This document shows, in pieces, positions 1 to 64,000 of a stretch of 64,000 bases of DNA; the stretch's first letter is position 1; each line of letters starts with the position of its first letter. This DNA comes from Candidatus Zixiibacteriota bacterium (GTDB lineage Bacteria > Zixibacteria > MSB-5A5 > GN15 > JACZUZ01). The notes under the pieces were generated by a model, which had not been told where the DNA came from, did no database searches, and saw nothing but the letters and a program-made list of their open reading frames with translations. Where the stretch lies: the NCBI GenBank assembly GCA_024280775.1, contig JAJRPM010000009.1, forward strand, positions 1 through 64,000, given 5' to 3'. Made by a program: the position numbers and the translations under genes.

Positions 1-1
1 C

Positions 2-313
2 TATTGTTCGTCTGAAACAGCTCTACAAGAGCGCATTTCGGCTAATAACACGCACACTACTCCCGATGCATTACACACAAAGGAATCCGGAAACAATCCA
101 GTGTACATAGCCCAGAAAATAGAACTTCTTCAACAAGCCCGAAGGCGGGCGCCCAGGCAAACAACGATAGAAGCAGGGTGCATATTCCATCACATAGTAC
201 CGACTCTAGATCCGCGAGCATGTATATCTCGTCACATCGGTAATAGCTTGCTATGGGAATGTGCTGACCTACGCATTAATCCGAATGACGCATATCATAG
301 GAGAGAACCATAG
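2..313 (+). CDS. Possible 3' end of a gene cut by the window edge, unknown product
   Basis: The frame is open from base 2 to the TAG at 311-313, about 103 codons without a stop, so it may be the tail of a gene entering from the left. No domain is recognised; the middle is rich in Arg and Gln. The last third reads through a degenerate copy of the palindrome seen at 721-744 and 827-850, which gives the peptide NSLLW. This resembles the read-through tail of the minus-strand gene at 786-1610. It could equally be a chance open frame. Confidence 0.22.
   Translation, partial: YCSSETALQERISANNTHTTPDALHTKESGNNPVYIAQKIELLQQARRRAPRQTTIEAGCIFHHIVPTLDPRACISRHIGNSLLWECADLRINPNDAYHRREP
240..257. repeat. 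Degenerate copy of the CCCACAGC palindrome
   Basis: The bases around TAGCTTGCTATGGG match the core of the two better copies at 727-744 and 827-844 with a few changes, mainly CCCAC to TAAT on the left arm. The right side (CTATGGGAATGT) still resembles CTGTGGGGATGT after the copy at 727-744. It appears to be an eroded member of the same family. Confidence 0.4.
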
Positions 314-362
314 AATAGGCAATTTTGCGGTAGGAAAGTGAAATGTGTGGATTGGACAAGAC

Positions 363-689
363 TTAGAGGCGATGGCGAGCTATAAACCGATATACGAAAT
401 CACGAAACCTTCGAGGCGCAATTCTTAGGACAATGACCAAACGATAAATTCCGCCCAAAAGCTCAAAAATTCTCAGAACCGCATCCGAGCCTTCCCAAAC
501 TTCGTCGTTATCAAGTAAAATCACGCTCCACTTTTGCGGGTCGGAATCAAGCTCAACCGGGCAGGTTGATTGTGTGTTTTGCAGTGGTGTGAATTCGAAT
601 ATCTCACGTTCATCACGCGCCCGAATCCAACCCACAAATCCGTTACACAGCCCGCAGGCATTGTCATAGAAAATTGTGGCCTGTTTCAT
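363..689 (-). CDS. DCC-family thiol-disulfide oxidoreductase-like protein (DUF393)
   Basis: A 108-residue protein with the DxxCxxC signature of the DCC/DUF393 family near the N-terminus (residues about 9-15, DNACGLC), predicted to be a small thioredoxin-like redox protein. A tryptophan-containing helix follows the motif, and the later SDAVLRIFELLGG stretch is typical of the family. The ATG at 689 directly precedes the first strand, so the start is comfortable. Length is close to the family norm of 110-140. The substrate is unknown. It stands alone between two repeat copies with no operon partner on this strand except, at a distance, the gene at 786-1610. Confidence 0.85.
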   Translation of the reverse strand: MKQATIFYDNACGLCNGFVGWIRARDEREIFEFTPLQNTQSTCPVELDSDPQKWSVILLDNDEVWEGSDAVLRIFELLGGIYRLVIVLRIAPRRFRDFVYRFIARHRL

Positions 690-720
690 TTATTTCCAAA
701 CAACAACAGTTCAGTAGGCG

Positions 721-744
721 GGGTCGCCCACAGCTTGCTGTGGG
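721..744. repeat. REP-like palindromic repeat, copy 1
   Basis: The core CCCACAGC-TT-GCTGTGGG is an 8-bp perfect inverted repeat with a 2-base centre, preceded by GGGTCG. The same 24-base unit occurs in inverted orientation at 827-850. It lies between the DCC gene and the next gene, as bacterial REP or short mobile palindromes do. Whether it acts as a transcription stop cannot be told, as no T-run follows. Confidence 0.7.
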
Positions 745-785
745 GATGTACAGATTTTAATTCCTTATAAGCAATACAAACGCGT

Positions 786-1610
786 TTACCCGCATATATC
801 CCAATGACTTGTTCTGAACAAACAAACCCACAGCAAGCTGTGGGCGACCCGACTAGTAGATTCCGAATTGTCCGTAGGGTCGATAGAACGAGTTAACTTG
901 GATTTCCCCATGCAAACTATGGCATTCGCGTTTTGGAGTCTGTTTGATTTAATCCATTGGTCAATTCTACTATCGATTTTGCTCTTAAGAACGTTACTAT
1001 TCCAATAAGTATCTTCTGGAACCTTGACAATGATTATCCTTGGCCCATCCCATAGTACCCTCGATTCCAATTTATCTTTTATCGACCTAATAAAAGATTC
1101 TGCCATTAATTCGTCTGATAATTCTCTCCTCATGTTTGCAGTTCTATGAGTACACTCCACGTAGACACACGGACCTTCTTCAAGAGGCATTATTAGTAAG
1201 TCAGCAGTTTTCCTACTTTCGCTGGAAAAAAGTAGATTTGTCTGGAGACCGTATCCCTTGAATCGTATGCCACTTGTCAGTTCGAATATCAGACCTCGTG
1301 CCATGTCAGTATTCTTGAGTCTCTTCAGGAAAGCATCTCTGCGTTCATCTCGGTCCCAGTCGTTTCGGAATTCCGAAACTGATTTCGCGATCGTACCTAG
1401 TTCAACTAGTTTCTGGTTCATGGTTATGGATTGCAAACTAGAGCCTTGCTTTTTCCACTCTTTATATGACTTAAAATAGGTGTGCCAAAAATTTCTCTTT
1501 TCGAAATTCACTTTGTCTGGACTCATTACATTCTTCCTGAATGTTGGGCCTAGTTCTGCCATGAAATTGTCAACTATTTCTTCAAAGTCGATGTCTCTTA
1601 CCGCAATCAT
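786..1610 (-). CDS. Hypothetical protein, possibly PD-(D/E)XK nuclease-like
   Basis: About 274 residues from ATG 1610; a longer frame opens at 1712 but a likely -10 box lies at 1668-1673, so 1610 is preferred. No family is firmly recognised. Residues roughly 100-160 carry a pattern compatible with a PD-(D/E)XK nuclease core: a helical Glu in LIFELTSG, then Asp in TADLLI, a strand, and Glu in VYVECTHR. The usual Lys would be replaced by Thr. The N-terminal part is helical and highly charged. The gene is more AT-rich than its neighbours and its last about 17 residues are encoded by an inserted palindrome and the bases beyond, so the natural C-terminus may be lost. It could be a lone restriction or DNA-repair enzyme, or something else. 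Confidence 0.5.
   Translation of the reverse strand: MIAVRDIDFEEIVDNFMAELGPTFRKNVMSPDKVNFEKRNFWHTYFKSYKEWKKQGSSLQSITMNQKLVELGTIAKSVSEFRNDWDRDERRDAFLKRLKNTDMARGLIFELTSGIRFKGYGLQTNLLFSSESRKTADLLIMPLEEGPCVYVECTHRTANMRRELSDELMAESFIRSIKDKLESRVLWDGPRIIIVKVPEDTYWNSNVLKSKIDSRIDQWIKSNRLQNANAIVCMGKSKLTRSIDPTDNSESTSRVAHSLLWVCLFRTSHWDICG
827..850. repeat. REP-like palindromic repeat, copy 2 (inverted)
   Basis: Reverse-complement copy of the unit at 721-744, identical over 24 bases, including the GGGTCG flank. It overlaps the 3' end of the minus-strand ORF at 786-1610 and encodes the last VAHSLLWV residues of that ORF, so the present C-terminus of that protein derives from the repeat. Confidence 0.7.
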
Positions 1611-1667
1611 TGGCAATCCTTTTCTAGCTGGCCGAGTGGCGTACCTCTCGGGTGGTCTACTCTTGCC

Positions 1668-1698
1668 ATTATAAGACGCGCGTTGAGAATATACACAA
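1668..1698 (-). promoter_or_regulatory. Probable promoter for the gene at 786-1610
   Basis: On the minus strand TTGTGT (1693-1698) is followed after 19 bases by a perfect TATAAT (1668-1673). Transcription would begin near 1660 and leave a leader of about 50 bases to the ATG at 1610. The spacer is longer than the usual 17. Confidence 0.4.
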
Positions 1699-1828
1699 CA
1701 AAACCACCACAATCCAACACCAAATTCACAACGCCCCCCTAATTGAGGGCTAAGCCTAACAAACTACAAAAATACTACAACATTCCTCCACCACACACCC
1801 ATATATGCCAAACGAACCCATTTTCACC

Positions 1829-3331
1829 CTACTTCAATTCCGCCGGCCGCATCTCCGCATCTACTTTTTTCCCAAAACGAACAACAATTTCAGGTATTGC
1901 ATCAATGTCAGACTCTTCAGTCCTGAAGTTTACTATGCAAGAGCGCAGGGCATACATTCCGCGGATTATTGCGTTGGAGACAAACAGTTCGCCGGAGCGT
2001 TGCAGGCGGGATAGTAATTCACTGTTCAGGTTATCCAGGTATTTTTCGCGTTCCGGGGTGTCACTTGCTAAGTCTTGTGGCACATAGCGGAAGGTGGTGA
2101 TACTCAAATGTTGACTAATAGCTTCCAGCTCGGGGCGCTCGTTCACTTTTTCAAACAAACGTTCTGCGAGCGCTATGTCATCTGAGAGCATCTCACGATA
2201 ACCGTCACTGCCAGCCTGTTGCAGCGCCAGCCATACCTTAAGCGCTTTGAAACCACGAGTGTTTTGCGGCCCAAAATCAACCAGCGATGTTAAAGGCTCG
2301 CCGTCAATGTCATCGAATTTGTAATAAGGTGGATGATAGCTAAATGTTTCGCTCATCAACTTTGCGTCACGCACCAAAGCGCAACCAGCCTCAATCGGCG
2401 AGTAAAGCCACTTGTGCGGGTCCATAGCAATCGAGTCCGCTTGAACAATCTCGCAAATCCCCTCAGGAGATTCCGGCAAAGCCGCCGCAAACGCCCCATA
2501 GGCGCCGTCAGCATGAAACCACAGGTCATACTTGCGGCATATCTCAGCAATCTCAGAAAGAGAGTCAACCACCCCGGCGCTAACCGAACCAGCCGTGCCG
2601 ACTACCATAAACGGCTTATCCCCCGCCTCGCCATCGGCGACAATTTGTTTCTCCAGCGCCGTCAAATCCATGCGCAGAGATTCATCGGTGGGTATCCAGC
2701 GAATCGACTCCGAACCCAGCCCGCACATATCAGCGGCCTTGTAAACCCAGGTATGCGTCTCGGCGGAAACATAAACTCGCAACTGACGAGCATCGGCGTG
2801 GCGCATTCCATACTTTTGAATATCCCAACCGGCCTTAGCCTTACGCCCCACAAGAAATCCGACAAAGTTAGCCATATTCCCGCCGCTGACCAAAACACCT
2901 CCGCACTCACTGTCATATCCTATTAACTCCGAAATCCAGCGAATCGTCTGCAACTCAATTTCAGTAGCCACCGGAGAAAGAGTCCAGCCCCCCACATTAG
3001 GATTAACCGCGGCGGCCAGCGCCTCGGCAAGAATCCCAATAGGCGCCGCCGATGAGGTGATATAGCCCAGGAACCTCGGATGACCATTGAAAAGCGAGTG
3101 GTCAAACAACTTCCGCGCCGTATCCGAAAGCAACTCCGCCGGAGACATCGAGGTTTTCCGCAGTGCAAGGCCAGAGCCAATCAGCTCACGGATTTCCGAG
3201 GGCGCCTCACCGGTAGTAACCGGCCGATTAGGCAATGACTCCAACAAGTCCGCGATAGTATCAATCAACTGATGTCCAGCAGTCCTAAACTCAACTGCGC
3301 TCATATCGACAGGGGCGTTTCGTTTTTTCAT
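1829..3331 (-). CDS. PLP-dependent aromatic-L-amino-acid/glutamate decarboxylase family
   Basis: A 500-residue group II PLP-dependent decarboxylase, cytoplasmic, releasing CO2 from an amino acid (aromatic amino acid, histidine or glutamate type). Seen: HPRFLGYI near residue 90, the SGGNMAN phosphate-binding region, HTWVYKAA with its cofactor-stacking region, HADGAYG with the PLP-ring Asp, and DPHKW with the Schiff-base Lys. Start chosen at ATG 3331 because a plausible promoter lies at 3386-3414, inside the longer frame that opens at 3466, and the family N-terminus (residues about 10-40, FRTAGHQLIDTIADLLES) begins just after. The monocistronic gene is divergent from the acyl-CoA cluster. The substrate cannot be assigned from sequence. 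Confidence 0.88.
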   Translation of the reverse strand: MKKRNAPVDMSAVEFRTAGHQLIDTIADLLESLPNRPVTTGEAPSEIRELIGSGLALRKTSMSPAELLSDTARKLFDHSLFNGHPRFLGYITSSAAPIGILAEALAAAVNPNVGGWTLSPVATEIELQTIRWISELIGYDSECGGVLVSGGNMANFVGFLVGRKAKAGWDIQKYGMRHADARQLRVYVSAETHTWVYKAADMCGLGSESIRWIPTDESLRMDLTALEKQIVADGEAGDKPFMVVGTAGSVSAGVVDSLSEIAEICRKYDLWFHADGAYGAFAAALPESPEGICEIVQADSIAMDPHKWLYSPIEAGCALVRDAKLMSETFSYHPPYYKFDDIDGEPLTSLVDFGPQNTRGFKALKVWLALQQAGSDGYREMLSDDIALAERLFEKVNERPELEAISQHLSITTFRYVPQDLASDTPEREKYLDNLNSELLSRLQRSGELFVSNAIIRGMYALRSCIVNFRTEESDIDAIPEIVVRFGKKVDAEMRPAELK

Positions 3332-3385
3332 ATATGGTATGCTCTCTAAGGGGTTGCTTTCGGAATTGAGGTTTGCATAGAGATA

Positions 3386-3414
3386 AGAATAGCATAGATA
3401 GTCTGCAGGAGCAA
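3386..3414 (-). promoter_or_regulatory. Probable promoter of the decarboxylase gene
   Basis: Minus strand TTGCTC (3409-3414), 17-base spacer, TATTCT (3386-3391). The expected transcript start near 3380 is about 50 bases before ATG 3331. Confidence 0.4.
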
Positions 3415-3513
3415 TTCCGGCATACCGTGAACATACGCCTAACACAGCCATCCTGAACAAAGCCACCCTAAATCGGTTCTAACAAAAGGAAGGAAACCCG
3501 CTTGAAGAGCCAA

Positions 3514-3534
3514 GCTCAAGCGTATATATTGAGC
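3514..3534. promoter_or_regulatory. Inverted repeat GCTCAA-N9-TTGAGC in divergent intergenic region
   Basis: A perfect 6-bp dyad (GCTCAA 3514-3519, TTGAGC 3529-3534) with a TA-rich centre sits between the divergent decarboxylase and acyl-CoA genes. Its size suits a dimeric repressor site for either gene, but a simple hairpin is equally possible. Confidence 0.3.
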
Positions 3535-3645
3535 CAGTCTTGAGCGAGGCGGCATTGATGGGTTTGATTCTTCACCTTGGCGAAGCCTCGAATAAGTAAT
3601 TTGGAAGCAAGTATAGTAGCATAAACCACGGATAAGGAGCGCTTG

Positions 3646-4428
3646 ATGGCTTTAGTAAATTATGAAGTGAAAGACGGAATCGCATGGTTGACTCTTTGTG
3701 ATCCGCCGGCAAACACTTATACCTATGAAATGCTCACCGAGCTTGATAAGGGTATTCTCGAAGCCCGGATGGACGAGAAGGCATACGTAATTGTGCTAAC
3801 CGGCGCCGGCGACAAATTTTTCTCCGCAGGCGCCAATATCAAAATGCTTACTTCGGTGACTCCCTATTTCAAATACTATTTCTGTTTGCATGCCAATGAA
3901 ACTCTGAATCGTTTAGAGCAAACTCCGAAACTGGTAATCGGCGCTATCAACGGACATTGTGTCGGCGGCGGTTTGGAAATCGCCATGGCCTGTGACATTC
4001 GCCTCGCCAAAAAAGACGGCGGCAAAATTGGTCTACCGGAAGTGACCCTCGGCGTTCTCCCGGGAACAGGCGGAACCCAGCGTCTTGCGCGTCTGATTGG
4101 CAAATCCAAGTCAATCGAATTGATGGCCACCGGCCGGACATTTGAATTTGATGAGGCTAAGGAATTGGGAATTGTCAATCATCTCTTCGAAGGTGACAAT
4201 TTCATAGAGCAAGTCACCGACTACGCCAAGCAGTTTGTTCCGCCAGGCAAAGCCTCCAAAGCTGTCGGTCGCATCAAGCGTTCGGTATGTTCGGGGCTCG
4301 AGATTCCGTTCGGTGAAGGGCTTTCATTGGAGCGCGAATTGCAACAGCAACTCTTTGACAGTCAGGACGCCAAAGAAGGTCTGAACGCCTATATCGAGAA
4401 AAGAACCGCTGTGTTCAAGGGCCTGTAA
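3646..4428 (+). CDS. Enoyl-CoA hydratase/isomerase family protein
   Basis: A 260-residue crotonase-fold enzyme that would act on an acyl-CoA thioester in the cytoplasm. The oxyanion-hole segments FFSAGANIKML (about residue 62) and INGHCVGGGLEIAMACD (about residues 100-116) are present, with a Glu in GLPEVTLGVLPGTGGTQRL in the position of a catalytic Glu of true enoyl-CoA hydratases. AAGGAG at 3634-3639 is 6 bases before ATG 3646, which rules against the TTG at 3643. It opens a cluster with an aldehyde dehydrogenase 25 bases downstream. Typical length for the family. The exact substrate is unknown. Confidence 0.92.
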   Translation: MALVNYEVKDGIAWLTLCDPPANTYTYEMLTELDKGILEARMDEKAYVIVLTGAGDKFFSAGANIKMLTSVTPYFKYYFCLHANETLNRLEQTPKLVIGAINGHCVGGGLEIAMACDIRLAKKDGGKIGLPEVTLGVLPGTGGTQRLARLIGKSKSIELMATGRTFEFDEAKELGIVNHLFEGDNFIEQVTDYAKQFVPPGKASKAVGRIKRSVCSGLEIPFGEGLSLERELQQQLFDSQDAKEGLNAYIEKRTAVFKGL

Positions 4429-4453
4429 CCGATATTTCGAATAAGAAATCACT

Positions 4454-5950
4454 ATGACTGCAATCACAGCAACTGACACTAAGATCAAAGAGTTAGTCAA
4501 ACCCGGGCGCTTGCTAATCAATGGCGAATGGGTAGACGCTAGCTCCTCTGCGACACTCGAAACCATAAACCCCGCCACCGGAGAAGTGATAACCACTTTC
4601 GCCGAGGCCGGGGCCGACGATGTAGACAAAGCCGTCGCATCGGCGCGCACTGCTTTCGAGGGTAAGTGGAGCGCCATACCTGCCGCCCGGCGCGGTATGT
4701 ATCTGGCCAAGTTGGCGGATTTGATAATCGAAAATGGCGAGCGTTTGGCGCTGCTAGAAACTAGTGACAATGGCAAACCATATTTCGAATCCAGCAAGAT
4801 AGATATTCCCTTTGCGGCTAATGTCTTTCGCTACTTTTCCGGTTGGGCTGATAAACTATCAGGTCAAACAATTCCATCGCGCTCGGATGCGTTCATGTTC
4901 ACCAGACGTGAGCCACTGGGCGTAGTTGCGCAGATTATCCCCTGGAATTTACCACTGGTAATGTGCGCCTGGAAACTGGCTCCTGCTCTAGCGGCAGGTA
5001 ACACTGTAGTTCTCAAACCCGCAGAGCAAACTCCCCTGACCGCATTAGCGCTAGGTGAGCTAATCGCCGAAGCCGGTTTTCCGCCGGGAGTGGTGAATAT
5101 CCTCACCGGACGGGGCGAAGTAACCGGTGCGGCGCTGGTTAAGCACAAGGGCATCGACAAGATTTCATTCACCGGCTCTGTACCGGTTGGAAAAGAAATC
5201 ATGAAAAGCGCCGCAGATAACCTAACCAAGCTGACTCTTGAACTTGGCGGAAAATCACCAAACATCATCTTCGCCGATGCCAATATGAAAGCCGCCTTGC
5301 GCGGGGCTATCAATGGAATTTTCTACGGTAAAGGCGAATTATGTTGCGCCGGGTCGCGCTTGTTAGTGCAACGTGAGTGTTATGACACTGTTGTCACAGC
5401 TCTGCAGGAACAAGTAGCCAAATTGCAAGTTGGTGATCCGTTTGATAAGAAGACCCGCATCGGGGCATTGATTTCCAAAGAACAAATGAACCGCGTGTTA
5501 GAGTATGTCGAAATCGGCAAGAAAGAAGGAGCCAAGCTGGTAGCCGGTGGCGAACGTGTTACATTCGACAATGAATTCGCCAATGGCTGTTTTGTGGCCC
5601 CGACTATTTTTGCAGATGTAGATAACAGCATGCGCATAGCGCAGGAAGAAATCTTTGGTCCGGCATTGGCTGTGATTCCATTTGATAGCGAAGAAGAAGC
5701 GCTGTCAATTGCCAATGACTCTAGCTTTGGACTAGCGGCTGCTATCTGGACAAGTGACATCAAACGCGCACATAGACTAGCGGCCGGACTCAAAGCCGGA
5801 ACAGTTTGGGTGAACACAGTCAACATGTTTGATGCGTCATTGCCCTTCGGAGGTTTCAAAAACTCCGGTTTCGGTCGTGACTTGGGCGAGGATGCGCTCG
5901 ATGGTTATCTTCAAACAAAATCTGTGTGGGTGGACTTAACCGCGGATTGA
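4454..5950 (+). CDS. NAD(P)-dependent aldehyde dehydrogenase
   Basis: A 498-residue ALDH-superfamily enzyme oxidising an aldehyde to the acid. The cofactor-binding PWNLPL (about residue 163) and FTGSVPVGKEI (about 239) are intact, as are the general base Glu263 in LELGGK and the nucleophile Cys297 in ELCCAGSR. The late motif EEIFGPALAVIPF and the SLPFGGFKNSGFGRDLG tail are typical of betaine/retinal-type ALDHs. Its position between an enoyl-CoA hydratase and a thiolase suggests an aldehyde intermediate, or an aldehyde-yielding substrate, of the same pathway. The substrate is not predictable. Confidence 0.95.
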   Translation: MTAITATDTKIKELVKPGRLLINGEWVDASSSATLETINPATGEVITTFAEAGADDVDKAVASARTAFEGKWSAIPAARRGMYLAKLADLIIENGERLALLETSDNGKPYFESSKIDIPFAANVFRYFSGWADKLSGQTIPSRSDAFMFTRREPLGVVAQIIPWNLPLVMCAWKLAPALAAGNTVVLKPAEQTPLTALALGELIAEAGFPPGVVNILTGRGEVTGAALVKHKGIDKISFTGSVPVGKEIMKSAADNLTKLTLELGGKSPNIIFADANMKAALRGAINGIFYGKGELCCAGSRLLVQRECYDTVVTALQEQVAKLQVGDPFDKKTRIGALISKEQMNRVLEYVEIGKKEGAKLVAGGERVTFDNEFANGCFVAPTIFADVDNSMRIAQEEIFGPALAVIPFDSEEEALSIANDSSFGLAAAIWTSDIKRAHRLAAGLKAGTVWVNTVNMFDASLPFGGFKNSGFGRDLGEDALDGYLQTKSVWVDLTAD

Positions 5951-5955
5951 TTACT

Positions 5956-6456
5956 ATGAAATCTCGGAAAACGATTCGAGCTCTGTTGATGGTGATGGTT
6001 GCTTTGCCAGCGCTTGTGTTGCAATCTTGCGCTGGTGGAGGAATTGGCAAAGTCATCCCTGCCGAAGCAAGACAAACAGCCAAGACCTGGCGCATTCTGC
6101 CGCGTTATGACTATCGGGGCAGCAGTTTCGACAAAGGACGTGTCACTGCCTCAAATCGCTCGCTAGTAGATGCCATAAAGGCTGAGTTAGTAGAGGATGT
6201 TACCTTCTACTACAATGATACGCCAACTGCAGATATTACTGTTACATTAGATGAAAGACAAGAAAGCATAGGCTTTGGTCAAGTGGGTGGATTGAACAAA
6301 CGCAAGACTGTCTATTATATTGAGTTTTTCGATCGCGACGGTGAGCGATTGGGTGGTTACTATGATAGAAATCAACAGTATATACGCACTAACAATGATC
6401 CGGCCTTAGTTCGCCAACTGGCAGAGACAATTCTCGTGGCTTTGAATGGTGAATAA
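5956..6456 (+). CDS. Predicted lipoprotein, unknown function
   Basis: A 166-residue protein beginning at ATG 5956, five bases after the ALDH stop. The N-terminus has Lys/Arg, a hydrophobic stretch and a lipobox LQSC, so it is a likely lipoprotein anchored in the inner or outer membrane. The mature part has alternating beta-type strands, including DITVTLDERQESIGFG and KTVYYIEFFDRDGERLGGYY, a pattern seen in small outer-membrane lipoproteins that adopt a sandwich fold. No family is recognised. It is odd to find it inside a cluster of soluble acyl-CoA enzymes; co-transcription is inferred from close spacing only. Confidence 0.75.
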   Translation: MKSRKTIRALLMVMVALPALVLQSCAGGGIGKVIPAEARQTAKTWRILPRYDYRGSSFDKGRVTASNRSLVDAIKAELVEDVTFYYNDTPTADITVTLDERQESIGFGQVGGLNKRKTVYYIEFFDRDGERLGGYYDRNQQYIRTNNDPALVRQLAETILVALNGE

Positions 6457-6532
6457 GCAACGCTCTTTTTTGTGGCCGACCAAGTCTTAAAATTACCATC
6501 AAAGCTTTTGACCATATTCGACGAGAATCCTC

Positions 6533-7726
6533 ATGAAAAACATTACTCGAAAAGTGTACCTGGCAGGCAGCGCCCGCACACCAATTGGGAAATTCGGTGG
6601 CGGACTAAAGTCATTGAGTGTCGCCGATCTCGGTACAGCTACCGCCGAGGCGTCACTGACACGCGCCGGTGTAGCGCCCGAAGCAATAGAAGAAACCTTT
6701 TTCGGTTGTGGCAGGCAGGCTGGCGCCGGTCCCAATGTGGCGCGCCAAATCGCATACCGTTGCAAAGTACCTCTCGACCAAGCCGCCACCACAATCAACC
6801 TGGCCTGCGCATCGAGTCTACACACTATCATATCCGCCGCAAGAGCAATTCGCACCGGTGACATTGATTGCGCACTGGTAGGTGGCGCTGAATCAATGAG
6901 CAATGTTCCTCACATGATTCTCGGCGCTCGCTGGGGGATTCCTCTGGGTCAATCCAAACTTGTCGACGGAATGTACTACGACGGTTTCCATTGTCGGTTG
7001 TGCGATATGCTAATGGGGGCCACCGCAGATAAGTTAGCGCAAGTCAAATCAATTACACGCGAACAACAAGACCAGTACGCTCTTGAATCACAACTAAAAG
7101 CCGAGAGCGCCCAGAAAGACGGACTCTTCAAGCAAGAAATCACACCAGTGACTATTTCATCACGCAGAGGTGACAAAGTAATAGACACAGACGAGCATTT
7201 GCGTCATGGGTCTACTCTCGAAGGACTGGCGAAACTGCGACCGGTTTTCGGCGCCGATGGTACAGTGACCGCCGGCAACGCCTGCGGAATTACCGATGGC
7301 GCATCATCAATGATCATCTTAAGCGAAGACAAAGTTAATGAGCTTGGAATCACACCAGAAGCGGAACTAGTAGGCTATGCCCAATCCGGGGTTGAGCCGG
7401 ATTTGATGGGACTCGGTCCGGTTCCCGCGACCAAAGCGCTCTTGCAACAAGTAGAGATGTCACTCGATGATATTGACTTGGTGGAAATAAATGAGGCCTT
7501 CGCCGGGCAGGTGCTCGCTTGTCTGACAGAATTGCCAGTTGATGAAAGTCGTCTCAATGTTCACGGCGGCGCTATAGCTCTAGGGCATCCGATTGGCGCC
7601 ACCGGAGCTAGAATCGTCACTACCCTTTTGCATGCGCTAAAAGAGCGCAAGCAAGAGTTAGGACTAGCAACGCTATGTGTCTCAGGTGGTCAGGGTTCGG
7701 CGCTACTCTTTCGCCGTGTGTCATAA
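6533..7726 (+). CDS. Thiolase (acetyl-CoA acyltransferase)
   Basis: A 397-residue thiolase. The nucleophile Cys92 lies in NLACASSL, the His352 pair in ALGHPIGATGA, and the second Cys382 in LCVSGGQG, so the enzyme should be active in cleaving a 3-ketoacyl-CoA or condensing two acetyl-CoA. The length fits degradative and biosynthetic thiolases, which sequence alone does not separate. It lies between the lipoprotein and the CoA-transferase beta subunit. In this genome it could also cleave acetoacetyl-CoA formed by the tyrosine pathway at 32.4-39.9 kb, which has acetoacetyl-CoA synthetase but no thiolase of its own. Confidence 0.95.
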   Translation: MKNITRKVYLAGSARTPIGKFGGGLKSLSVADLGTATAEASLTRAGVAPEAIEETFFGCGRQAGAGPNVARQIAYRCKVPLDQAATTINLACASSLHTIISAARAIRTGDIDCALVGGAESMSNVPHMILGARWGIPLGQSKLVDGMYYDGFHCRLCDMLMGATADKLAQVKSITREQQDQYALESQLKAESAQKDGLFKQEITPVTISSRRGDKVIDTDEHLRHGSTLEGLAKLRPVFGADGTVTAGNACGITDGASSMIILSEDKVNELGITPEAELVGYAQSGVEPDLMGLGPVPATKALLQQVEMSLDDIDLVEINEAFAGQVLACLTELPVDESRLNVHGGAIALGHPIGATGARIVTTLLHALKERKQELGLATLCVSGGQGSALLFRRVS

Positions 7727-7807
7727 GTAGGGTACAGGGGAATTCCAATCGCACAATCCGATACAATATCTAATACATCAACAGCGGAGTACACACTAGC
7801 GGAGTTG

Positions 7808-8542
7808 ATGGTTGTCACTGCCGCTCGTGAAATCAAAGACGGTGAAGTCGTCTATGTAGGTATGCGTTTGCCCCTGTTGGCATTCTTGATGGCCAAAAAT
7901 CTGCATGCGCCGTCAGCGGTGGGCTTCTATGAAAACGGTTTGATACGTGAGACTCCGTCATCTGAGTTGCTCTTCACTATGGGAGACCCGCCAAATATCC
8001 TCGGAGCCACACAAGCCGGCGATATGCTCAATGTGATGGGCATGCTTCAAAGCGGACGTGTAGACATTGGGTTTCTTGGCGCAGGTGAAGTTGACAAATT
8101 CGGCAACCTGAATTCCACTGCGGTGCATAAAGTCGATGGTTCAATAGTGCGTCTTCCGGGTTCCGGCGGCGCATCAGATATTGCCTCGCTCGCCAAACGC
8201 ACAGTGATGTTAGTTGAGCACAGCAAACGTCGTCTGCCAGAGCGTGTTTCTTATGTGACATCACCCGGATATGGGGACGGCGGTGACTGGCGTCAGCAAG
8301 TGGGTTTGATTCGCGGTGGCCCGAGTTGTTTGATTACAACTATGGGTGTCTTTCGTTTCGATAACAAAGATAACTCAGCGCGTCTTGAGAGCATTCATCC
8401 GAGTGTCGATAGCTCTGTCATCAAGAGTGAAACCGGTTGGGAAATCGTTAGCGATGATTCTACGAGATCTACGCAAGAGCCGTCAAAAGAAGAACTCGCT
8501 CTGATTCGCAAAATTGACCCCAAACGTTTTTGGACAGCATAA
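7808..8542 (+). CDS. CoA-transferase subunit B (glutaconate CoA-transferase type)
   Basis: Beta subunit of a class I CoA-transferase that moves CoA between acids. The YENG motif holds the Glu in the place of the catalytic Glu of the glutaconate enzyme, and VDKFGNLNST and the LPGSGGASDIA glycine loop are typical. The start is a puzzle. The conserved N-terminus of the family (aromatic-T-x-x-E-L then the VTAAREIKDG helix) is encoded from about 7787, before any ATG; the frame is open back to 7727. A good Shine-Dalgarno AGGGG (7736-7740) stands before ATT 7742 and ATC 7748, so translation may begin on a rare non-AUG codon. The annotated ATG 7808 is only the first canonical start. Partner subunit A is at 9357. 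Confidence 0.85.
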   Translation: MVVTAAREIKDGEVVYVGMRLPLLAFLMAKNLHAPSAVGFYENGLIRETPSSELLFTMGDPPNILGATQAGDMLNVMGMLQSGRVDIGFLGAGEVDKFGNLNSTAVHKVDGSIVRLPGSGGASDIASLAKRTVMLVEHSKRRLPERVSYVTSPGYGDGGDWRQQVGLIRGGPSCLITTMGVFRFDNKDNSARLESIHPSVDSSVIKSETGWEIVSDDSTRSTQEPSKEELALIRKIDPKRFWTA

Positions 8543-8583
8543 GAATTTCATCCAAACGATATTCAAACACATATCCAAACACC

Positions 8584-9360
8584 ATGAGTTACAACTTGAT
8601 AAAATACCATAGTGACGGTACAGTCGCGATCATCACACTAAACTCGCCGCCCCTAAATATTATCACTATTGCAATGATGGGCGAAATCAATACCGCGCTC
8701 AAGAGATGTATTCAAGAGGGCGTTGGTGTAATAGTCGTTGAAGGCGCTGGCGAGAAAGCATTTTCGGCTGGCGTCGAGATCAGCGAACACACTCCTGAGC
8801 TAGTGGAAACAATGCTCACATCATTTCATGAAATTTTTCGCACTTTGGCAAAAGCTCAACAGGAAAGTGGACTAGTGACAGTGGCGAAAATCAAGGGACA
8901 TTGCCTTGGCGGTGGATGCGAGTTAGCCTGCTTTTGTGATATAGTAATCGCCGCTGAAAATTCAAAACTCGGAACGCCCGAGATTCTACTAGGCTGTTAT
9001 CCTCCGGTTGCCGCGGCGTTGTTTCCGGCAATGTTAGGAAGAAAGCAGGCCGAGCGCCTGATGTTCAGCGGAGACATCATCGGTAGCGAAAAAGCATTGC
9101 AAATCGGCTTAGTGACAGATGTTGTGACAGGTTCCCAATTGGATGAAAAAGTCACATCCACTGTTGCCGCGATAGCAGACAAAAGCTCTGCGGTTTTGCA
9201 TCTCCTGCGTAAGTCCGAGTCAGACTGGCGGGCAGACTTCCTTAGCCAGTTAGATATCGCAGAGCAAGTCTATTTGCGAGAATTGACACAACTTGAAGAT
9301 ATGCAGGAAGGCATAGTGGCCTTCCAACAAAAACGAGCTCCAGTATGGAAGAATCGATGA
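8584..9360 (+). CDS. Enoyl-CoA hydratase family protein, dienoyl-CoA hydratase-like
   Basis: A 258-residue crotonase-fold protein. AFSAGVEISEHTPELVETML and GHCLGGGCELACFCD, followed by GTPEILLGCYPPVAAALFP, recall the cyclohexa-1,5-diene-1-carbonyl-CoA hydratase (Dch) branch of the family more than ordinary crotonases; this is a resemblance from memory, not a search result. The usual catalytic Glu seems replaced in the first oxyanion region but a Glu is present in TPEILLG. It sits between the two CoA-transferase subunit genes and overlaps subunit A by four bases (ATGA), so the three are translationally linked. ATG 8584 is chosen over the alternative start at 8530, which overlaps the previous gene. 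Confidence 0.88.
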   Translation: MSYNLIKYHSDGTVAIITLNSPPLNIITIAMMGEINTALKRCIQEGVGVIVVEGAGEKAFSAGVEISEHTPELVETMLTSFHEIFRTLAKAQQESGLVTVAKIKGHCLGGGCELACFCDIVIAAENSKLGTPEILLGCYPPVAAALFPAMLGRKQAERLMFSGDIIGSEKALQIGLVTDVVTGSQLDEKVTSTVAAIADKSSAVLHLLRKSESDWRADFLSQLDIAEQVYLRELTQLEDMQEGIVAFQQKRAPVWKNR

Positions 9361-10283
9361 CCGCGAAAAACAAACTGATGAGTATGTCAGAGGCTATCTC
9401 TGAGCTAACGAGCGACGAGATGTCAATTGTGATGGGCTCGGGGATGGAGCAGAATATCCCCTTTTCCGCCGGACACGAATTGATTCGCCAAAAGCGACGT
9501 AACTTACATCTGGTCGGCCCAATTTCTGATATTCTCTTTGACCAATTGATAGGCGCTGGATGTGTCAGTAAAGTCAGCGCCGCCTGGGTGGGGAATGTCA
9601 TGATGGGCTCAGCCTACAATTTCCGCCGTTCCATTGAACAAGGAATTCCCCACAAAGTTGAAGTGACAGACTATTCAAATTTCGCTATTGCCTGCGCCTT
9701 GCATGCCGCAGCTCTTGGGGTCCCATATTTGCCTATGCGCTCACTACTGGGGACAGATATTCTCAAGAACAATCCGAATCTAATTGAGATTGAATCACCG
9801 TTCGATACATCCGAGAAACTGAGCGCAGTCAAAGCGCTTTGTCCTGACCTGGCGATAATACATGCGCAACGCGCAGATTGTCACGGCTCAGCGCATATTT
9901 GGGGCGGACTTGGAGTCGTCGCTGATTCAGCAAAGGCTTCCAAACGAACATTGATACTCGCGGATGAAATTGTAGAAACTGAAGTGATTGAGTCAGACCC
10001 CAATCGCACTGTAGTCCCCGGATTCCTAGTTGATGCAGTGGTGTGTGAACCTTATGCGGCGCATCCGTCACCATCGCAGGGTAAATACAATCGGGACCAT
10101 CATCACTACACCGAGTATCATGCAGATACAAAAGATCGCGAAGGGTTCTTGAATTGGCTGGAGCGTTGGGTATTTGAAGTTCCAGATAGAGCGGGCTATC
10201 GCAGATTGCTGGGTGATGCGAGATTGTTGGAGCTTAGTGTGAGAGATACAGCTTTGGCGGCGGAAACTGACTTTGGGTATTAG
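9357..10283 (+). CDS. CoA-transferase subunit A (glutaconate CoA-transferase type)
   Basis: Alpha subunit of the class I CoA-transferase, about 308 residues. The early GSGMEQNIPFSAGHELIRQ, the AWVGNVMMGSAYNFRR segment and the DLAIIHAQRADCHGSAHIWG block are typical of the family. The start ATG 9357 overlaps the preceding stop as ATGA; a second in-frame ATG at 9345 would lengthen the protein by four residues. Together with subunit B at about 7.8-8.5 kb it would activate or transfer CoA to the acid degraded by this cluster. Having an unrelated hydratase gene between the two subunits is unusual. Related pairs (IpdA/IpdB) act as ring-opening hydrolases, which is an alternative role. Confidence 0.9.
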   Translation: MTAKNKLMSMSEAISELTSDEMSIVMGSGMEQNIPFSAGHELIRQKRRNLHLVGPISDILFDQLIGAGCVSKVSAAWVGNVMMGSAYNFRRSIEQGIPHKVEVTDYSNFAIACALHAAALGVPYLPMRSLLGTDILKNNPNLIEIESPFDTSEKLSAVKALCPDLAIIHAQRADCHGSAHIWGGLGVVADSAKASKRTLILADEIVETEVIESDPNRTVVPGFLVDAVVCEPYAAHPSPSQGKYNRDHHHYTEYHADTKDREGFLNWLERWVFEVPDRAGYRRLLGDARLLELSVRDTALAAETDFGY

Positions 10284-10311
10284 AGGCTCTTCCTGAAATC
10301 AAAAGCCTCTA
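10281..10311. terminator. Hairpin between convergent genes
   Basis: TAGAGGCT (10281-10288) and AGCCTCTA (10304-10311) form a perfect 8-bp stem; the left arm contains the stop codon of the CoA-transferase gene. No T-run follows in either direction, so it is a weak or Rho-aided terminator at best. It separates the cluster from the convergent receiver gene. Confidence 0.35.
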
Positions 10312-10321
10312 AGTCAACCCC

Positions 10322-10678
10322 CTAAGTCAACGATGTGAGCAGATTCTGAATCTCAGCAATCATGAACGGTTTGCCCAGGAAACCGTCTGCCTTTTGAATC
10401 AATTCTTTATCTTCAAACTCTTCGATATTGTAACCGGATATAACCGCCACAGGTAGGTCGGTTCTGTGTTCCTTGATCTTATCCAGCAATTCAATTCCGG
10501 TCATATTGGGCATCCGGAAATCAGTGATAACCAAAGAGAAGTCTTGTTCACCAATTTTCTCCAGCGCTTCTTTGCCATCTCTGGCAATAATACCCTGGTA
10601 ATCCAAAGCCTCAAGCATCTCCACTAATAGTGTGGCCATGTTGGGATTGTCATCTACTATTAAGACCGGTTTTGTCAT
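10322..10678 (-). CDS. Single-domain response regulator (CheY-like receiver)
   Basis: 118 residues making only a receiver domain. The acidic pair is at residues 9-10 (VDDN), the phospho-acceptor Asp lies in VITDFRMPN, the switch Ser in AVISGY and the conserved Lys in LGKPF. There is no output domain, so it would act by protein contact, or in a phosphorelay or gliding/chemotaxis-like complex. No kinase gene adjoins it: it is convergent with the CoA-transferase operon and about 230 bases from hflX. Function unknown. Confidence 0.92.
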   Translation of the reverse strand: MTKPVLIVDDNPNMATLLVEMLEALDYQGIIARDGKEALEKIGEQDFSLVITDFRMPNMTGIELLDKIKEHRTDLPVAVISGYNIEEFEDKELIQKADGFLGKPFMIAEIQNLLTSLT

Positions 10679-10907
10679 AGTCGCGTTATCGTCCGTGCAG
10701 TAAATCGATTAGTAATTGAACTAGCTAATGCATGTTCTTTCGATTGCAATTTGGCGAGGGCGTCTAAGACAGACACCAAGGCCGAACGCAATTCCTCCTA
10801 TGGACAATTTCGGCGGCAGAGAGTTTTTCTTTAACCTGCTAGCGCTGCTTCTGTAGATAAGTAACTGGAAATCAAGGTATTTCTGCAGGTTGCGCCGGCA
10901 GCTTGTT

Positions 10908-11999
10908 TCAAGCTGGTATGCGACGGATTATCATATTGCGCAATTCCTGCACCCCGGCGCCAGTATGCGCTGAAACCAACAAATGCTCTCCGGAGCTGGA
11001 GTTCTCTGGCGGCGGGATGAAATCAGGATTGAGATCAATTTTGTTGTAGGCTATTATCGACGGCGCCGTGGCGCCGATTTCTGTTAGAGTTTTCTGAGTT
11101 TGTTCAATTTTGTGAGGGAAAAATTCATCAGAGCAATCTACTACATGAATCAGCAAATCCGCCAAAACCGCTTCTTCAAGAGTGGACTTAAAAGACTCAA
11201 TTAGCTCATGGGGCAACTTGCGAATGAAACCCACAGTATCAGTGAAAAGAACACGTGTTGGATATGGCTCAGACATGACCCGGCTGGTAGGGTCCAAAGT
11301 CATAAACAACCTATCCTGCACTGCAACTGTGGCCTTGGTCATGCGATTGAAAAGAGTAGACTTGCCGGCGTTAGTGTAGCCAACAAAAGCCACCTTAAGC
11401 ATTTTGTCGCGGCCCTTGCGTCTCAACTCACGTTGCACCACGATTTTCTCAAGACGTTTTTTCAGGGTAGTTATTTTAGTGTGGATGCGCCTGCGGTCAA
11501 TTTCCAGCTGAGTCTCTCCCGGACCGCGAGCGCCGATAGCGCTGTGCTGACGAGACAAATGAGTCCAGGCGCGCGTTAAGCGCGGCAATAGATATTGCAA
11601 TTGCGCCAGCTCAACTTGTGCCATCGCCTCGGCGGTTCGCGCTCGACTGGCGAAAATATCCAAAATTAGACGTGACCTATCCAGAACCTTGACTTCGAAG
11701 ATATTCTCAAGATTCCGCTGTTGCGCAGGTGAAAGCGGGTCGTCAAAAATTACTAAGGTGATATTCTCCTCGCTCAATCGAGCTTTGATATCATTGACAA
11801 TCCCTTTACCGACAAATGTACTGGAGTCAGGAGACTTACGCTGTTGAAGGACCGAATCCACCACTGTCGCCCCGGCAGAGCGAGTTAGTTCGGCAAGTTC
11901 CAATAGCAATTCCTCGGCAACATGACGTTTATCACCGGGAGCCTTGAGTCCAACCAATATAGCTCTCTCTGGCTGACTCTCAGCCTGAATGTCGTGCAT
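10908..11999 (-). CDS. hflX: GTPase HflX
   Basis: A 363-residue ribosome-associated GTPase that splits stalled or hibernating ribosomes. An N-terminal HflX domain (GKGIVNDIKARL, PLSPAQQRNLE) is followed by a coiled region (GPGETQLEIDRRRI) and the G domain with P-loop GYTNAGKST, switch II DTVGFIRKLPH and the NKIDL specificity motif. The frame extends upstream to 12296, but ATG 11999 has AAAGGG a suitable distance before it and precedes the conserved ERAILVGL start. Divergent from the permease gene at 12282. Confidence 0.95.
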   Translation of the reverse strand: MHDIQAESQPERAILVGLKAPGDKRHVAEELLLELAELTRSAGATVVDSVLQQRKSPDSSTFVGKGIVNDIKARLSEENITLVIFDDPLSPAQQRNLENIFEVKVLDRSRLILDIFASRARTAEAMAQVELAQLQYLLPRLTRAWTHLSRQHSAIGARGPGETQLEIDRRRIHTKITTLKKRLEKIVVQRELRRKGRDKMLKVAFVGYTNAGKSTLFNRMTKATVAVQDRLFMTLDPTSRVMSEPYPTRVLFTDTVGFIRKLPHELIESFKSTLEEAVLADLLIHVVDCSDEFFPHKIEQTQKTLTEIGATAPSIIAYNKIDLNPDFIPPPENSSSGEHLLVSAHTGAGVQELRNMIIRRIPA

Positions 12000-12281
12000 T
12001 TTGTGACGCCCTTTGCCGTCTTTTCTAGAGCCGCTCAATATTGCCTCAATTCTCTTCCCCGCTATTGTTCCTCCCCTGTGATATTGATAGTGGGGAGCGC
12101 GCTCAATTGCGCCGATTGGTACAGTATAGGCGCCTGACAAGCAGACAGCAATCAGGACCGAGAAATCAATTGACAATCCGCAGGCTGACGAATACAATGT
12201 TGGTAGGGAATCAAGCTGTGACTTCGCGAAGCAATAGAATCGCAAAAAACATGTCATAATGCGGCAAAGGATTTGTAGCTG

Positions 12282-13382
12282 ATGAATAAAGACCAATTTA
12301 CCAGTGTGATGTTTCTTGCGCTCGCGGCGATGGTGCTCTATTTGTTTTACGGAATTGTTTCACCGTTTTTCTTCCCGCTTGGATATGCGCTCTCATTGGT
12401 TATTGTGTTTTATCCTCTCTACGAGCGTCTCAGCGCCAAGGTTACAAATCCCAACTTAGCCTCGGCAATCATGTGTGTTGTGGTTGTCATCGTGATAGTT
12501 GGTCCAATGATATACTTGCTCACTACCCTTGCCGGCGAGGCGCGCTCAGCATTCAATTACCTGAATGCCATGAATGAATCGGGTGAGCTGGACAAACTCG
12601 CAGAGATGAAAGTTCCGGGTGTGGATATTCTACAACAGCAATTAGGTAAGTTCACCGACCCTGAGAATCTGACCTTGAAGGCCCTGACTCTCAATGGACT
12701 CAACGCTGTTTCGGGTATCATCAAAGCCCAGCTTGCGACTATCATCGCCAATACAGGCAAGACAGTTTTCTATTTTGGCATAATGGTATTCTCAATGTTT
12801 TTCCTCTTTCGTGATGGCCGAGAATTCGCTAACCACTGCTCAGTCCTGATTCCTCTTCCGCAAGAGCAGGTAGATAAGACATTGAGTTATTTACGGAGTG
12901 TGGTGGAAGCGACAATTATGGGAGGTGTCGTGGTCGCGCTATTGCAAGGCATCGCTGGAGGGATTCTCTTTGCGGCAGTAGGCATACCCTCATCGATTTT
13001 CTGGGGAGCGATGATGGCCTTCTTGTCTTTCCTGCCACTAGTCGGAGCCTTCATCGTCTTCATACCGGCGGCTATCTTTTTGATTCTTAGTGGCTCGGTA
13101 TTAAAGGGTGTCATCGTCTTAGTCGTTGGGATTTTGATAATAGCGCAGATAGATAATTTTGTCCGGCCCATGTTGATAGCCGGAAAAACCTCGATGCATA
13201 CGTTGCTACTATTTATTTCGATTCTAGGTGGAATCGTTCTCTTTGGGTTGTTGGGGATTGTGCTCGGACCGGTTATAGCGGCGCTGATGCTAACACTAAT
13301 GCAAATACTAGATACGCGACTTCACGGAGACATAGCGCCTGCTACGGCTACTGAAGCCGCCAGTGAAGGTGAGAGCGTTTAG
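12282..13382 (+). CDS. AI-2E family transporter (PerM/YdiK type permease)
   Basis: A 366-residue integral membrane protein. Several hydrophobic helices are evident: two near the N-terminus with FYPLYERLSAKV between them, one at about residue 65, and a dense set after residue 200 containing PLVGAFIVFIPAAI and the family's GPVIAALML near the end. The soluble insert between about residues 90 and 150 is also usual. Members export AI-2 or act as Na+/H+ antiporters; specificity cannot be read from sequence. It converges with queF, and the two stop codons overlap by four bases. Confidence 0.9.
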   Translation: MNKDQFTSVMFLALAAMVLYLFYGIVSPFFFPLGYALSLVIVFYPLYERLSAKVTNPNLASAIMCVVVVIVIVGPMIYLLTTLAGEARSAFNYLNAMNESGELDKLAEMKVPGVDILQQQLGKFTDPENLTLKALTLNGLNAVSGIIKAQLATIIANTGKTVFYFGIMVFSMFFLFRDGREFANHCSVLIPLPQEQVDKTLSYLRSVVEATIMGGVVVALLQGIAGGILFAAVGIPSSIFWGAMMAFLSFLPLVGAFIVFIPAAIFLILSGSVLKGVIVLVVGILIIAQIDNFVRPMLIAGKTSMHTLLLFISILGGIVLFGLLGIVLGPVIAALMLTLMQILDTRLHGDIAPATATEAASEGESV

Positions 13383-13816
13383 TCGGATTCACTACTATCG
13401 TAATCTGCGGTTACCACAATCGAAATCCCGCCTCGCGGGTTGAACTCACCGTGCACTGTCATACGTCTCGGTGAACACGCCGCCACACAATCATCAAGAA
13501 TTGTATTGACCACCTCTTCATGGAAAGCGCCGTGATTGCGATAACTAAAGAGGTAGAGTTTTAGTGATTTGCTTTCAATGCAGAGTTCATTCGGGATATA
13601 GGTGATAGTGATAAAACCAAAATCCGGCTGACCGGTAATCGGACAAATCGAAGTATACTCAGGACACTCAAAAAGTATTTCATACTCGCGATCCGGATGA
13701 CTGTTATCGAAAGTCTCCAAAATCGCACGTGAAGGTTTCTTAGGAATAGCGCTCTGGCTAGCGCCGAGAGTCTTCAGACGCTCAGCGCCCTTTTTCTTGG
13801 TTGTTTTATTCGTCAC
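13379..13816 (-). CDS. queF: NADPH-dependent 7-cyano-7-deazaguanine reductase QueF
   Basis: A 145-residue short-form QueF that reduces preQ0 to preQ1 for queuosine. The covalent catalytic Cys lies in TSICPITGQPDFG, the NADPH-linked ESKSLKLY motif follows, and HGAFHEE contains the family His/Glu. It is the last gene of the minus-strand operon queD-queE-queC-queF, 12 bases after queC. An N-terminal basic stretch of about 25 residues precedes the fold. Confidence 0.95.
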   Translation of the reverse strand: MTNKTTKKKGAERLKTLGASQSAIPKKPSRAILETFDNSHPDREYEILFECPEYTSICPITGQPDFGFITITYIPNELCIESKSLKLYLFSYRNHGAFHEEVVNTILDDCVAACSPRRMTVHGEFNPRGGISIVVTADYDSSESD

Positions 13817-13828
13817 TCTGTTACCTCA

Positions 13829-14527
13829 CTAGCTCTCTATGTATCTTGTAGGATCTGCCACGCCAGCTTCCTGAAATCCTTGTTTCCTCAATCGACAGCT
13901 ATCGCAAGCTCCACATGCCGCGCCCTCTTCATCGGGATCATAACAACTAATCGTCAGCGAATAGTCAACACCTAGCGCGACTCCGGTCTTGATTATCTCA
14001 GCTTTGGTGAGCGCAATCAAGGGCGCTTCAATGACCACCGGCGCTCCCTCGATTGCGCCTTTAGTTGCAATATCTGCCAGCGCCTGAAAGCGCTCAATAT
14101 ATTCGGGTCGACAATCCGGATAGCCGGAGTAATCCAGCGCATTGACTCCCAGATAAATAGCAGAGCAGGACTCAACCTCTGCTATGGCTAAGGCATAGCA
14201 GAGAAATATAGTATTGCGAGCGGGAACATAGGTCACAGGTATCGCCGAGGCGCCCTTCTCTGTGTCGCCGTCCTTGGGAACAGCAATGGAATCTGCAGTG
14301 AGAGCCGAACCGCCGATTGTCTTTAGTGAAACTGAGAGAATGCGGTGTGACACGTTCTGGGTTCTTGCGATTTCCTTGGCGGCATCTAATTCGCAAACGT
14401 GACGCTGACCATAGTCGAAACTCAAGGCCAGCACAGTCGTCGCCTGCTCTTTTGCCAGAGCCAGAGTCGTCGCGCTATCCAGCCCTCCTGAAAGCAGGAC
14501 GACAGCTTTATCATATTTGACGGCCAT
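13829..14527 (-). CDS. queC: 7-cyano-7-deazaguanine synthase QueC
   Basis: A 232-residue ATP-dependent enzyme converting 7-carboxy-7-deazaguanine and ammonia to preQ0. The PP-loop SGGLDS is near residue 12, and the C-terminal zinc site is formed by four Cys in CYDPDEEG and CGACDSC. ATG 14527 is chosen because it leaves an 11-base gap to queE; the longer frame from 14566 would overlap queE. Confidence 0.96.
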
Positions 14528-14538
14528 ATCACACCAAT

Positions 14539-15177
14539 TCAAACACCGCGGGTCTTGGGGTCCCATATGTACTTATGTATCTGTAAGTTCAAGCGCACTT
14601 CCAGCGAATCATTAAGTATCCACTCTGCCAGTAGGCGATTCTCAAGTTTGCCGAATACAGGTGACATACTCACCGGGCAAAGATTCAGCAGGCTATGCTC
14701 GATAATCCTCTCGCGCGCCCATTCAAAGTCGGCGCGATTACCTATTACGAACTTCACCTCGTCAGTGTCACAAAGATGTGACACATTGGCCCAGAGATTC
14801 TTGCCAGCCATGCCGCAGGAAGGAGTCTTGAAATCCACAATTCGTCTACAGCCGTCAGGGAGAGAGCCAATGTCCAATGAACCGGAGGTTTCAATCAAAG
14901 TAGTGTAGTTACTTTCGAGCAGACGCTTCGCCAATTCCGGTGTTTCTTGTTGTACCAGTGGCTCACCGCCGGTGATTTCAACAAGCTTCACATCATAGCG
15001 CGCGACTCTCTCAAGTATCTGCTCGATAGTCATCTCGGAGCCTTCTTCATAGGCGTAGACAGTGTCACAATAGTCACAGCGTAAATTGCACCAGCTAAGG
15101 CGAATAAAGGCACAAGGCCAACCCGAGAAAGTTGACTCACCTTGAATAGAATGGAAGATTTCGTTGACTGTTAGCAT
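14539..15177 (-). CDS. queE: 7-carboxy-7-deazaguanine synthase QueE (radical SAM)
   Basis: About 212 residues. A substrate-binding N-terminus ([15 protein letters not shown]) is followed by the radical-SAM cluster motif CNLRCDYC (C-x3-C-x2-C, the spacing is the usual one) and the SAM-binding GGEPL. It makes the deazaguanine ring from carboxytetrahydropterin. ATG 15177 immediately precedes the conserved start; an upstream ATG at 15207 is possible. Second of four que genes, 37 bases from queD. Confidence 0.95.
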
Positions 15178-15214
15178 TTGAGTTCTCGCTAGACGGAGGA
15201 CATTCAAAGAAACG

Positions 15215-15586
15215 CTATTGTGTCGAATACGAAGCGCCGCAACTCGGCGTTTCGTAAATGATTACTTTGGAGACTTGTATGCGTGAATCATTGAGTTTGC
15301 CAGCTAACGTATCGAAGAGAAACTTCGCCAGGTTTTCCGATGTGGGATTATGCTCTTTGAAATAATCGTATTCGTTGAGGTCAGTGTGGTCCAGCTCATC
15401 AATTATCTGGTTGACCTCGGCTTTTAGTGCAACGAAGTCAATTCCCATTCCAACTTTGTCGAGTTCAGTGCATTGGCAATACACTTCAACCTGCCAGTTG
15501 TGGCCGTGTTGATTGGCGCATTTCCCCTGGTAGTCCCGCAAATGATGCGCCGCGGAAAAGTGGGTTTTGATGAATAGTTCATACAT
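15215..15586 (-). CDS. queD: 6-carboxy-5,6,7,8-tetrahydropterin synthase QueD
   Basis: A 123-residue PTPS-family enzyme, first dedicated step of queuosine synthesis after FolE. Zinc-binding His residues appear in FSAAHH and QHGHNW, the catalytic Cys in GKC, and the C-terminal catalytic Glu in YETPSCG. It begins 20 bases after pyrG on the same strand. No folE is seen in the window, so GTP cyclohydrolase must be encoded elsewhere. Confidence 0.95.
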   Translation of the reverse strand: MYELFIKTHFSAAHHLRDYQGKCANQHGHNWQVEVYCQCTELDKVGMGIDFVALKAEVNQIIDELDHTDLNEYDYFKEHNPTSENLAKFLFDTLAGKLNDSRIQVSKVIIYETPSCGASYSTQ

Positions 15587-15606
15587 TAGAGTACAACAGC
15601 TACAAC

Positions 15607-17313
<1,707 letters not shown>

Positions 17314-17414
17314 CTAACTCTATTTTGTTATCAGTATTACCTATAGATCGCAGCGTCAAAAATCCTTCTTAGTCCCTGCAACCTGAGCGTTAGCCCTTAT
17401 ACTATATATATGAT

Positions 17415-18188
17415 TTATCTAGAATTGGAAGCGATTTGCAGATCTTCGGGTGAATCTATGCAAATTGACTTGCCTTTCACCACAATAGCCCCGATTTGCT
17501 TTCCGTTTTCTAGTATTCTCAACTGCTCCAAAGACTCCGCTTTTTCATATGCGCCCATCGGCCAGGTCTTATAGAGTTTCAGCCCCGAACGGCGATAGAA
17601 ATAAATACCAAGATGTTTCCAGAAATTGAATTCTCGCCAGCGCTCCGAATTGGCCCCGGCTGATGGCTTACCTCCCGGACGGACAAATGGGACAGGGTAA
17701 CGTGTAAACCATAGCGCATCGAGTGTCTCTCCGGACTTTGTATTGCCACGAATCACTGCCTTAACCCGGTCAGGGTTGAACAACTCCTGGTCATCGCGAA
17801 TGCGTGTTATCAGAGTCAGAAATTGCAGTTTTCTGTTGGAGCTGAGCGCCGCGACTCCGTCATCTATCCAGGATGGATTGAATTTCAGAAAATCTCCCTG
17901 AACGCTCACAAAAATATCGCCTGAAACCTTCTCGGCGACTTCGGCAATTCTCTCCGAACCGTTTCGCAGACGCTTGGCGGTCATCACAGTCTCAGCGCCG
18001 AAGTCTTGGGCCGCCTTTTCTATTTCAGCAGAGTCAGTGGCAATTACCACTTTGTCCAACGTCTGAGATTTTTTCGTCTGATTCCATACATAAAAGAGAA
18101 GCGGCTTCCCTTTTAGAGGCGCGAGGGCCTTGGCGGGAAACCGCTTAGAATCTAACCGAGCCGGTATCACTCCTATTACTCGCGACAT
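17415..18188 (-). CDS. kdsB: 3-deoxy-manno-octulosonate cytidylyltransferase KdsB
   Basis: 257 residues. The nucleotide-binding start IPARLDSKRFPAKAL, IATDS and the VQGD metal-site motif near residue 95 are typical. The enzyme makes CMP-KDO for lipopolysaccharide inner core, which is the best single sign of a Gram-negative envelope here. It starts 4 bases after gatC and is followed by pyrG, which supplies CTP. Near the middle the RYPVPFVRPGG region, which ends at the active site, has some additional residues. Confidence 0.94.
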   Translation of the reverse strand: MSRVIGVIPARLDSKRFPAKALAPLKGKPLLFYVWNQTKKSQTLDKVVIATDSAEIEKAAQDFGAETVMTAKRLRNGSERIAEVAEKVSGDIFVSVQGDFLKFNPSWIDDGVAALSSNRKLQFLTLITRIRDDQELFNPDRVKAVIRGNTKSGETLDALWFTRYPVPFVRPGGKPSAGANSERWREFNFWKHLGIYFYRRSGLKLYKTWPMGAYEKAESLEQLRILENGKQIGAIVVKGKSICIDSPEDLQIASNSR

Positions 18189-18192
18189 GCGC

Positions 18193-18480
18193 TCATCCTA
18201 TCACCTTGGGGGCCAAAAAGAATTCTTTGTTGTGGCGCGGAGAATTGCGCAGGGCTTCTTCACGAGACAGAGATTCATGTGGTTTATCCTCACGAAGAAC
18301 ATTGCTGGAGTTTTCCGAGGCGTTGTCGTCTTCGAGTCCCTCAGTGTCAACCTTGGTTAAAGTCTCCACATAATCCAGAATATTAGACATATCCGAAGCC
18401 AAAGATTCGACCTCTTTCGGATCCAGTTCTAAGCGCGCCAGCAGGGCAACTTTTTCGATTTCTTTGGTGGAAATAGCCAT
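18193..18480 (-). CDS. gatC: Aspartyl/glutamyl-tRNA amidotransferase subunit C
   Basis: 95 residues with the GatC pattern: I-S-T-K-E-I-E-K-V-A-L-L-A-R-L-type first helix, ILDYVETLTKVDTEGL and the DKPHESLSREEALRNSP tail. It stabilises GatAB, which corrects misacylated Glu-tRNA(Gln) or Asp-tRNA(Asn). No gatA or gatB is in the window. First gene of the long minus-strand operon gatC-kdsB-pyrG-queDECF. Confidence 0.93.
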   Translation of the reverse strand: MAISTKEIEKVALLARLELDPKEVESLASDMSNILDYVETLTKVDTEGLEDDNASENSSNVLREDKPHESLSREEALRNSPRHNKEFFLAPKVIG

Positions 18481-18834
18481 GCGCGAATATATCGGTGAGT
18501 GAATCCTCCGTCAACCCTAAATCCCTTGATTTCCACCATTTACGGCGAGAATGTCACTCGATATTCAGCGGATTAGATTATAGGACTGCGACTCAGTTTG
18601 AATCCTCCATTGCCGGGACTTTTGCGATCCCTGCGCCATAACGAAACGTGTCGCTAAAGGAATATGGGGCGCCGCCGATACTTCAACTAAGCTGTTAAGC
18701 GTTGAAACAGTATTCACGCAGACCAACGATAATAACCAGGCGATTTATGTTTCAATGTAATCGCCGGTAAGGTTGGTGTAGCAGTTGATAAACAGTAATT
18801 ACAGTACAGTAGGTACTACACAGAGTTGCGATTT
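18481..18834. other. Divergent intergenic region, no gene seen
   Basis: A 354-base gap between gatC and the histidine-kinase-like gene. It must hold both promoters, but no pair with good spacing was found on the plus strand: TTGAAA (18702-18707) is 20 bases from GATAAT, and TTGATA (18785-18790) 19 bases from TAGGTA. No RNA gene or repeat is recognised. Confidence 0.5.
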
Positions 18835-20073
18835 ATGAATCAAACTACTAAACAAGTGTCAAACCGAGAAGCCGGGAAGTCCAGGGCATCATTGAATGCA
18901 ATCATGCGTCATGGCGGGGCTACATTTCAGAATATTCTATGGAGTCCGATTGATAGACAACCGGCAGAACGCTCGGTGAACAACCACGGTTGTTCGTTGC
19001 CCATCACATTAGATCTCTTGAATCATAATACACTTGGCGCAGTTTCCAAGAGATTACTCTGTCACTCCCTACCCAACTATGTTCAGCCTATTGTTATCTA
19101 TGGAGCTACGCCATTGGTCTCTCCGGCTTTGGAAATAGAAACTCTAGTCGAAATTATTCAGGTAGGCAATTCAGTGGGAGTGGAGCCGCAGTTGCATACT
19201 ATTCGTATTACACCGAAACATCAGAACTCTGCAACGTCTGCAACCGAGAGCGGCTTTGACACGCTTCTGTTTTGTAGTGGACTCGCAGTTGGAAACAAAC
19301 CAGTAATCATCGGCGCGGCTTTCGCAGGTGAATCTGACAGGGATGATTTGGCGCGTGGCGCCTTACGTGGATTGTTGCGTCAGCTGTGCGCTGATCAAGT
19401 TGCCCTATCTGATATTATCCAGCGCTGCCTGCAGTTACCTCAGCTTGCAAGAGTCCTAATCGACGCTGACACAGGTTCAATGATTTGGCGCAATCAAGTG
19501 GCCTCAAGTCAATGGGATGCCTGCGCCGGACCCATAAAATATCTCGCACAAATCCGTAGTACCGCATCTGGAGCAGAAGTGAAAAGCGGAATCGGCCAGC
19601 GCCTGACTTTGATTACGCTACTGCGCCCCAAAACTACCAATGCCGATAGCGATCCCGCGCTTCCGTTTGCGAAGAACTACGAGCTTAGTGACGGTGTCCG
19701 CACGCGTCTAACCAAAGTAATTGAGGACACACTTTCCCAAGAGATAAACAGCGCCACTAATGACGAATCATCAAGAAGCTCAGCGCTGGGAGTAATCAAG
19801 TCTATGGAATCATTTGGAGATAACAATAGGAATGATATAGCGCACACAAATGAAGACGCAGATGCGCCTGCCGAAGAAGTTGAGCAATTCGAAAGCGCGC
19901 GACGCGCCTTGGAAGTAGCTCTACGATATCTGCCTGAGGGCGGACATTTGAAGCTGTCGCCTATCAATAGTAAAGGTGAGGCGCGTGTAGAGTCATTTGA
20001 TAGCGCAGGCGAAGAGACAGTGGATATCACAGTAAAGGACAGAGAGTTTCCCGATAGTGATGAGATTCTCTAG
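18835..20073 (+). CDS. Degenerate histidine-kinase-like signalling protein
   Basis: A 412-residue soluble protein without signal peptide or membrane helix; not a recognised family. Around residues 200-220 ARVLIDADTGSMIWRNQ looks like the first strands of a PAS domain. The C-terminal 90 residues look like a worn HATPase domain: RRALEVALRYLPEGGHLKLSP matches the helix and turn that follow the N-box of NtrB-type kinases (LPEGG), and FDSAGEE stands where DxGxG is expected. The phospho-acceptor His motif and the N-box Asn are missing, and an acidic linker (about 325-345) precedes the domain, so kinase activity is doubtful. It lies upstream of an NtrC-like regulator that is also degenerate. ATG 18835 is preferred over TTG 18826. 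Interpretation is inference. Confidence 0.6.
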   Translation: MNQTTKQVSNREAGKSRASLNAIMRHGGATFQNILWSPIDRQPAERSVNNHGCSLPITLDLLNHNTLGAVSKRLLCHSLPNYVQPIVIYGATPLVSPALEIETLVEIIQVGNSVGVEPQLHTIRITPKHQNSATSATESGFDTLLFCSGLAVGNKPVIIGAAFAGESDRDDLARGALRGLLRQLCADQVALSDIIQRCLQLPQLARVLIDADTGSMIWRNQVASSQWDACAGPIKYLAQIRSTASGAEVKSGIGQRLTLITLLRPKTTNADSDPALPFAKNYELSDGVRTRLTKVIEDTLSQEINSATNDESSRSSALGVIKSMESFGDNNRNDIAHTNEDADAPAEEVEQFESARRALEVALRYLPEGGHLKLSPINSKGEARVESFDSAGEETVDITVKDREFPDSDEIL

Positions 20074-20144
20074 TATGTCATCCCCGTGTTATGTGCGCCG
20101 TGAAGAATTAGAGTTAACCGAAGAAATGATATAAGAAACAATAG

Positions 20145-20162
20145 AATTCCAAGTTTGGAATT
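20145..20162. promoter_or_regulatory. Perfect palindrome AATTCCAA-GT-TTGGAATT, candidate operator
   Basis: An 8-bp inverted repeat with a 2-base centre, 63 bases before the ATG of the NtrC-like regulator. Such dyads are typical binding sites for Fis-type helix-turn-helix dimers, so autoregulation is plausible. A direct repeat TTTTGCAT occurs just after at 20184-20191 and 20197-20204. No -24/-12 sigma54 promoter is visible. Confidence 0.45.
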
Positions 20163-20225
20163 ATCAGTTGAAACAATAAACAATTTTGCATATGGATTTT
20201 GCATCAAACAGGAAGGGATAGCGTC

Positions 20226-21620
20226 ATGGTAGAATGTAGAGTGCTATTTGTAGATGATGATGAGTTAATCAGACGTGTGATGGAGCGTGGCTTATCAAAA
20301 CTTGTCACGCACGCCGCCTGCGTCGATAGTCCGAAAGAGGCGCTACTGACGCTTGACGAATCACATTTTGATATAGTGGTAACAGATTTGAGAATGAGCG
20401 ATCATAGCTCCGATTCAGACTTGACCGGCATCAGTCTCATCAAGACAATCAAAGAGCGTCACCCCGATACAGAAATAATCTTACAGACCGGATACGGCTC
20501 AATTGACAATGCGCAAAGAGCAACTCGCGCCGGAGCGTATGACTATATTGAAAAGCCATACAAGGTTGAGCGCTTGATAATGCTAATTGAGCGCGCATTA
20601 CAGCATCGTCGCTTGAGAAAAGAAGTAATGATCTTAAAGCAACAGGTAGCCTTTGACTATAGCTATGATGAGTTGCTTGGTGATTCGTTGGCTTCGTTGC
20701 GTTTCAAAGATGCGATTGCCAAAGCCGCAGAGAAAGACTCTTTCATTTTGATAAGCGGAGCAAAAGGAACCGGAAAGAACACCGCCGCGAAAATCATTCA
20801 TCATCATTCACTGCGCCGTAAATCTCCGCTGATTACTTTTGATTGCGCTGGAACACCTAAGAGGCTAATAGACAGCGAACTCTTCGGCGCCGGAAGTATT
20901 CAGTCAGGTTCGGCCACACCGCGCATAAGCGGTTTGCTTGCCAGAGCCTCAGGAGGGACTTTCATCCTGAAGGATGTAGAGGCCCTGCCAAAAGAAACAC
21001 AGCGCAAACTCGCTAGTGTGCTTCAGGCGGCCTTGAACTCCGACGGAAGCAACTCCGCTGAGGTGCATGATGACGTGCGCATAATTGCGACAACCAGCTC
21101 AGACTTACCTGCCGAAGCTATCGCCGGGGCTTTTTCCACTGAGCTATTAGGTTTGCTGGAGGTAACTACAATCGAAGCCCCGACTTTGGAGCAGAGAATC
21201 GATGACATTCACCCTCTTGCGAATCGCTTCATTCGCTCTGGCGAAGGAGACGTCAGTGAGAAGCGGCTAAGTAGCGCTGCGCTTGAGAAGTTAATAACCT
21301 ACACTTGGCCGAATAACATTGCAGAATTGAAAGCAGTAATACGTAGAGCCACAGCCCTGGCTCAATCAGTGGAAATCAGCGCTGACGATATTTTCTTTGT
21401 CAACCAAGGCGAGCAGGCCGAGACAGTTTCAGTAATCCCGACTCTAACAACCGGCGGGTCATTGGAGATGACATATCGCACCAGGATTCTCAAGTCGCTG
21501 GAAGATAACAAATGGAATTACTCGCAAACCGCTGTCGAGCTTGGCATCGGACGCACAACACTCTGGCGCAAGGTGAAAAAATATCACCTCACCAAAGAAT
21601 TAGTTGGAGAAAACAAGTAG
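20226..21620 (+). CDS. NtrC-like response regulator with degenerate AAA+ domain
   Basis: 464 residues: receiver (about 1-125) with the VDDD acidic cluster, phospho-Asp in VVTDLRMS, Thr in LQTGYG and Lys in EKPYK; AAA+ domain (about 140-370); Fis-type helix-turn-helix at the end (WNYSQTAVELGIGRTTLWRKVKKY). The ATPase is altered: Walker A is GAKGTGKNT, the GAFTGA sigma54-contact loop after ELFG is replaced by an unrelated segment, the Walker B Asp-Glu is Lys-Asp (FILKDVEAL), and the FREDLYYRL arginine-finger region reads FSTELLGLL. It probably binds DNA without sigma54 activation, as a repressor or sigma70 regulator like HupR or TyrR. AGGAAGG before ATG 20226 decides the start. Confidence 0.85.
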   Translation: MVECRVLFVDDDELIRRVMERGLSKLVTHAACVDSPKEALLTLDESHFDIVVTDLRMSDHSSDSDLTGISLIKTIKERHPDTEIILQTGYGSIDNAQRATRAGAYDYIEKPYKVERLIMLIERALQHRRLRKEVMILKQQVAFDYSYDELLGDSLASLRFKDAIAKAAEKDSFILISGAKGTGKNTAAKIIHHHSLRRKSPLITFDCAGTPKRLIDSELFGAGSIQSGSATPRISGLLARASGGTFILKDVEALPKETQRKLASVLQAALNSDGSNSAEVHDDVRIIATTSSDLPAEAIAGAFSTELLGLLEVTTIEAPTLEQRIDDIHPLANRFIRSGEGDVSEKRLSSAALEKLITYTWPNNIAELKAVIRRATALAQSVEISADDIFFVNQGEQAETVSVIPTLTTGGSLEMTYRTRILKSLEDNKWNYSQTAVELGIGRTTLWRKVKKYHLTKELVGENK

Positions 21621-21702
21621 CCTCAGGAGTATAAGTCACAGATAGGTGACAGCTACCTGATGTCAACCTGACACAGTGTCGCCTATTTAGCAAATGGAAT
21701 AA

Positions 21703-21740
21703 TATCGGGCTTCAGCTCCACTGAAGCCCGATAGAGTTTC
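21703..21740 (+). terminator. Strong hairpin after the NtrC-like gene
   Basis: TATCGGGCTTCAG (21703-21715) pairs perfectly over 13 bp with CTGAAGCCCGATA (21721-21733) around a CTCCA loop, followed by a short TTT. It probably stops or attenuates transcription before the GAF-like gene. A second imperfect stem (AGGTGACA with TGTCGCCT) lies just before it. Confidence 0.6.
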
Positions 21741-21786
21741 TCGATTGAAACTTTAACAATCCCTAATAGGAAGATCCAGTAGCTAA

Positions 21787-22446
21787 ATGAGACAGGCTCC
21801 AATTCCGACCCCTTCCAACTCTAGCTTAGATAGAGTTACCTCGTGTGACGTCGCATCTGTGGAGAGAGTATCTGCAATGGTTACAGCTAGGACTCAAACT
21901 CAAGGTAAGAATTATTTTTTTGACAGCCCGCTTTCGGAAATTGATCCAATCATATTAACCGGTAGTATTCCTGATGTTTTCGAAGAGTACGTACGCTCTC
22001 TTCCGACTGAGTTGCAACTAAGTCGAGGGGGCTTTGTAATTGCTCATAGCGGAAGCAAGACAGACGAGCGGTCGCTATCTTTGATAGCCATCAGTGACGT
22101 AGATACAGCATGCGCAGGTCTCGGGATTGCCATCCCGACTGACAATTCGGCGCTTCATGAAGTAAGTGATTCAAATTGTCTCAAGACAGTTACACCAGCG
22201 AAAGAACTGAAAGGGAATTTTGTTGAACGTCACGCGCTTATTGTCTCACCCGACGGATGCATGGGGATGTATCCATTGCAAATCGACGGATTCACCATAG
22301 GTGTGGTGACACTAAATTTCAGTAAAGCATCAGCCTGCTATGACGCATCAAAGGAAATCTCGCTAGCCAACGCCAAACTTGCTCAACGTATTTCCGAAGT
22401 GGCGCCACAAATCGTCTCAAAGGCTATCTCAGCTCTTGAGTTCTAG
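21787..22446 (+). CDS. Hypothetical protein with GAF-like C-terminal region
   Basis: 219 residues, soluble, no signal peptide. The second half (about 135-215) has the pattern of a GAF sensor domain: a His/Leu-Ile strand, a turn, CMGMYPLQIDGFTIGVVTLNFS as the central strands, and a final helix ISLANAKLAQRISEVAPQIVSKAI. The first half is not recognised. Position directly after the degenerate NtrC-like regulator, with the degenerate kinase upstream, suggests a third component of the same signalling set, though a strong hairpin separates it from the regulator. It ends 22 bases before the convergent mltG. Confidence 0.6.
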   Translation: MRQAPIPTPSNSSLDRVTSCDVASVERVSAMVTARTQTQGKNYFFDSPLSEIDPIILTGSIPDVFEEYVRSLPTELQLSRGGFVIAHSGSKTDERSLSLIAISDVDTACAGLGIAIPTDNSALHEVSDSNCLKTVTPAKELKGNFVERHALIVSPDGCMGMYPLQIDGFTIGVVTLNFSKASACYDASKEISLANAKLAQRISEVAPQIVSKAISALEF

Positions 22447-22468
22447 CGTCTAGCGCTTTAGCAAACTG

Positions 22469-23611
22469 TTATCTCTTTAGCTTCTTGCGTTCTGATTTGA
22501 TTCTACGATTTGCTTTGTTGTGTTCCTTCAGTGTCTCTGAAAACACATGCCCACCGCTTCCATCCGCCACAAAATAGAAATAGGAACTCTCCAAGGGTCG
22601 AATAGCCGCGCGAATTGCCGATAGTCCCGGTGAGTTGATTGGTCCAGGCGGAAGGCCTTTGTACATATATGTATTGTACGGGGTGTCTTTATCTAAGTCT
22701 TTGAAATAAAGCTTTCGAGTAAAAACGCGCAACCCGTAACGCACAGTCGGGTCCGCCTGCATCAGCATTCCTTTTCGCAGGCGATTGTGATACACACCAG
22801 AGATTAGACCATGTTCCTCAACCTTACGCGCTTCAGCTTCAATGACCGACGCCAATGTGACTATTTCACTGTGGTTCAGTCCGTCCTCACTTAGCTCTGC
22901 GCCTTTTAGTTCAGATTCAATGGCCTGCTTGGCGTCCGCTACCATTTTGTCCAAAACCTCAAGCAAAGAAACGCCTACCGGGAAACGATAAGTTTCAGGA
23001 AACAGGTATCCTTCCAGATTCGGCAGACTATATCGGTCTTCACAGAATGATGTGTCAAATGCTTGCGCCACTATAGCCGCCGAGTCCAGGTCCAGTTTAT
23101 TCGCCAGTATTCCAGCAGTCTGCTCAACACGCAGACCCTCAGGAATCGTCACCGAAAGCATCGCAACCGCTCCCGAGCCCAAAGTATTCAAAACACTACG
23201 CACCGACACATTACCCGAGAAATCATAACGCCCAACCCAGAGGCGCTTATCAATTCCCCGAATACGCGCGCAGGCTTTGAAAAAGGCCGGATTCTCAATG
23301 ACTCCTAGCTGAGTGAGTGAATCAGTCAGACTTGCAAAACTCATATCCTTGGTGATAGTCACAGAAACCGATTGATTTGCTATTTCGACCTCAGAGGTAT
23401 AGAAATGCCAAAACACCGAAGCGCCAATCAGCGCGACAATCGTCAGCGATACAACTAGATTCTTGATAGAACGAAACGGATGAGTCATAGCGCCTGCGAT
23501 AGTGATAATAATTGTGGCTGTAACGACTCCGACTCCGACAATCGCCAAAGCCAGCCCCAGGCCAATGAAAGTGATTGGATAGATTGAATATTCATACCAG
23601 CGATAACGCAT
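22469..23611 (-). CDS. mltG: Endolytic murein transglycosylase MltG
   Basis: A 380-residue YceG-like protein that cuts nascent glycan strands and sets their length. It has hydrophobic segments within the first about 70 residues, then a LysM-like region (VTIPEGLRVEQTAGILANKL) and the catalytic domain: LEGYLFPETYRFP, the catalytic Glu in ASVIEAEARK, ADPTVRYGL, and the YNTYMYKGLPPGPINSPGL loop. It starts 3 bases after ruvX, a common pairing. The two N-terminal hydrophobic stretches are more than the single anchor usual for MltG. Confidence 0.94.
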   Translation of the reverse strand: MRYRWYEYSIYPITFIGLGLALAIVGVGVVTATIIITIAGAMTHPFRSIKNLVVSLTIVALIGASVFWHFYTSEVEIANQSVSVTITKDMSFASLTDSLTQLGVIENPAFFKACARIRGIDKRLWVGRYDFSGNVSVRSVLNTLGSGAVAMLSVTIPEGLRVEQTAGILANKLDLDSAAIVAQAFDTSFCEDRYSLPNLEGYLFPETYRFPVGVSLLEVLDKMVADAKQAIESELKGAELSEDGLNHSEIVTLASVIEAEARKVEEHGLISGVYHNRLRKGMLMQADPTVRYGLRVFTRKLYFKDLDKDTPYNTYMYKGLPPGPINSPGLSAIRAAIRPLESSYFYFVADGSGGHVFSETLKEHNKANRRIKSERKKLKR

Positions 23612-23614
23612 TCC

Positions 23615-24079
23615 TTACCTTGATTCAGAGTCAGATTCAAATCTCTGCGGATTATCCAGCCAGCGCTGTAAAATCATAGCCGCGGCAATCTGGTCAAGAG
23701 CTCCGCTTTTTTTCCGCTTGCGCGTGACCTTTTTGCCGTGCGCATGAATAACCGCCTGCGCCGCCTTAGTGGTGCCCCGCTCTTGCTGACGATAAATCGG
23801 CAATTCGGTGAGCTTTTGCAATTCGATAATGAACTTATCAACTGCAACACAGCGCTCCCCGGCTCCCCCATCGGGAGCCACCGGATAGCCGACAATCAAC
23901 CCAACCGGCTGGACTTCGGCAAATTCCTGATGAACTAGCTCGGCAGTTGATTTCGGCGTTGAGGCGTTGATGGTCTTATAGGCCCCGGCAATGCTCCCCC
24001 CGGCGTCTGAGATAGCCAAACCAGTGCGTTTGTCACCGAAGTCAATTCCTAGATATGTGGTGTCTTGGTTTTCGGTCAT
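23615..24079 (-). CDS. ruvX: Putative Holliday junction resolvase / pre-16S rRNA nuclease RuvX (YqgF)
   Basis: 154 residues, RNase H fold. YLGIDFGDKRTGLAISD starts the protein with the catalytic Asp; GYPV with a glycine-rich insert, the ERGTTKAAQAV segment and the LDQIAAAMILQRWLD helix with the last Asp complete the site. Involved in processing the 5' end of 16S rRNA in E. coli. The central VAPDGGAGERC loop is where most members have LP. Operon with mltG. Confidence 0.92.
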   Translation of the reverse strand: MTENQDTTYLGIDFGDKRTGLAISDAGGSIAGAYKTINASTPKSTAELVHQEFAEVQPVGLIVGYPVAPDGGAGERCVAVDKFIIELQKLTELPIYRQQERGTTKAAQAVIHAHGKKVTRKRKKSGALDQIAAAMILQRWLDNPQRFESDSESR

Positions 24080-24334
24080 GATATTCGCTAAAGACTGGAT
24101 AATAGCAGAGCGAAAAGCAAACTGCCCAAAGGTCCCGATCCCTGCGAGACGAAACTAAGTCATCAAAGGCCATAGAGTCAAACTGAATTTGGCGCCTGAG
24201 GGTATTTGAAACGTTTTCAGTCAGGGCCGGGATGTCAATTTCCGTTTCTGCTGTAGCTTGTGAGTTTCATGGTATTGGATTATGTTTGTTCAACCGAGAG
24301 AGCAATATAGCTCACGGTCAAATGACAGCTATTG

Positions 24335-25096
24335 ATGAATACCAGGCAAGATAAGAACAGAGCTATCAAAGGTGTAGTCCTCGCCGGCGGAGCCGGTACA
24401 CGGCTCAAACCGCTTACTGACCACACCAACAAGCACTTGCTTCCGGTCTTTGACCGGGCGATGATTTGTTATCCATTGCGAACATTGGAGAAACTAGGAG
24501 TGCAGGAAGCTCTGATTGTCACCGAAGAGCGCTGGATAGAGGATTTCAAGCAGATTCTCTCGGAGCTTGGATCGGATCTGGCGCTCAATGCAACCCTCGC
24601 AATCCAAACCGGACCGGGTGGGATCGTCGATGCGCTAATTCAATCTGAGAAATTCGCCGCCGGAGCGCCATTGGCAGTCGCTCTCGGGGATAATATTTTC
24701 GAACACCCTCCAGCAGAAGCGGCAAAAGCATTTGCCGCAAATCCAGTTGGAGCCAATGTATTTCTGACAGTGGTGAATAACCCCAAGGAGTTCGGTGTGG
24801 CGATAATCGAAGACGGACAAATATCTTCGATTATAGAGAAACCGGAGAACCCGCCATCGAACCTGGCTGTCACCGGGCTGTATCTCTTTGACACAACCGT
24901 TTTCGATCGTATCAAAGAGTTGAAACCCTCAATACGCGGTGAACTGGAAATCACAGACTTGAACAACCTCTACCTAGCGGACAAAAAGCTAACCGCGCAT
25001 CAAATCGACGGTTGGTGGTGTGACTGTGGAACATTCGATTCGTTAGTGCGCGCATCTGCTTTACTAGCCGGACATCGATTCGAGGAAGTGGTTTGA
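24335..25096 (+). CDS. rmlA: Glucose-1-phosphate thymidylyltransferase (RmlA-like)
   Basis: 253 residues of nucleotidyltransferase fold beginning with VVLAGGAGTRLKPLT and KHLLPVFDRAMICYPL; ALGDNIFE holds the metal Asp, and VTGLYLFDTTVFDRI, RGELEITDLNNLYL follow. It would join glucose 1-phosphate and dTTP to dTDP-glucose, first step to dTDP-rhamnose. It is about 40 residues shorter than classical RmlA, lacking part of the C-terminal region. Three more rhamnose genes follow within 25 bases of one another, so it heads an operon. ATG 24335 is preferred to the preceding TTG; no clear Shine-Dalgarno site is visible. Confidence 0.92.
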   Translation: MNTRQDKNRAIKGVVLAGGAGTRLKPLTDHTNKHLLPVFDRAMICYPLRTLEKLGVQEALIVTEERWIEDFKQILSELGSDLALNATLAIQTGPGGIVDALIQSEKFAAGAPLAVALGDNIFEHPPAEAAKAFAANPVGANVFLTVVNNPKEFGVAIIEDGQISSIIEKPENPPSNLAVTGLYLFDTTVFDRIKELKPSIRGELEITDLNNLYLADKKLTAHQIDGWWCDCGTFDSLVRASALLAGHRFEEVV

Positions 25097-25118
25097 TAAT
25101 TAAGGGAAGCGAATACAG

Positions 25119-25574
25119 ATGATTGATGGAGTCAAAATAAAGTCACTGAAAGTGATTCCCGATGAGCGTGGCAAGTTAATGGAAATTCTACGCGCCGATG
25201 ATGAGCTCTTTGAGCGCTTCGGGCAAGTGTATATCACCACCGCCTATCCCGGTGTCGTCAAAGCCTGGCATTGTCATAGCAAACAAGTCGATCACTTCAC
25301 TGTTGTCAGTGGCATGGTCAAAATGGTCCTTGCGGACTTACGTGATGACTCCCCCACCAAAGGAGAGATTCAAGAATTTTTCATCGGGCGTGACAATCCT
25401 ATTCTGGTGAAAATCCCGCCGGGTGTCTATCATGGAATCAAAGGCATAGGAACAACCGAGGCCATCGCGTTGAATGTTCCAACTGAAATGTATAATTACG
25501 AGACCCCCGATGAAATTCGTCTACCCTGGAACTCTCCCAAGATCGACTACGATTGGGATATAGACCTAAAGTAG
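25119..25574 (+). CDS. dTDP-4-dehydrorhamnose 3,5-epimerase family protein
   Basis: 151 residues, RmlC-like cupin. PDERGKLMEILRADD and KAWHCHSKQVDHFTVVSG carry residues of the epimerase site, and PPGVYHGIKGIG gives the second His-containing strand. It is shorter than classical RmlC (about 180) and belongs to the divergent family often found in archaea and deep bacterial lineages; the context argues for 3,5-epimerisation of dTDP-4-keto-6-deoxyglucose. It is placed between rmlA and rmlB, 22 and 7 bases away. Confidence 0.88.
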   Translation: MIDGVKIKSLKVIPDERGKLMEILRADDELFERFGQVYITTAYPGVVKAWHCHSKQVDHFTVVSGMVKMVLADLRDDSPTKGEIQEFFIGRDNPILVKIPPGVYHGIKGIGTTEAIALNVPTEMYNYETPDEIRLPWNSPKIDYDWDIDLK

Positions 25575-25581
25575 CGCCACT

Positions 25582-26616
25582 ATGACCAAGCAAGAGACAG
25601 CATACAAACCTGATTCAGGAATCCTGATAACCGGTTCAGCGGGTTTTATCGGCTCAACATTCACTGAGATGATAATGAAATGTTATCCGGAGCTGGATGT
25701 GTACGCTGTTGATGCTCTGACCTACGCTGGTTTTCGAGAGAATCTTCCGGCGCTTGAGGAGGCTGAGGAATCACGTTCAGGGGAGTACAAGTTTTTCGAG
25801 TGTGACATTGCAGATCCAAATTGTCTGCGGGAGATTTTCGAAAAACACAAGATTGATACAGTAATAAACTTCGCCGCAGAAACTCATGTAGATAGATCGC
25901 TTGCCCGGCCCGATGTTTTTTTCCACAGCAATGTCATAGGTACCGCCTGCCTGCTAAATCTTGCGCGTGAATATCACGTGTCACGTTATCTTCAAGTATC
26001 AACTGACGAAGTGTATGGTTCAACTCCCGAAGGAATGGAATTTGACGAAACAGCGCCCCTGTTGCCCAGTTCACCCTATGCCGCCAGCAAAGCCGGAGCG
26101 GATTTGGCTGTTCTTTCCTATGTGCGCTCGCATGACTTTCCGGCGCTGATTGTTCGTGGCGCCAACAACTATGGCCCGCGGCAGTATCCCGAAAAACTAA
26201 TTCCGTTCTTCATAGCTCGTGCGCTCGATGGCAAAACCTTGCCGCTCTATGGCGACGGTCAAAACGAGCGCGACTGGATTCATGTCACAGACTTTTGCCG
26301 GGGGATAATCACCGTGCTTGAAAGAGGCTCCGAGGGCGCTATCTACAACATTGGCGCTGACAATCATATTTGCAATCTAGATCTGGCGCAGAGAATACTT
26401 GATGAACTCAAGACACCTGCTACGAAAATAGAATTTGTAGCCGACAGACCGGGGCATGACACGCGCTATAGAATCAATACCACCAGAATTCGTAGTTTAG
26501 GTTTTGCGCCACAAGTTGATTTCAACTCCGGTTTCGCAGATACAGTGCGCTGGTATGTAGAGTCACAAGAGCGCTTGCGATTGATACCGGCTTGGGATAG
26601 AGATACATTCTGCTGA
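25582..26616 (+). CDS. rmlB: dTDP-glucose 4,6-dehydratase RmlB
   Basis: 344 residues of extended SDR fold: NAD-binding GSAGFIGS near the N-terminus, FAAETHVDRS, the STDEVYGS motif with catalytic Thr/Asp/Glu, SPYAASKAGAD with the Tyr-x3-Lys pair, and the NNYGPRQYPEKLIP and RDWIHVTD motifs. It makes dTDP-4-keto-6-deoxyglucose from dTDP-glucose. Full length for the family. Third of four clustered rhamnose genes. Confidence 0.95.
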   Translation: MTKQETAYKPDSGILITGSAGFIGSTFTEMIMKCYPELDVYAVDALTYAGFRENLPALEEAEESRSGEYKFFECDIADPNCLREIFEKHKIDTVINFAAETHVDRSLARPDVFFHSNVIGTACLLNLAREYHVSRYLQVSTDEVYGSTPEGMEFDETAPLLPSSPYAASKAGADLAVLSYVRSHDFPALIVRGANNYGPRQYPEKLIPFFIARALDGKTLPLYGDGQNERDWIHVTDFCRGIITVLERGSEGAIYNIGADNHICNLDLAQRILDELKTPATKIEFVADRPGHDTRYRINTTRIRSLGFAPQVDFNSGFADTVRWYVESQERLRLIPAWDRDTFC

Positions 26617-26630
26617 GCCACTCTCCTGGA

Positions 26631-27548
26631 ATGCTAGAGAACAAACGCATACTAATCACCGGCGCCGGCGGCCTGCTGGGGCAACGTTTCACACCCCTTT
26701 GCAAAAGCTATTGCAAACAACAATCTCCAACAACAAAAGTATTCACTGTATATCATCACGCTCCAAGCGACTCAACGGCGCTTGATGAATACTCTGCAGT
26801 CGGCGAGCTTACTGATGAACGTTTCATTCGTGACCTGATTGAAAAGTCACAGCCTGATGTAATCGTCAATCTGGCGGCGCTGACAGTTGTAGAACAATGC
26901 GAAACTGACGCAATACTAGCCCAGCGCGTAAATGTCGAAGTAGTAAAGAAATTGCTGTCACTAGCCCCTGCCGCACGGTTCGTACAGGTTTCCACCGACT
27001 ATGTATTCGATGGAACTAAAGGGTTCTATCAACCCAATGACACACCCGCTCCGATTTCTCTCTACGGTCAAACCAAACGTGACGCCGAGATTGCTGTGCT
27101 ACAAGATGCAAAAAACCTCGTAGTGAGAACCTCCGGTACATACGACTGGCTGGAAAAGAACAATCTATTCACATTCTTCTACAATCGACTGAAAGCAGGA
27201 AAAGAAACCCTGGCGCTAGCGGGGTGTCACTACTCCCCCATCTGGGCCGCGGATTCAGCCGCAGGTTTGCTAGGACTTCTTGAAACTGACACCACCGGAG
27301 TCATCCATTACGCCGGCCCCCAACGCCAAACCCGCCACGACTTCGCCCTAAGCATCGCCAAAGCATTCAACTTCGACGAATCCCTACTACGCCCCACCAT
27401 GCAAGAAAAATTCAACTGGAAAGCCAAAAGACCCGCAGATTCATCACTTGCTAGCGAAGGTGGCTATAGCTTGGCTCAAATTGAGCCAGCTTCATTGATT
27501 GAAGTTTGTAACAAGTACCAAAAAGAAATTCAAAACTCAAGACCCTAA
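26631..27548 (+). CDS. rmlD: dTDP-4-dehydrorhamnose reductase (RmlD-like)
   Basis: 305 residues, SDR fold. ILITGAGGLLGQRF binds the cofactor, NLAALTVVEQCETD and VQVSTDYVFDGTKGFY follow, and the catalytic Tyr-x3-Lys is in SLYGQTKRDAE. The C-terminal KRPADSSLASEGG region is usual for RmlD. The final reduction of the 4-keto sugar gives dTDP-L-rhamnose for surface polysaccharide. Its stop overlaps that of the convergent gene at 27545 by four bases. A short perfect dyad GGCTCAA-A-TTGAGCC lies within the coding region near 27472. Confidence 0.92.
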   Translation: MLENKRILITGAGGLLGQRFTPLCKSYCKQQSPTTKVFTVYHHAPSDSTALDEYSAVGELTDERFIRDLIEKSQPDVIVNLAALTVVEQCETDAILAQRVNVEVVKKLLSLAPAARFVQVSTDYVFDGTKGFYQPNDTPAPISLYGQTKRDAEIAVLQDAKNLVVRTSGTYDWLEKNNLFTFFYNRLKAGKETLALAGCHYSPIWAADSAAGLLGLLETDTTGVIHYAGPQRQTRHDFALSIAKAFNFDESLLRPTMQEKFNWKAKRPADSSLASEGGYSLAQIEPASLIEVCNKYQKEIQNSRP

Positions 27549-28822
27549 GTCTTACGCTCTTTCTTCTTAGCGGCGGGGAATAAAATATTGTTCAGTATCA
27601 GACGATAGCCCGGGGAGTTTTTGTGGAATTTTAATTCGGTCTTGGGGTCGCCTACCATGTGACGGTAGTCCTCGGGGTCGTGGCCGCCCAGGAACGTGAA
27701 TGACCCACGTCCGACATTGCCGTGAATGTAACGCACTTCGGGATAGCCGTCTACTTCGCCGAGTATCGTCACATGCTTCTTGAGCACATCCTTAAAGAAC
27801 CCTGTTGTCTGCCCCATAAAACCCGGGACAGCGCTCACATGATCCTGAACCAACATCGTCGGCACCGGGTCAAGTTTCGCCGAAAACTCAAAGAGATAAA
27901 ACACATCATTACTTTCATCGGTAAACTTCGCCATTCTATCGGGATAGGTGTCAATGTTACTGTGCCGGTACACCAGGGCGTTCAAGTCCGGCTTGAAATT
28001 CTCAAAAGCAAACGTGTTACTATAATCGAGATGTTCCAAAGCATCAGGATCAACCGGATCACCATCAAATTGCTGTGGCACAATATCAGTTCCAAGGGAC
28101 GCAAGCGCTACATCAATCGTCTCTGGAGCCGAACACATCGCAAACAAAAAGCCGCCGCGAGTAACATACTCGTGAATCTCAATCGCCACATCGCCCTTCA
28201 TTTTTGAAACTTTGGTAAAACCTAACTTGCGCGCCATATCAATATTCTTTTGCACATCCTGTTGATACCAAAGCTGATTGCGATAGGCCGAGTAGAACTT
28301 TCCATACTGGCCGGTGAAATCCTCGTGATGCAAATGCAACCAGTCGTAGTCCTCAAGACGCCCGCTGAGAACTTCCTCATCCCAGATTTTATCATAAGGA
28401 ATTTCCGCATAAGCCAGCGCCAGTGTCACTGCGTCATCCCAGGGCTGATGTGAAGGTGGAGTGTAGACCGCAATTTTCGGCGGCTTCTCCAACTGCGCCT
28501 TCTCCATATTCTCAACTTCGATAGTTTGATAAATATCGGCGGCTTGCGATGAGTTTATCTCTTCAAAAGTAACCCCACGTGAAAGCAGCCTATCTTCAAG
28601 GCCTGCATATTTGTCACACAAGAACGAGCCGCCCCGATAGTTAAGCAACCATTCGGCTGTGCCGCCTTCTTCAAGAACCCAGAAAGTTACACCATAGGCT
28701 TTCAAATGATCTGTCTGAGTATCGTCCATCGGAATCAAAATCCGCTGGGCGAACACTCCCGCCGGTAGAGCAAATGCCAACACTAGGGTCGATAGCGCCA
28801 ATATATATGTATGTCTTTTCAT
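27545..28822 (-). CDS. Secreted conserved protein, family often mislabelled asparagine synthetase B
   Basis: 425 residues with a clear signal peptide (basic start, hydrophobic core, FALPAGVFAQ cleavage region). The mature N-terminus RILIPMDDTQTDHLKAYGVTFWVLEEG and LNYRGGSFLCDKY match a family I know from Bacteroidota genomes where it is annotated asparagine synthetase B, without any synthetase domain. The middle has a flavodoxin/amidotransferase-like pattern (PPKIAVYTPPS, DYDWLHLHHEDF, GGFLFAMCSAPETIDVAL) with a Cys after a strand, as in a DJ-1/GATase nucleophile elbow; that is inference. C-terminal GHDPEDYRH and PGYRLILNNILFPA are typical. Role unknown; probably periplasmic. Confidence 0.82.
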   Translation of the reverse strand: MKRHTYILALSTLVLAFALPAGVFAQRILIPMDDTQTDHLKAYGVTFWVLEEGGTAEWLLNYRGGSFLCDKYAGLEDRLLSRGVTFEEINSSQAADIYQTIEVENMEKAQLEKPPKIAVYTPPSHQPWDDAVTLALAYAEIPYDKIWDEEVLSGRLEDYDWLHLHHEDFTGQYGKFYSAYRNQLWYQQDVQKNIDMARKLGFTKVSKMKGDVAIEIHEYVTRGGFLFAMCSAPETIDVALASLGTDIVPQQFDGDPVDPDALEHLDYSNTFAFENFKPDLNALVYRHSNIDTYPDRMAKFTDESNDVFYLFEFSAKLDPVPTMLVQDHVSAVPGFMGQTTGFFKDVLKKHVTILGEVDGYPEVRYIHGNVGRGSFTFLGGHDPEDYRHMVGDPKTELKFHKNSPGYRLILNNILFPAAKKKERKT

Positions 28823-28867
28823 GGTATTTCTTTAACGTTTGAGTCTACTTAATGTTCATTCTTACTC

Positions 28868-28903
28868 GTCATCGCGAGGAGCGCAGCGACGGGGCAATCC
28901 CGG
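28868..28903. repeat. Dispersed GTCATCGCGAGGAGCG-type repeat
   Basis: The stretch from GTCATCGCGAGGAGCG through GGGGCAATCCCGG matches the two elements at 48095-48163. It lies between the secreted protein and rarA. Read as protein the family gives the SRGAQRRGNP string that fills databases with spurious ORFs in many uncultured bacteria. It is a short non-autonomous repeat. Confidence 0.65.
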
Positions 28904-28916
28904 TCGCAATAGACAA

Positions 28917-30302
28917 CTATTTCCCCGGCTTCTTTTTAGCTTTCATCAATTCGGCTCGCTTTTGGCGATACCTATTAACATAATCGGCGATTTTCTCCTC
29001 ACGGCCGCTGGTTTTGGGATGATAAAGCACGTTACCAGCTAGTTCCTCTGGAAAATACTCCTGATCGGTGATGCCATCAGCGAATTCATGCGCGTATTTG
29101 TAGTCTTTGCCATAGCCCAGGCCTTTCATCAACTTTGTTGGGGCATTACGAATATCCAACGGAGCAGGCAAAGAGCCGGAGGATTGCGCAAGTTTCAACG
29201 CCGCTTTCCAGGCTGTGTATGCGCTATTGGATTTCGGCGCGCAGGCCAGATAAATCACAAGTTCAGCTATCGCCAATTCACCTTCGGGCGAGCCCAGCAT
29301 ATGGAAACTATCACGCGCAGCAATCGCCAGCAGTAGCGCATTTGGGTCGGCCAGGCCGATATCCTCGCTGGCGAATCGAATCAGGCGACGCAGAATATAC
29401 ATCGGCGGCTCACCCCCGGAAATCATCCTCGCCAGCCAATACAGCGCCGCATCGGGATCACCACCGCGAATAGTCTTGTGCAAAGCCGAAATAATATTGT
29501 AATGCTCCTCACCGGCCTTGTCATACATCGAGATGTTCTTCTGATGAACACCCTGCAAGCGCTCAAGTGTCACTACAATCTCAGATTCATCCTTGGCGTT
29601 TGCCTGCGCATCCAAAACTGTCACTTCCAACAAACCCAGCGCCCGACGCGCATCACCATCGGCGGCGCTCACCAAAAACTCCAGCGCATCAGCGGGCAAA
29701 CGTATCGGCAAATCTCCGAGACCGTTTTGGGAATCCTCCAGCGCTTGCTGAACAATCGCCTTCAGGTCTTCGGCGCTTAGTCTTTCGAGTGTGTACACGC
29801 GGCAACGTGACAATAGCGCCGAGTTGATTTCGAATGACGGATTCTCAGTGGTGGCGCCTAGCAAAACAATATCGCCGGATTCTACATAGGGGAGGAATGC
29901 ATCCTGTTGGGCTTTGTTGAAACGATGGATTTCATCGATGAAGACATAGGTTTTTTTGCCGGTGGCCCGTCGATATTTCCCCGAATCCGCCAGCAGGGCT
30001 TTGACCTCTTTGATAGAAGCCACCACCGCCGAAAAAGAGACAAATTGCCCGGAAGTCGCCCGCGCAATCAAACGCACCAAAGTAGTCTTGCCCGACCCCG
30101 GAGGCCCCCAAAAAATAATCGAACCAACCGTATCAGATTCAATAGCCCGCCGCAAAGGCCCGTCCGGCCCCATGATTTTCCCCTGCCCCACAAAAGCCGA
30201 GACCTCCCGAGGCCGCATACGCTCAGCCAGCGGTGACTGCGTCAACGGCGCATCGGCGCCTGTGCGTATCTCAGCGTCTGTCTGTGGGGCGAAGAGGGAC
30301 AT
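28917..30302 (-). CDS. rarA: Replication-associated recombination protein A (RarA/MgsA)
   Basis: 461 residues. AAA+ core with Walker A GPPGSGKTT, Walker B VFIDEIHRFN, sensor-like GATTENPSFEINSALLSR with the arginine finger, followed by the C-terminal helical domain (GGDPDAALYWLARMISGGE, RRLIRFASEDIGLADPNAL) that mediates tetramers. It works at stalled replication forks. 5 bases downstream of the HEPN-like gene, so the two are probably co-transcribed. The last 20 residues are Lys-rich. Confidence 0.96.
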   Translation of the reverse strand: MSLFAPQTDAEIRTGADAPLTQSPLAERMRPREVSAFVGQGKIMGPDGPLRRAIESDTVGSIIFWGPPGSGKTTLVRLIARATSGQFVSFSAVVASIKEVKALLADSGKYRRATGKKTYVFIDEIHRFNKAQQDAFLPYVESGDIVLLGATTENPSFEINSALLSRCRVYTLERLSAEDLKAIVQQALEDSQNGLGDLPIRLPADALEFLVSAADGDARRALGLLEVTVLDAQANAKDESEIVVTLERLQGVHQKNISMYDKAGEEHYNIISALHKTIRGGDPDAALYWLARMISGGEPPMYILRRLIRFASEDIGLADPNALLLAIAARDSFHMLGSPEGELAIAELVIYLACAPKSNSAYTAWKAALKLAQSSGSLPAPLDIRNAPTKLMKGLGYGKDYKYAHEFADGITDQEYFPEELAGNVLYHPKTSGREEKIADYVNRYRQKRAELMKAKKKPGK

Positions 30303-30307
30303 AAGGT

Positions 30308-31027
30308 CTACTTTTCTGATGAAGGCGAATAGCTTGAGTCTCCTAATTCACAAATGAAATCTTCGAGACTAATCCTTCTATTCCCTATTCTAATTCTCAA
30401 AGGGGCGGTCGAGATGAAGTCCTTGTTTTTGTTTTCAAGGAACCGGAGAATCTTGTAGACGGTGATGATAGTTATCCGCGCATCCTCTCTATCGACTCTA
30501 CGAGGGAATATGTTCAGACCGAGTCTCTTGGTTTTTCGTGTTGTCCGGTCATACCGTGCATCGAAATCCTTACTGCTGTACCCCAACATTTCTGGGCCTC
30601 CCACAAATGACAATTCTGATTCTTTGTGTTCTATCGTTGCTTTCCAAATGTGGTTGTGAGCAAGTGCGTTTCTAATGGCGAATAATTCCATAAGTTCATC
30701 GCAATACACTGCTCTCTCGTTCTCGTTTGAGAAGTCAGCAATGGTGAATTGGTTCTTGAAAAACTTACTCATTGAACGCCCATTCTCTTTGGCGTCTCTC
30801 AATTTGGTCGTGTCCTTCAATACGCAAAATGTCCGATGGAGAGCAGATTCCAAAAGATGAATGGACAGGACAATAATCGCTGAGCTATTTCCGTTTTCTG
30901 GAGCCGATGTCTGTACTTCATTGGCCGTACGCATTTTTGATTTCGACAACTCGTTCCAAAGTATGCCGATTGGGATTAGCCATGCATCGATTAGGACACT
31001 ATAGATTCCGGATTTCGGCTCATCCAT
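30308..31027 (-). CDS. HEPN-like protein, unknown function
   Basis: 239 residues, soluble, no recognised family. The helical N-terminal half contains an acidic residue in a long helix (SIHLLESALHRTF) and then IRNALAHNHIW, an R-x4-H pattern typical of HEPN domains, which are often ribonucleases in toxin or defence systems. After residue about 150 it is rich in Arg/Lys with a beta-like segment. AAGGA upstream of ATG 31027 at 11 bases. The composition is more AT-rich than rarA. No antitoxin or nucleotidyltransferase partner adjoins it; its downstream neighbour is rarA. It could also be a host regulator rather than a nuclease. Confidence 0.55.
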   Translation of the reverse strand: MDEPKSGIYSVLIDAWLIPIGILWNELSKSKMRTANEVQTSAPENGNSSAIIVLSIHLLESALHRTFCVLKDTTKLRDAKENGRSMSKFFKNQFTIADFSNENERAVYCDELMELFAIRNALAHNHIWKATIEHKESELSFVGGPEMLGYSSKDFDARYDRTTRKTKRLGLNIFPRRVDREDARITIITVYKILRFLENKNKDFISTAPLRIRIGNRRISLEDFICELGDSSYSPSSEK

Positions 31028-31198
31028 ATTTGGGTTTCCTTCTCATGACGAACCATGATAGCGCCGGGAGACAACATTCTCAATCACTTTAGAGTCCAAA
31101 GTTTTTTCGAATAATTCCTCCAAACAAAGGTCCTCTAGCCGTATGAATCCACTTGCGAGGATTTTCAAAAGACCAACCCAACAAAAGGAAGAACCATC

Positions 31199-31384
31199 AT
31201 GCCCAAATGCCCACATTGCAAAGAAGCTATTACCCTCGATTCAGCTAGAAAAGACAGCGCCGATGAGGTGCAGAAGGATGTCGAAGGAACCGTCAAGAAG
31301 GAAATCATGTACTCCTGTCCGCATTGTGACTGTGTGCTCGGTTTCGCCTTCTTTCTAGGTGGTCTATTGACCGGCAGGCCGTAG
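31199..31384 (+). CDS. Small zinc-ribbon protein
   Basis: 61 residues with CPHC at residues 4-7 and CPHC at about 40-43 plus one more Cys two residues on, making a likely zinc ribbon or rubredoxin-like knuckle; the last residues are hydrophobic (GFAFFLGGLLTG), perhaps a membrane-touching helix. AAGGAAG stands 8 bases before ATG 31199. A second frame from 31143 in another phase is not supported. A good terminator follows at 31428. Function unknown. Confidence 0.75.
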   Translation: MPKCPHCKEAITLDSARKDSADEVQKDVEGTVKKEIMYSCPHCDCVLGFAFFLGGLLTGRP

Positions 31385-31427
31385 CAAGCTCAGCAACTGC
31401 TACCCAGAATTCAACCGCATATAAGAA

Positions 31428-31462
31428 GCAACCCGCCGGGGAAAACCCGACGGGCTGCTTTT
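31428..31462 (+). terminator. Rho-independent terminator
   Basis: GCA-CCCG-GGG pairs with CCC-CGGG-TGC around a GAAAA loop, with small bulges, then TTTT (31459-31462). It ends the zinc-ribbon transcript, 44 bases after the stop codon. Confidence 0.75.
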
Positions 31463-31502
31463 ACTCACATGAAACGGTAGGAACTAAGAGACCAAGGGGA
31501 TG

Positions 31503-31934
31503 CTACAATTTGGTCGAGCTGAAATTCAATGTGCCATAGACATTTGTCAAAGTTACCGTAATTGTCCAGGCTCCGGCTACTCCTGTGGCGGTTGGCTCAT
31601 TGAGACTGGCTACCAGCGGATTCGCATAAACCTGTGTACCGTTGGCGTCGGTCATGGTTACCGAAACCGTACCGGAATCTACCGCCGAAGAATGATTGAT
31701 AGTCGCCTGCTGGCCGGTGTTCTGCCAAGTGTAGACCATGGTCGCGGTAACATTGTCGATAGCTGTGGCCTGGAATGAGAATGCGTCCTGATTATTCACA
31801 ATCTCCGGCTGAAATGCATTCAATGACGAATTCGGATTGCTACTGCTACTGCAACCAACAGTCAGAGCCATCACTGCTACCAATGCCACTGCGATACTTG
31901 TTGTGCTACGTTTGATGGATGTAAATGAGGTCAT
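31503..31934 (-). CDS. Predicted lipoprotein with beta-sandwich domain
   Basis: 143 residues. Signal peptide with lipobox LTVGC at about residues 24-28, followed by a Ser/Asn linker and about 90 residues of alternating strands; YTWQNTGQQATINHSS and GVAGAWTITVTLTNVYGTLNFS resemble the PPC-like or Ig-like sandwich of secreted enzymes. It has no catalytic motif. AAGGAG lies 5 bases before ATG 31934. Probably envelope-attached; role unknown. Confidence 0.78.
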   Translation of the reverse strand: MTSFTSIKRSTTSIAVALVAVMALTVGCSSSSNPNSSLNAFQPEIVNNQDAFSFQATAIDNVTATMVYTWQNTGQQATINHSSAVDSGTVSVTMTDANGTQVYANPLVASLNEPTATGVAGAWTITVTLTNVYGTLNFSSTKL

Positions 31935-32183
31935 AAACTCTCCTTAAGCTCAGGGTCGGAAGATTTCCGGGTTACCTGCTTGGGTTATTTTCGTTCTTCT
32001 TCCTCATCTATCGACCCGCTACATCCCGGAATTCAGGAGCGCCCCAAAATAGTTTGACTTTTATTCGATAAACCCCTCGATTCCCCGCCGAAACCAGCAG
32101 AATCTGTCGATTTAGACCAATTCAATCCTTTTCGGGTGCGCATCATGGCCCATTGATATCCGTGTTATTTCGTTGGCGGAAAC

Positions 32184-32213
32184 TTGCCACAGTAGCTTCT
32201 TTTCTTGTATAAT
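32184..32213 (+). promoter_or_regulatory. Promoter of the tyrosine degradation operon
   Basis: TTGCCA (32184-32189), 18-base spacer, perfect TATAAT (32208-32213). The expected start near 32220 gives hppD a leader of about 140 bases. Confidence 0.65.
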
Positions 32214-32219
32214 ATATAG

Positions 32220-32359
32220 AGAAGCGCTACCCGCAATCGGGCAGGCCGATACGGGATTTCAGCTTGTCCCGTTCGGTGGCGGTCAAATACAAACCACGGT
32301 AACACCGTACGTTGCAAAATGTTACGGGATAAACAAAATGCTATGGAGGGTATCGCATT
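32220..32359 (+). promoter_or_regulatory. Structured 5' leader of hppD, candidate regulatory RNA
   Basis: About 140 untranslated bases between the promoter and ATG 32360. Two hairpins are evident: ACGGGA (32251-32256) with TCCCGT (32267-32272), and ACGGT with ACCGT around an AAC loop near 32296-32309. A shorter CCCG/CGGG stem precedes them. The ribosome site GGAGGG is at 32345-32350. No known riboswitch class is recognised. It may sense tyrosine-pathway intermediates or simply stabilise the mRNA. Confidence 0.4.
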
Positions 32360-33508
32360 ATGTCTGATTCCAAAGATCCTATCGGTATTCGTAAATATGA
32401 CTTCGTAGAATTCTATGTCGGCTCGGCGAAAATGGTCGCCTATTGGTATGCCAAAGTTTTCGGCATGGAAATCACCGCCTATCTCGGCCCCGAAACCGGA
32501 GTCCGCGACACAGTTTCCTACTATCTAACCAAGAACGATTTGAAGTTCGTGGTCACCTCGCCGGCTCAACCGGGCAATTTCGACGTATGGGGATTCATTC
32601 AAAAGCATGGCGATGGTGTAAAGCGCTGGGCGATTGAAGTTGATGATGTAAGCGCCGCATTCAACTACGCCACTTCGCGCGGAGCGGTGATGGTCCGCAG
32701 GCCGGAAAAACTCGAAGACACACATGGTTATGTCGAAGAGGCGGCGATTCGTCTTTATGATGACACTGAGTTGGTTTATGTAAATCGCGATCACTACGAT
32801 TATCTTTTCAAACCCAAGTATTGTGTTCCGGTGCAACAGTTGAATCTGGAAGCCAAAGACACCGGTGTAGTTGGGATTGACCACATCGTCGGTAACGTTC
32901 GTGAAAACGAGATGTCACTATGGGCGGACTATTTTAACTCCTGCATGGGGTTCGAGACCTTCGTTGATTTCAAAGCCGGTGATATCGGCACAAAATTCTC
33001 AGCGCTACTTTCAAAAGTTGTGCGCTCTGCCGATAGTGTAATTCGCAACCCGATAAATGAGCCATATCGCGGCGCCAAGAAATCACAAATCGAAGAGTAC
33101 ATAGAGCAATACTACGGTTCAGGTGTCCAGCATATTGCGATTCAAACCGAGGACATAGTGAAGACCATCGCCGCGCTCCGCGAGAATGGCATGGAATTCC
33201 TTAATATCCCTGACACATACTATGATATGCTTCGCGGTCGTGAAGATCTGAATATCGAAGAAAGCATCGACGACCTGCAAAAACATCGTATTCTCTGTGA
33301 CAAAGAAAGCAAAGGATATTTGTTGCAACTGTTCACCAAGCCGATTGGTGACCGTCCGACATTTTTCTTTGAGATCATACAACGTCACGGCGGTAGTGAA
33401 GGTTTCGGCAAAGGCAACTTCCAAGCGCTGTTCGAATCAATCGAACTGGACCAAAAGTTGCGCGGCAACCTGGAACGCAAACCCGAAGATGTGATGCCAC
33501 CCTGCTAG
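32360..33508 (+). CDS. hppD: 4-hydroxyphenylpyruvate dioxygenase
   Basis: 382 residues. Two glyoxalase-type halves; the iron ligands His175 (GIDHIVGNV), His258 (GVQHIAIQT) and Glu338 (FFFEIIQRHG) are in place, as are the C-terminal GFGKGNFQALFESIE helix and the long SIDDLQKHRILCD loop. It converts 4-hydroxyphenylpyruvate with O2 to homogentisate and CO2. First gene of the operon hppD-hmgA-aminotransferase-fahA-flavin reductase-aacS, behind a good promoter and a structured leader. Oxygen-dependent, so the host meets oxygen. Confidence 0.97.
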   Translation: MSDSKDPIGIRKYDFVEFYVGSAKMVAYWYAKVFGMEITAYLGPETGVRDTVSYYLTKNDLKFVVTSPAQPGNFDVWGFIQKHGDGVKRWAIEVDDVSAAFNYATSRGAVMVRRPEKLEDTHGYVEEAAIRLYDDTELVYVNRDHYDYLFKPKYCVPVQQLNLEAKDTGVVGIDHIVGNVRENEMSLWADYFNSCMGFETFVDFKAGDIGTKFSALLSKVVRSADSVIRNPINEPYRGAKKSQIEEYIEQYYGSGVQHIAIQTEDIVKTIAALRENGMEFLNIPDTYYDMLRGREDLNIEESIDDLQKHRILCDKESKGYLLQLFTKPIGDRPTFFFEIIQRHGGSEGFGKGNFQALFESIELDQKLRGNLERKPEDVMPPC

Positions 33509-33554
33509 GGTTTCGGTCGCGAACAAATCACAATAGAAAAAACAGAATACATAT

Positions 33555-34724
33555 ATGCCACATTATCACAAACTAGGTGAGATACCTCGTGTTAAGCACA
33601 CGACATTCTACAAGCCCGACGGAAAATCGCTATATCGCGAGGAGTTGGTCTCCAGCAAAGGTTTTTCGGGGATATATTCAACCAAGTATCACTACCACCT
33701 TCCGACAAAAATCCTGCGAGTCAAAGAGCTTGATCTGCACAAAGATGTCGCCTGGCCCGAAGCGCCGGTGCTGTATTACCATTGCTTCACTGACAAAAAA
33801 CAAACGCCCGGTGATTTTATTCGTTCCAGAAATGTGTTCTTGCAGAATGAGCATTGCACTATGGCCACTGCGCATATCTCCGAAGACACAGAGGATTTCT
33901 ATCGCAATGCCTATGGCAACGAGTATGTCTTTGTGCACTATGGCAGCGGAACATTCAAGAGCGACTACGGCGAAATTCCTTTTATCGCCGGTGACCAGTT
34001 CATTATTCCACGCGCAGTGACACATCAATTCAAGTTCGATGATTACAGCGCCAAAAACAAACTGTTGATAGTAGAGTCCGACACCGCGTTTGAAATACCG
34101 CGTCACTACATGTGCGAATATGGACAGCTAAGTGAAAACGCCCCCTATTCCGAACGCGATTTTAAATTGCCTGAAAATCTTCAGTCAATCGATGAATCAG
34201 GTGAGTTTCGTATCATTGTAAAAATGGGGAAGCGCTATTTCGAACACATTATGCCGGACCATCCCTATGGAGTTGTCGGTTGGGATGGATTCTTGTATCC
34301 CTACGCGTTCAATATCAAAGACTACCACCCCAAGGTCGGCAGAATACACTTGCCGCCGCCAGTGCATCTGGCTTTCACAACCCAACACTTCATTCTCTGC
34401 AACTTTGTCCCGCGACTGTTTGATTTCTATCCCGGAGCGATTCCAGCGCCATACTTTCATTCGAATGTCGATAGTGACGAAGTGCTGTATTATGTCGAAG
34501 GTGATTTCATGTCACGCACCGGAGTCGAGGAAGGATCAATTACCCTACATCCTGGCGGCATGCCTCACGGCCCACAGCCCGGCAAAACCGAATCTTCGGT
34601 CGGAGCAAAAGAAACAAAAGAGTATGCGGTGATGGTGGATACCTTTGCGCCTCTGTTGGCCACCACCAATGTACGTGACACTATCGACAAAGAATACGCC
34701 AAATCCTGGCTGTCGGGAGATTGA
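33555..34724 (+). CDS. hmgA: Homogentisate 1,2-dioxygenase
   Basis: 389 residues of the cupin-fold ring-cleaving dioxygenase that opens homogentisate to maleylacetoacetate. The N-terminal part (GDQFIIPRAVTHQFKFDD) is a cupin-like barrel; the iron site is in the C-terminal barrel, with His302 and Glu309 in FHSNVDSDEVLYY and His338 in GGMPHGPQPG as likely ligands. It is about 50 residues shorter than the human or Pseudomonas enzyme, a form I associate with Bacteroidota and relatives. It starts 46 bases after hppD. Confidence 0.94.
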   Translation: MPHYHKLGEIPRVKHTTFYKPDGKSLYREELVSSKGFSGIYSTKYHYHLPTKILRVKELDLHKDVAWPEAPVLYYHCFTDKKQTPGDFIRSRNVFLQNEHCTMATAHISEDTEDFYRNAYGNEYVFVHYGSGTFKSDYGEIPFIAGDQFIIPRAVTHQFKFDDYSAKNKLLIVESDTAFEIPRHYMCEYGQLSENAPYSERDFKLPENLQSIDESGEFRIIVKMGKRYFEHIMPDHPYGVVGWDGFLYPYAFNIKDYHPKVGRIHLPPPVHLAFTTQHFILCNFVPRLFDFYPGAIPAPYFHSNVDSDEVLYYVEGDFMSRTGVEEGSITLHPGGMPHGPQPGKTESSVGAKETKEYAVMVDTFAPLLATTNVRDTIDKEYAKSWLSGD

Positions 34725-34729
34725 ACGCA

Positions 34730-35887
34730 ATGACCACTCAATGCACACCCGATATACCGGCGTCTAATGCTGATTCCGGAAAAGGCGTCCAGATTCCTGA
34801 GCACGTGCGCTCACTGGTTCCCTACAAGTCCGGCAAGAACATCTCCGAATTGGCAAGAGAGAAGGGTTTGAAGCAAATTGTTAAACTGGCTTCAAATGAA
34901 AACCCGCTTGGCTGTTCGCCACTGGCGCTGGAAGCAATCAAACGCTCGGTAAACGAAGCCTATCGTTATGTAGACCCCGGCGCATATGAATTAACAAAAG
35001 CGCTAAGTGAGTATCACAACCGTCCGAGAAATGAAATAATTTGCGGAGCCGGAACTGATTCTCTGCTGAGTTACATAATCTGCACTTTCTCCGAGGAGCG
35101 TGATGAGATACTGACTGCCGAATCTACATTTATCGGTATGTTCGTCAATGCGCAAAAATACAACCGCAAGATAGTGACAACTCCGATGGCAGATCATGGC
35201 TTCGACCTGCAATCGTTATCTGCGGCTGTCACTGACAATACGAAGATAATTTACCTTGCCAATCCGAATAACCCAACTGGAACAATGATCCAGAAGTCTG
35301 AGATGGATAAGTTCGTGGCAAGTGTTCCGCAACATATTCTCATCATCCTTGACGAAGCGTATTTCAACTATGCGCGTGAGTATGCCGAGTATCCGGATGG
35401 CATGGCGTACAAACAAGACAATGTGATTGTCACACGCACATTTTCCAAAGACTACGGACTGGCCGGATTGCGTGTGGGTTATGCGGTTGGACCTGAACGT
35501 TTGATTCATGAGCTATACAAAATGAAGTTACCATTTGAGCCGTCACATACCGCGCAATCAGCGGCGGTAGCGGCGCTAGATGACAAGAATTTCCTCACCA
35601 AGACACTCGAATTGAATCATCAGTCAATGGCTCAACTAGCCAAAGGGTTTGACGAATTGGGTTTGCAGTACATCAAGTCCTATACGAATTTCTTCTTGCT
35701 GATGCTAAATGATGAAAACCGGGCCGCTGAGTTCGCGCTTGAATGTATGAATCGCGGTTTGATTTTGCGGCATACAAAGCTATTTGGAGCTCCGCATGGA
35801 GTGCGCATCAATAGCGGCACAATAGAAGAAGGCGAATTTGCGTTGAAAGTGATAAAGGAAGTTTGGTCTCAATTACGCAACGCCTAG
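34730..35887 (+). CDS. Aminotransferase class I/II (HisC-like), probably aromatic
   Basis: 385 residues, PLP-dependent fold I. LASNENPLGCSP, the NPNNPTGTM block, LDEAYFNYA and TRTFSKDYGLAGLRVGY with the PLP Lys are seen, as is the C-terminal VRINSGT, matching the usual VRI(S/T)IGT. By sequence it is near histidinol-phosphate aminotransferase, but its place between hmgA and the fumarylacetoacetase points to conversion of tyrosine to 4-hydroxyphenylpyruvate, which the operon otherwise lacks. ATG 34730 follows the hmgA stop by 5 bases; TTG 34721 would overlap it. Confidence 0.9.
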   Translation: MTTQCTPDIPASNADSGKGVQIPEHVRSLVPYKSGKNISELAREKGLKQIVKLASNENPLGCSPLALEAIKRSVNEAYRYVDPGAYELTKALSEYHNRPRNEIICGAGTDSLLSYIICTFSEERDEILTAESTFIGMFVNAQKYNRKIVTTPMADHGFDLQSLSAAVTDNTKIIYLANPNNPTGTMIQKSEMDKFVASVPQHILIILDEAYFNYAREYAEYPDGMAYKQDNVIVTRTFSKDYGLAGLRVGYAVGPERLIHELYKMKLPFEPSHTAQSAAVAALDDKNFLTKTLELNHQSMAQLAKGFDELGLQYIKSYTNFFLLMLNDENRAAEFALECMNRGLILRHTKLFGAPHGVRINSGTIEEGEFALKVIKEVWSQLRNA

Positions 35888-35892
35888 ATTTC

Positions 35893-35935
35893 AATTGTTG
35901 AACAATTTGTCAGTCACTATCGCATAAAGGATAAT
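35893..35935 (+). promoter_or_regulatory. Palindrome overlapping a possible internal promoter
   Basis: AATTGT-TGA-ACAATT (35893-35907) is a perfect 6-bp dyad that runs into TTGTCA (35907-35912), which stands 17 bases from GATAAT (35930-35935). Transcription would begin at about 35942, so the fumarylacetoacetase ATG at 35944 would be almost leaderless. GATAAT overlaps the AAGGA Shine-Dalgarno site, so the promoter reading is uncertain. Confidence 0.28.
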
Positions 35936-35943
35936 TTGCAATT

Positions 35944-36981
35944 ATGAAATTTATTTCTTACCAGAACTCAAATAACGAGGAGCGCGCTGGCCTTCTCATT
36001 GACGATACTGTATACGACTTGCATGACAGCGCAAATGCCCAACAATTGGATTTGCCAAAAACGATGGCCGAGTTTCTAAACGGTGGCGCATCGGCGATGG
36101 AAACCGCGCGCAAGGTTGAAGCAGGATGTCGCGATGGAGCTGTAACATCGGTTGGCGTTGTCGCTGAGGTTTCACTATTAGCTCCAGTGCCACATCCGCC
36201 CTCGTGTCGTGACGCATACGCATTTCGTCAGCATGTCGCAACTGCCAGACGTAATCGTGGCGTAGATATGATCCCTGAATTCGACCAGTTCCCGATATTC
36301 TATTTTACCAATCATCAGAGTATCATTGGCGGAGGTGATCTTACAGTTGAGACAGATCACTTGCAACGGCTGGATTTTGAATTGGAAGCCGCGATTGTCA
36401 TTGGAAAACGCGGCAAAAATATCTCAGCCTCAGAAGCTGATTCATATATCGCAGGTTTCATGATCATGAATGACTTTTCGGCGCGCACATTACAGATGGA
36501 AGAAATGAAACTCAATCTTGGCCCGGCAAAGGGCAAAGATTTCGCCACCGCCATCGGGCCATACTTTGTCACACCCGATGAACTACAGGACAAACTCATA
36601 AGCGGCGCTAACGGAAATCACTATGATTTGCGCATGACCGCTTATCACAATGGCGAGCAAATCTCCGAAGGCAATCTCAAAGATATGACCTGGACATTTG
36701 CTGAGATAATCGAGCGTGTCAGTTATGGAGTCGAAGTATTTCCCGGTGATGTAATCGGTTCTGGAACAGTCGGCACTGGATGCTATCTTGAACTAAATGG
36801 CTCGCGCGCGTTGAAGGCCAAAGCCGATGGCGCTACCTATTCACCGGTATGGCTGGCAGAAGGTGACACAATCGAATTGCGCATCGATGGGCTTGGAGAG
36901 CTGAGTCACACTATCAAAAAACAACCACAGGACTACTCTATTCTGGCGAAAAAGAAAATGACCGCCGGAGCGCCTGCATAA
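35944..36981 (+). CDS. fahA: Fumarylacetoacetate hydrolase family protein
   Basis: 345 residues. The C-terminal FAH fold has metal ligands in DFELEAAIVIG (Glu-x-Glu) and in NDFSARTLQ (Asp), with GPAKGKDFATAIGPYFVTPDEL and the GTVGTGCYLEL region as expected. The N-terminal 75 residues form the usual small domain (ERAGLLIDDTVYDL). In this operon it should cleave fumarylacetoacetate into fumarate and acetoacetate. No maleylacetoacetate isomerase is encoded nearby, so it may also accept maleylacetoacetate. Confidence 0.92.
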   Translation: MKFISYQNSNNEERAGLLIDDTVYDLHDSANAQQLDLPKTMAEFLNGGASAMETARKVEAGCRDGAVTSVGVVAEVSLLAPVPHPPSCRDAYAFRQHVATARRNRGVDMIPEFDQFPIFYFTNHQSIIGGGDLTVETDHLQRLDFELEAAIVIGKRGKNISASEADSYIAGFMIMNDFSARTLQMEEMKLNLGPAKGKDFATAIGPYFVTPDELQDKLISGANGNHYDLRMTAYHNGEQISEGNLKDMTWTFAEIIERVSYGVEVFPGDVIGSGTVGTGCYLELNGSRALKAKADGATYSPVWLAEGDTIELRIDGLGELSHTIKKQPQDYSILAKKKMTAGAPA

Positions 36982-37002
36982 TTGTCAGCAGGGTTGCCGA
37001 TC

Positions 37003-37986
37003 ATGCGAGAAATAGATCCAAAGAGCGCCGCAATCAAAGATGTATTCGGCTACATACTAGCTGGAGTTGCGCCACGACCAATAGCGCTAGTGTCAACCAT
37101 CTCCCCTGATGGGGCAGTGAACCTCGCGCCGTTTTCTTTCTACAACGGGTTCTCGGCCAATCCGCCGATTGTTGCTTTTTCGCCATCGCGGCGTTTGAGG
37201 GATTCTTCGGTCAAAGACACTTACACCAACATTGTTGCAACAAACGAATGTGTCATCAATGCCGTGACCTACGAAATAGCACAACAGGTGAACCTTGCTT
37301 CAGCAGACTTTGCCGAAAGCGTTAATGAATTTGGAAAAAGCGGCCTGACTCCAATTGACTCAGTTGCGGTAAAACCGCCGCGTGTCAAAGAATCTCCCTT
37401 CCAGATGGAATGTCGACTCACGCAAATGGTGACACTCGGCGACGGAGGCGCATCAGGAAATTTGGCGTTGTGCGAAGTGATTAGGTTTCATTTTGCCGAA
37501 GAAATTCTATCGGGAGATCAAATAGACACACAGAAACTCGACCTGGTGGCCCGCATGGGCGGCGCTACCTACTGCCGCGCTTCAGGTGATGCCATCTTCG
37601 AAATCGCCAAACCAAACGGCGGCGCACAAATCGGCTTTGAGGGACTCCCAGAGTATGTGCGTAAGTCTGCAATACTGACTGCGGCGAACATGGCGCTACT
37701 TGCTGGCGCAAATAATATCCCGACATTTGACGAAGCAAAACAATTTGTAGAAGAATCAAGGCCGCTCAGTATCGCAAGTAGCAACATCCACAGAATGTAT
37801 ATTCTAGATAGTGATCATCATGCGCTATTGAGTTTAGCCAGGACTGACAGCACGATAGAAGCATTCGAGCGCACCGCCAAAAAGGCTTTAGACGTTACGG
37901 AGCTGGACTCGCAGCTCACAGGCGAACTAGTGGACTTTGCCTGGAAGACGCTAGTCTATGCCAACACTTCACTAAGTTCTGATTAG
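37003..37986 (+). CDS. Flavin reductase-like protein, split-barrel FMN-binding
   Basis: 327 residues. The first about 200 form the FMN-binding split barrel of the flavin-reductase (DIM6/NTAB) family: GYILAGVAPRPIALVST, GAVNLAPFSFYNGFSANPPIVAF, and NECVINAVTYEIAQQVN. A C-terminal helical extension of about 110 residues follows. Similar genes accompany homogentisate clusters in Bacteroidota (from memory). Its step in the pathway is unknown; one speculation is a link with the missing maleylacetoacetate isomerisation. ATG 37003 is preferred over TTG 36982, which abuts the fahA stop. Confidence 0.85.
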   Translation: MREIDPKSAAIKDVFGYILAGVAPRPIALVSTISPDGAVNLAPFSFYNGFSANPPIVAFSPSRRLRDSSVKDTYTNIVATNECVINAVTYEIAQQVNLASADFAESVNEFGKSGLTPIDSVAVKPPRVKESPFQMECRLTQMVTLGDGGASGNLALCEVIRFHFAEEILSGDQIDTQKLDLVARMGGATYCRASGDAIFEIAKPNGGAQIGFEGLPEYVRKSAILTAANMALLAGANNIPTFDEAKQFVEESRPLSIASSNIHRMYILDSDHHALLSLARTDSTIEAFERTAKKALDVTELDSQLTGELVDFAWKTLVYANTSLSSD

Positions 37987-37991
37987 GTGTC

Positions 37992-39944
37992 ATGAGCGCT
38001 GTTCCCAAAACACCGCTTTGGACTCCAACACCTGAGCGTTCTAATTCCTCAAATATGCAGCGTTTCATGCAGAGCGCATCTGCAACCGCTGGCAAATCTT
38101 TTGCCTCCTACGAATCGCTTTACCAATGGTCAGTAACCAACACAGCAGAGTTTTGGGAACTGATATGGGATCAATCGCAGATAATTCATAGTGAGCGGTA
38201 TTCTACAGTAACTAACGGCTCCGGTATGCTAGGAACAACCTGGTTCCCGGGAGCTCGTATCAATTTTGCCGAGAACCTATTACGACATCGAGGCGAAGAT
38301 ACAGCGCTGGTGTCCCTCAACGAATCCGGCGCTCGCCAGGAAATAACTTTTGCAGAGCTATATCTGGCAGTTGCAAAATGCGCCGCAGGACTAAAGGAGC
38401 TGGGAGTTACCAAAGGTGATAGAGTAGCGGCATTCATCCCGAATATTCCCGAGGCGGTAATTGCCATGCTGGCAACAACCAGTCTTGGCGCTCTTTGGAG
38501 CTCTTGCTCACCAGACTTCGGACTCTCCGGCGCTCTAGCGCGCTTTGAGCAAATAGCCCCGAAAGTATTGTTAGGAGCAAATAGTTACAACTATCAGGGG
38601 AAGCAGTATGACTGCTTGGAGCGACTGCAACAAATTAGCAAGAAGCTACCGTCACTAAGAAAAACCGTCGTGATAGAGTCATCTAATAGTGAACAGCAGA
38701 AACTGAATTCCGATTTAATGCAATGGTCAGAGTTGCTAGGTAATGGTGCGCAGGAAGTGGAGTTTGTTCAGCTACCCTTTGATAATCCGGTTTACATAAT
38801 GTACTCCTCGGGGACCACCGGCGCTCCCAAATGCATCGTCCACGGAGCAGGAGGAACATTGCTTCAGCATTGGAAAGAGCATGCGTTACACACCAATCTC
38901 TCAATAGGTGATGTGATCACCTATTACACTACTTGCGGCTGGATGATGTGGAATTGGCTAGTTAGCTCGCTTTCAATTGGCGCCACTGTTCTACTCTATG
39001 ACGGCTCGCCAGCTTACCCGGGATTATCTACTCTTTGGAAAGCTATAGAGTCAGAGAGAATCACAGTCTTTGGAACCAGTCCAAAGTTTCTAACAACCTG
39101 TCAGAAAAAAGGCCTGCATCCAGCTAAGGGATATAATCTCGATTCGCTCAAAACCATTCTCTCAACTGGCTCGCCCTTGTCTGAAGAGAATTTTAACTGG
39201 GTGTACAAATCTGTAAAGGCTGACCTTCAGCTATCATCGATTTCAGGCGGGACTGATATTTTATCATGCTTTATGCTCGGCAATCCGATGTTACCAGTCT
39301 ACGCCGGAGAAATACAATGCCGCGGTTTAGGAATGAAAGTCGAATCATATGATGACAATGGTGTATCACTAAGTGAACAAGTCGGAGAATTAGTTTGCGC
39401 CGCGCCGTTTCCATCCCAGCCGGTAGGATTCTGGAATGACAGCGATGGCGCCAATTACCGAGCCGCATACTTCGAACGCTACCCGGGAGTATGGCATCAC
39501 GGAGACTTTATCGAAATTACCGAGAATGGCGGAGTGATAGTCTACGGTCGCTCTGATACCACATTAAACCCCGGTGGTGTGCGAATCGGCGCCGCAGAAA
39601 TTTACAACCCGGTTGAGGCCTTACCGGAAGTAGTCGATAGCATTGTGATTGGACAAAAGTGGAAAGATGATATTCGGATAGCGCTCTTTGTGGTACTGCG
39701 TGACGAATTGACTCTGACCGACACTTTGCGCAAGAGCATCAAGGACGCTATCCGCTCGAAAACAACTCCACGCCATGTACCTGCTGTAATTGTGCAAGTG
39801 ACAGATATCCCGCGCACAATTAGCGGAAAGAAAGTTGAACTGGCGGTTTTGCGCGCAGTCAATGGTGAAGAGCAAACCAATAGCGACGCACTGGCAAATC
39901 CCGAAGCGCTTACACGATTCTCCGGATTGCCAGAACTCAGTTAG
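37992..39944 (+). CDS. aacS: Acetoacetate-CoA ligase (acetoacetyl-CoA synthetase)
   Basis: 650 residues. N-terminal acyl-CoA synthetase helix (YESLYQWSVTNTAEFWELIWD), then the ANL core with PGARINFAENLLRH, the AMP-binding YSSGTTGAPKCIVHG, TTCGWMMWNWLVSSL and the C-terminal ISGKKVEL with the catalytic Lys. The motif set and length match acetoacetyl-CoA synthetase rather than acetyl-CoA synthetase. It activates acetoacetate released by FahA so that thiolase can return it to acetyl-CoA. It starts 5 bases after the flavin-reductase gene. Confidence 0.94.
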   Translation: MSAVPKTPLWTPTPERSNSSNMQRFMQSASATAGKSFASYESLYQWSVTNTAEFWELIWDQSQIIHSERYSTVTNGSGMLGTTWFPGARINFAENLLRHRGEDTALVSLNESGARQEITFAELYLAVAKCAAGLKELGVTKGDRVAAFIPNIPEAVIAMLATTSLGALWSSCSPDFGLSGALARFEQIAPKVLLGANSYNYQGKQYDCLERLQQISKKLPSLRKTVVIESSNSEQQKLNSDLMQWSELLGNGAQEVEFVQLPFDNPVYIMYSSGTTGAPKCIVHGAGGTLLQHWKEHALHTNLSIGDVITYYTTCGWMMWNWLVSSLSIGATVLLYDGSPAYPGLSTLWKAIESERITVFGTSPKFLTTCQKKGLHPAKGYNLDSLKTILSTGSPLSEENFNWVYKSVKADLQLSSISGGTDILSCFMLGNPMLPVYAGEIQCRGLGMKVESYDDNGVSLSEQVGELVCAAPFPSQPVGFWNDSDGANYRAAYFERYPGVWHHGDFIEITENGGVIVYGRSDTTLNPGGVRIGAAEIYNPVEALPEVVDSIVIGQKWKDDIRIALFVVLRDELTLTDTLRKSIKDAIRSKTTPRHVPAVIVQVTDIPRTISGKKVELAVLRAVNGEEQTNSDALANPEALTRFSGLPELS

Positions 39945-39965
39945 CGGTTTCTCTCCTAGAGATAG

Positions 39966-40742
39966 CTACGCAGGATACTGCCATCCACAGGCCATATAGC
40001 CGCCGTCAACTGCAATCGTCTGGCCGCTAATATAAGACGCCGCTGGCAGACACAGAAAAGCAACCAAAGCCGCTACTTCCTCCGGCTCACCGACACGTCG
40101 CATTGGTGTGCGCTTTTCGATCGAATCCAGCTTGTCTTTATCGGAGAAAACCGGCGCCGCCAGCGGAGTATTGATGTACCACGGAGCGACTGCATTGACG
40201 CGAATACCATCTGCGGCCCAGTCAGTGGCCAGGTTGCGAGTCAATTGGTTCAGCGCTGCCTTCGACATTGCATAGGGCGCGCCCGAGGACATGTGCGCAA
40301 GAGATGCAACCGATGAGATATTGATAATCACACCGCCAGACTTTTTCAACAGTGGATAGGCCAATCGGCAAAGGTCAAAGGTTGCGACCATGTTCAATTC
40401 AAAAATCTCTTGCGCCTCCACCAGAGAATAGTCCTCCGGAAGTTTTCTGAGATTACCCCCGGCGTTGTTAATCAAAATATCCAGTCCTGTCCCTTTGGAT
40501 TCAAGTGTGTCGATTATCCGTTTCCTGTCTTCAGACTTGGTAATATCGGCGCCGATGAAGTCATCTTTGGATTCGGCATGGTGGTCAGTATCAGGTTGAT
40601 TCCGGGCAACTGTTGATATAGAGGCTCCGAATGAACTCAGCTCTGAGACAATGGCTTTGCCGATTCCTTTGGTTCCACCAGTTACCAGTGCGTGTTTTCC
40701 GTCCAGGCGCCAGCGGGCGTTTAGGTCTTTTTCGTTTTTCAT
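39966..40742 (-). CDS. Short-chain dehydrogenase/reductase (SDR)
   Basis: 258 residues, classical [13 protein letters not shown] binds NAD(P), NNAGGNL, the catalytic Ser in ISSVAS, Tyr-x3-Lys in [11 protein letters not shown], and the [16 protein letters not shown] ending, which resembles tropinone-reductase or gluconate 5-dehydrogenase types. The frame begins at 40865 but ATG 40742 sits directly before the fold. It converges with aacS, 21 bases apart. The substrate is unknown. Confidence 0.92.
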
Positions 40743-40921
40743 AGATTCCAAAATAGGCCGACAGCAGGTATAAGGCAAGAGTCCGGCGCCAGGCCTGATC
40801 CACTTTCCATTGTCGAATAATTGACGTATCCTAGTAGGGCGAAATCTCTGGCGATTGGCCAGCATAGCTTTCGCATTAACTCAAAGATAACACTGCGAAG
40901 TTCGAGGAAAGGTTCTCAAGC

Positions 40922-41479
40922 ATGTTGAAAATAGCATTCACCGGCGCCCAAGGCGTGGGCAAGACCACCATTGTCGAGGCGCTAAAAAGCAAACTGGTAG
41001 CAGATGGAAAAAAAGTCGAAGTCCTCCCGGAGCTTATTCGCGATTGTCCCTATCCCGCTGACACCGAGTCAACTTTCAACACCCAATTATGGGTTTCTTC
41101 ACATACAATAATGCGCGAAACAGACATCGCCGGTGATGCGGACATCCTGCTGGTAGACCGCCCGATAACAGACATTGCCGTTTACAAAGAGTTGGTCAAA
41201 GCCAACAAGGGCATGTCCGATGCGCAGGATTTACTTCTGACCGGAATGATTGATTCATGGAAGGGCACCTATGATGTGTTCTTTCATATCACTGTGCCGT
41301 TGGAGCAATGGAAGACTCGTGAGATTGACGATGGTTTCCGCAGCACTGATGAAGGTGTCTACACCTTTCTCGCTGAAGGTTTCGCCAAAGTAGTCCCTGA
41401 TGGTCATCATCATATTGAGAATATCACTCTCGAAGAGAGCATCAACAACGCATACACAATAGTAAAGGCCGCAATGTAG
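40922..41479 (+). CDS. P-loop nucleotide kinase-like ATPase
   Basis: 185 residues. P-loop GAQGVGKTT at residues 8-16, an Asp-rich second strand (ADILLVDRPITD) and a final YTIVKA helix, a layout of the NadR/AAA_28-type small kinases. A possible substrate-binding Glu/Arg pair is in VLPELIRDC. It lies immediately upstream of moaD and the MoaE fusion (15 and about 260 bases), so it may be co-transcribed with molybdopterin genes, but it lacks MobB features. Its substrate is unknown. Confidence 0.8.
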   Translation: MLKIAFTGAQGVGKTTIVEALKSKLVADGKKVEVLPELIRDCPYPADTESTFNTQLWVSSHTIMRETDIAGDADILLVDRPITDIAVYKELVKANKGMSDAQDLLLTGMIDSWKGTYDVFFHITVPLEQWKTREIDDGFRSTDEGVYTFLAEGFAKVVPDGHHHIENITLEESINNAYTIVKAAM

Positions 41480-41494
41480 GCCTCGGAGTAGCGT

Positions 41495-41737
41495 ATGAAA
41501 CAAGTCACAGTAACCTATTTCGCCGAGTTGCGTGAGCGCTCGGGATTAGATACCGAGCAAATCTCAACAGATTCAAAATCACTGGCGGATTTGTATCTTG
41601 AGCTTAAGAGCAGACATTCATTCACTTTGGATCCTGCGATTACTCAGGTAGCGCGTAACAATGAATTCTCAACGATGGATTCGTCATTCGAGGACGGCGA
41701 TGAAATTGTTTTCATACCGCCGGTCGCCGGAGGCTAA
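41495..41737 (+). CDS. moaD: Molybdopterin synthase small subunit MoaD
   Basis: 80 residues of ubiquitin-like fold ending in the Gly-Gly tail (PPVAGG) that is adenylated and thiocarboxylated to carry sulfur. VTYFAELRERSGLDTEQI opens it and DEIVFIPPVAGG closes it, both typical. Its stop at 41735-41737 is two bases before the ATG of the MoaE-MoeB-rhodanese fusion, which supplies all of its expected partners. Confidence 0.93.
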   Translation: MKQVTVTYFAELRERSGLDTEQISTDSKSLADLYLELKSRHSFTLDPAITQVARNNEFSTMDSSFEDGDEIVFIPPVAGG

Positions 41738-41739
41738 GT

Positions 41740-43317
41740 ATGTTCTCGATTTCCTCAGAGCCGCTAGATATTCGGGCGCTATCAGCCGACATCGTCGGCT
41801 CCAGCTCGGGCGCCTTGGTGACATTCGAAGGCTGGGTGCGTGACCAAAACGAGGGCCAGCAAGTAGACTCACTCGAATACCAGGTCTACCATGCGCTGGC
41901 AACCAGCGAGGGTAACAAACTCGTTGCCGATGCGCTCAAGAAATTCGACATACACAAAATCAGCGCGGTTCATCGCGAGGGACATCTCGCTATAGGTGAT
42001 ATCGCCGTATGGGTGGGAGTAACAGCGGCGCATCGCGGCGCTGCATTCGATGCGTGTTGCTACATTATTGACGAAATCAAACACCGCCTACCAATTTGGA
42101 AAAAAGAACACTACACCCAAGGCGAAGCAAAGTGGGTTTACTGCAGTGACCATGACCACAGCAAAGTATCACAAGAGAACATTTCAGAGTCCGAATACTA
42201 TTGCCGCCAGCTAGAATTGCCTGATGTCGGCGTTACTGGCCAGCAAAAACTAAAAGATGCGAAGGTGGTTGTCGTTGGCGCCGGCGGTTTGGGATGTCCG
42301 GCGCTGACTTATTTGGCGACAGCCGGCGTTGGTGAAATCAAAATCATAGATAATGACACAGTCGCTACCAGCAACCTCCATCGTCAGTCGCTCTTCACAA
42401 GCGCTGACTTGAACAAGAACAAAGCCCAGGCGGCGAAAGAGCGCCTCCGATCAATGAATCCATTGATTCAGATTACTGCAGTCACCGAAAAAGTTGATGC
42501 AGGAAACGCTCGTGACTTAATCGAAGGATTCGACATTGTTCTAGATTGCACTGACAATCTCAAAACAAAATACATTCTCAATGACACTTGTTATTTGTTC
42601 GACTCAACTCTTGTCCTGGCTGGCATACATCAGTGGCAGGGGATATTGCATACCTTCTTGTCGCGAGACTCCAAAGAAGATTGTGACGCCGGTTGTTTTC
42701 GATGTCTCTCACAGGAAATGCCTCCTGATGATTGTGTCGGCGCTTGTGTCGATTCGGGTGTGATTGGTGTCATCCCTGGGTTAGTTGGCGCATATCAAGC
42801 CCTCGAAGCCATACGTCTAATTCTAGCGGAATCTCCTCCGGCATCTGCGACAAGTAGCGCATTGATTGATTTGCGTTCATTGTCACTGTTGAAGATAAAG
42901 CGAAGACGCAACCCAAATTGCGCTCTCTGCGGAGAGAGCCCGGGTATCACTGATATTTGGCCAGAGACATACGAAGTTGCTAGTAGCTCTATTGACGTAG
43001 AAATTATCTCCGATTTGGAAATCGACTACGAAGCATACTTGAGTCAGGCTGATAGTTTTGTACCGGTGGATATTCGAAGCGCTTTACAAAGGGCTGGAAC
43101 AAACTCAGCAACCAATGAATTCGTCCATTCCATGGAACACATTCCACAAACAGAGCTTGAAAAGTTTCACTGTCTTGACACTAGCAAGAAATATCTCCTG
43201 GTGTGTCAACATGGGATATCTAGTAAACACCTTGCGGCAACACTACGCTCCACAGGACGAACCAACTTCTACTCACTCATCGGCGGACTGACTGAAGTGG
43301 CTGGTAAAAGCGGCTAA
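41740..43317 (+). CDS. MoaE-MoeB-rhodanese fusion protein, molybdopterin biosynthesis
   Basis: 525 residues with three parts. Residues 1-145 are MoaE, the large subunit of molybdopterin synthase (SGALVTFEGWVRDQNEG, HREGHLAIGDIAVWVGV, catalytic Lys in IWKKEHY). Residues about 150-400 are a MoeB/ThiF E1-like adenylating enzyme (VVGAGGLGCPALTYL nucleotide loop, SNLHRQ, DCTDNLKTK, zinc Cys pairs CFRC and CALC). Residues about 425-525 are rhodanese-like with Cys489 in LVCQHGISS. Thus charging of MoaD, its sulfuration and use in the synthase are joined in one chain. MoeB-rhodanese is known (MOCS3/Uba4); the added MoaE is the unusual part. Confidence 0.92.
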   Translation: MFSISSEPLDIRALSADIVGSSSGALVTFEGWVRDQNEGQQVDSLEYQVYHALATSEGNKLVADALKKFDIHKISAVHREGHLAIGDIAVWVGVTAAHRGAAFDACCYIIDEIKHRLPIWKKEHYTQGEAKWVYCSDHDHSKVSQENISESEYYCRQLELPDVGVTGQQKLKDAKVVVVGAGGLGCPALTYLATAGVGEIKIIDNDTVATSNLHRQSLFTSADLNKNKAQAAKERLRSMNPLIQITAVTEKVDAGNARDLIEGFDIVLDCTDNLKTKYILNDTCYLFDSTLVLAGIHQWQGILHTFLSRDSKEDCDAGCFRCLSQEMPPDDCVGACVDSGVIGVIPGLVGAYQALEAIRLILAESPPASATSSALIDLRSLSLLKIKRRRNPNCALCGESPGITDIWPETYEVASSSIDVEIISDLEIDYEAYLSQADSFVPVDIRSALQRAGTNSATNEFVHSMEHIPQTELEKFHCLDTSKKYLLVCQHGISSKHLAATLRSTGRTNFYSLIGGLTEVAGKSG

Positions 43318-43392
43318 TTGTCATCTTCGCCAAGTAAGGTTGAGGATGCGCCTGATAGTGAGTTCAGAAGCTCACTATACTTTAAACTACCG

Positions 43393-45033
43393 CTACTTAC
43401 GCTTGGAACGTTTTCTTCTGCCTGTACCTTGGCCAACTGACTTTTTCTTGGTCGGGCGCTTCTTTTTGAATTGCGACCAATAAGCGCTGGCATTGGGAAA
43501 GTTGGTTATAGATGAGACGATTTCATCAATGGAACTCAACCCGGTTGACTCTGATGTAGCATTTGATTTCGACTTAATGTCCTGAGAGGTCGTATCAAAT
43601 TTAGATTTCTTTGGGCGACTTGTAGCTGGCCTCTTCGTTTTGTTCCTGTCGGACTTTTTGCCCATCGAACCGATTAGTTCAGAGGCTCCTTCACGCGGGG
43701 CGAGTTTCTTGAAGCCTTTGCGCTTAGGTGAGTTGCTTCTATCCGTCTTCCTCTTGGAGGATTCTTCGCCTTTTGAAGCTCTACTTTTCGCGGCAGTCTG
43801 GGTTGCTTCTTTCATTAGAAACTTCTCTGATGGCAAAATCGGAAGTTTTGAAATAGGCAGGCGGGTCTTCATGAATCTTTCGAGACTTCGGATAGCGCTT
43901 TTCTGCTCGGTATTCGCAAATGAAATCGCATGACCAGTTTTTCCAGCCCGGCCGGTGCGACCAATGCGGTGTACGTAATCTTCTGGATTAGCCGGCATAT
44001 CATAATTCACTACCAGCTCGATTCCTGAAACATCAATTCCGCGAGCGGCAATGTCTGTCGCTACCAAGACCTGAAATTTCCCGCGCTTGAAACCTTCCAA
44101 TGCGCTACGTCTTTGCCCCAAACTTCTATTGGAGTGAATCTCCGCGGCGCTGAATCCCATGTTGTTTACTCTGGTGGTCAGCTTGGTTGCCATGCGTTTG
44201 GTGCGCGTGAAAACTAGAGCTGGTCCGGTGCAGTCTTTGAGATGAACAGAAAGAAGTCGGCTCTTGTCGTGATTGGGGATGAGAAACATCTCCTGGCTGA
44301 CTTCAGAGGGAGTAATCCCGGATTTGTCAATTTCGATACGTGTCGGCGCAGGCATCATCTTTCTGGCGATGGCCTCGATTTCTTTAGGCATAGTCGCTGA
44401 GAAGAGCATCATCTGACGCTTCGAAGGAATCGCCTTCATAACCTTTTTGATATCAGGCATGAAACCCATATCGAGCATACGGTCAGCTTCATCGAGTACA
44501 AGAATCTCAACATTGCCGAGTTTGGCGGTTCCTCTTTCGAGATGATCCATCAGGCGTCCCGGAGTTGCGATAATCAATTGCGGATGTTTGCGAAGCGCGC
44601 TTTGCTGTGGCGGCATCGGAGCGCCCCCGACTAGAACCACCGAACGCAAACGAGTTGAGCGGCTGATTGAGCGGATTGATTGTTCTACCTGTTGCGCCAG
44701 CTCGCGAGTTGGAACTAGAACCAGCCCCACACCTCTCTTGGAATTGGAAAGGCGCTGTAGCATTGGAATTCCGAACGCCAAAGTTTTGCCGGAACCGGTG
44801 CGCGCGATTGCAATTATGTCTTCGCCGTCGATACCAACTGGTATGGCCTTGTTTTGAATCGGGGTCGGAGTTTCGAAACCGAGCCTGTTGATTTCTTTTA
44901 ATAGATTCGATGAGATGCCCAAATCCTGGAATCCGTTTTCTCCAGAGGCAGATGGCGTCGGTTCGGTCTTCGCGGGCTTCTTGCTGTTGAAGTTATCTAA
45001 AGCGGGGTCATGTATTTGCTGAGTCAAGTTCAA
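43393..45033 (-). CDS. DEAD-box ATP-dependent RNA helicase (RhlE-like)
   Basis: 546 residues. Q motif FQDLGIS with GFETPTPIQ, Walker A ARTGSGKT, LVPTRELAQQ, LDEADRMLDMGF, FSATMP, and in the second RecA domain VATDIAARGIDVSG and HRIGRTGRAGK. The C-terminal about 160 residues are highly basic (RKTDRSNSPKRKG and an Arg-Lys-rich end), suited to RNA or ribosome binding. It works in ribosome assembly or mRNA turnover, often cold-induced. Single gene; its ATG at 45033 faces a repeat-rich gap. Confidence 0.94.
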   Translation of the reverse strand: MNLTQQIHDPALDNFNSKKPAKTEPTPSASGENGFQDLGISSNLLKEINRLGFETPTPIQNKAIPVGIDGEDIIAIARTGSGKTLAFGIPMLQRLSNSKRGVGLVLVPTRELAQQVEQSIRSISRSTRLRSVVLVGGAPMPPQQSALRKHPQLIIATPGRLMDHLERGTAKLGNVEILVLDEADRMLDMGFMPDIKKVMKAIPSKRQMMLFSATMPKEIEAIARKMMPAPTRIEIDKSGITPSEVSQEMFLIPNHDKSRLLSVHLKDCTGPALVFTRTKRMATKLTTRVNNMGFSAAEIHSNRSLGQRRSALEGFKRGKFQVLVATDIAARGIDVSGIELVVNYDMPANPEDYVHRIGRTGRAGKTGHAISFANTEQKSAIRSLERFMKTRLPISKLPILPSEKFLMKEATQTAAKSRASKGEESSKRKTDRSNSPKRKGFKKLAPREGASELIGSMGKKSDRNKTKRPATSRPKKSKFDTTSQDIKSKSNATSESTGLSSIDEIVSSITNFPNASAYWSQFKKKRPTKKKSVGQGTGRRKRSKRK

Positions 45034-45185
45034 GTAAATCTCTCTAAGTTAAGTTTTTCAAGGGTAATCAGTTACTGGCATGATTTGCTCAGCAACTCGT
45101 TAAGCGGAGGGCGCTATTCCACAGCCTCGGCAATAAACCTTAATATAGATGATTGTCAAGGAAAATCTTCACATGGCATGGACTC

Positions 45186-45235
45186 GTTCCAACGTGGAAA
45201 CCTATGCCTGGTTCCAACGTGGAAACCTATGCCTG
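45186..45235. repeat. Two tandem copies of a 25-bp unit
   Basis: The unit begins GTTCCAACGTGGAAACC and ends TATGCCTG, and occurs exactly twice in tandem (45186-45210 and 45211-45235), with a third partial GTTTGGG after it. Each contains the dyad TTCCA-ACG-TGGAA. This is a dispersed intergenic element rather than a CRISPR: there are no spacers. Confidence 0.75.
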
Positions 45236-45359
45236 GTTTGGGCTTATTGAGGCTAGCCTCTATTCCAGCAAGCGCGAGCCCCGGCAAATCGAGTATTTAT
45301 TCCACAAAGTGTCGATTAAGGTAAGAAATTTCACCAGAAACCCGCAAAGAATCAGTCGA

Positions 45360-45469
45360 GTAGGTCGGGTTCCGGAGTCACATTCATGTGACGCAGAAAC
45401 CCGACATGCTTGTGTGCCGTAGAAATGTCGGGTTTCTCCACGTCTACGACGCTCCGGAACCCGTCCTAC
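45360..45469. repeat. Compound palindromic element able to form a four-way junction
   Basis: An outer 18-bp stem (45360-45377 with 45452-45469, 17 of 18 pair) encloses three hairpins: GTCACAT/ATGTGAC (45377-45392), a perfect 13-bp AGAAACCCGACAT stem (45395-45407 with 45425-45437) with a 17-base loop, and CGTC/GACG (45441-45451). It resembles a small MITE or REP-type mobile element (BIME-like). Related CCCGAC motifs are not seen elsewhere in the window. Confidence 0.7.
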
Positions 45470-45569
45470 GTTACTTGAAACACTGCCCCCCCAAAGGCGT
45501 GTGTACTAGACCGAATCTATGGAACAAGTAGTCTATCTTCTCGCACTGCAAGCGGGTGCGGCGCCCGGC

Positions 45570-46451
45570 TCAATCCCTTACCATGTCACGGATTCTTTCG
45601 AGTAAGTCCAGAATATACTGAGAAGGGATGAGATAACTTAACTCTTGCTTTGTTGTTGTTGCTTGTGAGAATCCAACCAACATCAATCCATTCGAATTAC
45701 TGGGAAAAGCAAACGCTGGGCCGCCACTTTGACCGCCGCGCGTGGAAGCATCCACAACTATCCATTGCGACTGTTTCATAACTCCATTTATGTTCAATTT
45801 AATGCTCTCTTTCGGAAAGCTTGCTACCGAACCGAATCTGCTAAGTGCAAATTGACTAGATTGTGGCAGCATGTGAGAAAATCCTATCATTTGAATGATC
45901 ACTCCATCATTGATGGCACTTGACCTAGTGTCCAAAACCATGGACGTTTTCCAACCCAATATTTTCATATCTCCACTCGGATTGAGGAATAAATCGCCAT
46001 TTCCGGAAAAAGTCCCCAGTTGAACAAAAACCAAATCAACATTCGTGTCTTCATGCTCTACGAATAACTTCTTTCCATGTTTTCTCAAGTACAAGAATAC
46101 GGAAGAGTCGGATGATTTGACTTTGTTCTTTTCGGTGAAAACATTCAAGAATACTCGCACGCTATCAAAAGGAGAGCCTGTTAAGGTATCAGTTAATACA
46201 TGTTTGTTCGTAACGAGAAAAAAACCAATCTCTGGGTCAGACAGAATAAATCCTGTACCTCTAGTGTTTTGCTCTGTTTCGATCCTCCATATGAATCTCT
46301 TGTCATCCTCAGGAATTGAGGGTGAATTTGCTAGTGTGATCGTAGCACATGTCAGTGTTGCAGAGATAACTAGGCAATACTTGAGCAATCGATATCGGTG
46401 TGAAGAACGCCTTGCACTACTATTAATACTCATGATCGACAGACTATTCAT
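45570..46451 (-). CDS. Secreted trypsin-like serine protease
   Basis: 293 residues. After a basic n-region of about 25 residues comes a hydrophobic signal segment (YCLVISATLTCATITLANS). The catalytic triad is His in VTNKHVL, Asp in NVDLVFVQL and Ser in GGQSGGPAF, in the right order for a chymotrypsin-fold protease (S1, trypsin_2 type). No PDZ domain, so it is not a full HtrA. Start at ATG 46451 is supported by GGAG seven bases upstream. It is notably AT-rich beside its neighbours and stands alone, which suggests later acquisition. Location: periplasm or outside. Confidence 0.85.
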   Translation of the reverse strand: MNSLSIMSINSSARRSSHRYRLLKYCLVISATLTCATITLANSPSIPEDDKRFIWRIETEQNTRGTGFILSDPEIGFFLVTNKHVLTDTLTGSPFDSVRVFLNVFTEKNKVKSSDSSVFLYLRKHGKKLFVEHEDTNVDLVFVQLGTFSGNGDLFLNPSGDMKILGWKTSMVLDTRSSAINDGVIIQMIGFSHMLPQSSQFALSRFGSVASFPKESIKLNINGVMKQSQWIVVDASTRGGQSGGPAFAFPSNSNGLMLVGFSQATTTKQELSYLIPSQYILDLLERIRDMVRD

Positions 46452-46547
46452 ACAACAACTCCAAGAGGATTAAGTATTTATTATGGTTCTAATTCGCTTC
46501 TGTTGCTGCAACGTCATACTATCGGAAGAGTATGGAAGCCGAAGGTA

Positions 46548-48029
46548 CTACAAATACTCCCCAAACCGCTCCGCCACCGTCTTCTTAACATCCTCACTCA
46601 TAACAATATCAGCAGGCCAGTTTCTAGTGTAGCCTTCTTCGGGCCAATGCCTCGTGGCATCGATCCCCATCTTATGCCCAACTGAACTTGACTCACCAGC
46701 GTGGTCCAAAATATCTACCGGGCCTTGGACTATCTCTATGTCACGTTTAGGGTCGACATTGTTGCCCCAGCGCCACATTACCTCATCGACATTTTGCACA
46801 TCGGTTTCTTCGTCAACTACTACAATGTATTTCGATAGACACATTTGTCCGGTGCCCCAGATTTGATGCATGACTTTGCGCGCTTGATGCGGGTATTCTT
46901 TTTTGATTTTCAGGAATAAGAAATTATGGAAATTCCCGAACATAGGCATGTTGTAGTCGATTAGCTCCGGCATTTGCATTTTCAAAAGCGGCAGGAACAA
47001 ACGCTCGGTAGCTTTGCCGAGATAGTAATCCTCCTGCGGCGGTTTGCCGACTATGATTGTCTGATAGATTGGGTTCTTGCGATGTGTCACTGCTGTCACA
47101 TGAAAAACCGGAAACTCACCGGCAAGTGAATACACACCAGTATGATCACCAAACGGCCCCTCGGTGCGCCGCTCATTGACATCCACATAACCCTCAATAA
47201 CAAAATCCGACTCAGCAGGCACACGCAAATCCACAGTTTTGCACTTAACCATGCGCACCGGTTTCTTGCGAATGAAACCGGCGACTAACATTTCATCCAT
47301 CCCCGGCGGAAGCGGCGCGGTAGCCGAATAAGCGCAAACCGGATCACCACCGATAGCGCAGGCCACTTCAATACGGTCGCCTTTTTGTTCGTACTTGCGG
47401 AAATTGAACGCGCCGTCATGATGCGGATGCCAATGCATCCCCGTGGTGTTTTTGTCGTAGACCTGCAAGCGATACATACCGCAATTCTGCACACCCGTAT
47501 TCGGATTCTTAGTGAAAACCTGCGGCATAGTGATGAACCGTCCAGCGTCATCAGGCCAACATTGAATCACACCCAATTTGAACAGATCGATTGCATCGCC
47601 CTCAAGCGCTACATCCTGACAGGGAGCCGAGCTGACCATCTTGGGCATATTACCGGCAACTTTTGCAAGACCCGGTAACTCTTTTAACTTCTCCATCGCC
47701 GACATGTACTTGCGAGGCTTGATTAGCTCCGATAGCTCATCGGCGATTCCATCAAATGACCGTCCGCCAAAGGCGATATTCATGCGCTTGAACGAGCCGG
47801 TTGAGTTTATCAAAACCGGAAAATCGCCGCCTTCGACATTCTCAAAGAGCAGGGCCTTGCCGCCGTAGTTTCCTTGCGCATCCCGCATTTTCGAATGGCG
47901 GTCCGCCATCTCAGCGATTTCGAGGATAGGCGAGATTGGCTCACTGATTCGGAGTAATTCGCCTTCAGCTTCCAACTCACGGACAAAGTCCGCAAGGTTT
48001 TCTATTCTATAAGTTTTTTCTGTATTCAT
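46548..48029 (-). CDS. UbiD family prenyl-FMN-dependent decarboxylase
   Basis: 493 residues of the UbiD fold, acting on aromatic or alpha,beta-unsaturated acids with prenylated FMN. EGELLRISEPISPILEIAEMADR starts it; MPQVFTKNPNTG and QNCGMYRLQVYD are cofactor-domain motifs, EGPFGDHTGVYS has the catalytic Glu-Asp, and the C-terminal DVDEVMWRWGNNVDP is typical of UbiD proper. A role in ubiquinone or menaquinone (futalosine) synthesis, or in aromatic catabolism, is possible. No UbiX (prenyl-FMN maker) is in the window. ATG 48029 is chosen; the longer frame to 48092 starts in an intergenic stretch before the repeats. Confidence 0.92.
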   Translation of the reverse strand: MNTEKTYRIENLADFVRELEAEGELLRISEPISPILEIAEMADRHSKMRDAQGNYGGKALLFENVEGGDFPVLINSTGSFKRMNIAFGGRSFDGIADELSELIKPRKYMSAMEKLKELPGLAKVAGNMPKMVSSAPCQDVALEGDAIDLFKLGVIQCWPDDAGRFITMPQVFTKNPNTGVQNCGMYRLQVYDKNTTGMHWHPHHDGAFNFRKYEQKGDRIEVACAIGGDPVCAYSATAPLPPGMDEMLVAGFIRKKPVRMVKCKTVDLRVPAESDFVIEGYVDVNERRTEGPFGDHTGVYSLAGEFPVFHVTAVTHRKNPIYQTIIVGKPPQEDYYLGKATERLFLPLLKMQMPELIDYNMPMFGNFHNFLFLKIKKEYPHQARKVMHQIWGTGQMCLSKYIVVVDEETDVQNVDEVMWRWGNNVDPKRDIEIVQGPVDILDHAGESSSVGHKMGIDATRHWPEEGYTRNWPADIVMSEDVKKTVAERFGEYL

Positions 48030-48094
48030 ACCAGCAAATATACGCCGAAGAATCCAGAGCGCAAATAGCCAATAAGAAAAGTCCGACTCCAACA

Positions 48095-48163
48095 GTCATT
48101 GCGAGCGAAGCGCGGCAATCAGCATCTGAGTCATTGCGAGGAGCGAAGCGACGTGGCAATCCC
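48095..48163. repeat. Two tandem copies of the GTCATTGCGAG-type dispersed repeat
   Basis: Short copy at 48095-48120 (from GTCATTGCGAGCGAAGCG to CGGCAATC) and longer copy at 48130-48163 (GTCATTGCGAGGAGCGAAGC to GGCAATCCC). The units have complementary ends ATTGC and GCAAT. Related to 28868-28903. Together they indicate at least three copies in 64 kb. Confidence 0.7.
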
Positions 48164-48227
48164 GTGGATGATGATACGGCATATTGGCTCAACGAGATTC
48201 CTGCGCATCGCTCTCAATGAAGCCGAC

Positions 48228-48262
48228 AAAAAAAGCGGGACCCTCAAATAGAGAGTCCCGCT
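48228..48262 (-). terminator. Rho-independent terminator of the subtilase gene
   Basis: On the minus strand AGCGGGACTCTC pairs with GAGGGTCCCGCT around a short AT loop, followed by a run of seven T (48228-48234 are A on the plus strand). It lies about 45 bases after the subtilase stop at 48308. Confidence 0.85.
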
Positions 48263-48307
48263 CCTGAATTAACTGCTTTGAAAAAAAACTACTACTTCAA
48301 ATAGATA

Positions 48308-51300
48308 CTATTTGAACGTAACGTTCGATGTATCTGATCCACCTGAAGTTGATGTCACTGTGACTGTCGACGGGCCCGGATTAACTCCGGTAATCTTCAA
48401 TTCCCAGCGATTCTTGCTGGCCTTGAAAGTCATCTGGCCGTAGCCAACAACACTCAAGACTGCATTCGGATCATCGGTTGTAGCGCGAATATCCAGCTTC
48501 TGTTTTTGCTGGTCGTATTGCGCCTTGGTGATTGTGACGTTATCGCCACCACCGCCACCACCTGTGATATTAGCGGAAGTAGTCGCTGATCCAGTTGCGC
48601 CCTGGTCGTCGGTAACTGTCAACGTGACAGTATAATTACCAGAGGCGCCATAGGTGTAGTTCGGATTCGCGGCGGTACTTGTGCCACCGTCGCCAAAGTC
48701 CCAACTATAACCGACAATTGAACCGTCCGGATCAGATGAACCAGCCGATGAGAACGAAACGCCATTACCAACTGTGCCACTGTATGGGCCATTGGCATTT
48801 GCTGTCGGGGCCTGGTTACCACCACCACCGCCTGTGATATCAGCAGAAGTTGAGGCAGAACCGGTTGCTCCCTGATCATCAGTGACTGTCAGTGTGACAG
48901 TATACGCGCCAGCGGCGCTGTAAGTATAGTTCGGATTCGCGGCGGTACTTGTTCCACCGTCGCCGAAGTCCCAGCTATAACCGACAATTGAACCGTCCGG
49001 ATCAGATGAACCGGCTGATGAGAACGAAACTGCGTTGCCAACTGTGCCACTGTATGGGCCATTGGCATTGGCAGTCGGAGACTGATTGCCACCGCCACCC
49101 TGGGTGATTGTGACATTTGTAGACGGTTTGAAGGCTGTACCGTTGTTGTCCTTCACTTCACCTTTCCATGTCCAGCTGGTGGCATTCGAAGGAAGACCGC
49201 TCAAAGCAAAGGCTGTTGTCCAGGTGCCATCACCATTGTTGGTGAAATTCTGACGAACCTTGTTCTTGTTCGGGTCTTTTAACTCCCAGCGCTCTCGGTT
49301 CATGTTCGTGAAGTCAACCTGGTCGCTCCACATCTTCATGTACATAGTCTCGCCAGTTGTGAATGATCTGTCGTCCGTTGAGAAATCAGCGTTACGTGAC
49401 AGTATGAAACCTTCACCAGTTGGTGGCGGAGGTGGCGCTGCGGTGATGGTCGCAGTTGTGGCGTTCGAACCAGTTGCGCCCTGATCGTCTGTGACGGTCA
49501 ATGTCACATTGTATGTGCCAGCGGCGCCATAGGTATAATTCGGGTTCGCGGCGGTACTTGTTCCACCGTCGCCGAAGTCCCAGCTATAACCAGCGATTGA
49601 GCCATCCGGATCAGATGAGCCAGCCGAGGAGAAGGAAACCGCTGAGTTGGCCTGTCCGCTATAAGGACCGTTAGCGTTAGCTGTCGGAGCCTGATTTGGC
49701 GGAGGAGTATTTGATGTGATGTAGGCAACCTTGGTCATGGTATTCGAACCATTAGCATTGGTCGCAGTCATCGACACATCATAAGTACCGGCGCTGTAAG
49801 TGTGTGACGGATTCTGCGCTGTTGAAGTTCCGCCATCACCGAAGTCCCATGACCAGCTTGTCGGGCCGTTGGTGGAAAGGTCGGTAAAGCTGACTGTCAA
49901 CGGAGCATTGCCCGAAACTGGACTTCCAGAGAAATCGGCTGTCGGCGGATTCGTATTCGGAACCGTCACTGTAGCGGTTGTCGAATTTGAACCCGTTGCG
50001 CCCTGATCGTCTGTGACGGTCAGTGTTACATTGAATGTTCCACCGGCGCTATAAGTGTAGTTCGGATTCGCGGCGGTACTTGTGCCACCGTCACCAAAGT
50101 CCCAGCTATAACCGACAATTGTGCCGTCGGCGTCAGATGAACCAGCTGATGAGAAAGCAATCGCGCTAGCTGTGGTACCGCTGTAAGGGCCATTGGCATT
50201 GGCGGTCGGAGCCTGATTGGGCGGAGGACCGACATTGGTCGCCGCATCGGCATTAACCAAACCGAAACCGAAGTTATTGTCACGACCAGCAGCGCCGATG
50301 TCGGTCGCTGTGGAGGTCAACTGATTGCGCACTGCTGTGGCGGATGTAAATTGGCCTGTTGACCAAATAAGCGCTACCACACCTGCGACATGCGGAGTGG
50401 CCATTGATGTGCCGTCCAAAGTCGCATACTGGCCATTTTTGTAGGTGGAGACAATTCCAACACCCGGAGCGGTCACTTCAACTTCCGGCCCCTTGTTGGA
50501 GAAGTTGGCTAGATTATTGTTTTGGTCAACGGCGGAGACTGCGATAGTGGAGGAATATTTGGCCGGGTAGCCAACCGGACCGCCGTAGTCGTTTCCTGCC
50601 GCCGCGCAAATAACCACGCCGGAGGCATAAGCATTGTCACATGCAGTCTGCAAGGCTGAAGTTCCAATTGAAGCGCCTAGTGACATGTTGACAACGTCCA
50701 TACCATTTGCAGCCGCCCAATCAATACCAGCAACTACATTTGAAAATGTTCCACTACCAGCGGCGTCAAGAACCTTGATACCATACAGGCTAGCCGACGG
50801 GGCAACACCAATGACACCAATTGAGTTGTCCACCGCGGCAACTGTTCCAGATACATGCGAACCATGACCATTGTCATCCATCGGATCGTTGTCGCCATTT
50901 ACATAGTCGATTCCACTGACATAGTTTCCGGCCAGATCAGGGTGGCCGTGGTCAATACCAGTATCAATGATTCCGACTTTAACCCCTGAGCCTTTTGTGC
51001 CACGAGCGTGAGCTGTCGGCGCGTTGACTGCATTGATGCCCCACGGTGTAGTCTGGGCAATCATATGCACCGGGCGATCAGGCTCGATGTAGTCCACAGC
51101 CGGGTCAGTAAGCAACAACTGGTACTGGCCTTCAGTCAATTTGGCAGAATAACCATGCACCACTGAACTGTAAACCCTTACCGGCTCAACACCAATGTCA
51201 AATGCTGACTGAGTGATGTTCTGTTTCAAGCGCTTGTAAAGGCCCTTATGATTGGCAATTTCTTTTGTTGATTTCAATACTACTATGTATTGACCAGGAA

Positions 51301-51481
51301 TAAGGTCTGGATTTCCGGTGGAAACTTCGGACTGATTGTTCGGCTCAAGCGGCGTTTCTTGCGAACAGCCGTAAAAACCGATACTCACAGAGAGCAATAG
51401 TACTGCGAGCACACTTGAGGATAACTTTGGAAACATATTGAGACGTTTCCTTACAATACCATTTGAGGAAAAAACACGCAT
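48308..51481 (-). CDS. Subtilase-family lipoprotein with five PKD domains
   Basis: 1057 residues. A long basic start, hydrophobic segment and lipobox FYGC predict a lipoprotein; an I9-type propeptide (PGQYIVVLKSTKE to DYIEPDRPVHM) precedes the S8 catalytic domain with Asp in GIIDTGIDHGHPDL, His in GHGSHVSGT and Ser in GTSMATPHVAG. Then come PKD domains 1-3 (about 49430-50230), an unrelated beta domain of about 110 residues (49110-49430), PKD domains 4 and 5 (48540-49090) and a C-terminal Ig-like domain of 75. PKD units share WDFGDGGTSTAANPNYTY. AAGGAG 8 bases before ATG 51481 fixes the start. Likely a surface or secreted protease degrading proteins in the environment. Confidence 0.93.
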   Translation of the reverse strand: MRVFSSNGIVRKRLNMFPKLSSSVLAVLLLSVSIGFYGCSQETPLEPNNQSEVSTGNPDLIPGQYIVVLKSTKEIANHKGLYKRLKQNITQSAFDIGVEPVRVYSSVVHGYSAKLTEGQYQLLLTDPAVDYIEPDRPVHMIAQTTPWGINAVNAPTAHARGTKGSGVKVGIIDTGIDHGHPDLAGNYVSGIDYVNGDNDPMDDNGHGSHVSGTVAAVDNSIGVIGVAPSASLYGIKVLDAAGSGTFSNVVAGIDWAAANGMDVVNMSLGASIGTSALQTACDNAYASGVVICAAAGNDYGGPVGYPAKYSSTIAVSAVDQNNNLANFSNKGPEVEVTAPGVGIVSTYKNGQYATLDGTSMATPHVAGVVALIWSTGQFTSATAVRNQLTSTATDIGAAGRDNNFGFGLVNADAATNVGPPPNQAPTANANGPYSGTTASAIAFSSAGSSDADGTIVGYSWDFGDGGTSTAANPNYTYSAGGTFNVTLTVTDDQGATGSNSTTATVTVPNTNPPTADFSGSPVSGNAPLTVSFTDLSTNGPTSWSWDFGDGGTSTAQNPSHTYSAGTYDVSMTATNANGSNTMTKVAYITSNTPPPNQAPTANANGPYSGQANSAVSFSSAGSSDPDGSIAGYSWDFGDGGTSTAANPNYTYGAAGTYNVTLTVTDDQGATGSNATTATITAAPPPPPTGEGFILSRNADFSTDDRSFTTGETMYMKMWSDQVDFTNMNRERWELKDPNKNKVRQNFTNNGDGTWTTAFALSGLPSNATSWTWKGEVKDNNGTAFKPSTNVTITQGGGGNQSPTANANGPYSGTVGNAVSFSSAGSSDPDGSIVGYSWDFGDGGTSTAANPNYTYSAAGAYTVTLTVTDDQGATGSASTSADITGGGGGNQAPTANANGPYSGTVGNGVSFSSAGSSDPDGSIVGYSWDFGDGGTSTAANPNYTYGASGNYTVTLTVTDDQGATGSATTSANITGGGGGGDNVTITKAQYDQQKQKLDIRATTDDPNAVLSVVGYGQMTFKASKNRWELKITGVNPGPSTVTVTSTSGGSDTSNVTFK

Positions 51482-52291
51482 AGGAACTTCTCCTTCGTAG
51501 GTGAATTTTAGTTAGTCACTCCGGCTAAGTTGGCGCTTAAACCCAAGAAGCCGTTACAATTAATTCCTATTGCATCTCTCAAAAGTCTAAGAGCGCTTGA
51601 ACAACTGTTCAGGAGATGTTTAGTAAACAAATTAGCTGAAATTATTATTCAGAATTGGCAGAAGTACTTTGAACAAAACTTACGATTACCAGCATAACAA
51701 ATAAATATGTCCGAGCCAGTGAAGCTACTCAAAGAAGCAAATGTCAAAACACATGATAGCTTTTGAAGGGATGCTGAGCGCGCGTTTACAAACACGCGCC
51801 TGTGTTACACAGTTCAACTGGAATCCACGAAAAACCTCCTGTCATTTTTTAAGCGCAATGAAAAGCATGCGTCAGGCGCAGGCAATCCAGTGCGAGGCCG
51901 CTTGGAAATGGTTAGAAAGTCCAATGTAATTGCAAAAACGTGATTGCAATGATACAATTATTTTTTTCTGCAACAATGTCAGTGACAGAAGCGTTGATAA
52001 ATATCAAAACATCAGCTATCAGCGCCTCTATTGCCACTAGCGTGGTGAACTGCTTTTTTGAATGAAAGAGATTTTGAATGTTTTGTCAAGAAAATATCAG
52101 AGTATTTGACTTTTCCGTCAAGAAGTATGGGGCGGCGCCTGAATCGAGAGAGAACTACGTTTTTTCATCAGCTAGGCTTAACATGGGCAATGATTTCAAC
52201 AGGAAACCGCCGATTCGGAAGTAAGTAGGCCAATAATCAAAGATATATGCGCCTATTGACCTATAGCTCTGGTTCCGATGTATATTAATGT
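51482..52291. other. Long intergenic region (about 810 bp) with candidate promoters
   Basis: Between the divergent subtilase gene and the DUF2953 gene. Nothing coding is convincing; a 62-codon frame at 51741-51929 has no recognisable features. The stretch is AT-rich, with a strong sigma70-like promoter at 51930-51958 and a weaker TTGACC (52256-52261)-N19-TATATT close to the DUF2953 ATG. Confidence 0.5.
51930..51958 (+). promoter_or_regulatory. Sigma70-like promoter inside an inverted repeat
   Basis: TTGCAA (51930-51935), 17-base spacer, TACAAT (51953-51958). An ATTGCA/TGCAAT dyad (51929-51934, 51945-51950) overlaps the -35 region and spacer, so a repressor may act here. Transcription near 51965 would run about 330 bases before the DUF2953 gene, a long leader or a separate small RNA. 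Confidence 0.45.
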
Positions 52292-52942
52292 ATGGAAACG
52301 ACTCTTGGAATAATAGCTATAGCGTCCTTGATGGGGCTGATACTGTTGGCTTTGGGCGCCTCTCTAATTCCGGTGCGCCTCAGAGTGCTACTGAGCGCTG
52401 ATATTAAGCGTCTGAGAGTAAGTTTTTGGAAGCTTACTATTGTGGATAGTGACAGTCCAGCCAGAGTTTCCACCCGAAAAAGCCAGAAAAAGGAAAAAAA
52501 GACCACTGTCGCCGAGTCATCGGGCGAGAAAACTGACACAGCAACCGAGCGCCTGTCAAGATTTCTGAAATATCTGGGAATCGCGCCACAAATCACCAGG
52601 GCCCTAATGGGGTTCACATTGCGTTTGCTGGGGAAACTGAGATTCAACGATGTTGAGGGGAGTGTTTCCGGGGGCTTAGAGAATCCAGCTGATACGGGGA
52701 TGGCTTTCGGGGCGTTATATGCAATACTCGGAGCAAGTCCCCGCCTGCAATCGCATCTTAAATTGAAACCCGATTACTTGGCTGAGCGTATGGAGTATAG
52801 CTTTCAGGGTGAGATAGCTTTGCGTCCGCTGGCGCTAGTTGGTCCGACATTCAGACTATTACATGAATTGCCCAAGCGAGAGTTATTTAGAATAGTGAGA
52901 ATCTTGAGAAAGCGCCGGAAATCAGCAAAATCGGCCAGCTAA
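52292..52942 (+). CDS. DUF2953-like membrane protein (YtfI-like)
   Basis: 216 residues. One N-terminal transmembrane helix (residues about 5-26), a beta strand region with VRLRVLLSADIKRLRVSFWKLT, a Lys-rich linker, then helix-rich and strand regions (LRFNDVEGSVSGGLENPADTGMAFGALYAIL) typical of DUF2953. In Bacillus the family member ytfI is next to ytfJ (gerW); here the gene likewise precedes a GerW protein by 134 bases. The C-terminus is very basic. Function unknown; envelope-associated. Confidence 0.7.
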   Translation: METTLGIIAIASLMGLILLALGASLIPVRLRVLLSADIKRLRVSFWKLTIVDSDSPARVSTRKSQKKEKKTTVAESSGEKTDTATERLSRFLKYLGIAPQITRALMGFTLRLLGKLRFNDVEGSVSGGLENPADTGMAFGALYAILGASPRLQSHLKLKPDYLAERMEYSFQGEIALRPLALVGPTFRLLHELPKRELFRIVRILRKRRKSAKSAS

Positions 52943-53076
52943 AGTAGCAGAAGAAGTGTAAACAGACAGGAAGTCAAAGGCGCTGTGTCATTTAGATGGT
53001 TATGCCATCTAGATGACGTAGCGCCAATCAAGCAGACAGTGATACAGCCGATTAAGAAAGCATAGGAGCGAATATC

Positions 53077-53529
53077 ATGGCGAACAATGTAGTAGAAATA
53101 ATCGAAGGAGTTGTCGGGCAACTCAAAGAAATAGCCCGTACCGAATCTATTGTCGGAGAGCCGATTACCATCGGTAACAAGACTTTAGTTCCTATTATCC
53201 GGGTCTCGATTGGCTTCGGAGCCGGCGGCGGTGAAGGAAGCGACGATCGAGATCGTGGTGGATTTGGCGGAGGCGGTGGTGGCGGGGCTAAAGTAGAGCC
53301 CGCGGCTTTTATCGTGATTGACGAAAACGGTATTTCCTTGTTACCCACAAAACCGGGTACAATTGACTCGCTTATTGAAGCAATTCCAACGGCTATCGGT
53401 AAATTGGGTAAACTGGCCAAAAACTTCTCCTCATCTGAGAAAAACAGCGAAAAAAGTAGTCCTTCAGATTCTGATTCAGAAGCGCCTGAGGCGCCCGAAG
53501 ACTCCGATGACGCAAAAGACAACGCCTAG
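53077..53529 (+). CDS. gerW: GerW/YtfJ family sporulation-associated protein
   Basis: 150 residues. The core IGEPITIGNKTLVPIIRVSIGFGAGGGEG, the glycine-rich loop and VEPAAFIVIDENGISLLP match the GerW (YtfJ) family, found in sporeformers and in many non-sporulating bacteria. AGGAG is 8 bases from ATG 53077. The acidic Ser/Asp-rich tail (about 125-150) is a lineage extension. In Bacillus the protein is needed for germination; here its role is unknown. It follows the DUF2953 gene in the same order as in Bacillus. Confidence 0.88.
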   Translation: MANNVVEIIEGVVGQLKEIARTESIVGEPITIGNKTLVPIIRVSIGFGAGGGEGSDDRDRGGFGGGGGGGAKVEPAAFIVIDENGISLLPTKPGTIDSLIEAIPTAIGKLGKLAKNFSSSEKNSEKSSPSDSDSEAPEAPEDSDDAKDNA

Positions 53530-53830
53530 TCTAAGCAGTTTTCACGGAGATGTTTTTCGGCTAAATCATTGTATACCTACAGCTTCTATGAGGCTAGCTC
53601 TGTTGCCTGACATTGATTGAGGATGGCAATAGTCGTCGGCATTACGGTAGATTCCTTCTTGACCTTGCCCATACAACAAAACCTCTATATATTTGTATAG
53701 TATTCAAGGTTTTTTGCCGGACACTTAGGTGTTTGGGCGGGCCTTGGAGATATGGTGAAATAGCCGGCAATCGGTTGGCTGTTCAGAAAATGAACTTTTA
53801 GACGATTATAATAACGGAGGATTGAGGATT
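53530..53830. other. Intergenic region between gerW and yajC
   Basis: About 300 bases without a gene. A likely yajC promoter is at 53665-53693. An AT-rich dyad AAAACCT (53678-53684) with AGGTTTT (53708-53714) spans its -10 region and might be either an operator or a weak terminator. Confidence 0.5.
53665..53693 (+). promoter_or_regulatory. Probable yajC promoter
   Basis: TTGCCC (53665-53670), 17-base spacer, TATATT (53688-53693). The transcript would start near 53700, about 130 bases before yajC. Confidence 0.4.
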
Positions 53831-54205
53831 TTGGCCTTGAATCTTATTTTTGAAACCGTACTGAATTCTAATGTGATCAGTACCAGTATTTTCAGCGCCC
53901 CATTGCTGGCGATGGGCGCCTCACCGGATGGCACAGGTGGCGGAGGGATAATCGCCCAATTCGGTTTTATTATACCGCTGTTCCTGATTATGTATTTGTT
54001 GATGATCAGGCCACAGCAGAAAAAACAGAAAGAACACAAGAATATGATCGAAGCGCTCAAGAAGGGTGATAAAGTTGTCACTTCCGGCGGAATGTATGGA
54101 GACATATTCGCGTTCAATGAAAAGCGTGACTCGGTAGTTCTAAAAGTCGGTGAAGTCAAACTTGAGTTTCTCAAGAGCGCTATTGCCGGTTTGGCGAAAG
54201 AATAA
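53831..54205 (+). CDS. yajC: Preprotein translocase accessory subunit YajC
   Basis: About 124 residues. One transmembrane helix (IIAQFGFIIPLFLIMYLLM) followed by the family signature IRPQQKKQKEHKNM, then GDKVVTSGGMYGDI and a strand-rich end. It joins SecDF in the Sec machinery. The start is uncertain: no ATG occurs before the helix except 53912 (MGASPDG); TTG 53831 lies 10 bases after GGAGG (53816-53820) and is preferred, with the ORF open back to TTG 53822. The residues before the Gly-rich stretch resemble other YajC N-termini. Downstream are def, fmt and rng. Confidence 0.92.
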   Translation: MALNLIFETVLNSNVISTSIFSAPLLAMGASPDGTGGGGIIAQFGFIIPLFLIMYLLMIRPQQKKQKEHKNMIEALKKGDKVVTSGGMYGDIFAFNEKRDSVVLKVGEVKLEFLKSAIAGLAKE

Positions 54206-54302
54206 CCTGAATAACAGGTAGTTCCGTTCGCATAAAGAAACGAGTCGTAAAGTTAACATACGTATATGGGACTTGAAGGAAGTCACTGGTGCGTGAGACA
54301 GT

Positions 54303-54357
54303 TGTAAAAGCTTGTAATAGCTGTGAAAGCTGTAATAGTTGTAAAAACTGTACTGTA
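54303..54357 (+). repeat. Tandem 9-10 bp degenerate repeat array TGTAAWAGC before def
   Basis: Six adjacent units: TGTAAAAGCT, TGTAATAGC, TGTGAAAGC, TGTAATAGT, TGTAAAAAC, TGTACTGTA. They end one base before GGGGAG, the def ribosome site. The array may be a binding site for a protein or simply slipped-strand expansion; it lies in what would be the def leader. Confidence 0.6.
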
Positions 54358-54371
54358 GGGGAGTTGTAATT

Positions 54372-54881
54372 GTGGCTGTATTGCCAATCGTCTTATATGG
54401 AAATCCGGTGTTGCGCGAGAAATCGCAACCCGTGGCGATTGACCAATCCACGAAAAATTTTGTGGCGGATATGATCGCCACCTTAAAAGACGCGCAGGGG
54501 CTCGGATTAGCGGCCAATCAGGTTGGCAAAGCCAGCCGTATTTTTCTAGCAGACTTATCGCCGCTGGAGCCCGCCGAAGATGTACGTGTATTTATCAACC
54601 CGCAAATAATCGAAACTTCCGGTAGCATGGAGTACGAAGAGGGTTGCTTGTCTTTTCCCGATATTTTCTACCGGATAACACGTCCGGAATTTGTTACTGT
54701 CCGTGCGACAGACGCAAGCGGAAAAGAATTCGAAGTCAAAGCTGACGGAATTTTAGCCAGAGTGATTTTGCATGAATACGACCATATCGACGGTAAGCTG
54801 TTTATAGATTTCTTTTCACCGATGGCCAAAGAGATGATTAGCGGCAAGCTCAAGAAGCTAAAAGCCGCTAGCGCCGCCTAG
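54372..54881 (+). CDS. def: Peptide deformylase
   Basis: 169 residues. The three motifs are complete: GLGLAANQVG, EEGCLSFP (zinc Cys) and HEYDHIDG (zinc His and catalytic Glu). It removes the formyl group from new proteins. Translation starts at GTG 54372, 8 bases from GGGGAG (54358-54363); no in-frame ATG is at a better place. fmt lies 283 bases downstream, and the two have opposing actions on the initiator formyl group. Confidence 0.97.
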   Translation: MAVLPIVLYGNPVLREKSQPVAIDQSTKNFVADMIATLKDAQGLGLAANQVGKASRIFLADLSPLEPAEDVRVFINPQIIETSGSMEYEEGCLSFPDIFYRITRPEFVTVRATDASGKEFEVKADGILARVILHEYDHIDGKLFIDFFSPMAKEMISGKLKKLKAASAA

Positions 54882-55164
54882 AGTGTTAAGCAAATAGTAT
54901 CAAGCGCGTACGGAACAAAGTTTCAGCCACATTTTTTGCCCCGCCTGAATATGACAGTTCAACAATCACATCCTGCATAGCGCCTGTTTCATATCGCATC
55001 TGTATTCTCTCAAGTCGCAACTACGTGACCGGGTAGTCTCTGTTTAGTCGCGCCCAAGCGTGCAGTTTTCTTGCGCGCTGATGTGTGCGGAAACAGAGAT
55101 AACTTTGGTGTTGCGAAAAAGAATGCTGAAAGTTTTCGGTTATTCTTCTTCAAGTAGGTATAGC

Positions 55165-56109
55165 ATGTCGTTGAGAATTATCTATATGGGAACTCCGGAG
55201 TTCGCCGCGCCGCCTCTGAAAGAATTGAATCTTTCACAGCATGAGGTAGCGGCGGTTGTGACAGGTCCGGATGTTCGCTCAGGTCGGGGGCGCAAGTTGC
55301 GCCCCACTCCGGTCAAAGAGCTGGCTCAAGAGCTTGGCCTGCCGGTCCTGACTCCTGATTCGCTGAAAAGCCCGGACTTGCTGGAAGAGTTGAGAGAATT
55401 CAAGGCCGATGTGTTTGTGGTGGTAGCGTTTCGAATATTGCCGCAATCGCTCTATTCGTCACCGCCTTTGGGTTCGATAAACCTGCATGGCTCTCTGCTG
55501 CCGCTTTACCGTGGAGCCGCTCCCATTCAGAGGGCTTTGATGGACGGCGCTAAAGAGACCGGATTCACCGTCTTTTCATTAGCAGACAAAGTTGACACCG
55601 GCGGGATGATACTGCAGAAAAAAGTACCTATCTCATCTGAGGATAATTTCACGACCTTGTCTGCGCGGATGTCAGAATTATCCGGATCGGCGCTAATTGA
55701 AGCGCTGGACTTGCTGGAGTCGGGAACCGCGCAATTGACGGCGCAGGACAATTCTCTCGCAACCGCCGCTCCTAAAATCACTGCATCAGACCGGGAGATA
55801 GACTGGGATTCTCCGGCGAATGTGATTGTAAATCAAGTTCGGGGTTTGGCGGAAGTTCCAGGAGCTTTCACAACTTGGCGCGACAAACGTCTCAAAGTAT
55901 TAGCGGCGAAAGTATGCGAGGAGCATCGCGCATTATCCGCCGGCGAGGTGGCAATACTCGCAAAGAAAATCTGTATCGGAGCTGGTGACGGCTCCGCGCT
56001 TGAAGTATTGGCTCTCCAGCCGGAGGGCAAAAAGAAAATGAATGCTGTGGATATTATTAATGGACAGTTTCTTCGCGAAGGCGAAAAGTTGGGGGAAGCC
56101 GCAAACTAA
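55165..56109 (+). CDS. fmt: Methionyl-tRNA formyltransferase
   Basis: 314 residues. The N-terminal RIIYMGTPEFAAPPL and the SLLP motif in NLHGSLLPLYRGAAP with the catalytic Asn-x-His, followed by DTGGMIL, define the formyltransferase domain; the C-terminal beta-barrel domain starts about residue 205. ATG 55165 directly precedes the fold; the longer frame from 55060 is not supported. It adds the formyl group to Met-tRNA(i). The gene is followed 2 bases later by rng. Confidence 0.96.
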   Translation: MSLRIIYMGTPEFAAPPLKELNLSQHEVAAVVTGPDVRSGRGRKLRPTPVKELAQELGLPVLTPDSLKSPDLLEELREFKADVFVVVAFRILPQSLYSSPPLGSINLHGSLLPLYRGAAPIQRALMDGAKETGFTVFSLADKVDTGGMILQKKVPISSEDNFTTLSARMSELSGSALIEALDLLESGTAQLTAQDNSLATAAPKITASDREIDWDSPANVIVNQVRGLAEVPGAFTTWRDKRLKVLAAKVCEEHRALSAGEVAILAKKICIGAGDGSALEVLALQPEGKKKMNAVDIINGQFLREGEKLGEAAN

Positions 56110-56111
56110 AT

Positions 56112-57824
56112 ATGAGTGATTCAGCGACTTCTACGACAACAAATTCTGTAGTTACCACAGATACGCGCCCCAGGAAAACGGCGCAGAAAGAACAAAATGT
56201 GTCACGCTCGAACCACGCGAAGAAATCGCACGAGCGAAAGACGCAAGGAGAAACAAGATTGAAAAGAGAACTTCTAATCAATGTGGGTGATTTCGAAACC
56301 CGCATAGCTTTGCTGGAGGACAACCGATTGGTTGAGCTTTCAGTAGAGCGCCCCGAGACCGAAAGAATGGTCGGGGACATTTACAAAGGCAAGATTTCAA
56401 AAGTCCTGCCGGGAATGCAATCAGCATTCATAGACATTGGCCGTGAAAAGGCCGCGTTTCTACATTCGTCAGATATGGGACATTTGCCCCGTGACAGAGA
56501 TAGCTCGGAGGTTGCCGATGATAGTGGTGATGGCGGTGATGACGTTGGCGATAGCATTGTTCGCAAGGGCAAACGTGTCGCTATCGAGCGCGCGCTAAAG
56601 GACGGTCAGGAGATTTTGGTTCAGATTATCAAAGAACCAATCTCCACCAAAGGCCCGCGTGTTTCTACCGATATTTCAATTCCCGGTCGTTATGTAGTGA
56701 TGGTGCCCGAGAGTTCCGGGGTTCGCGTCTCCAAGAAGATCACCAACTGGGCCGAATCCAGGCGACTACGTTCAATTGTAGAGCCACTGCGTCCCGAGGG
56801 TTTTGGTTTGATTTGTCGCACTGAAGCCAAAGGTGTGAGCGAAAAAGACCTGATGGCGGATATCAAGAGGCTCCTGAAACAATGGGAGCAATTGAAAAGC
56901 AAAATCGACAGCAGTTCAGTTCCGGCCCTGATTCACAAAGAACAGGATATGGCGCTTTCGATCGTCCGGGATGTGATTAACGAATCAATAGATCACATAA
57001 TAATCGATGAACGTCGCGAGTTTCGTCAGTTGGTCGCCTATGTGCGCCAAATAGCCCCGCACCTTCGTGACAGGGTCGAGCTATACAAGGGTGACACTCC
57101 CCTATTCGACAAATACGAAGTCGAACGCGAAATCGAAAAAATGTTCGACCGCAGAGTTTGGATAAAGAAAGGCGCCTACCTGATAATTGACCAAACCGAG
57201 GCTATGTTGACCATCGATGTCAACACCGGCAGATTTGTAGGCAAGAAAGATCAGGAAGACACAATCTACCGCACCAATATCGAGGCCGCCAAAGAAATAG
57301 CCCGTCAATTACGTTTGCGTGATTTGGGTGGGCTGATTGTTTGTGACTTTATTGATATGTACAGTCGTGAGAATCGTCGCAAACTATACGAGCTATTCAA
57401 GAAAGAATTATCACGAGACAGGGCCAAAGGAGCGGTTAATCCGGTTTCCGAATTCGGCTTGATAGAGTTAACCCGTCAAAGAGTGCGTCCGTCACTTGTA
57501 CAGGCATTCTCCGAACCTTGCAGTTGCTGTAGCGGTTCGGGAAGAGTGCTTTCCAAAGAGACAATGCGCGCCAAGATAGACCGCTGGTTCCAACGCGCGC
57601 ATCAGGCGCGACAATTCCGTGATTTCCATCTAATAGTTAATCCGACCTTGGCTGATCCCCTCGTTGGTGCTGGTGACTCTGGCGCGAATCGTTTGCGCAC
57701 AATCATGAAACGTAACAATGTCCGGGTTAACTTAGTGCGTGACACACTTATTCCATTGCAGGAATTCAAAGTATTCGAAGCTGACAAGAATGCGGATATA
57801 ACCGAAAAATACCAAAGCGCATAA
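56112..57824 (+). CDS. rng: Ribonuclease E/G family protein
   Basis: 570 residues. A basic leader of about 45 precedes the core: GDIYKGKISKVLPGMQSAFIDIGREKAAFLH (S1 domain), the RNase H-like and DNase I-like parts, the catalytic DVNTGRF Asp with a second Asp in VCDFIDM, and the Zn-link CSCCSGSG. The S1 insert (DSSEVADDSGDGGDDVGDS) is unusually acidic. It processes 16S rRNA and mRNA. It lacks the long RNase E C-terminal scaffold, so RNase G is the nearer type. Overall gene order fmt-rng-CYTH suggests an operon. Confidence 0.94.
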   Translation: MSDSATSTTTNSVVTTDTRPRKTAQKEQNVSRSNHAKKSHERKTQGETRLKRELLINVGDFETRIALLEDNRLVELSVERPETERMVGDIYKGKISKVLPGMQSAFIDIGREKAAFLHSSDMGHLPRDRDSSEVADDSGDGGDDVGDSIVRKGKRVAIERALKDGQEILVQIIKEPISTKGPRVSTDISIPGRYVVMVPESSGVRVSKKITNWAESRRLRSIVEPLRPEGFGLICRTEAKGVSEKDLMADIKRLLKQWEQLKSKIDSSSVPALIHKEQDMALSIVRDVINESIDHIIIDERREFRQLVAYVRQIAPHLRDRVELYKGDTPLFDKYEVEREIEKMFDRRVWIKKGAYLIIDQTEAMLTIDVNTGRFVGKKDQEDTIYRTNIEAAKEIARQLRLRDLGGLIVCDFIDMYSRENRRKLYELFKKELSRDRAKGAVNPVSEFGLIELTRQRVRPSLVQAFSEPCSCCSGSGRVLSKETMRAKIDRWFQRAHQARQFRDFHLIVNPTLADPLVGAGDSGANRLRTIMKRNNVRVNLVRDTLIPLQEFKVFEADKNADITEKYQSA

Positions 57825-57863
57825 GCGGACTATTGCAAAGAGACCCAAACGGCGGATTTTGCT

Positions 57864-58532
57864 GTGGATGAGAAGGCCGACACAAATAGCAGTATCGAGT
57901 ATGAAATCAAGCTCGACCTGGGCAATCTGGAGCAATACCAGCGTTTAGTTTCAGCTCTTGGAACTCCAAAAGAAGAGATAAACCAGAGCAATTATTTTTT
58001 TGATACGAGTGAGAGCCGACTATTGAAATCCAAGTGGGCGCTTCGAATCCGAATTAGCAATAACGAATCGACTTCAGAAAGCGCATCAGAGCTAACTTTG
58101 AAAGGCCCGCAGAAAGGCTCACTAGAGCTTAGCGCCCGAAACGAAATAAGCGCCGGGCTACCGATGTCAGTGGCAACAGCGGCTATCGCCGGAGGATTCG
58201 ACTTAACCACATTGGAAGTGGCGCCGATAATCAAAATGAAAGAGATTATCGGAGAGGAAAAGCTGATTCCACTGATGTCATTTACCAACAAACGTCTGGT
58301 ATTCGAACCATCGAGAGACATCGGTTGCTCACTTGAAGTGGACTTAACTACCTTCGGGGACAAATCGGTTTGCTATGAACTCGAAATGGAATTCGCCGAG
58401 CAGAATGAAAAACTTATTGCCGAGGCAACTGTATATATTCGCGAAATATTGGACAAACTTGGGATAGAGTATCAGCCCAAGGCCATGAGCAAATTCGGGA
58501 CTGCTCTAGCAAAAGGGTCATTATTGTCCTGA
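57864..58532 (+). CDS. CYTH domain protein (triphosphate tunnel metalloenzyme family)
   Basis: 222 residues. The ExExK signature (EYEIK) is near residue 13, with the CYTH tunnel strands following (SNYFFDT, WALRIRI, ELTLKGPQ, CSLEVDLTTFGDKSVCYELEMEF). Such proteins hydrolyse triphosphates, or bind polyphosphate or cAMP. The start is GTG 57864, within 40 bases of rng. Substrate unknown; the association with rng suggests a role near nucleotide or RNA metabolism, but this is only context. Confidence 0.88.
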   Translation: MDEKADTNSSIEYEIKLDLGNLEQYQRLVSALGTPKEEINQSNYFFDTSESRLLKSKWALRIRISNNESTSESASELTLKGPQKGSLELSARNEISAGLPMSVATAAIAGGFDLTTLEVAPIIKMKEIIGEEKLIPLMSFTNKRLVFEPSRDIGCSLEVDLTTFGDKSVCYELEMEFAEQNEKLIAEATVYIREILDKLGIEYQPKAMSKFGTALAKGSLLS

Positions 58533-58655
58533 ATCCAACTAGCCAATCGGATGTATAAGAGCAAGACAGCAGGCAAGCGAGATACGGCAGGAATAGACTC
58601 AATAGCGATATTCGATATTTCAGTAACAACCCATTAGTCACACAATACGAGAGAC

Positions 58656-59678
58656 ATGAAGACTATCAACAAACCTAACACCGCCAACAAGACCATATCA
58701 GCATTGATAATAGCCGGTTTTCTCTTGCTAATTATCTCCTGGGGCATTGAGCCGACTTTGGCTATTACAGGAGATTCCACTCTGTCAGTGATTTCCAAAA
58801 CTGCAGACAAAGAGAATGCAGATGTTCAACAGATTGATGACCCCTATGAAGTCTACCCTCGCTATGACCCCACTTCGTCGGTTAGGAAAAGCAATCCTGC
58901 CCCCGATGGTTATTCTTCTGTGTCAGCGGATAGTGTAAGCGGTTTTGGACTTTGGCTAAGAAACTATCCAATGCGAAGCTCCAAAGAGCCACTGACTACA
59001 AATTTCGGAACCTTCATAGCAGATGCAACAGTCATCGGTGGTGTGCTTGATGTGCCGACTACTTCACCAGGAGGCAACGCGCGGGGCATATTGTTTCCGT
59101 TGATGCATGAGTACGCCAAAGTCACGCAGAGAGAGATGGAATTGATTTATCAGGGCATGGGAGTCGACTCTGTATCATTGTTGAGATATATGACCGGCAA
59201 ATACTCTACCAACTCCAATCGCACCAAGTATTTTTGGAAAGAAGGAGAGGAGAAGACGCTCGATGAAGACTTGCTAAAACGCTTCACCGAGTTTATCCGC
59301 ACAATTACCTCATACCAAAGTTTGATTCGGGATTGCAAAGAAATCGCGGAGTCCGATGTCTTGCCTGGTGACTTGTTTGTCCAGGCCGACACCGTGCGCA
59401 GGAAAGACCAACACCTCTCTGTCGTTCTTGATGTCGCAACCCTCAATCCGAATGCAGACCAAAGCAAAATCCATTCAGCTCTCAAAGACCGCAACAGGAT
59501 TCCCTACCAGCGCATCTTTCTTTTCGCCAACAGTTTGACACCGGCCAGTAGTTTTCACATTATCAAGCCATTGAAACCGGGCAAAGGTAATTGGATGGCC
59601 CCGGGAGAATTAGAGAAAAAACTCAAGCATATGGGGCCGGGAAAATTCTACCGATTAACTTATCCTTTCCTGCGTTAG
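58656..59678 (+). CDS. Secreted protein, DUF4846-like
   Basis: 340 residues with a signal peptide (basic start, hydrophobic ISALIIAGFLLLIISWG). The mature part includes FGLWLRNYPMR, a paired-residue middle (MHEYAKVTQREMELIYQ) and RDCKEIAESDVLPGDLFVQ, whose order resembles DUF4846 proteins; assignment is from memory and not certain. No catalytic residues are obvious. The ORF's 3' end overlaps the frame of the beta-helix protein that follows by 88 bases if the latter begins at TTG 59591. Confidence 0.7.
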   Translation: MKTINKPNTANKTISALIIAGFLLLIISWGIEPTLAITGDSTLSVISKTADKENADVQQIDDPYEVYPRYDPTSSVRKSNPAPDGYSSVSADSVSGFGLWLRNYPMRSSKEPLTTNFGTFIADATVIGGVLDVPTTSPGGNARGILFPLMHEYAKVTQREMELIYQGMGVDSVSLLRYMTGKYSTNSNRTKYFWKEGEEKTLDEDLLKRFTEFIRTITSYQSLIRDCKEIAESDVLPGDLFVQADTVRRKDQHLSVVLDVATLNPNADQSKIHSALKDRNRIPYQRIFLFANSLTPASSFHIIKPLKPGKGNWMAPGELEKKLKHMGPGKFYRLTYPFLR

Positions 59679-60913
59679 CTGGAAAGAGAAACAAAATCTC
59701 AGGCTCAGCCGAACTACTGAGTCTCTCCACATTCCTGCTCTTATTCTTTGTTCTGTATGCGACAGTCAATGCTCGCACCACTCGTGTAGCTCCCGAGACA
59801 GGTCTCCAAACTGCAATCAACTCCGCTTCAAATGGCGATACGCTACTACTATCCGCTGGAACCTATTACTCGCGCACCAATACATTTGTCGATTCGCTCT
59901 GTGGAAACTGTCAGGAACATCAGACTCCAACTTTAGCAACATTCGGCTACAGGATTCGTCACAAGTCGCTAACAATACTCGGCGCCTCAGCCTCAAGTGT
60001 TATACTAAAAACCAACAGCGGATATGGCGTATTCATCGAAGATGCGCCCAATGTGTCATTACAGCACATTACTATCACTGGCGGCAAACGTGACGCCGAC
60101 GGAAACGCTACCAACGCGGGGGTTGTGGTTCGTCGCTCAGTTGTGAGTCTGCACGATGTATTGATTCGAGACAACAAACGTAGTGACACTACCTTGGTGA
60201 TAGGAATAGGTGGGGTTGTCGGCCGTGAGGGCGCAGAGTTGGATATCCGCAATTGTGTGATCTCAGGTAATTCATGGGATGGAGTGGCGCTATATCGCGG
60301 CGCTCAGGCAGTTGTGGCAGATTGCATCATTGAGAACGGTCGCGGCGCTGGTATCGGCGTGACCTGGGACGCCACTTGTATTGCCTTGCGCAATACAGTT
60401 CGCGGATATTGGAAGGGAATTGGCTCGTTTGGCTCAGCCTGGTTAGCGGCGCGTAATAACATTGTGCGCAATAATCTCGGATGGGGAATCATTGCCGCCG
60501 GTGAAAGCTATTTAGACGCCACCAATAATGTCATATACGCCAATGGTAATTGCGGAGTGGCCGCCTGGGGAGCCTCAAGTCATGGTCGATTCATCAACAA
60601 TATCATCTCAGAAAACGGCTGGCGCGATCAATGGGTTTGTCCCTGCGTCGGTGTGTGGAATTTCGGTGATTGGGCCAAATGGAATTTCTCGCATAATATC
60701 GTCTGGAACAACAAAGACGGTGAATATCGCGACATCTGGGACCAGACGGACTTCAACGGAAATCTCAATACTGACCCCCTATTCTCAGATACGCTGAGAT
60801 TCCTGCTAGGTCCGAATTCACCGGGGCTGGACGCCGGTAGCGTGAAAATCTCAGACCCCGATGGTTCAATCAGCGATATCGGTCTTGCCGGAGGAGCCTC
60901 AGCGCGGCGGTAA
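59591..60913 (+). CDS. Secreted right-handed beta-helix protein
   Basis: Up to 440 residues. After a hydrophobic segment (LSTFLLLFFVLYATVNA) the mature protein begins ARTTRVAPETGLQTAINSASNGDTLLLSAGTYY, the usual start of a parallel beta-helix (pectate-lyase-like) domain, followed by many NxIxxN-type coils (VVADCIIENGRGAGIGV, LDATNNVIYANGNCGVA) and a LGPNSPGLDAGS ending. Polysaccharide binding or cleavage is likely. The start is uncertain: the only TTG/ATG/GTG before the signal segment is TTG 59591, which gives an atypical signal with about 45 preceding residues and overlaps the previous gene; a non-AUG start downstream is possible. Confidence 0.8.
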   Translation: MDGPGRIREKTQAYGAGKILPINLSFPALAGKRNKISGSAELLSLSTFLLLFFVLYATVNARTTRVAPETGLQTAINSASNGDTLLLSAGTYYSRTNTFVDSLCGNCQEHQTPTLATFGYRIRHKSLTILGASASSVILKTNSGYGVFIEDAPNVSLQHITITGGKRDADGNATNAGVVVRRSVVSLHDVLIRDNKRSDTTLVIGIGGVVGREGAELDIRNCVISGNSWDGVALYRGAQAVVADCIIENGRGAGIGVTWDATCIALRNTVRGYWKGIGSFGSAWLAARNNIVRNNLGWGIIAAGESYLDATNNVIYANGNCGVAAWGASSHGRFINNIISENGWRDQWVCPCVGVWNFGDWAKWNFSHNIVWNNKDGEYRDIWDQTDFNGNLNTDPLFSDTLRFLLGPNSPGLDAGSVKISDPDGSISDIGLAGGASARR

Positions 60914-61073
60914 CCTCCAATCGTTCAACATATTACTTCGTAACTCACGCCTGTCCTTTCCTCAATTCTATTGTATCAAATTAGCTTTCAGCGTCGTTGG
61001 GTACCAACCAGGCTTGTCTTTCGGCGCCTTTATTGGGTAACATTCTCGATTTTTGCTGGTTTTTATTGGAATA

Positions 61074-61094
61074 GGCGCTCAAGTTTTGAGCGCC
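61074..61094. terminator. Perfect 9-bp hairpin GGCGCTCAA-GTT-TTGAGCGCC
   Basis: The stem is perfect with a 3-base loop. It has only two T after it on the plus strand, so its role as a terminator of the beta-helix gene 160 bases upstream is uncertain; it may be an operator or a recoding-neutral repeat. Confidence 0.4.
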
Positions 61095-61278
61095 TTCAGT
61101 CGATGTATGAAGGTATGACAAGGCAGGCCGAGGATTCAGCGAGGGTGGCCCTCAGATGCAACTCAAATGTGAGGCGTATTTGTTCGCTACTTGTGAAAAT
61201 GAGTAGCTCAAACTCTATGGACCCGGTAGCTATTAGTTTGTAGAAGAGATGACTCGCAAGAAAAGCAGACCATAAAAA

Positions 61279-61305
61279 AAACGATTTACAAGAGACATAT
61301 CGTTT
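61279..61305 (-). terminator. AT-rich hairpin with T-run on the minus strand
   Basis: AAACGAT (61279-61285) pairs with ATCGTTT (61299-61305); read on the minus strand a run of T follows. No minus-strand gene ends here, so it may be a remnant or act on an antisense transcript. It lies about 60 bases before the lipoprotein gene. Confidence 0.3.
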
Positions 61306-61386
61306 CACCAAGAAGCAAGCATACCAAACAGTTCCTAGTTCAAGAAATCGAAAATCGACGTTCAAATGACGGGAGTCAAAAACAGT

Positions 61387-62388
61387 ATGAAACAGACAGG
61401 TACAAAATCTACCAACCTTTGGAAACAGTTTGTCGCTTTGGGAGCGCTATCGGCGCTGGCGGCAGTTTTGGTTGTGAGTTGTTCCGACGATAATCCAACC
61501 AACTCGACGAAAATTACTGGCAACTCATCGGATAGTAGTTTTCAATTGGTCAGCAACCAGCTTTCACCCTCAAACACTGATCCGGTTGGTCTCAATTGGA
61601 TTGACTCAATGATTACTTTCTTGCCGGGATACACACCGGTTAGTCCAGGAGGCAATGTTCCGAGATCACTGGCGCGCACAAGTGTACCGGGAGTAGAGCC
61701 GATTGTTATTGTAAATTCACTTACCGTCGACACCGCTTCTGGTTGGATAACATTCGATGCAACTATAGTAGAGGGCACAGATTCCTTTACAGTAGTGGAT
61801 TCATTGAGATTCCGCGACCTCTCTAACAACCCGGTGATTCCGACCGGGCCATTGGACATTGATTCACTCAACGGTTTGGATATACGTGTCCATGGAAGAG
61901 CTACTGTGACAGATCCAAATGATTTCACAGGCACAGCAGCGGTTCATGGTTCGCTGACTGTTGACGTAATCGGTCGTGACGCAGTAGGTACTCTTGATAC
62001 AATTCGCATTAGCGGCTCTCAAGCAGACTCGTTGGTAGGTGTTGTAAACGATAGTCTCAATGGGCAATGTGACATAACAGTCACCCAAACTGTGACTCTA
62101 ACGAATATAGTCGGCTTAGTCGATGATACCACTTCGGAATGTCCGATCTCAGGTAGCGCACGGATAACAGCGACCGTTGATGCAGATTGTAGCGCTGGCC
62201 AAGGCACATTGGTATTCAATGACACCTGGACAGTTACCGCCACATTTAATGGTGGTACTAGCGCCACAATAGTTTTCGAGAACGCAACCACACGCTGGGA
62301 AGTCACCGAGCCTTGCGGCGATAATCCGCAGCCTGCGGTCAGTTCTTTTGGTCGCCTGAAGAATCTCGCAAAGGCCAGCATGCAATAA
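61387..62388 (+). CDS. Predicted lipoprotein, beta-rich, unknown function
   Basis: 333 residues from ATG 61387 (a second ATG at 61366 would add seven). Signal peptide with LAAVLVVSC lipobox and a SDDNP start typical of lipoproteins kept away from the inner membrane. The mature part is rich in Thr, Val and Asp, with repeated strand patterns such as DSLRFRDLSNNPV and IDSLNGLDIRVHGRATV; no family recognised. Closed by a strong terminator. Confidence 0.75.
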   Translation: MKQTGTKSTNLWKQFVALGALSALAAVLVVSCSDDNPTNSTKITGNSSDSSFQLVSNQLSPSNTDPVGLNWIDSMITFLPGYTPVSPGGNVPRSLARTSVPGVEPIVIVNSLTVDTASGWITFDATIVEGTDSFTVVDSLRFRDLSNNPVIPTGPLDIDSLNGLDIRVHGRATVTDPNDFTGTAAVHGSLTVDVIGRDAVGTLDTIRISGSQADSLVGVVNDSLNGQCDITVTQTVTLTNIVGLVDDTTSECPISGSARITATVDADCSAGQGTLVFNDTWTVTATFNGGTSATIVFENATTRWEVTEPCGDNPQPAVSSFGRLKNLAKASMQ

Positions 62389-62420
62389 GATTTTCTCTCA
62401 GGTTGAACCTGAAAACCGCT

Positions 62421-62463
62421 GAAAGCCCCGGTAGAATTGACTCGACCGGGGCTTTCGCATTTT
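62421..62463 (+). terminator. Rho-independent terminator
   Basis: GAAAGCCCCGGT (62421-62432) pairs perfectly over 12 bp with ACCGGGGCTTTC (62445-62456); TTTT follows three bases later (62460-62463). It ends the lipoprotein transcript before the tRNA gene. Confidence 0.88.
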
Positions 62464-62501
62464 CAGTTAGAATTGACAGATTGTCTTGATAGTCAATCTG
62501 T

Positions 62502-62530
62502 TTGACATAGTCCGAGTGACATTGTAGTAT
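62502..62530 (+). promoter_or_regulatory. Promoter of tRNA-Ser
   Basis: Consensus TTGACA (62502-62507), 17-base spacer, TAGTAT (62525-62530). A CAGATTG/CAATCTG dyad (62477-62483, 62494-62500) lies just upstream. Confidence 0.7.
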
Positions 62531-62588
62531 CATTGCGTCGGCGACGAGATTTGACCGTCGGCGCACAGTATTATCAAGTACCTGACCT

Positions 62589-62673
62589 GGTGGAGTGGCT
62601 GAGTGGTTGAAAGCGGCGGTCTTGAAAACCGTTGTACCGCAAGGTACCGTGGGTTCAAATCCTACCTCCACCG
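62589..62673 (+). tRNA. tRNA-Ser (anticodon UGA)
   Basis: Cloverleaf with acceptor GGTGGAG/CTCCACC, D-arm GCT/AGC, anticodon loop CTTGAAA (62621-62627, anticodon TGA at 62623-62625), a long class II variable arm (GTACC-GCAA-GGTAC) as serine tRNAs have, T-arm GTGGG-TTCAAAT-CCTAC, discriminator G. CCA is encoded (62674-62676). Confidence 0.96.
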
Positions 62674-62677
62674 CCAG

Positions 62678-62696
62678 GGGGACGTTGTCCCCTTTT
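62678..62696 (+). terminator. Terminator of tRNA-Ser
   Basis: GGGGAC-GTT-GTCCCC stem followed by TTTT, directly after the encoded CCA. Confidence 0.85.
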
Positions 62697-62838
62697 CCTT
62701 ACTTCTTCGCTGAAATTCTGATTCAATGTGATGTTATCGACTAATAGCTTTCACTCTACTTGTAGTGAAGAAATCAAACGCTACGATAAGAATACAAACC
62801 GCCTTGTGACTGCTCCGCTCGTGTTGTAAATTATCCAC

Positions 62839-63711
62839 ATGAATAAACCAAACTATTCCGCTACTTACTCTCGGATCCATCAAGGAATCCTATTGTTTGT
62901 CATTACTGCTATTCTAGCTGGTTGCGGGACCAAAGAAAGCGGCATCGCTCTCTCTCCAGAAGACTGGAAAATTCACAAAGCTGAGCCACTGACTTCGCTC
63001 GAAGACTACTACGCCAAGTACAGTTCATTGCCCAGGCGAGCGGATTTGATTGCCTGTGCGGCAGGAGGCCACATGGCAATGAACGGCGGAGGGACTGAGC
63101 CGGTTTCGGTATTCTTCTATCCGATGGACGACAAATGGGATGTGAAGGACATACGCATTTTCGAAGCCGCCTCTATCGAAACTGACACTCTCGATTTTGC
63201 CAGCTTCCAGGAAAAACGCTGGCCGGCCGAGCCGGTTTTCAATGGCTATCTAAGGCGCTATGCAACCGGTTACAATGACAAAGAAACCTGGATGGTTATT
63301 ACCTGCCTGACAAATGACACCCTACATACCTCCGGTATGATTCATCTACGAGTCGCCACACAACCGACAGTCGTGGATATGGCCGGAATCACACTAACCG
63401 AAGACACAACCGGACTGAAATTCAGCTGGCCGGGCGCTTTGGATTCCAGTAGCGCTAAATCAGAGAGCCCGATTGATGCGATTTACTTTCAGGTAGTTTC
63501 AGATGACGCCATGAATTTGGTTTCAGGAACCTATACTAACGAGCCGGTCTTCACTTTTTACGACACCAAAAATGTAGTTATCAACATTCACGACACCAAT
63601 CCTCCGCCGAATTTGGATTCAGGAAAAAAATATGAATTTATGGTAATGGCGGTCAGCCGTGATAATTGGGTAAATCGTATCCTCAAGAAGAAATTTGTGG
63701 CCCCGAAGTGA
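62839..63711 (+). CDS. Predicted lipoprotein with fibronectin-III-like domain
   Basis: 290 residues. N-terminal signal peptide with lipobox ILAGC (Cys at about 30). The first half is beta-rich with AGGHMAMNGG and the latter half from LTEDTTGLKFSWPGA to KYEFMVMAVSRDNWVN looks like a fibronectin type III or similar sandwich domain. Function unknown. A start of ATG 62839 leaves about 160 bases to the tRNA terminator. Confidence 0.8.
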   Translation: MNKPNYSATYSRIHQGILLFVITAILAGCGTKESGIALSPEDWKIHKAEPLTSLEDYYAKYSSLPRRADLIACAAGGHMAMNGGGTEPVSVFFYPMDDKWDVKDIRIFEAASIETDTLDFASFQEKRWPAEPVFNGYLRRYATGYNDKETWMVITCLTNDTLHTSGMIHLRVATQPTVVDMAGITLTEDTTGLKFSWPGALDSSSAKSESPIDAIYFQVVSDDAMNLVSGTYTNEPVFTFYDTKNVVINIHDTNPPPNLDSGKKYEFMVMAVSRDNWVNRILKKKFVAPK

Positions 63712-63834
63712 ACTTGATAAAACAGAACTAGGGGGCGCCACCTAACCTATTGTTAATCATCAACTAAGCAACAGGGAAACAGTGGGGAAAACCCATAAAA
63801 AAACCACCTTATTGGCGATAATTGGCGATTTTCC

Positions 63835-63863
63835 TTGCCAAAATGCCGATACTAGTGTAGTAT
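63835..63863 (+). promoter_or_regulatory. Promoter of the cold-shock gene
   Basis: TTGCCA (63835-63840), 17-base spacer, TAGTAT (63858-63863), the same -10 as the tRNA promoter. The transcript start at about 63870 is 100 bases before the csp ATG. Confidence 0.65.
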
Positions 63864-63892
63864 ATACCATTATGTTGACGGAGGTTATGATC

Positions 63893-63943
63893 ATGTTGCG
63901 CAAATTGTTTAGCAGTTCATTGCGTTCTGTCTTTAGTTTTTAA
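63893..63943 (+). CDS. Small upstream ORF (16 codons) in the csp leader
   Basis: ATG 63893 follows GGAGG (63880-63884) by 8 bases, a better ribosome site than most genes here, and encodes a 16-residue basic-hydrophobic peptide beginning MLRKLF and ending SVFSF before TAA. In-frame ATGs at 63872 and 63887 extend it to 23 codons. It lies between the promoter and the csp start, so it may be a leader peptide that couples or attenuates csp translation. Translation itself is inferred. Confidence 0.4.
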   Translation: MLRKLFSSSLRSVFSF

Positions 63944-63971
63944 TTTTTTACCAGTAGTAAGGAGTCATTTC

Positions 63972-64000
63972 ATGGCAGAACGTGAAACAGGAACAGTAAA
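63972..64000 (+). CDS. Cold-shock protein (CspA family), 5' end only
   Basis: Only the first nine codons are in the window (MAERETGTV, then a partial Lys codon). The GTV(K) near position 9 is where cold-shock proteins have their first strand (G-x-V-K-W-F-N), and the gene stands behind a strong promoter with a roughly 100-base leader, as csp genes do. AAGGAG is 7 bases before ATG 63972. The identity is a guess from so few residues. Confidence 0.5.

Follow-up and report, generated by a model that had tools for sequence, protein, structure and literature searches.

The closest described relatives of the locus analyzed here are flagellar and nitrogen regulators of the NtrC family. FlrB/FlrC, FleS/FleR and FlgS/FlgR each pair a soluble kinase with an NtrC-type regulator, are tied to assembly of the flagellar export apparatus (PMC7064773, PMC3930126), and act as catalytically complete sigma54 activators. 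Caulobacter FlbD, whose partner is FliX, is an NtrC-family flagellar regulator that activates sigma54 flagellar genes, represses the early flagellar operon fliF through the promoter site ftr4, and is apparently free of control by a cognate kinase (PMC3930126); it retains GAFTGA (PMC10274813). In contrast, NtrC of Caulobacter and of Rhodobacter capsulatus has no GAFTGA loop and acts at sigma70 promoters (PMC10274813), although its kinase is intact and the Caulobacter protein needs both Walker A and Walker B. The part of the same account that covers VpsR of Vibrio cholerae presents it as NtrC-like, GAFTGA-less, and independent of ATP and phosphorylation (PMC10274813).

We analyzed a 64,000-nucleotide stretch (the window) of a Candidatus Zixibacteria genome, in which three genes in a row on the + strand encode a kinase-like protein (K), an NtrC-like regulator (R) and a GAF protein (G) (Table 1). 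The original prediction had picked out three adjacent signalling genes, and both the gene calls and order-wide synteny confirm them: the K-R-G operon is flanked by kdsB/pyrG and mltG/ruvX across the whole order. All genomes compared are metagenome assemblies; operon, synteny, repeated motif loss, helix-turn-helix (HTH) invariance, sigma28 promoter, conserved operator and operator/sigma54 overlap were computed directly from them. The window's genome also contains fliOPQR-flhB-flhA and rpoN. We consider it fairly probable that K-R-G represents a flagellar two-component system, with a role like that of FlrBC/FleSR or Caulobacter FlbD, that has been reduced repeatedly to a promoter-blocking DNA-binding protein.

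Table 1. Features of the K-R-G locus, in positions of the window.
Feature	Positions	Strand	Remarks
Predicted sigma28 (FliA)-type promoter, TAAAG-N15-CCGATA	18655..18680	+	0 mismatches to consensus
Putative operator, TGTTAAGCGTTGAAACA	18693..18709	+	12 nt past -10; only the right half intact, the left having departed from TGTNTCA
K, degenerate kinase-like protein, 412 aa	18835..20073	+	orthology by synteny
R, degenerate NtrC-family regulator, 464 aa	20226..21620	+	keeps receiver, P-loop and Fis-type HTH; has lost GAFTGA, Walker B and the arginine finger
R Walker A, GAKGTGKN	20757..20780	+	kept in 71/71 orthologues
R L1 region, SELFGAGSIQSGSATPRISGLL	20874..20939	+	without GAFTGA
R degenerate Walker B, FILKDVE in place of FLDE	20961..20981	+	
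R HTH, ELGIGRTTLWRKVKKYH	21537..21587	+	core LGIGRTTLWRK identical in 71/71 orthologues
G, stand-alone GAF-domain protein, 219 aa	21787..22446	+	

The N-terminal region of K is GAF/PAS-like. In the alignment at the phospho-acceptor, residues 284-292 of K read LSDGVRTRL where orthologues have SHxxRNKL, so the phospho-acceptor His has been replaced by Asp; it is kept in orthologues from families f2 and f9 and from part of f3. The complete Bergerat ATPase domain (N, G1 and G2 boxes) found in f2 and f9 orthologues is absent from the window's K, of which only a short C-terminal part aligns with HATPase columns. Both results bear out the earlier reading that K has no clear phospho-acceptor His or N-box. 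The proposed relation to HisKA/HATPase holds for the full-length orthologues, which match HisKA/HATPase_c in Pfam, but not for the window's K, which alone matches no Pfam or NCBIfam family; its kinship to HATPase is suggested by its syntenic orthologues. A Bergerat fold, which would have backed that relation, was not seen in the predicted structure of K (pLDDT 70, pTM 0.59): Foldseek returned no significant fold match and no HATPase fold, only non-significant PAS/GAF matches. The DHp region is nearly unconstrained, with 29% identity between congeners.

R carries a receiver, Sigma54_activat (PF00158, E 1e-31), an AAA lid (PF25601) and HTH_8 (PF02954) in Pfam, while the NCBIfam FlbD and FlgR models score it far below cut-off. 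The three losses read from the sequence at the outset, GAFTGA, Walker B and the arginine finger, are all real, with FSTELLGLLE standing in place of FREDLYYRL at the finger. GAFTGA is missing from the window's R and from 47 of the 71 orthologues; another 21 have G[AS]FT[SNT]A, and only 3 have a true GAFTGA or GSFTGA. Not all of R is degenerate, however, because the P-loop and the receiver residues D11, D54, T88 and K110 are intact, the latter in the window and in a second genome, G001; they are lost in G002 and in most f4 orthologues. The view that both halves of an NtrB/NtrC-type pair have lost catalysis while the receiver and HTH stayed is thus upheld overall, with receiver retention holding for this genus and with an intact P-loop that had been missed. 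Between congeners R is 71% identical and under purifying selection (dN 0.22, dS >3, HTH dN 0.05). The third gene had been called GAF-like, and this was borne out by its orthologues, 13 of 18 of which match GAF in Pfam, and by its predicted structure, which matches GAF structures in Foldseek (3o5y at E 2.4e-6); the window's G alone drew nothing from Pfam or NCBIfam.

Comparison across the order shows that catalysis was lost long ago and repeatedly, rather than through decay of a single genome. The sister family (f9) keeps a complete system, comprising a histidine kinase (HisKA, HATPase), a GAFTGA activator, a lone receiver and a GAF protein; it has the full kinase-plus-regulator architecture of FlrB/FlrC, FleS/FleR and FlgS/FlgR. 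Homologues with full motifs had been foreseen as a sign of recent decay in one genome; such homologues exist (L123, L124, L128), but recent decay is excluded because the whole genus and its family share the loss, which appears again in other families. On a tree of the flanking genes, the sigma54-contact (L1) loop underwent at least nine state changes, or 14 losses if loss is irreversible. The receiver losses scored for L059 and L104 reflect truncation of these sequences and should be left out of any tally. Loss of rpoN and loss of flagella were each rejected as the cause: the window's genome and all relatives that are at least 90% complete have rpoN, and fliR is present in 73 of the 79 genomes of the order, including the window's. 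One syntenic locus thereby displays the intermediates: the complete system; GAFTGA softened to GSFTSA; and loss of the kinase ATPase boxes, the L1 loop and the receiver, with the HTH, P-loop, promoter and operator retained through nearly all of them.

The consensus for sigma28 is TAAAGTTT-N11-GCCGATAA (PMC2859248), and every family tested has a predicted match to it ahead of K. With 0-1 mismatch the element occurs in 55 of 68 orthologous K upstream regions (0.5 expected from dinucleotide shuffles), and TGTTTC-N5-GAAACA is matched at 10 or more of 12 positions in 57 of 68 (1.4 expected), counts that, like that for the composite site below, are not independent tests, because all three elements were first spotted by eye in some of the sequences later counted. 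The palindrome, with consensus TGTNTCA-N3-TGAAACA, begins 11-12 nt past the -10 box in most K loci. In the window's own genus, where the putative operator is identical in the second genome, one side of it is weak. Across 73 genomes of the order, exact palindrome sites number 140, versus 17 for a reversed-pattern control. Another palindrome, GTCTTC-N3-GAAGAC at about -355 of K, was dropped as an operator since it falls within the conserved gatC coding sequence.

A half-site of this operator also precedes the -24 box of the fliR sigma54 promoter by 3 nt in three of four families (f1, f2, f4); it is missing in most f3 genomes despite their having the module, and the element is weak (G000, the window's genome) or different (G001) in the window's genus. 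Sites with the right half TGG[CA]ACA have TTG at -12 spacing in 18 of 26 cases, compared with 1 of 60 other sites. Some of the other candidate target sites fall within coding sequence and were not counted as regulatory. The remaining predicted targets, among them secreted proteins and lipoproteins, are heterogeneous, and the regulon may thus extend beyond flagellar genes. Because of the sigma28 promoter, the operator covering the first bases of the transcript and the half-site at fliR, K-R-G looks like a flagellar rather than a nitrogen-type regulator. On these sequence features, the operon is probably part of the flagellum-building programme.

These observations suggest the following mechanism. 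In the ancestor, a soluble histidine kinase would have phosphorylated an NtrC-type activator driving sigma54 promoters. The lineage of the window, and others of the order independently of it, then lost the sigma54-contact and ATP-hydrolysis parts of this activator and the catalytic domain of the kinase. To judge from the sequences, the kinase and ATP-driven parts have been lost repeatedly while the DNA-binding part and most target sites stayed nearly unchanged, and for this reason R is probably a simple switch sitting on promoters. R, associated with the palindrome across genomes, presumably still binds it and most likely acts by occupancy, covering the first transcribed bases and repressing its own sigma28-driven operon, much as FlbD does at fliF. 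At sigma54 promoters such as fliR it would overlap the -24 region, where polymerase may be blocked or modulated. ATP binding plus the receiver (in principle phosphorylatable here), or contact with K or G, would probably tune the oligomer state of R, with K and G acting by contact rather than by phosphorylation.

An unlikely but serious alternative is that R remains an activator like NtrC of Rhodobacter or Caulobacter, binding DNA with ATP at sigma70- or sigma28-type promoters without contacting sigma54, its receiver in the window's genus being phosphorylated by another kinase. The receiver residues conserved in the window and G001 and the P-loop found in every R agree with this, as does R. capsulatus NtrC, which requires phosphorylation and ATP binding but not hydrolysis (PMC10274813). 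However, R does not generally depend on phosphorylation, since the receiver Asp and Lys are gone from most f4 orthologues, and operators placed on the first transcribed bases and on the -24 region fit a blocker better.

It is somewhat less likely still that a different flagellar regulator, such as a master activator, recognizes the palindrome and half-site and governs both K-R-G and fliR while R has its targets elsewhere. The link between palindrome and R is one of association, and, apart from R and one weak hit, G000 encodes 13 more sigma54-activator domains that exceed the family cut-off. Against this, the six genomes without a detected module are nearly free of exact sites (1, versus 1 in the control), and three of the module-less genomes (G015, G018, G029) have no fliR half-site although fliR and a recognizable -24 region are still there.

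Slow pseudogenisation, in which a dispensable system with no present function erodes in many lineages, would account for the repeated loss of catalytic motifs, the near-unconstrained DHp region of K and the absence of the module from a few genomes; it is nonetheless very unlikely, given open frames retained order-wide, a dN of R well below dS, the invariant HTH core, and a conserved promoter and operator. That the palindrome beside K is an RNA hairpin of the 5' leader is scarcely credible: by inspection it lies within the transcribed leader and could fold, but most K sites have C, G or A at left-half position 4, where the stem is thereby interrupted, and at fliR and other sigma54 promoters the half-site lies upstream of the start of transcription.

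Returning to R as a promoter-blocking protein, the locus differs from FlbD in its lost motor, in its partners (a kinase relic and a GAF protein) and in its sigma28-type operon, and from FlrB/FlrC, FleS/FleR and FlgS/FlgR in its eroded kinase and motor and its added GAF protein. Loss of GAFTGA in Caulobacter and R. capsulatus NtrC concerns one lineage each, whereas that in K-R-G recurs across an order. VpsR, which uses c-di-GMP, is an orphan outside any kinase/GAF operon. The switch had been thought undescribed; this was too broad, since GAFTGA-less, ATPase-independent NtrC-family proteins are known (PMC10274813), but what is new is that one conserved flagellar locus has eroded again and again.

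We tentatively go one step further and propose, as a reading of somewhat uncertain standing, that within one order an ATP-driven sigma54 activator gave way at this one locus, at least nine times independently, to a DNA-binder that occludes promoters, with target and HTH constant. This would replay the kind of transition proposed from NtrC to Fis, the ancestral activator having already also been a repressor at overlapping sigma54/sigma28 promoters, with only the repressor half kept. Such a stepwise view of a sigma54 activator becoming a plain DNA-binding regulator is rarely available. The putative operator sequence is open to immediate in vitro testing, and for an uncultured phylum the locus yields a predicted flagellar control circuit.

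The original prediction of a three-gene row, comprising a kinase-like gene (K, 412 aa), an NtrC-like regulator (R, 464 aa) and a GAF protein (G, 219 aa), was borne out, with all three genes on one strand (see table). Upstream of K, gatC, kdsB and pyrG lie on the opposite strand; downstream of G, mltG and ruvX are convergent with the operon, and the arrangement kdsB/pyrG - K - R - G - mltG/ruvX is kept in most of 40 relatives. R is composed of receiver, Sigma54_activat, lid and HTH_8 domains, and it indeed lacks GAFTGA in its L1 loop, Walker B (FILKDVE occupies that position) and the arginine finger (segment FSTELLGLLE). The original prediction did not mention that R retains a P-loop (GAKGTGKN) and a complete receiver site (D11, D54, T88, K110). 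R shares 71% identity with its counterpart in the second genome of the genus (G001), with dN 0.22, saturated dS and an HTH dN of 0.05; thus R, judged from sequence, is under purifying selection and is not a pseudogene. Alignment also bears out the predicted absence of the phospho-acceptor His from K: LSDGVRTRL replaces the SHxxRNKL of orthologues. The window's K matched no Pfam family; in its predicted model the N-terminal region is GAF/PAS-like, there are long helices, and the C-terminal part is a short remnant. Fold comparison gave no significant match. Orthologues and predicted fold identify G as a GAF protein.

Features of the operon and its promoter in the window
Feature	Position	Strand	Remark
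K	18835-20073	+
R	20226-21620	+
G	21787-22446	+
Putative sigma28-type promoter TAAAG-N15-CCGATA	18655-18680		exact match
Putative operator	18693-18709		left half diverged; identical in G001

A profile of G matched in 77 of 132 phylum genomes, and 60 further loci were then added. The P-loop and the HTH core LGIGRTTLWRK are present in all 71 regulators compared (the receiver "losses" of L059 and L104 are truncated sequences), and a GxFTxA-type L1 loop in only 24. True GAFTGA or GSFTGA occurs in only three of the 71, all from the outgroup family f9. In families f2 and f3, and in a few f4 regulators, the loop reads GAFTSA/GSFTSA, and both Walker B and the arginine finger are intact; the loop is gone in the window's family (f1), most f4, outgroup family f10, two f2 and three f3 regulators. 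Catalytically intact f2/f3 relatives carry GAFTSA, GSFTSA or GSFTNA instead of GAFTGA, position 5 being altered order-wide, preceding loss of the loop. Kinases of f9 and f2 retain His together with the N, G1 and G2 boxes and are recognised as HisKA/HATPase_c, most f3 kinases have a HATPase without the G1 box, and f4 and f1 kinases have not kept the HATPase.

On a tree from the flanking genes pyrG, kdsB, mltG and ruvX, each family forms a clade, and at least 9 changes are required to explain the L1 states (14 losses if loss is irreversible), the exact number being uncertain because many inner branches of this quick tree are weak. Neither a loss of sigma54 nor a loss of flagella accounts for the decay, since rpoN and fliR persist.

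Two other families within the class, f9 and f10, have K-R-G in surroundings that differ from those in the window's order. Four f9 loci (L123, L124, L125, L128) have an extra 122-aa single-domain receiver between R and G (e.g. L124:5454-5822, - strand), absent from the window's order; in f10, K-R-G is followed on the same strand by genes for an ECF sigma factor and, probably, a zinc-finger anti-sigma factor (L119:5751-7090 and L121). The G-like GAF proteins of L107 and L126, and other G paralogues, adjoin CheW-like or HDOD/receiver genes, so this GAF family is wider than the operon.

A palindrome, TGTTTC-N5-GAAACA, was first suggested by aligned K upstream regions; 57 of 68 loci agree with it at 10 or more of the 12 positions, where dinucleotide shuffles give an expectation of 1.4. 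Just upstream stands TAAAG-N15-CCGATA, with 0-1 mismatch in 55 of 68 loci (0.5 expected), which matches the sigma28 (FliA) consensus TAAAGTTT-N11-GCCGATAA (PMC2859248). The putative operator begins 11-12 nt past the -10 element in most loci. Exact operator sites number 140 across 73 genomes of the order, versus 17 for the reversed pattern, and 1 versus 1 in six genomes where the operon was not found, some of them incomplete assemblies. In many f4 loci (L086, L087, L090, L076, L106) a weaker second site, AGTTTCAnnnTGAAGCA, follows the K operator at a distance of ~41 bp, apparently within the start of K; it may be either a second operator in tandem or a stretch of conserved coding sequence.

In seven genomes a subset of sites, TGTTTCA-N3-TGGCACA, precedes fliR by 57-63 bp (nine loci aligned); the window's genome carries fliOPQR-flhB-flhA, genes assigned from their sequences and, for fliR, through Pfam. 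A sigma54 promoter has TGGCACA-N4-TTG as its -24/-12 core. Direct inspection found this element upstream of fliR in nearly all genomes; the half-site precedes it by 3 nt in f1, f2 and f4, but in few f3. The half-site is absent from G015, G018 and G029, which lack the module; G075 has it, and the module was not found in that 84% complete assembly. Of the 86 sites collected, those whose right half is TGG[CA]ACA have a properly spaced TTG in 18 of 26 cases, and the others in 1 of 60; half-site conservation there is not independent, because the search pattern fixed it, whereas half-site position and the -12 element are. Both genomes of the window's genus share an operator-like site flanked by a DUF885-like lipoprotein gene and a pilT-like gene (L163, L173), a possible further conserved target, and three species of genus g26 (L175, L176, L229) conserve a composite operator/sigma54 promoter before a small ORF beginning MSRIKYSKDHKKK.

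Fis has reportedly been proposed to originate from an NtrC-like protein. GAFTGA-less NtrC proteins at sigma70 promoters (PMC10274813) and flagellar two-component systems that sense the export apparatus (PMC7064773) are already known. Among open-licence papers, we found none combining Zixibacteria with sigma-54, and the matches listed for Zixibacteria and flagella were, by title and abstract, not on flagellar regulation. What is new is that one conserved, probably flagellar locus has been eroded repeatedly across an order and has kept its predicted DNA-binding function.

We infer that R binds the operator, that the effect is repression, and what roles K and G have. The operator positions fit occlusion: the operator would cover the first transcribed bases of the putative sigma28 operon and the -24 element of sigma54 promoters; FlbD works by occlusion at fliF, through ftr4 (PMC3930126). 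Such occlusion would require neither sigma54 contact nor ATP hydrolysis, which would account both for the repeated loss of those parts and for the persistence of the HTH, the P-loop and the operator.
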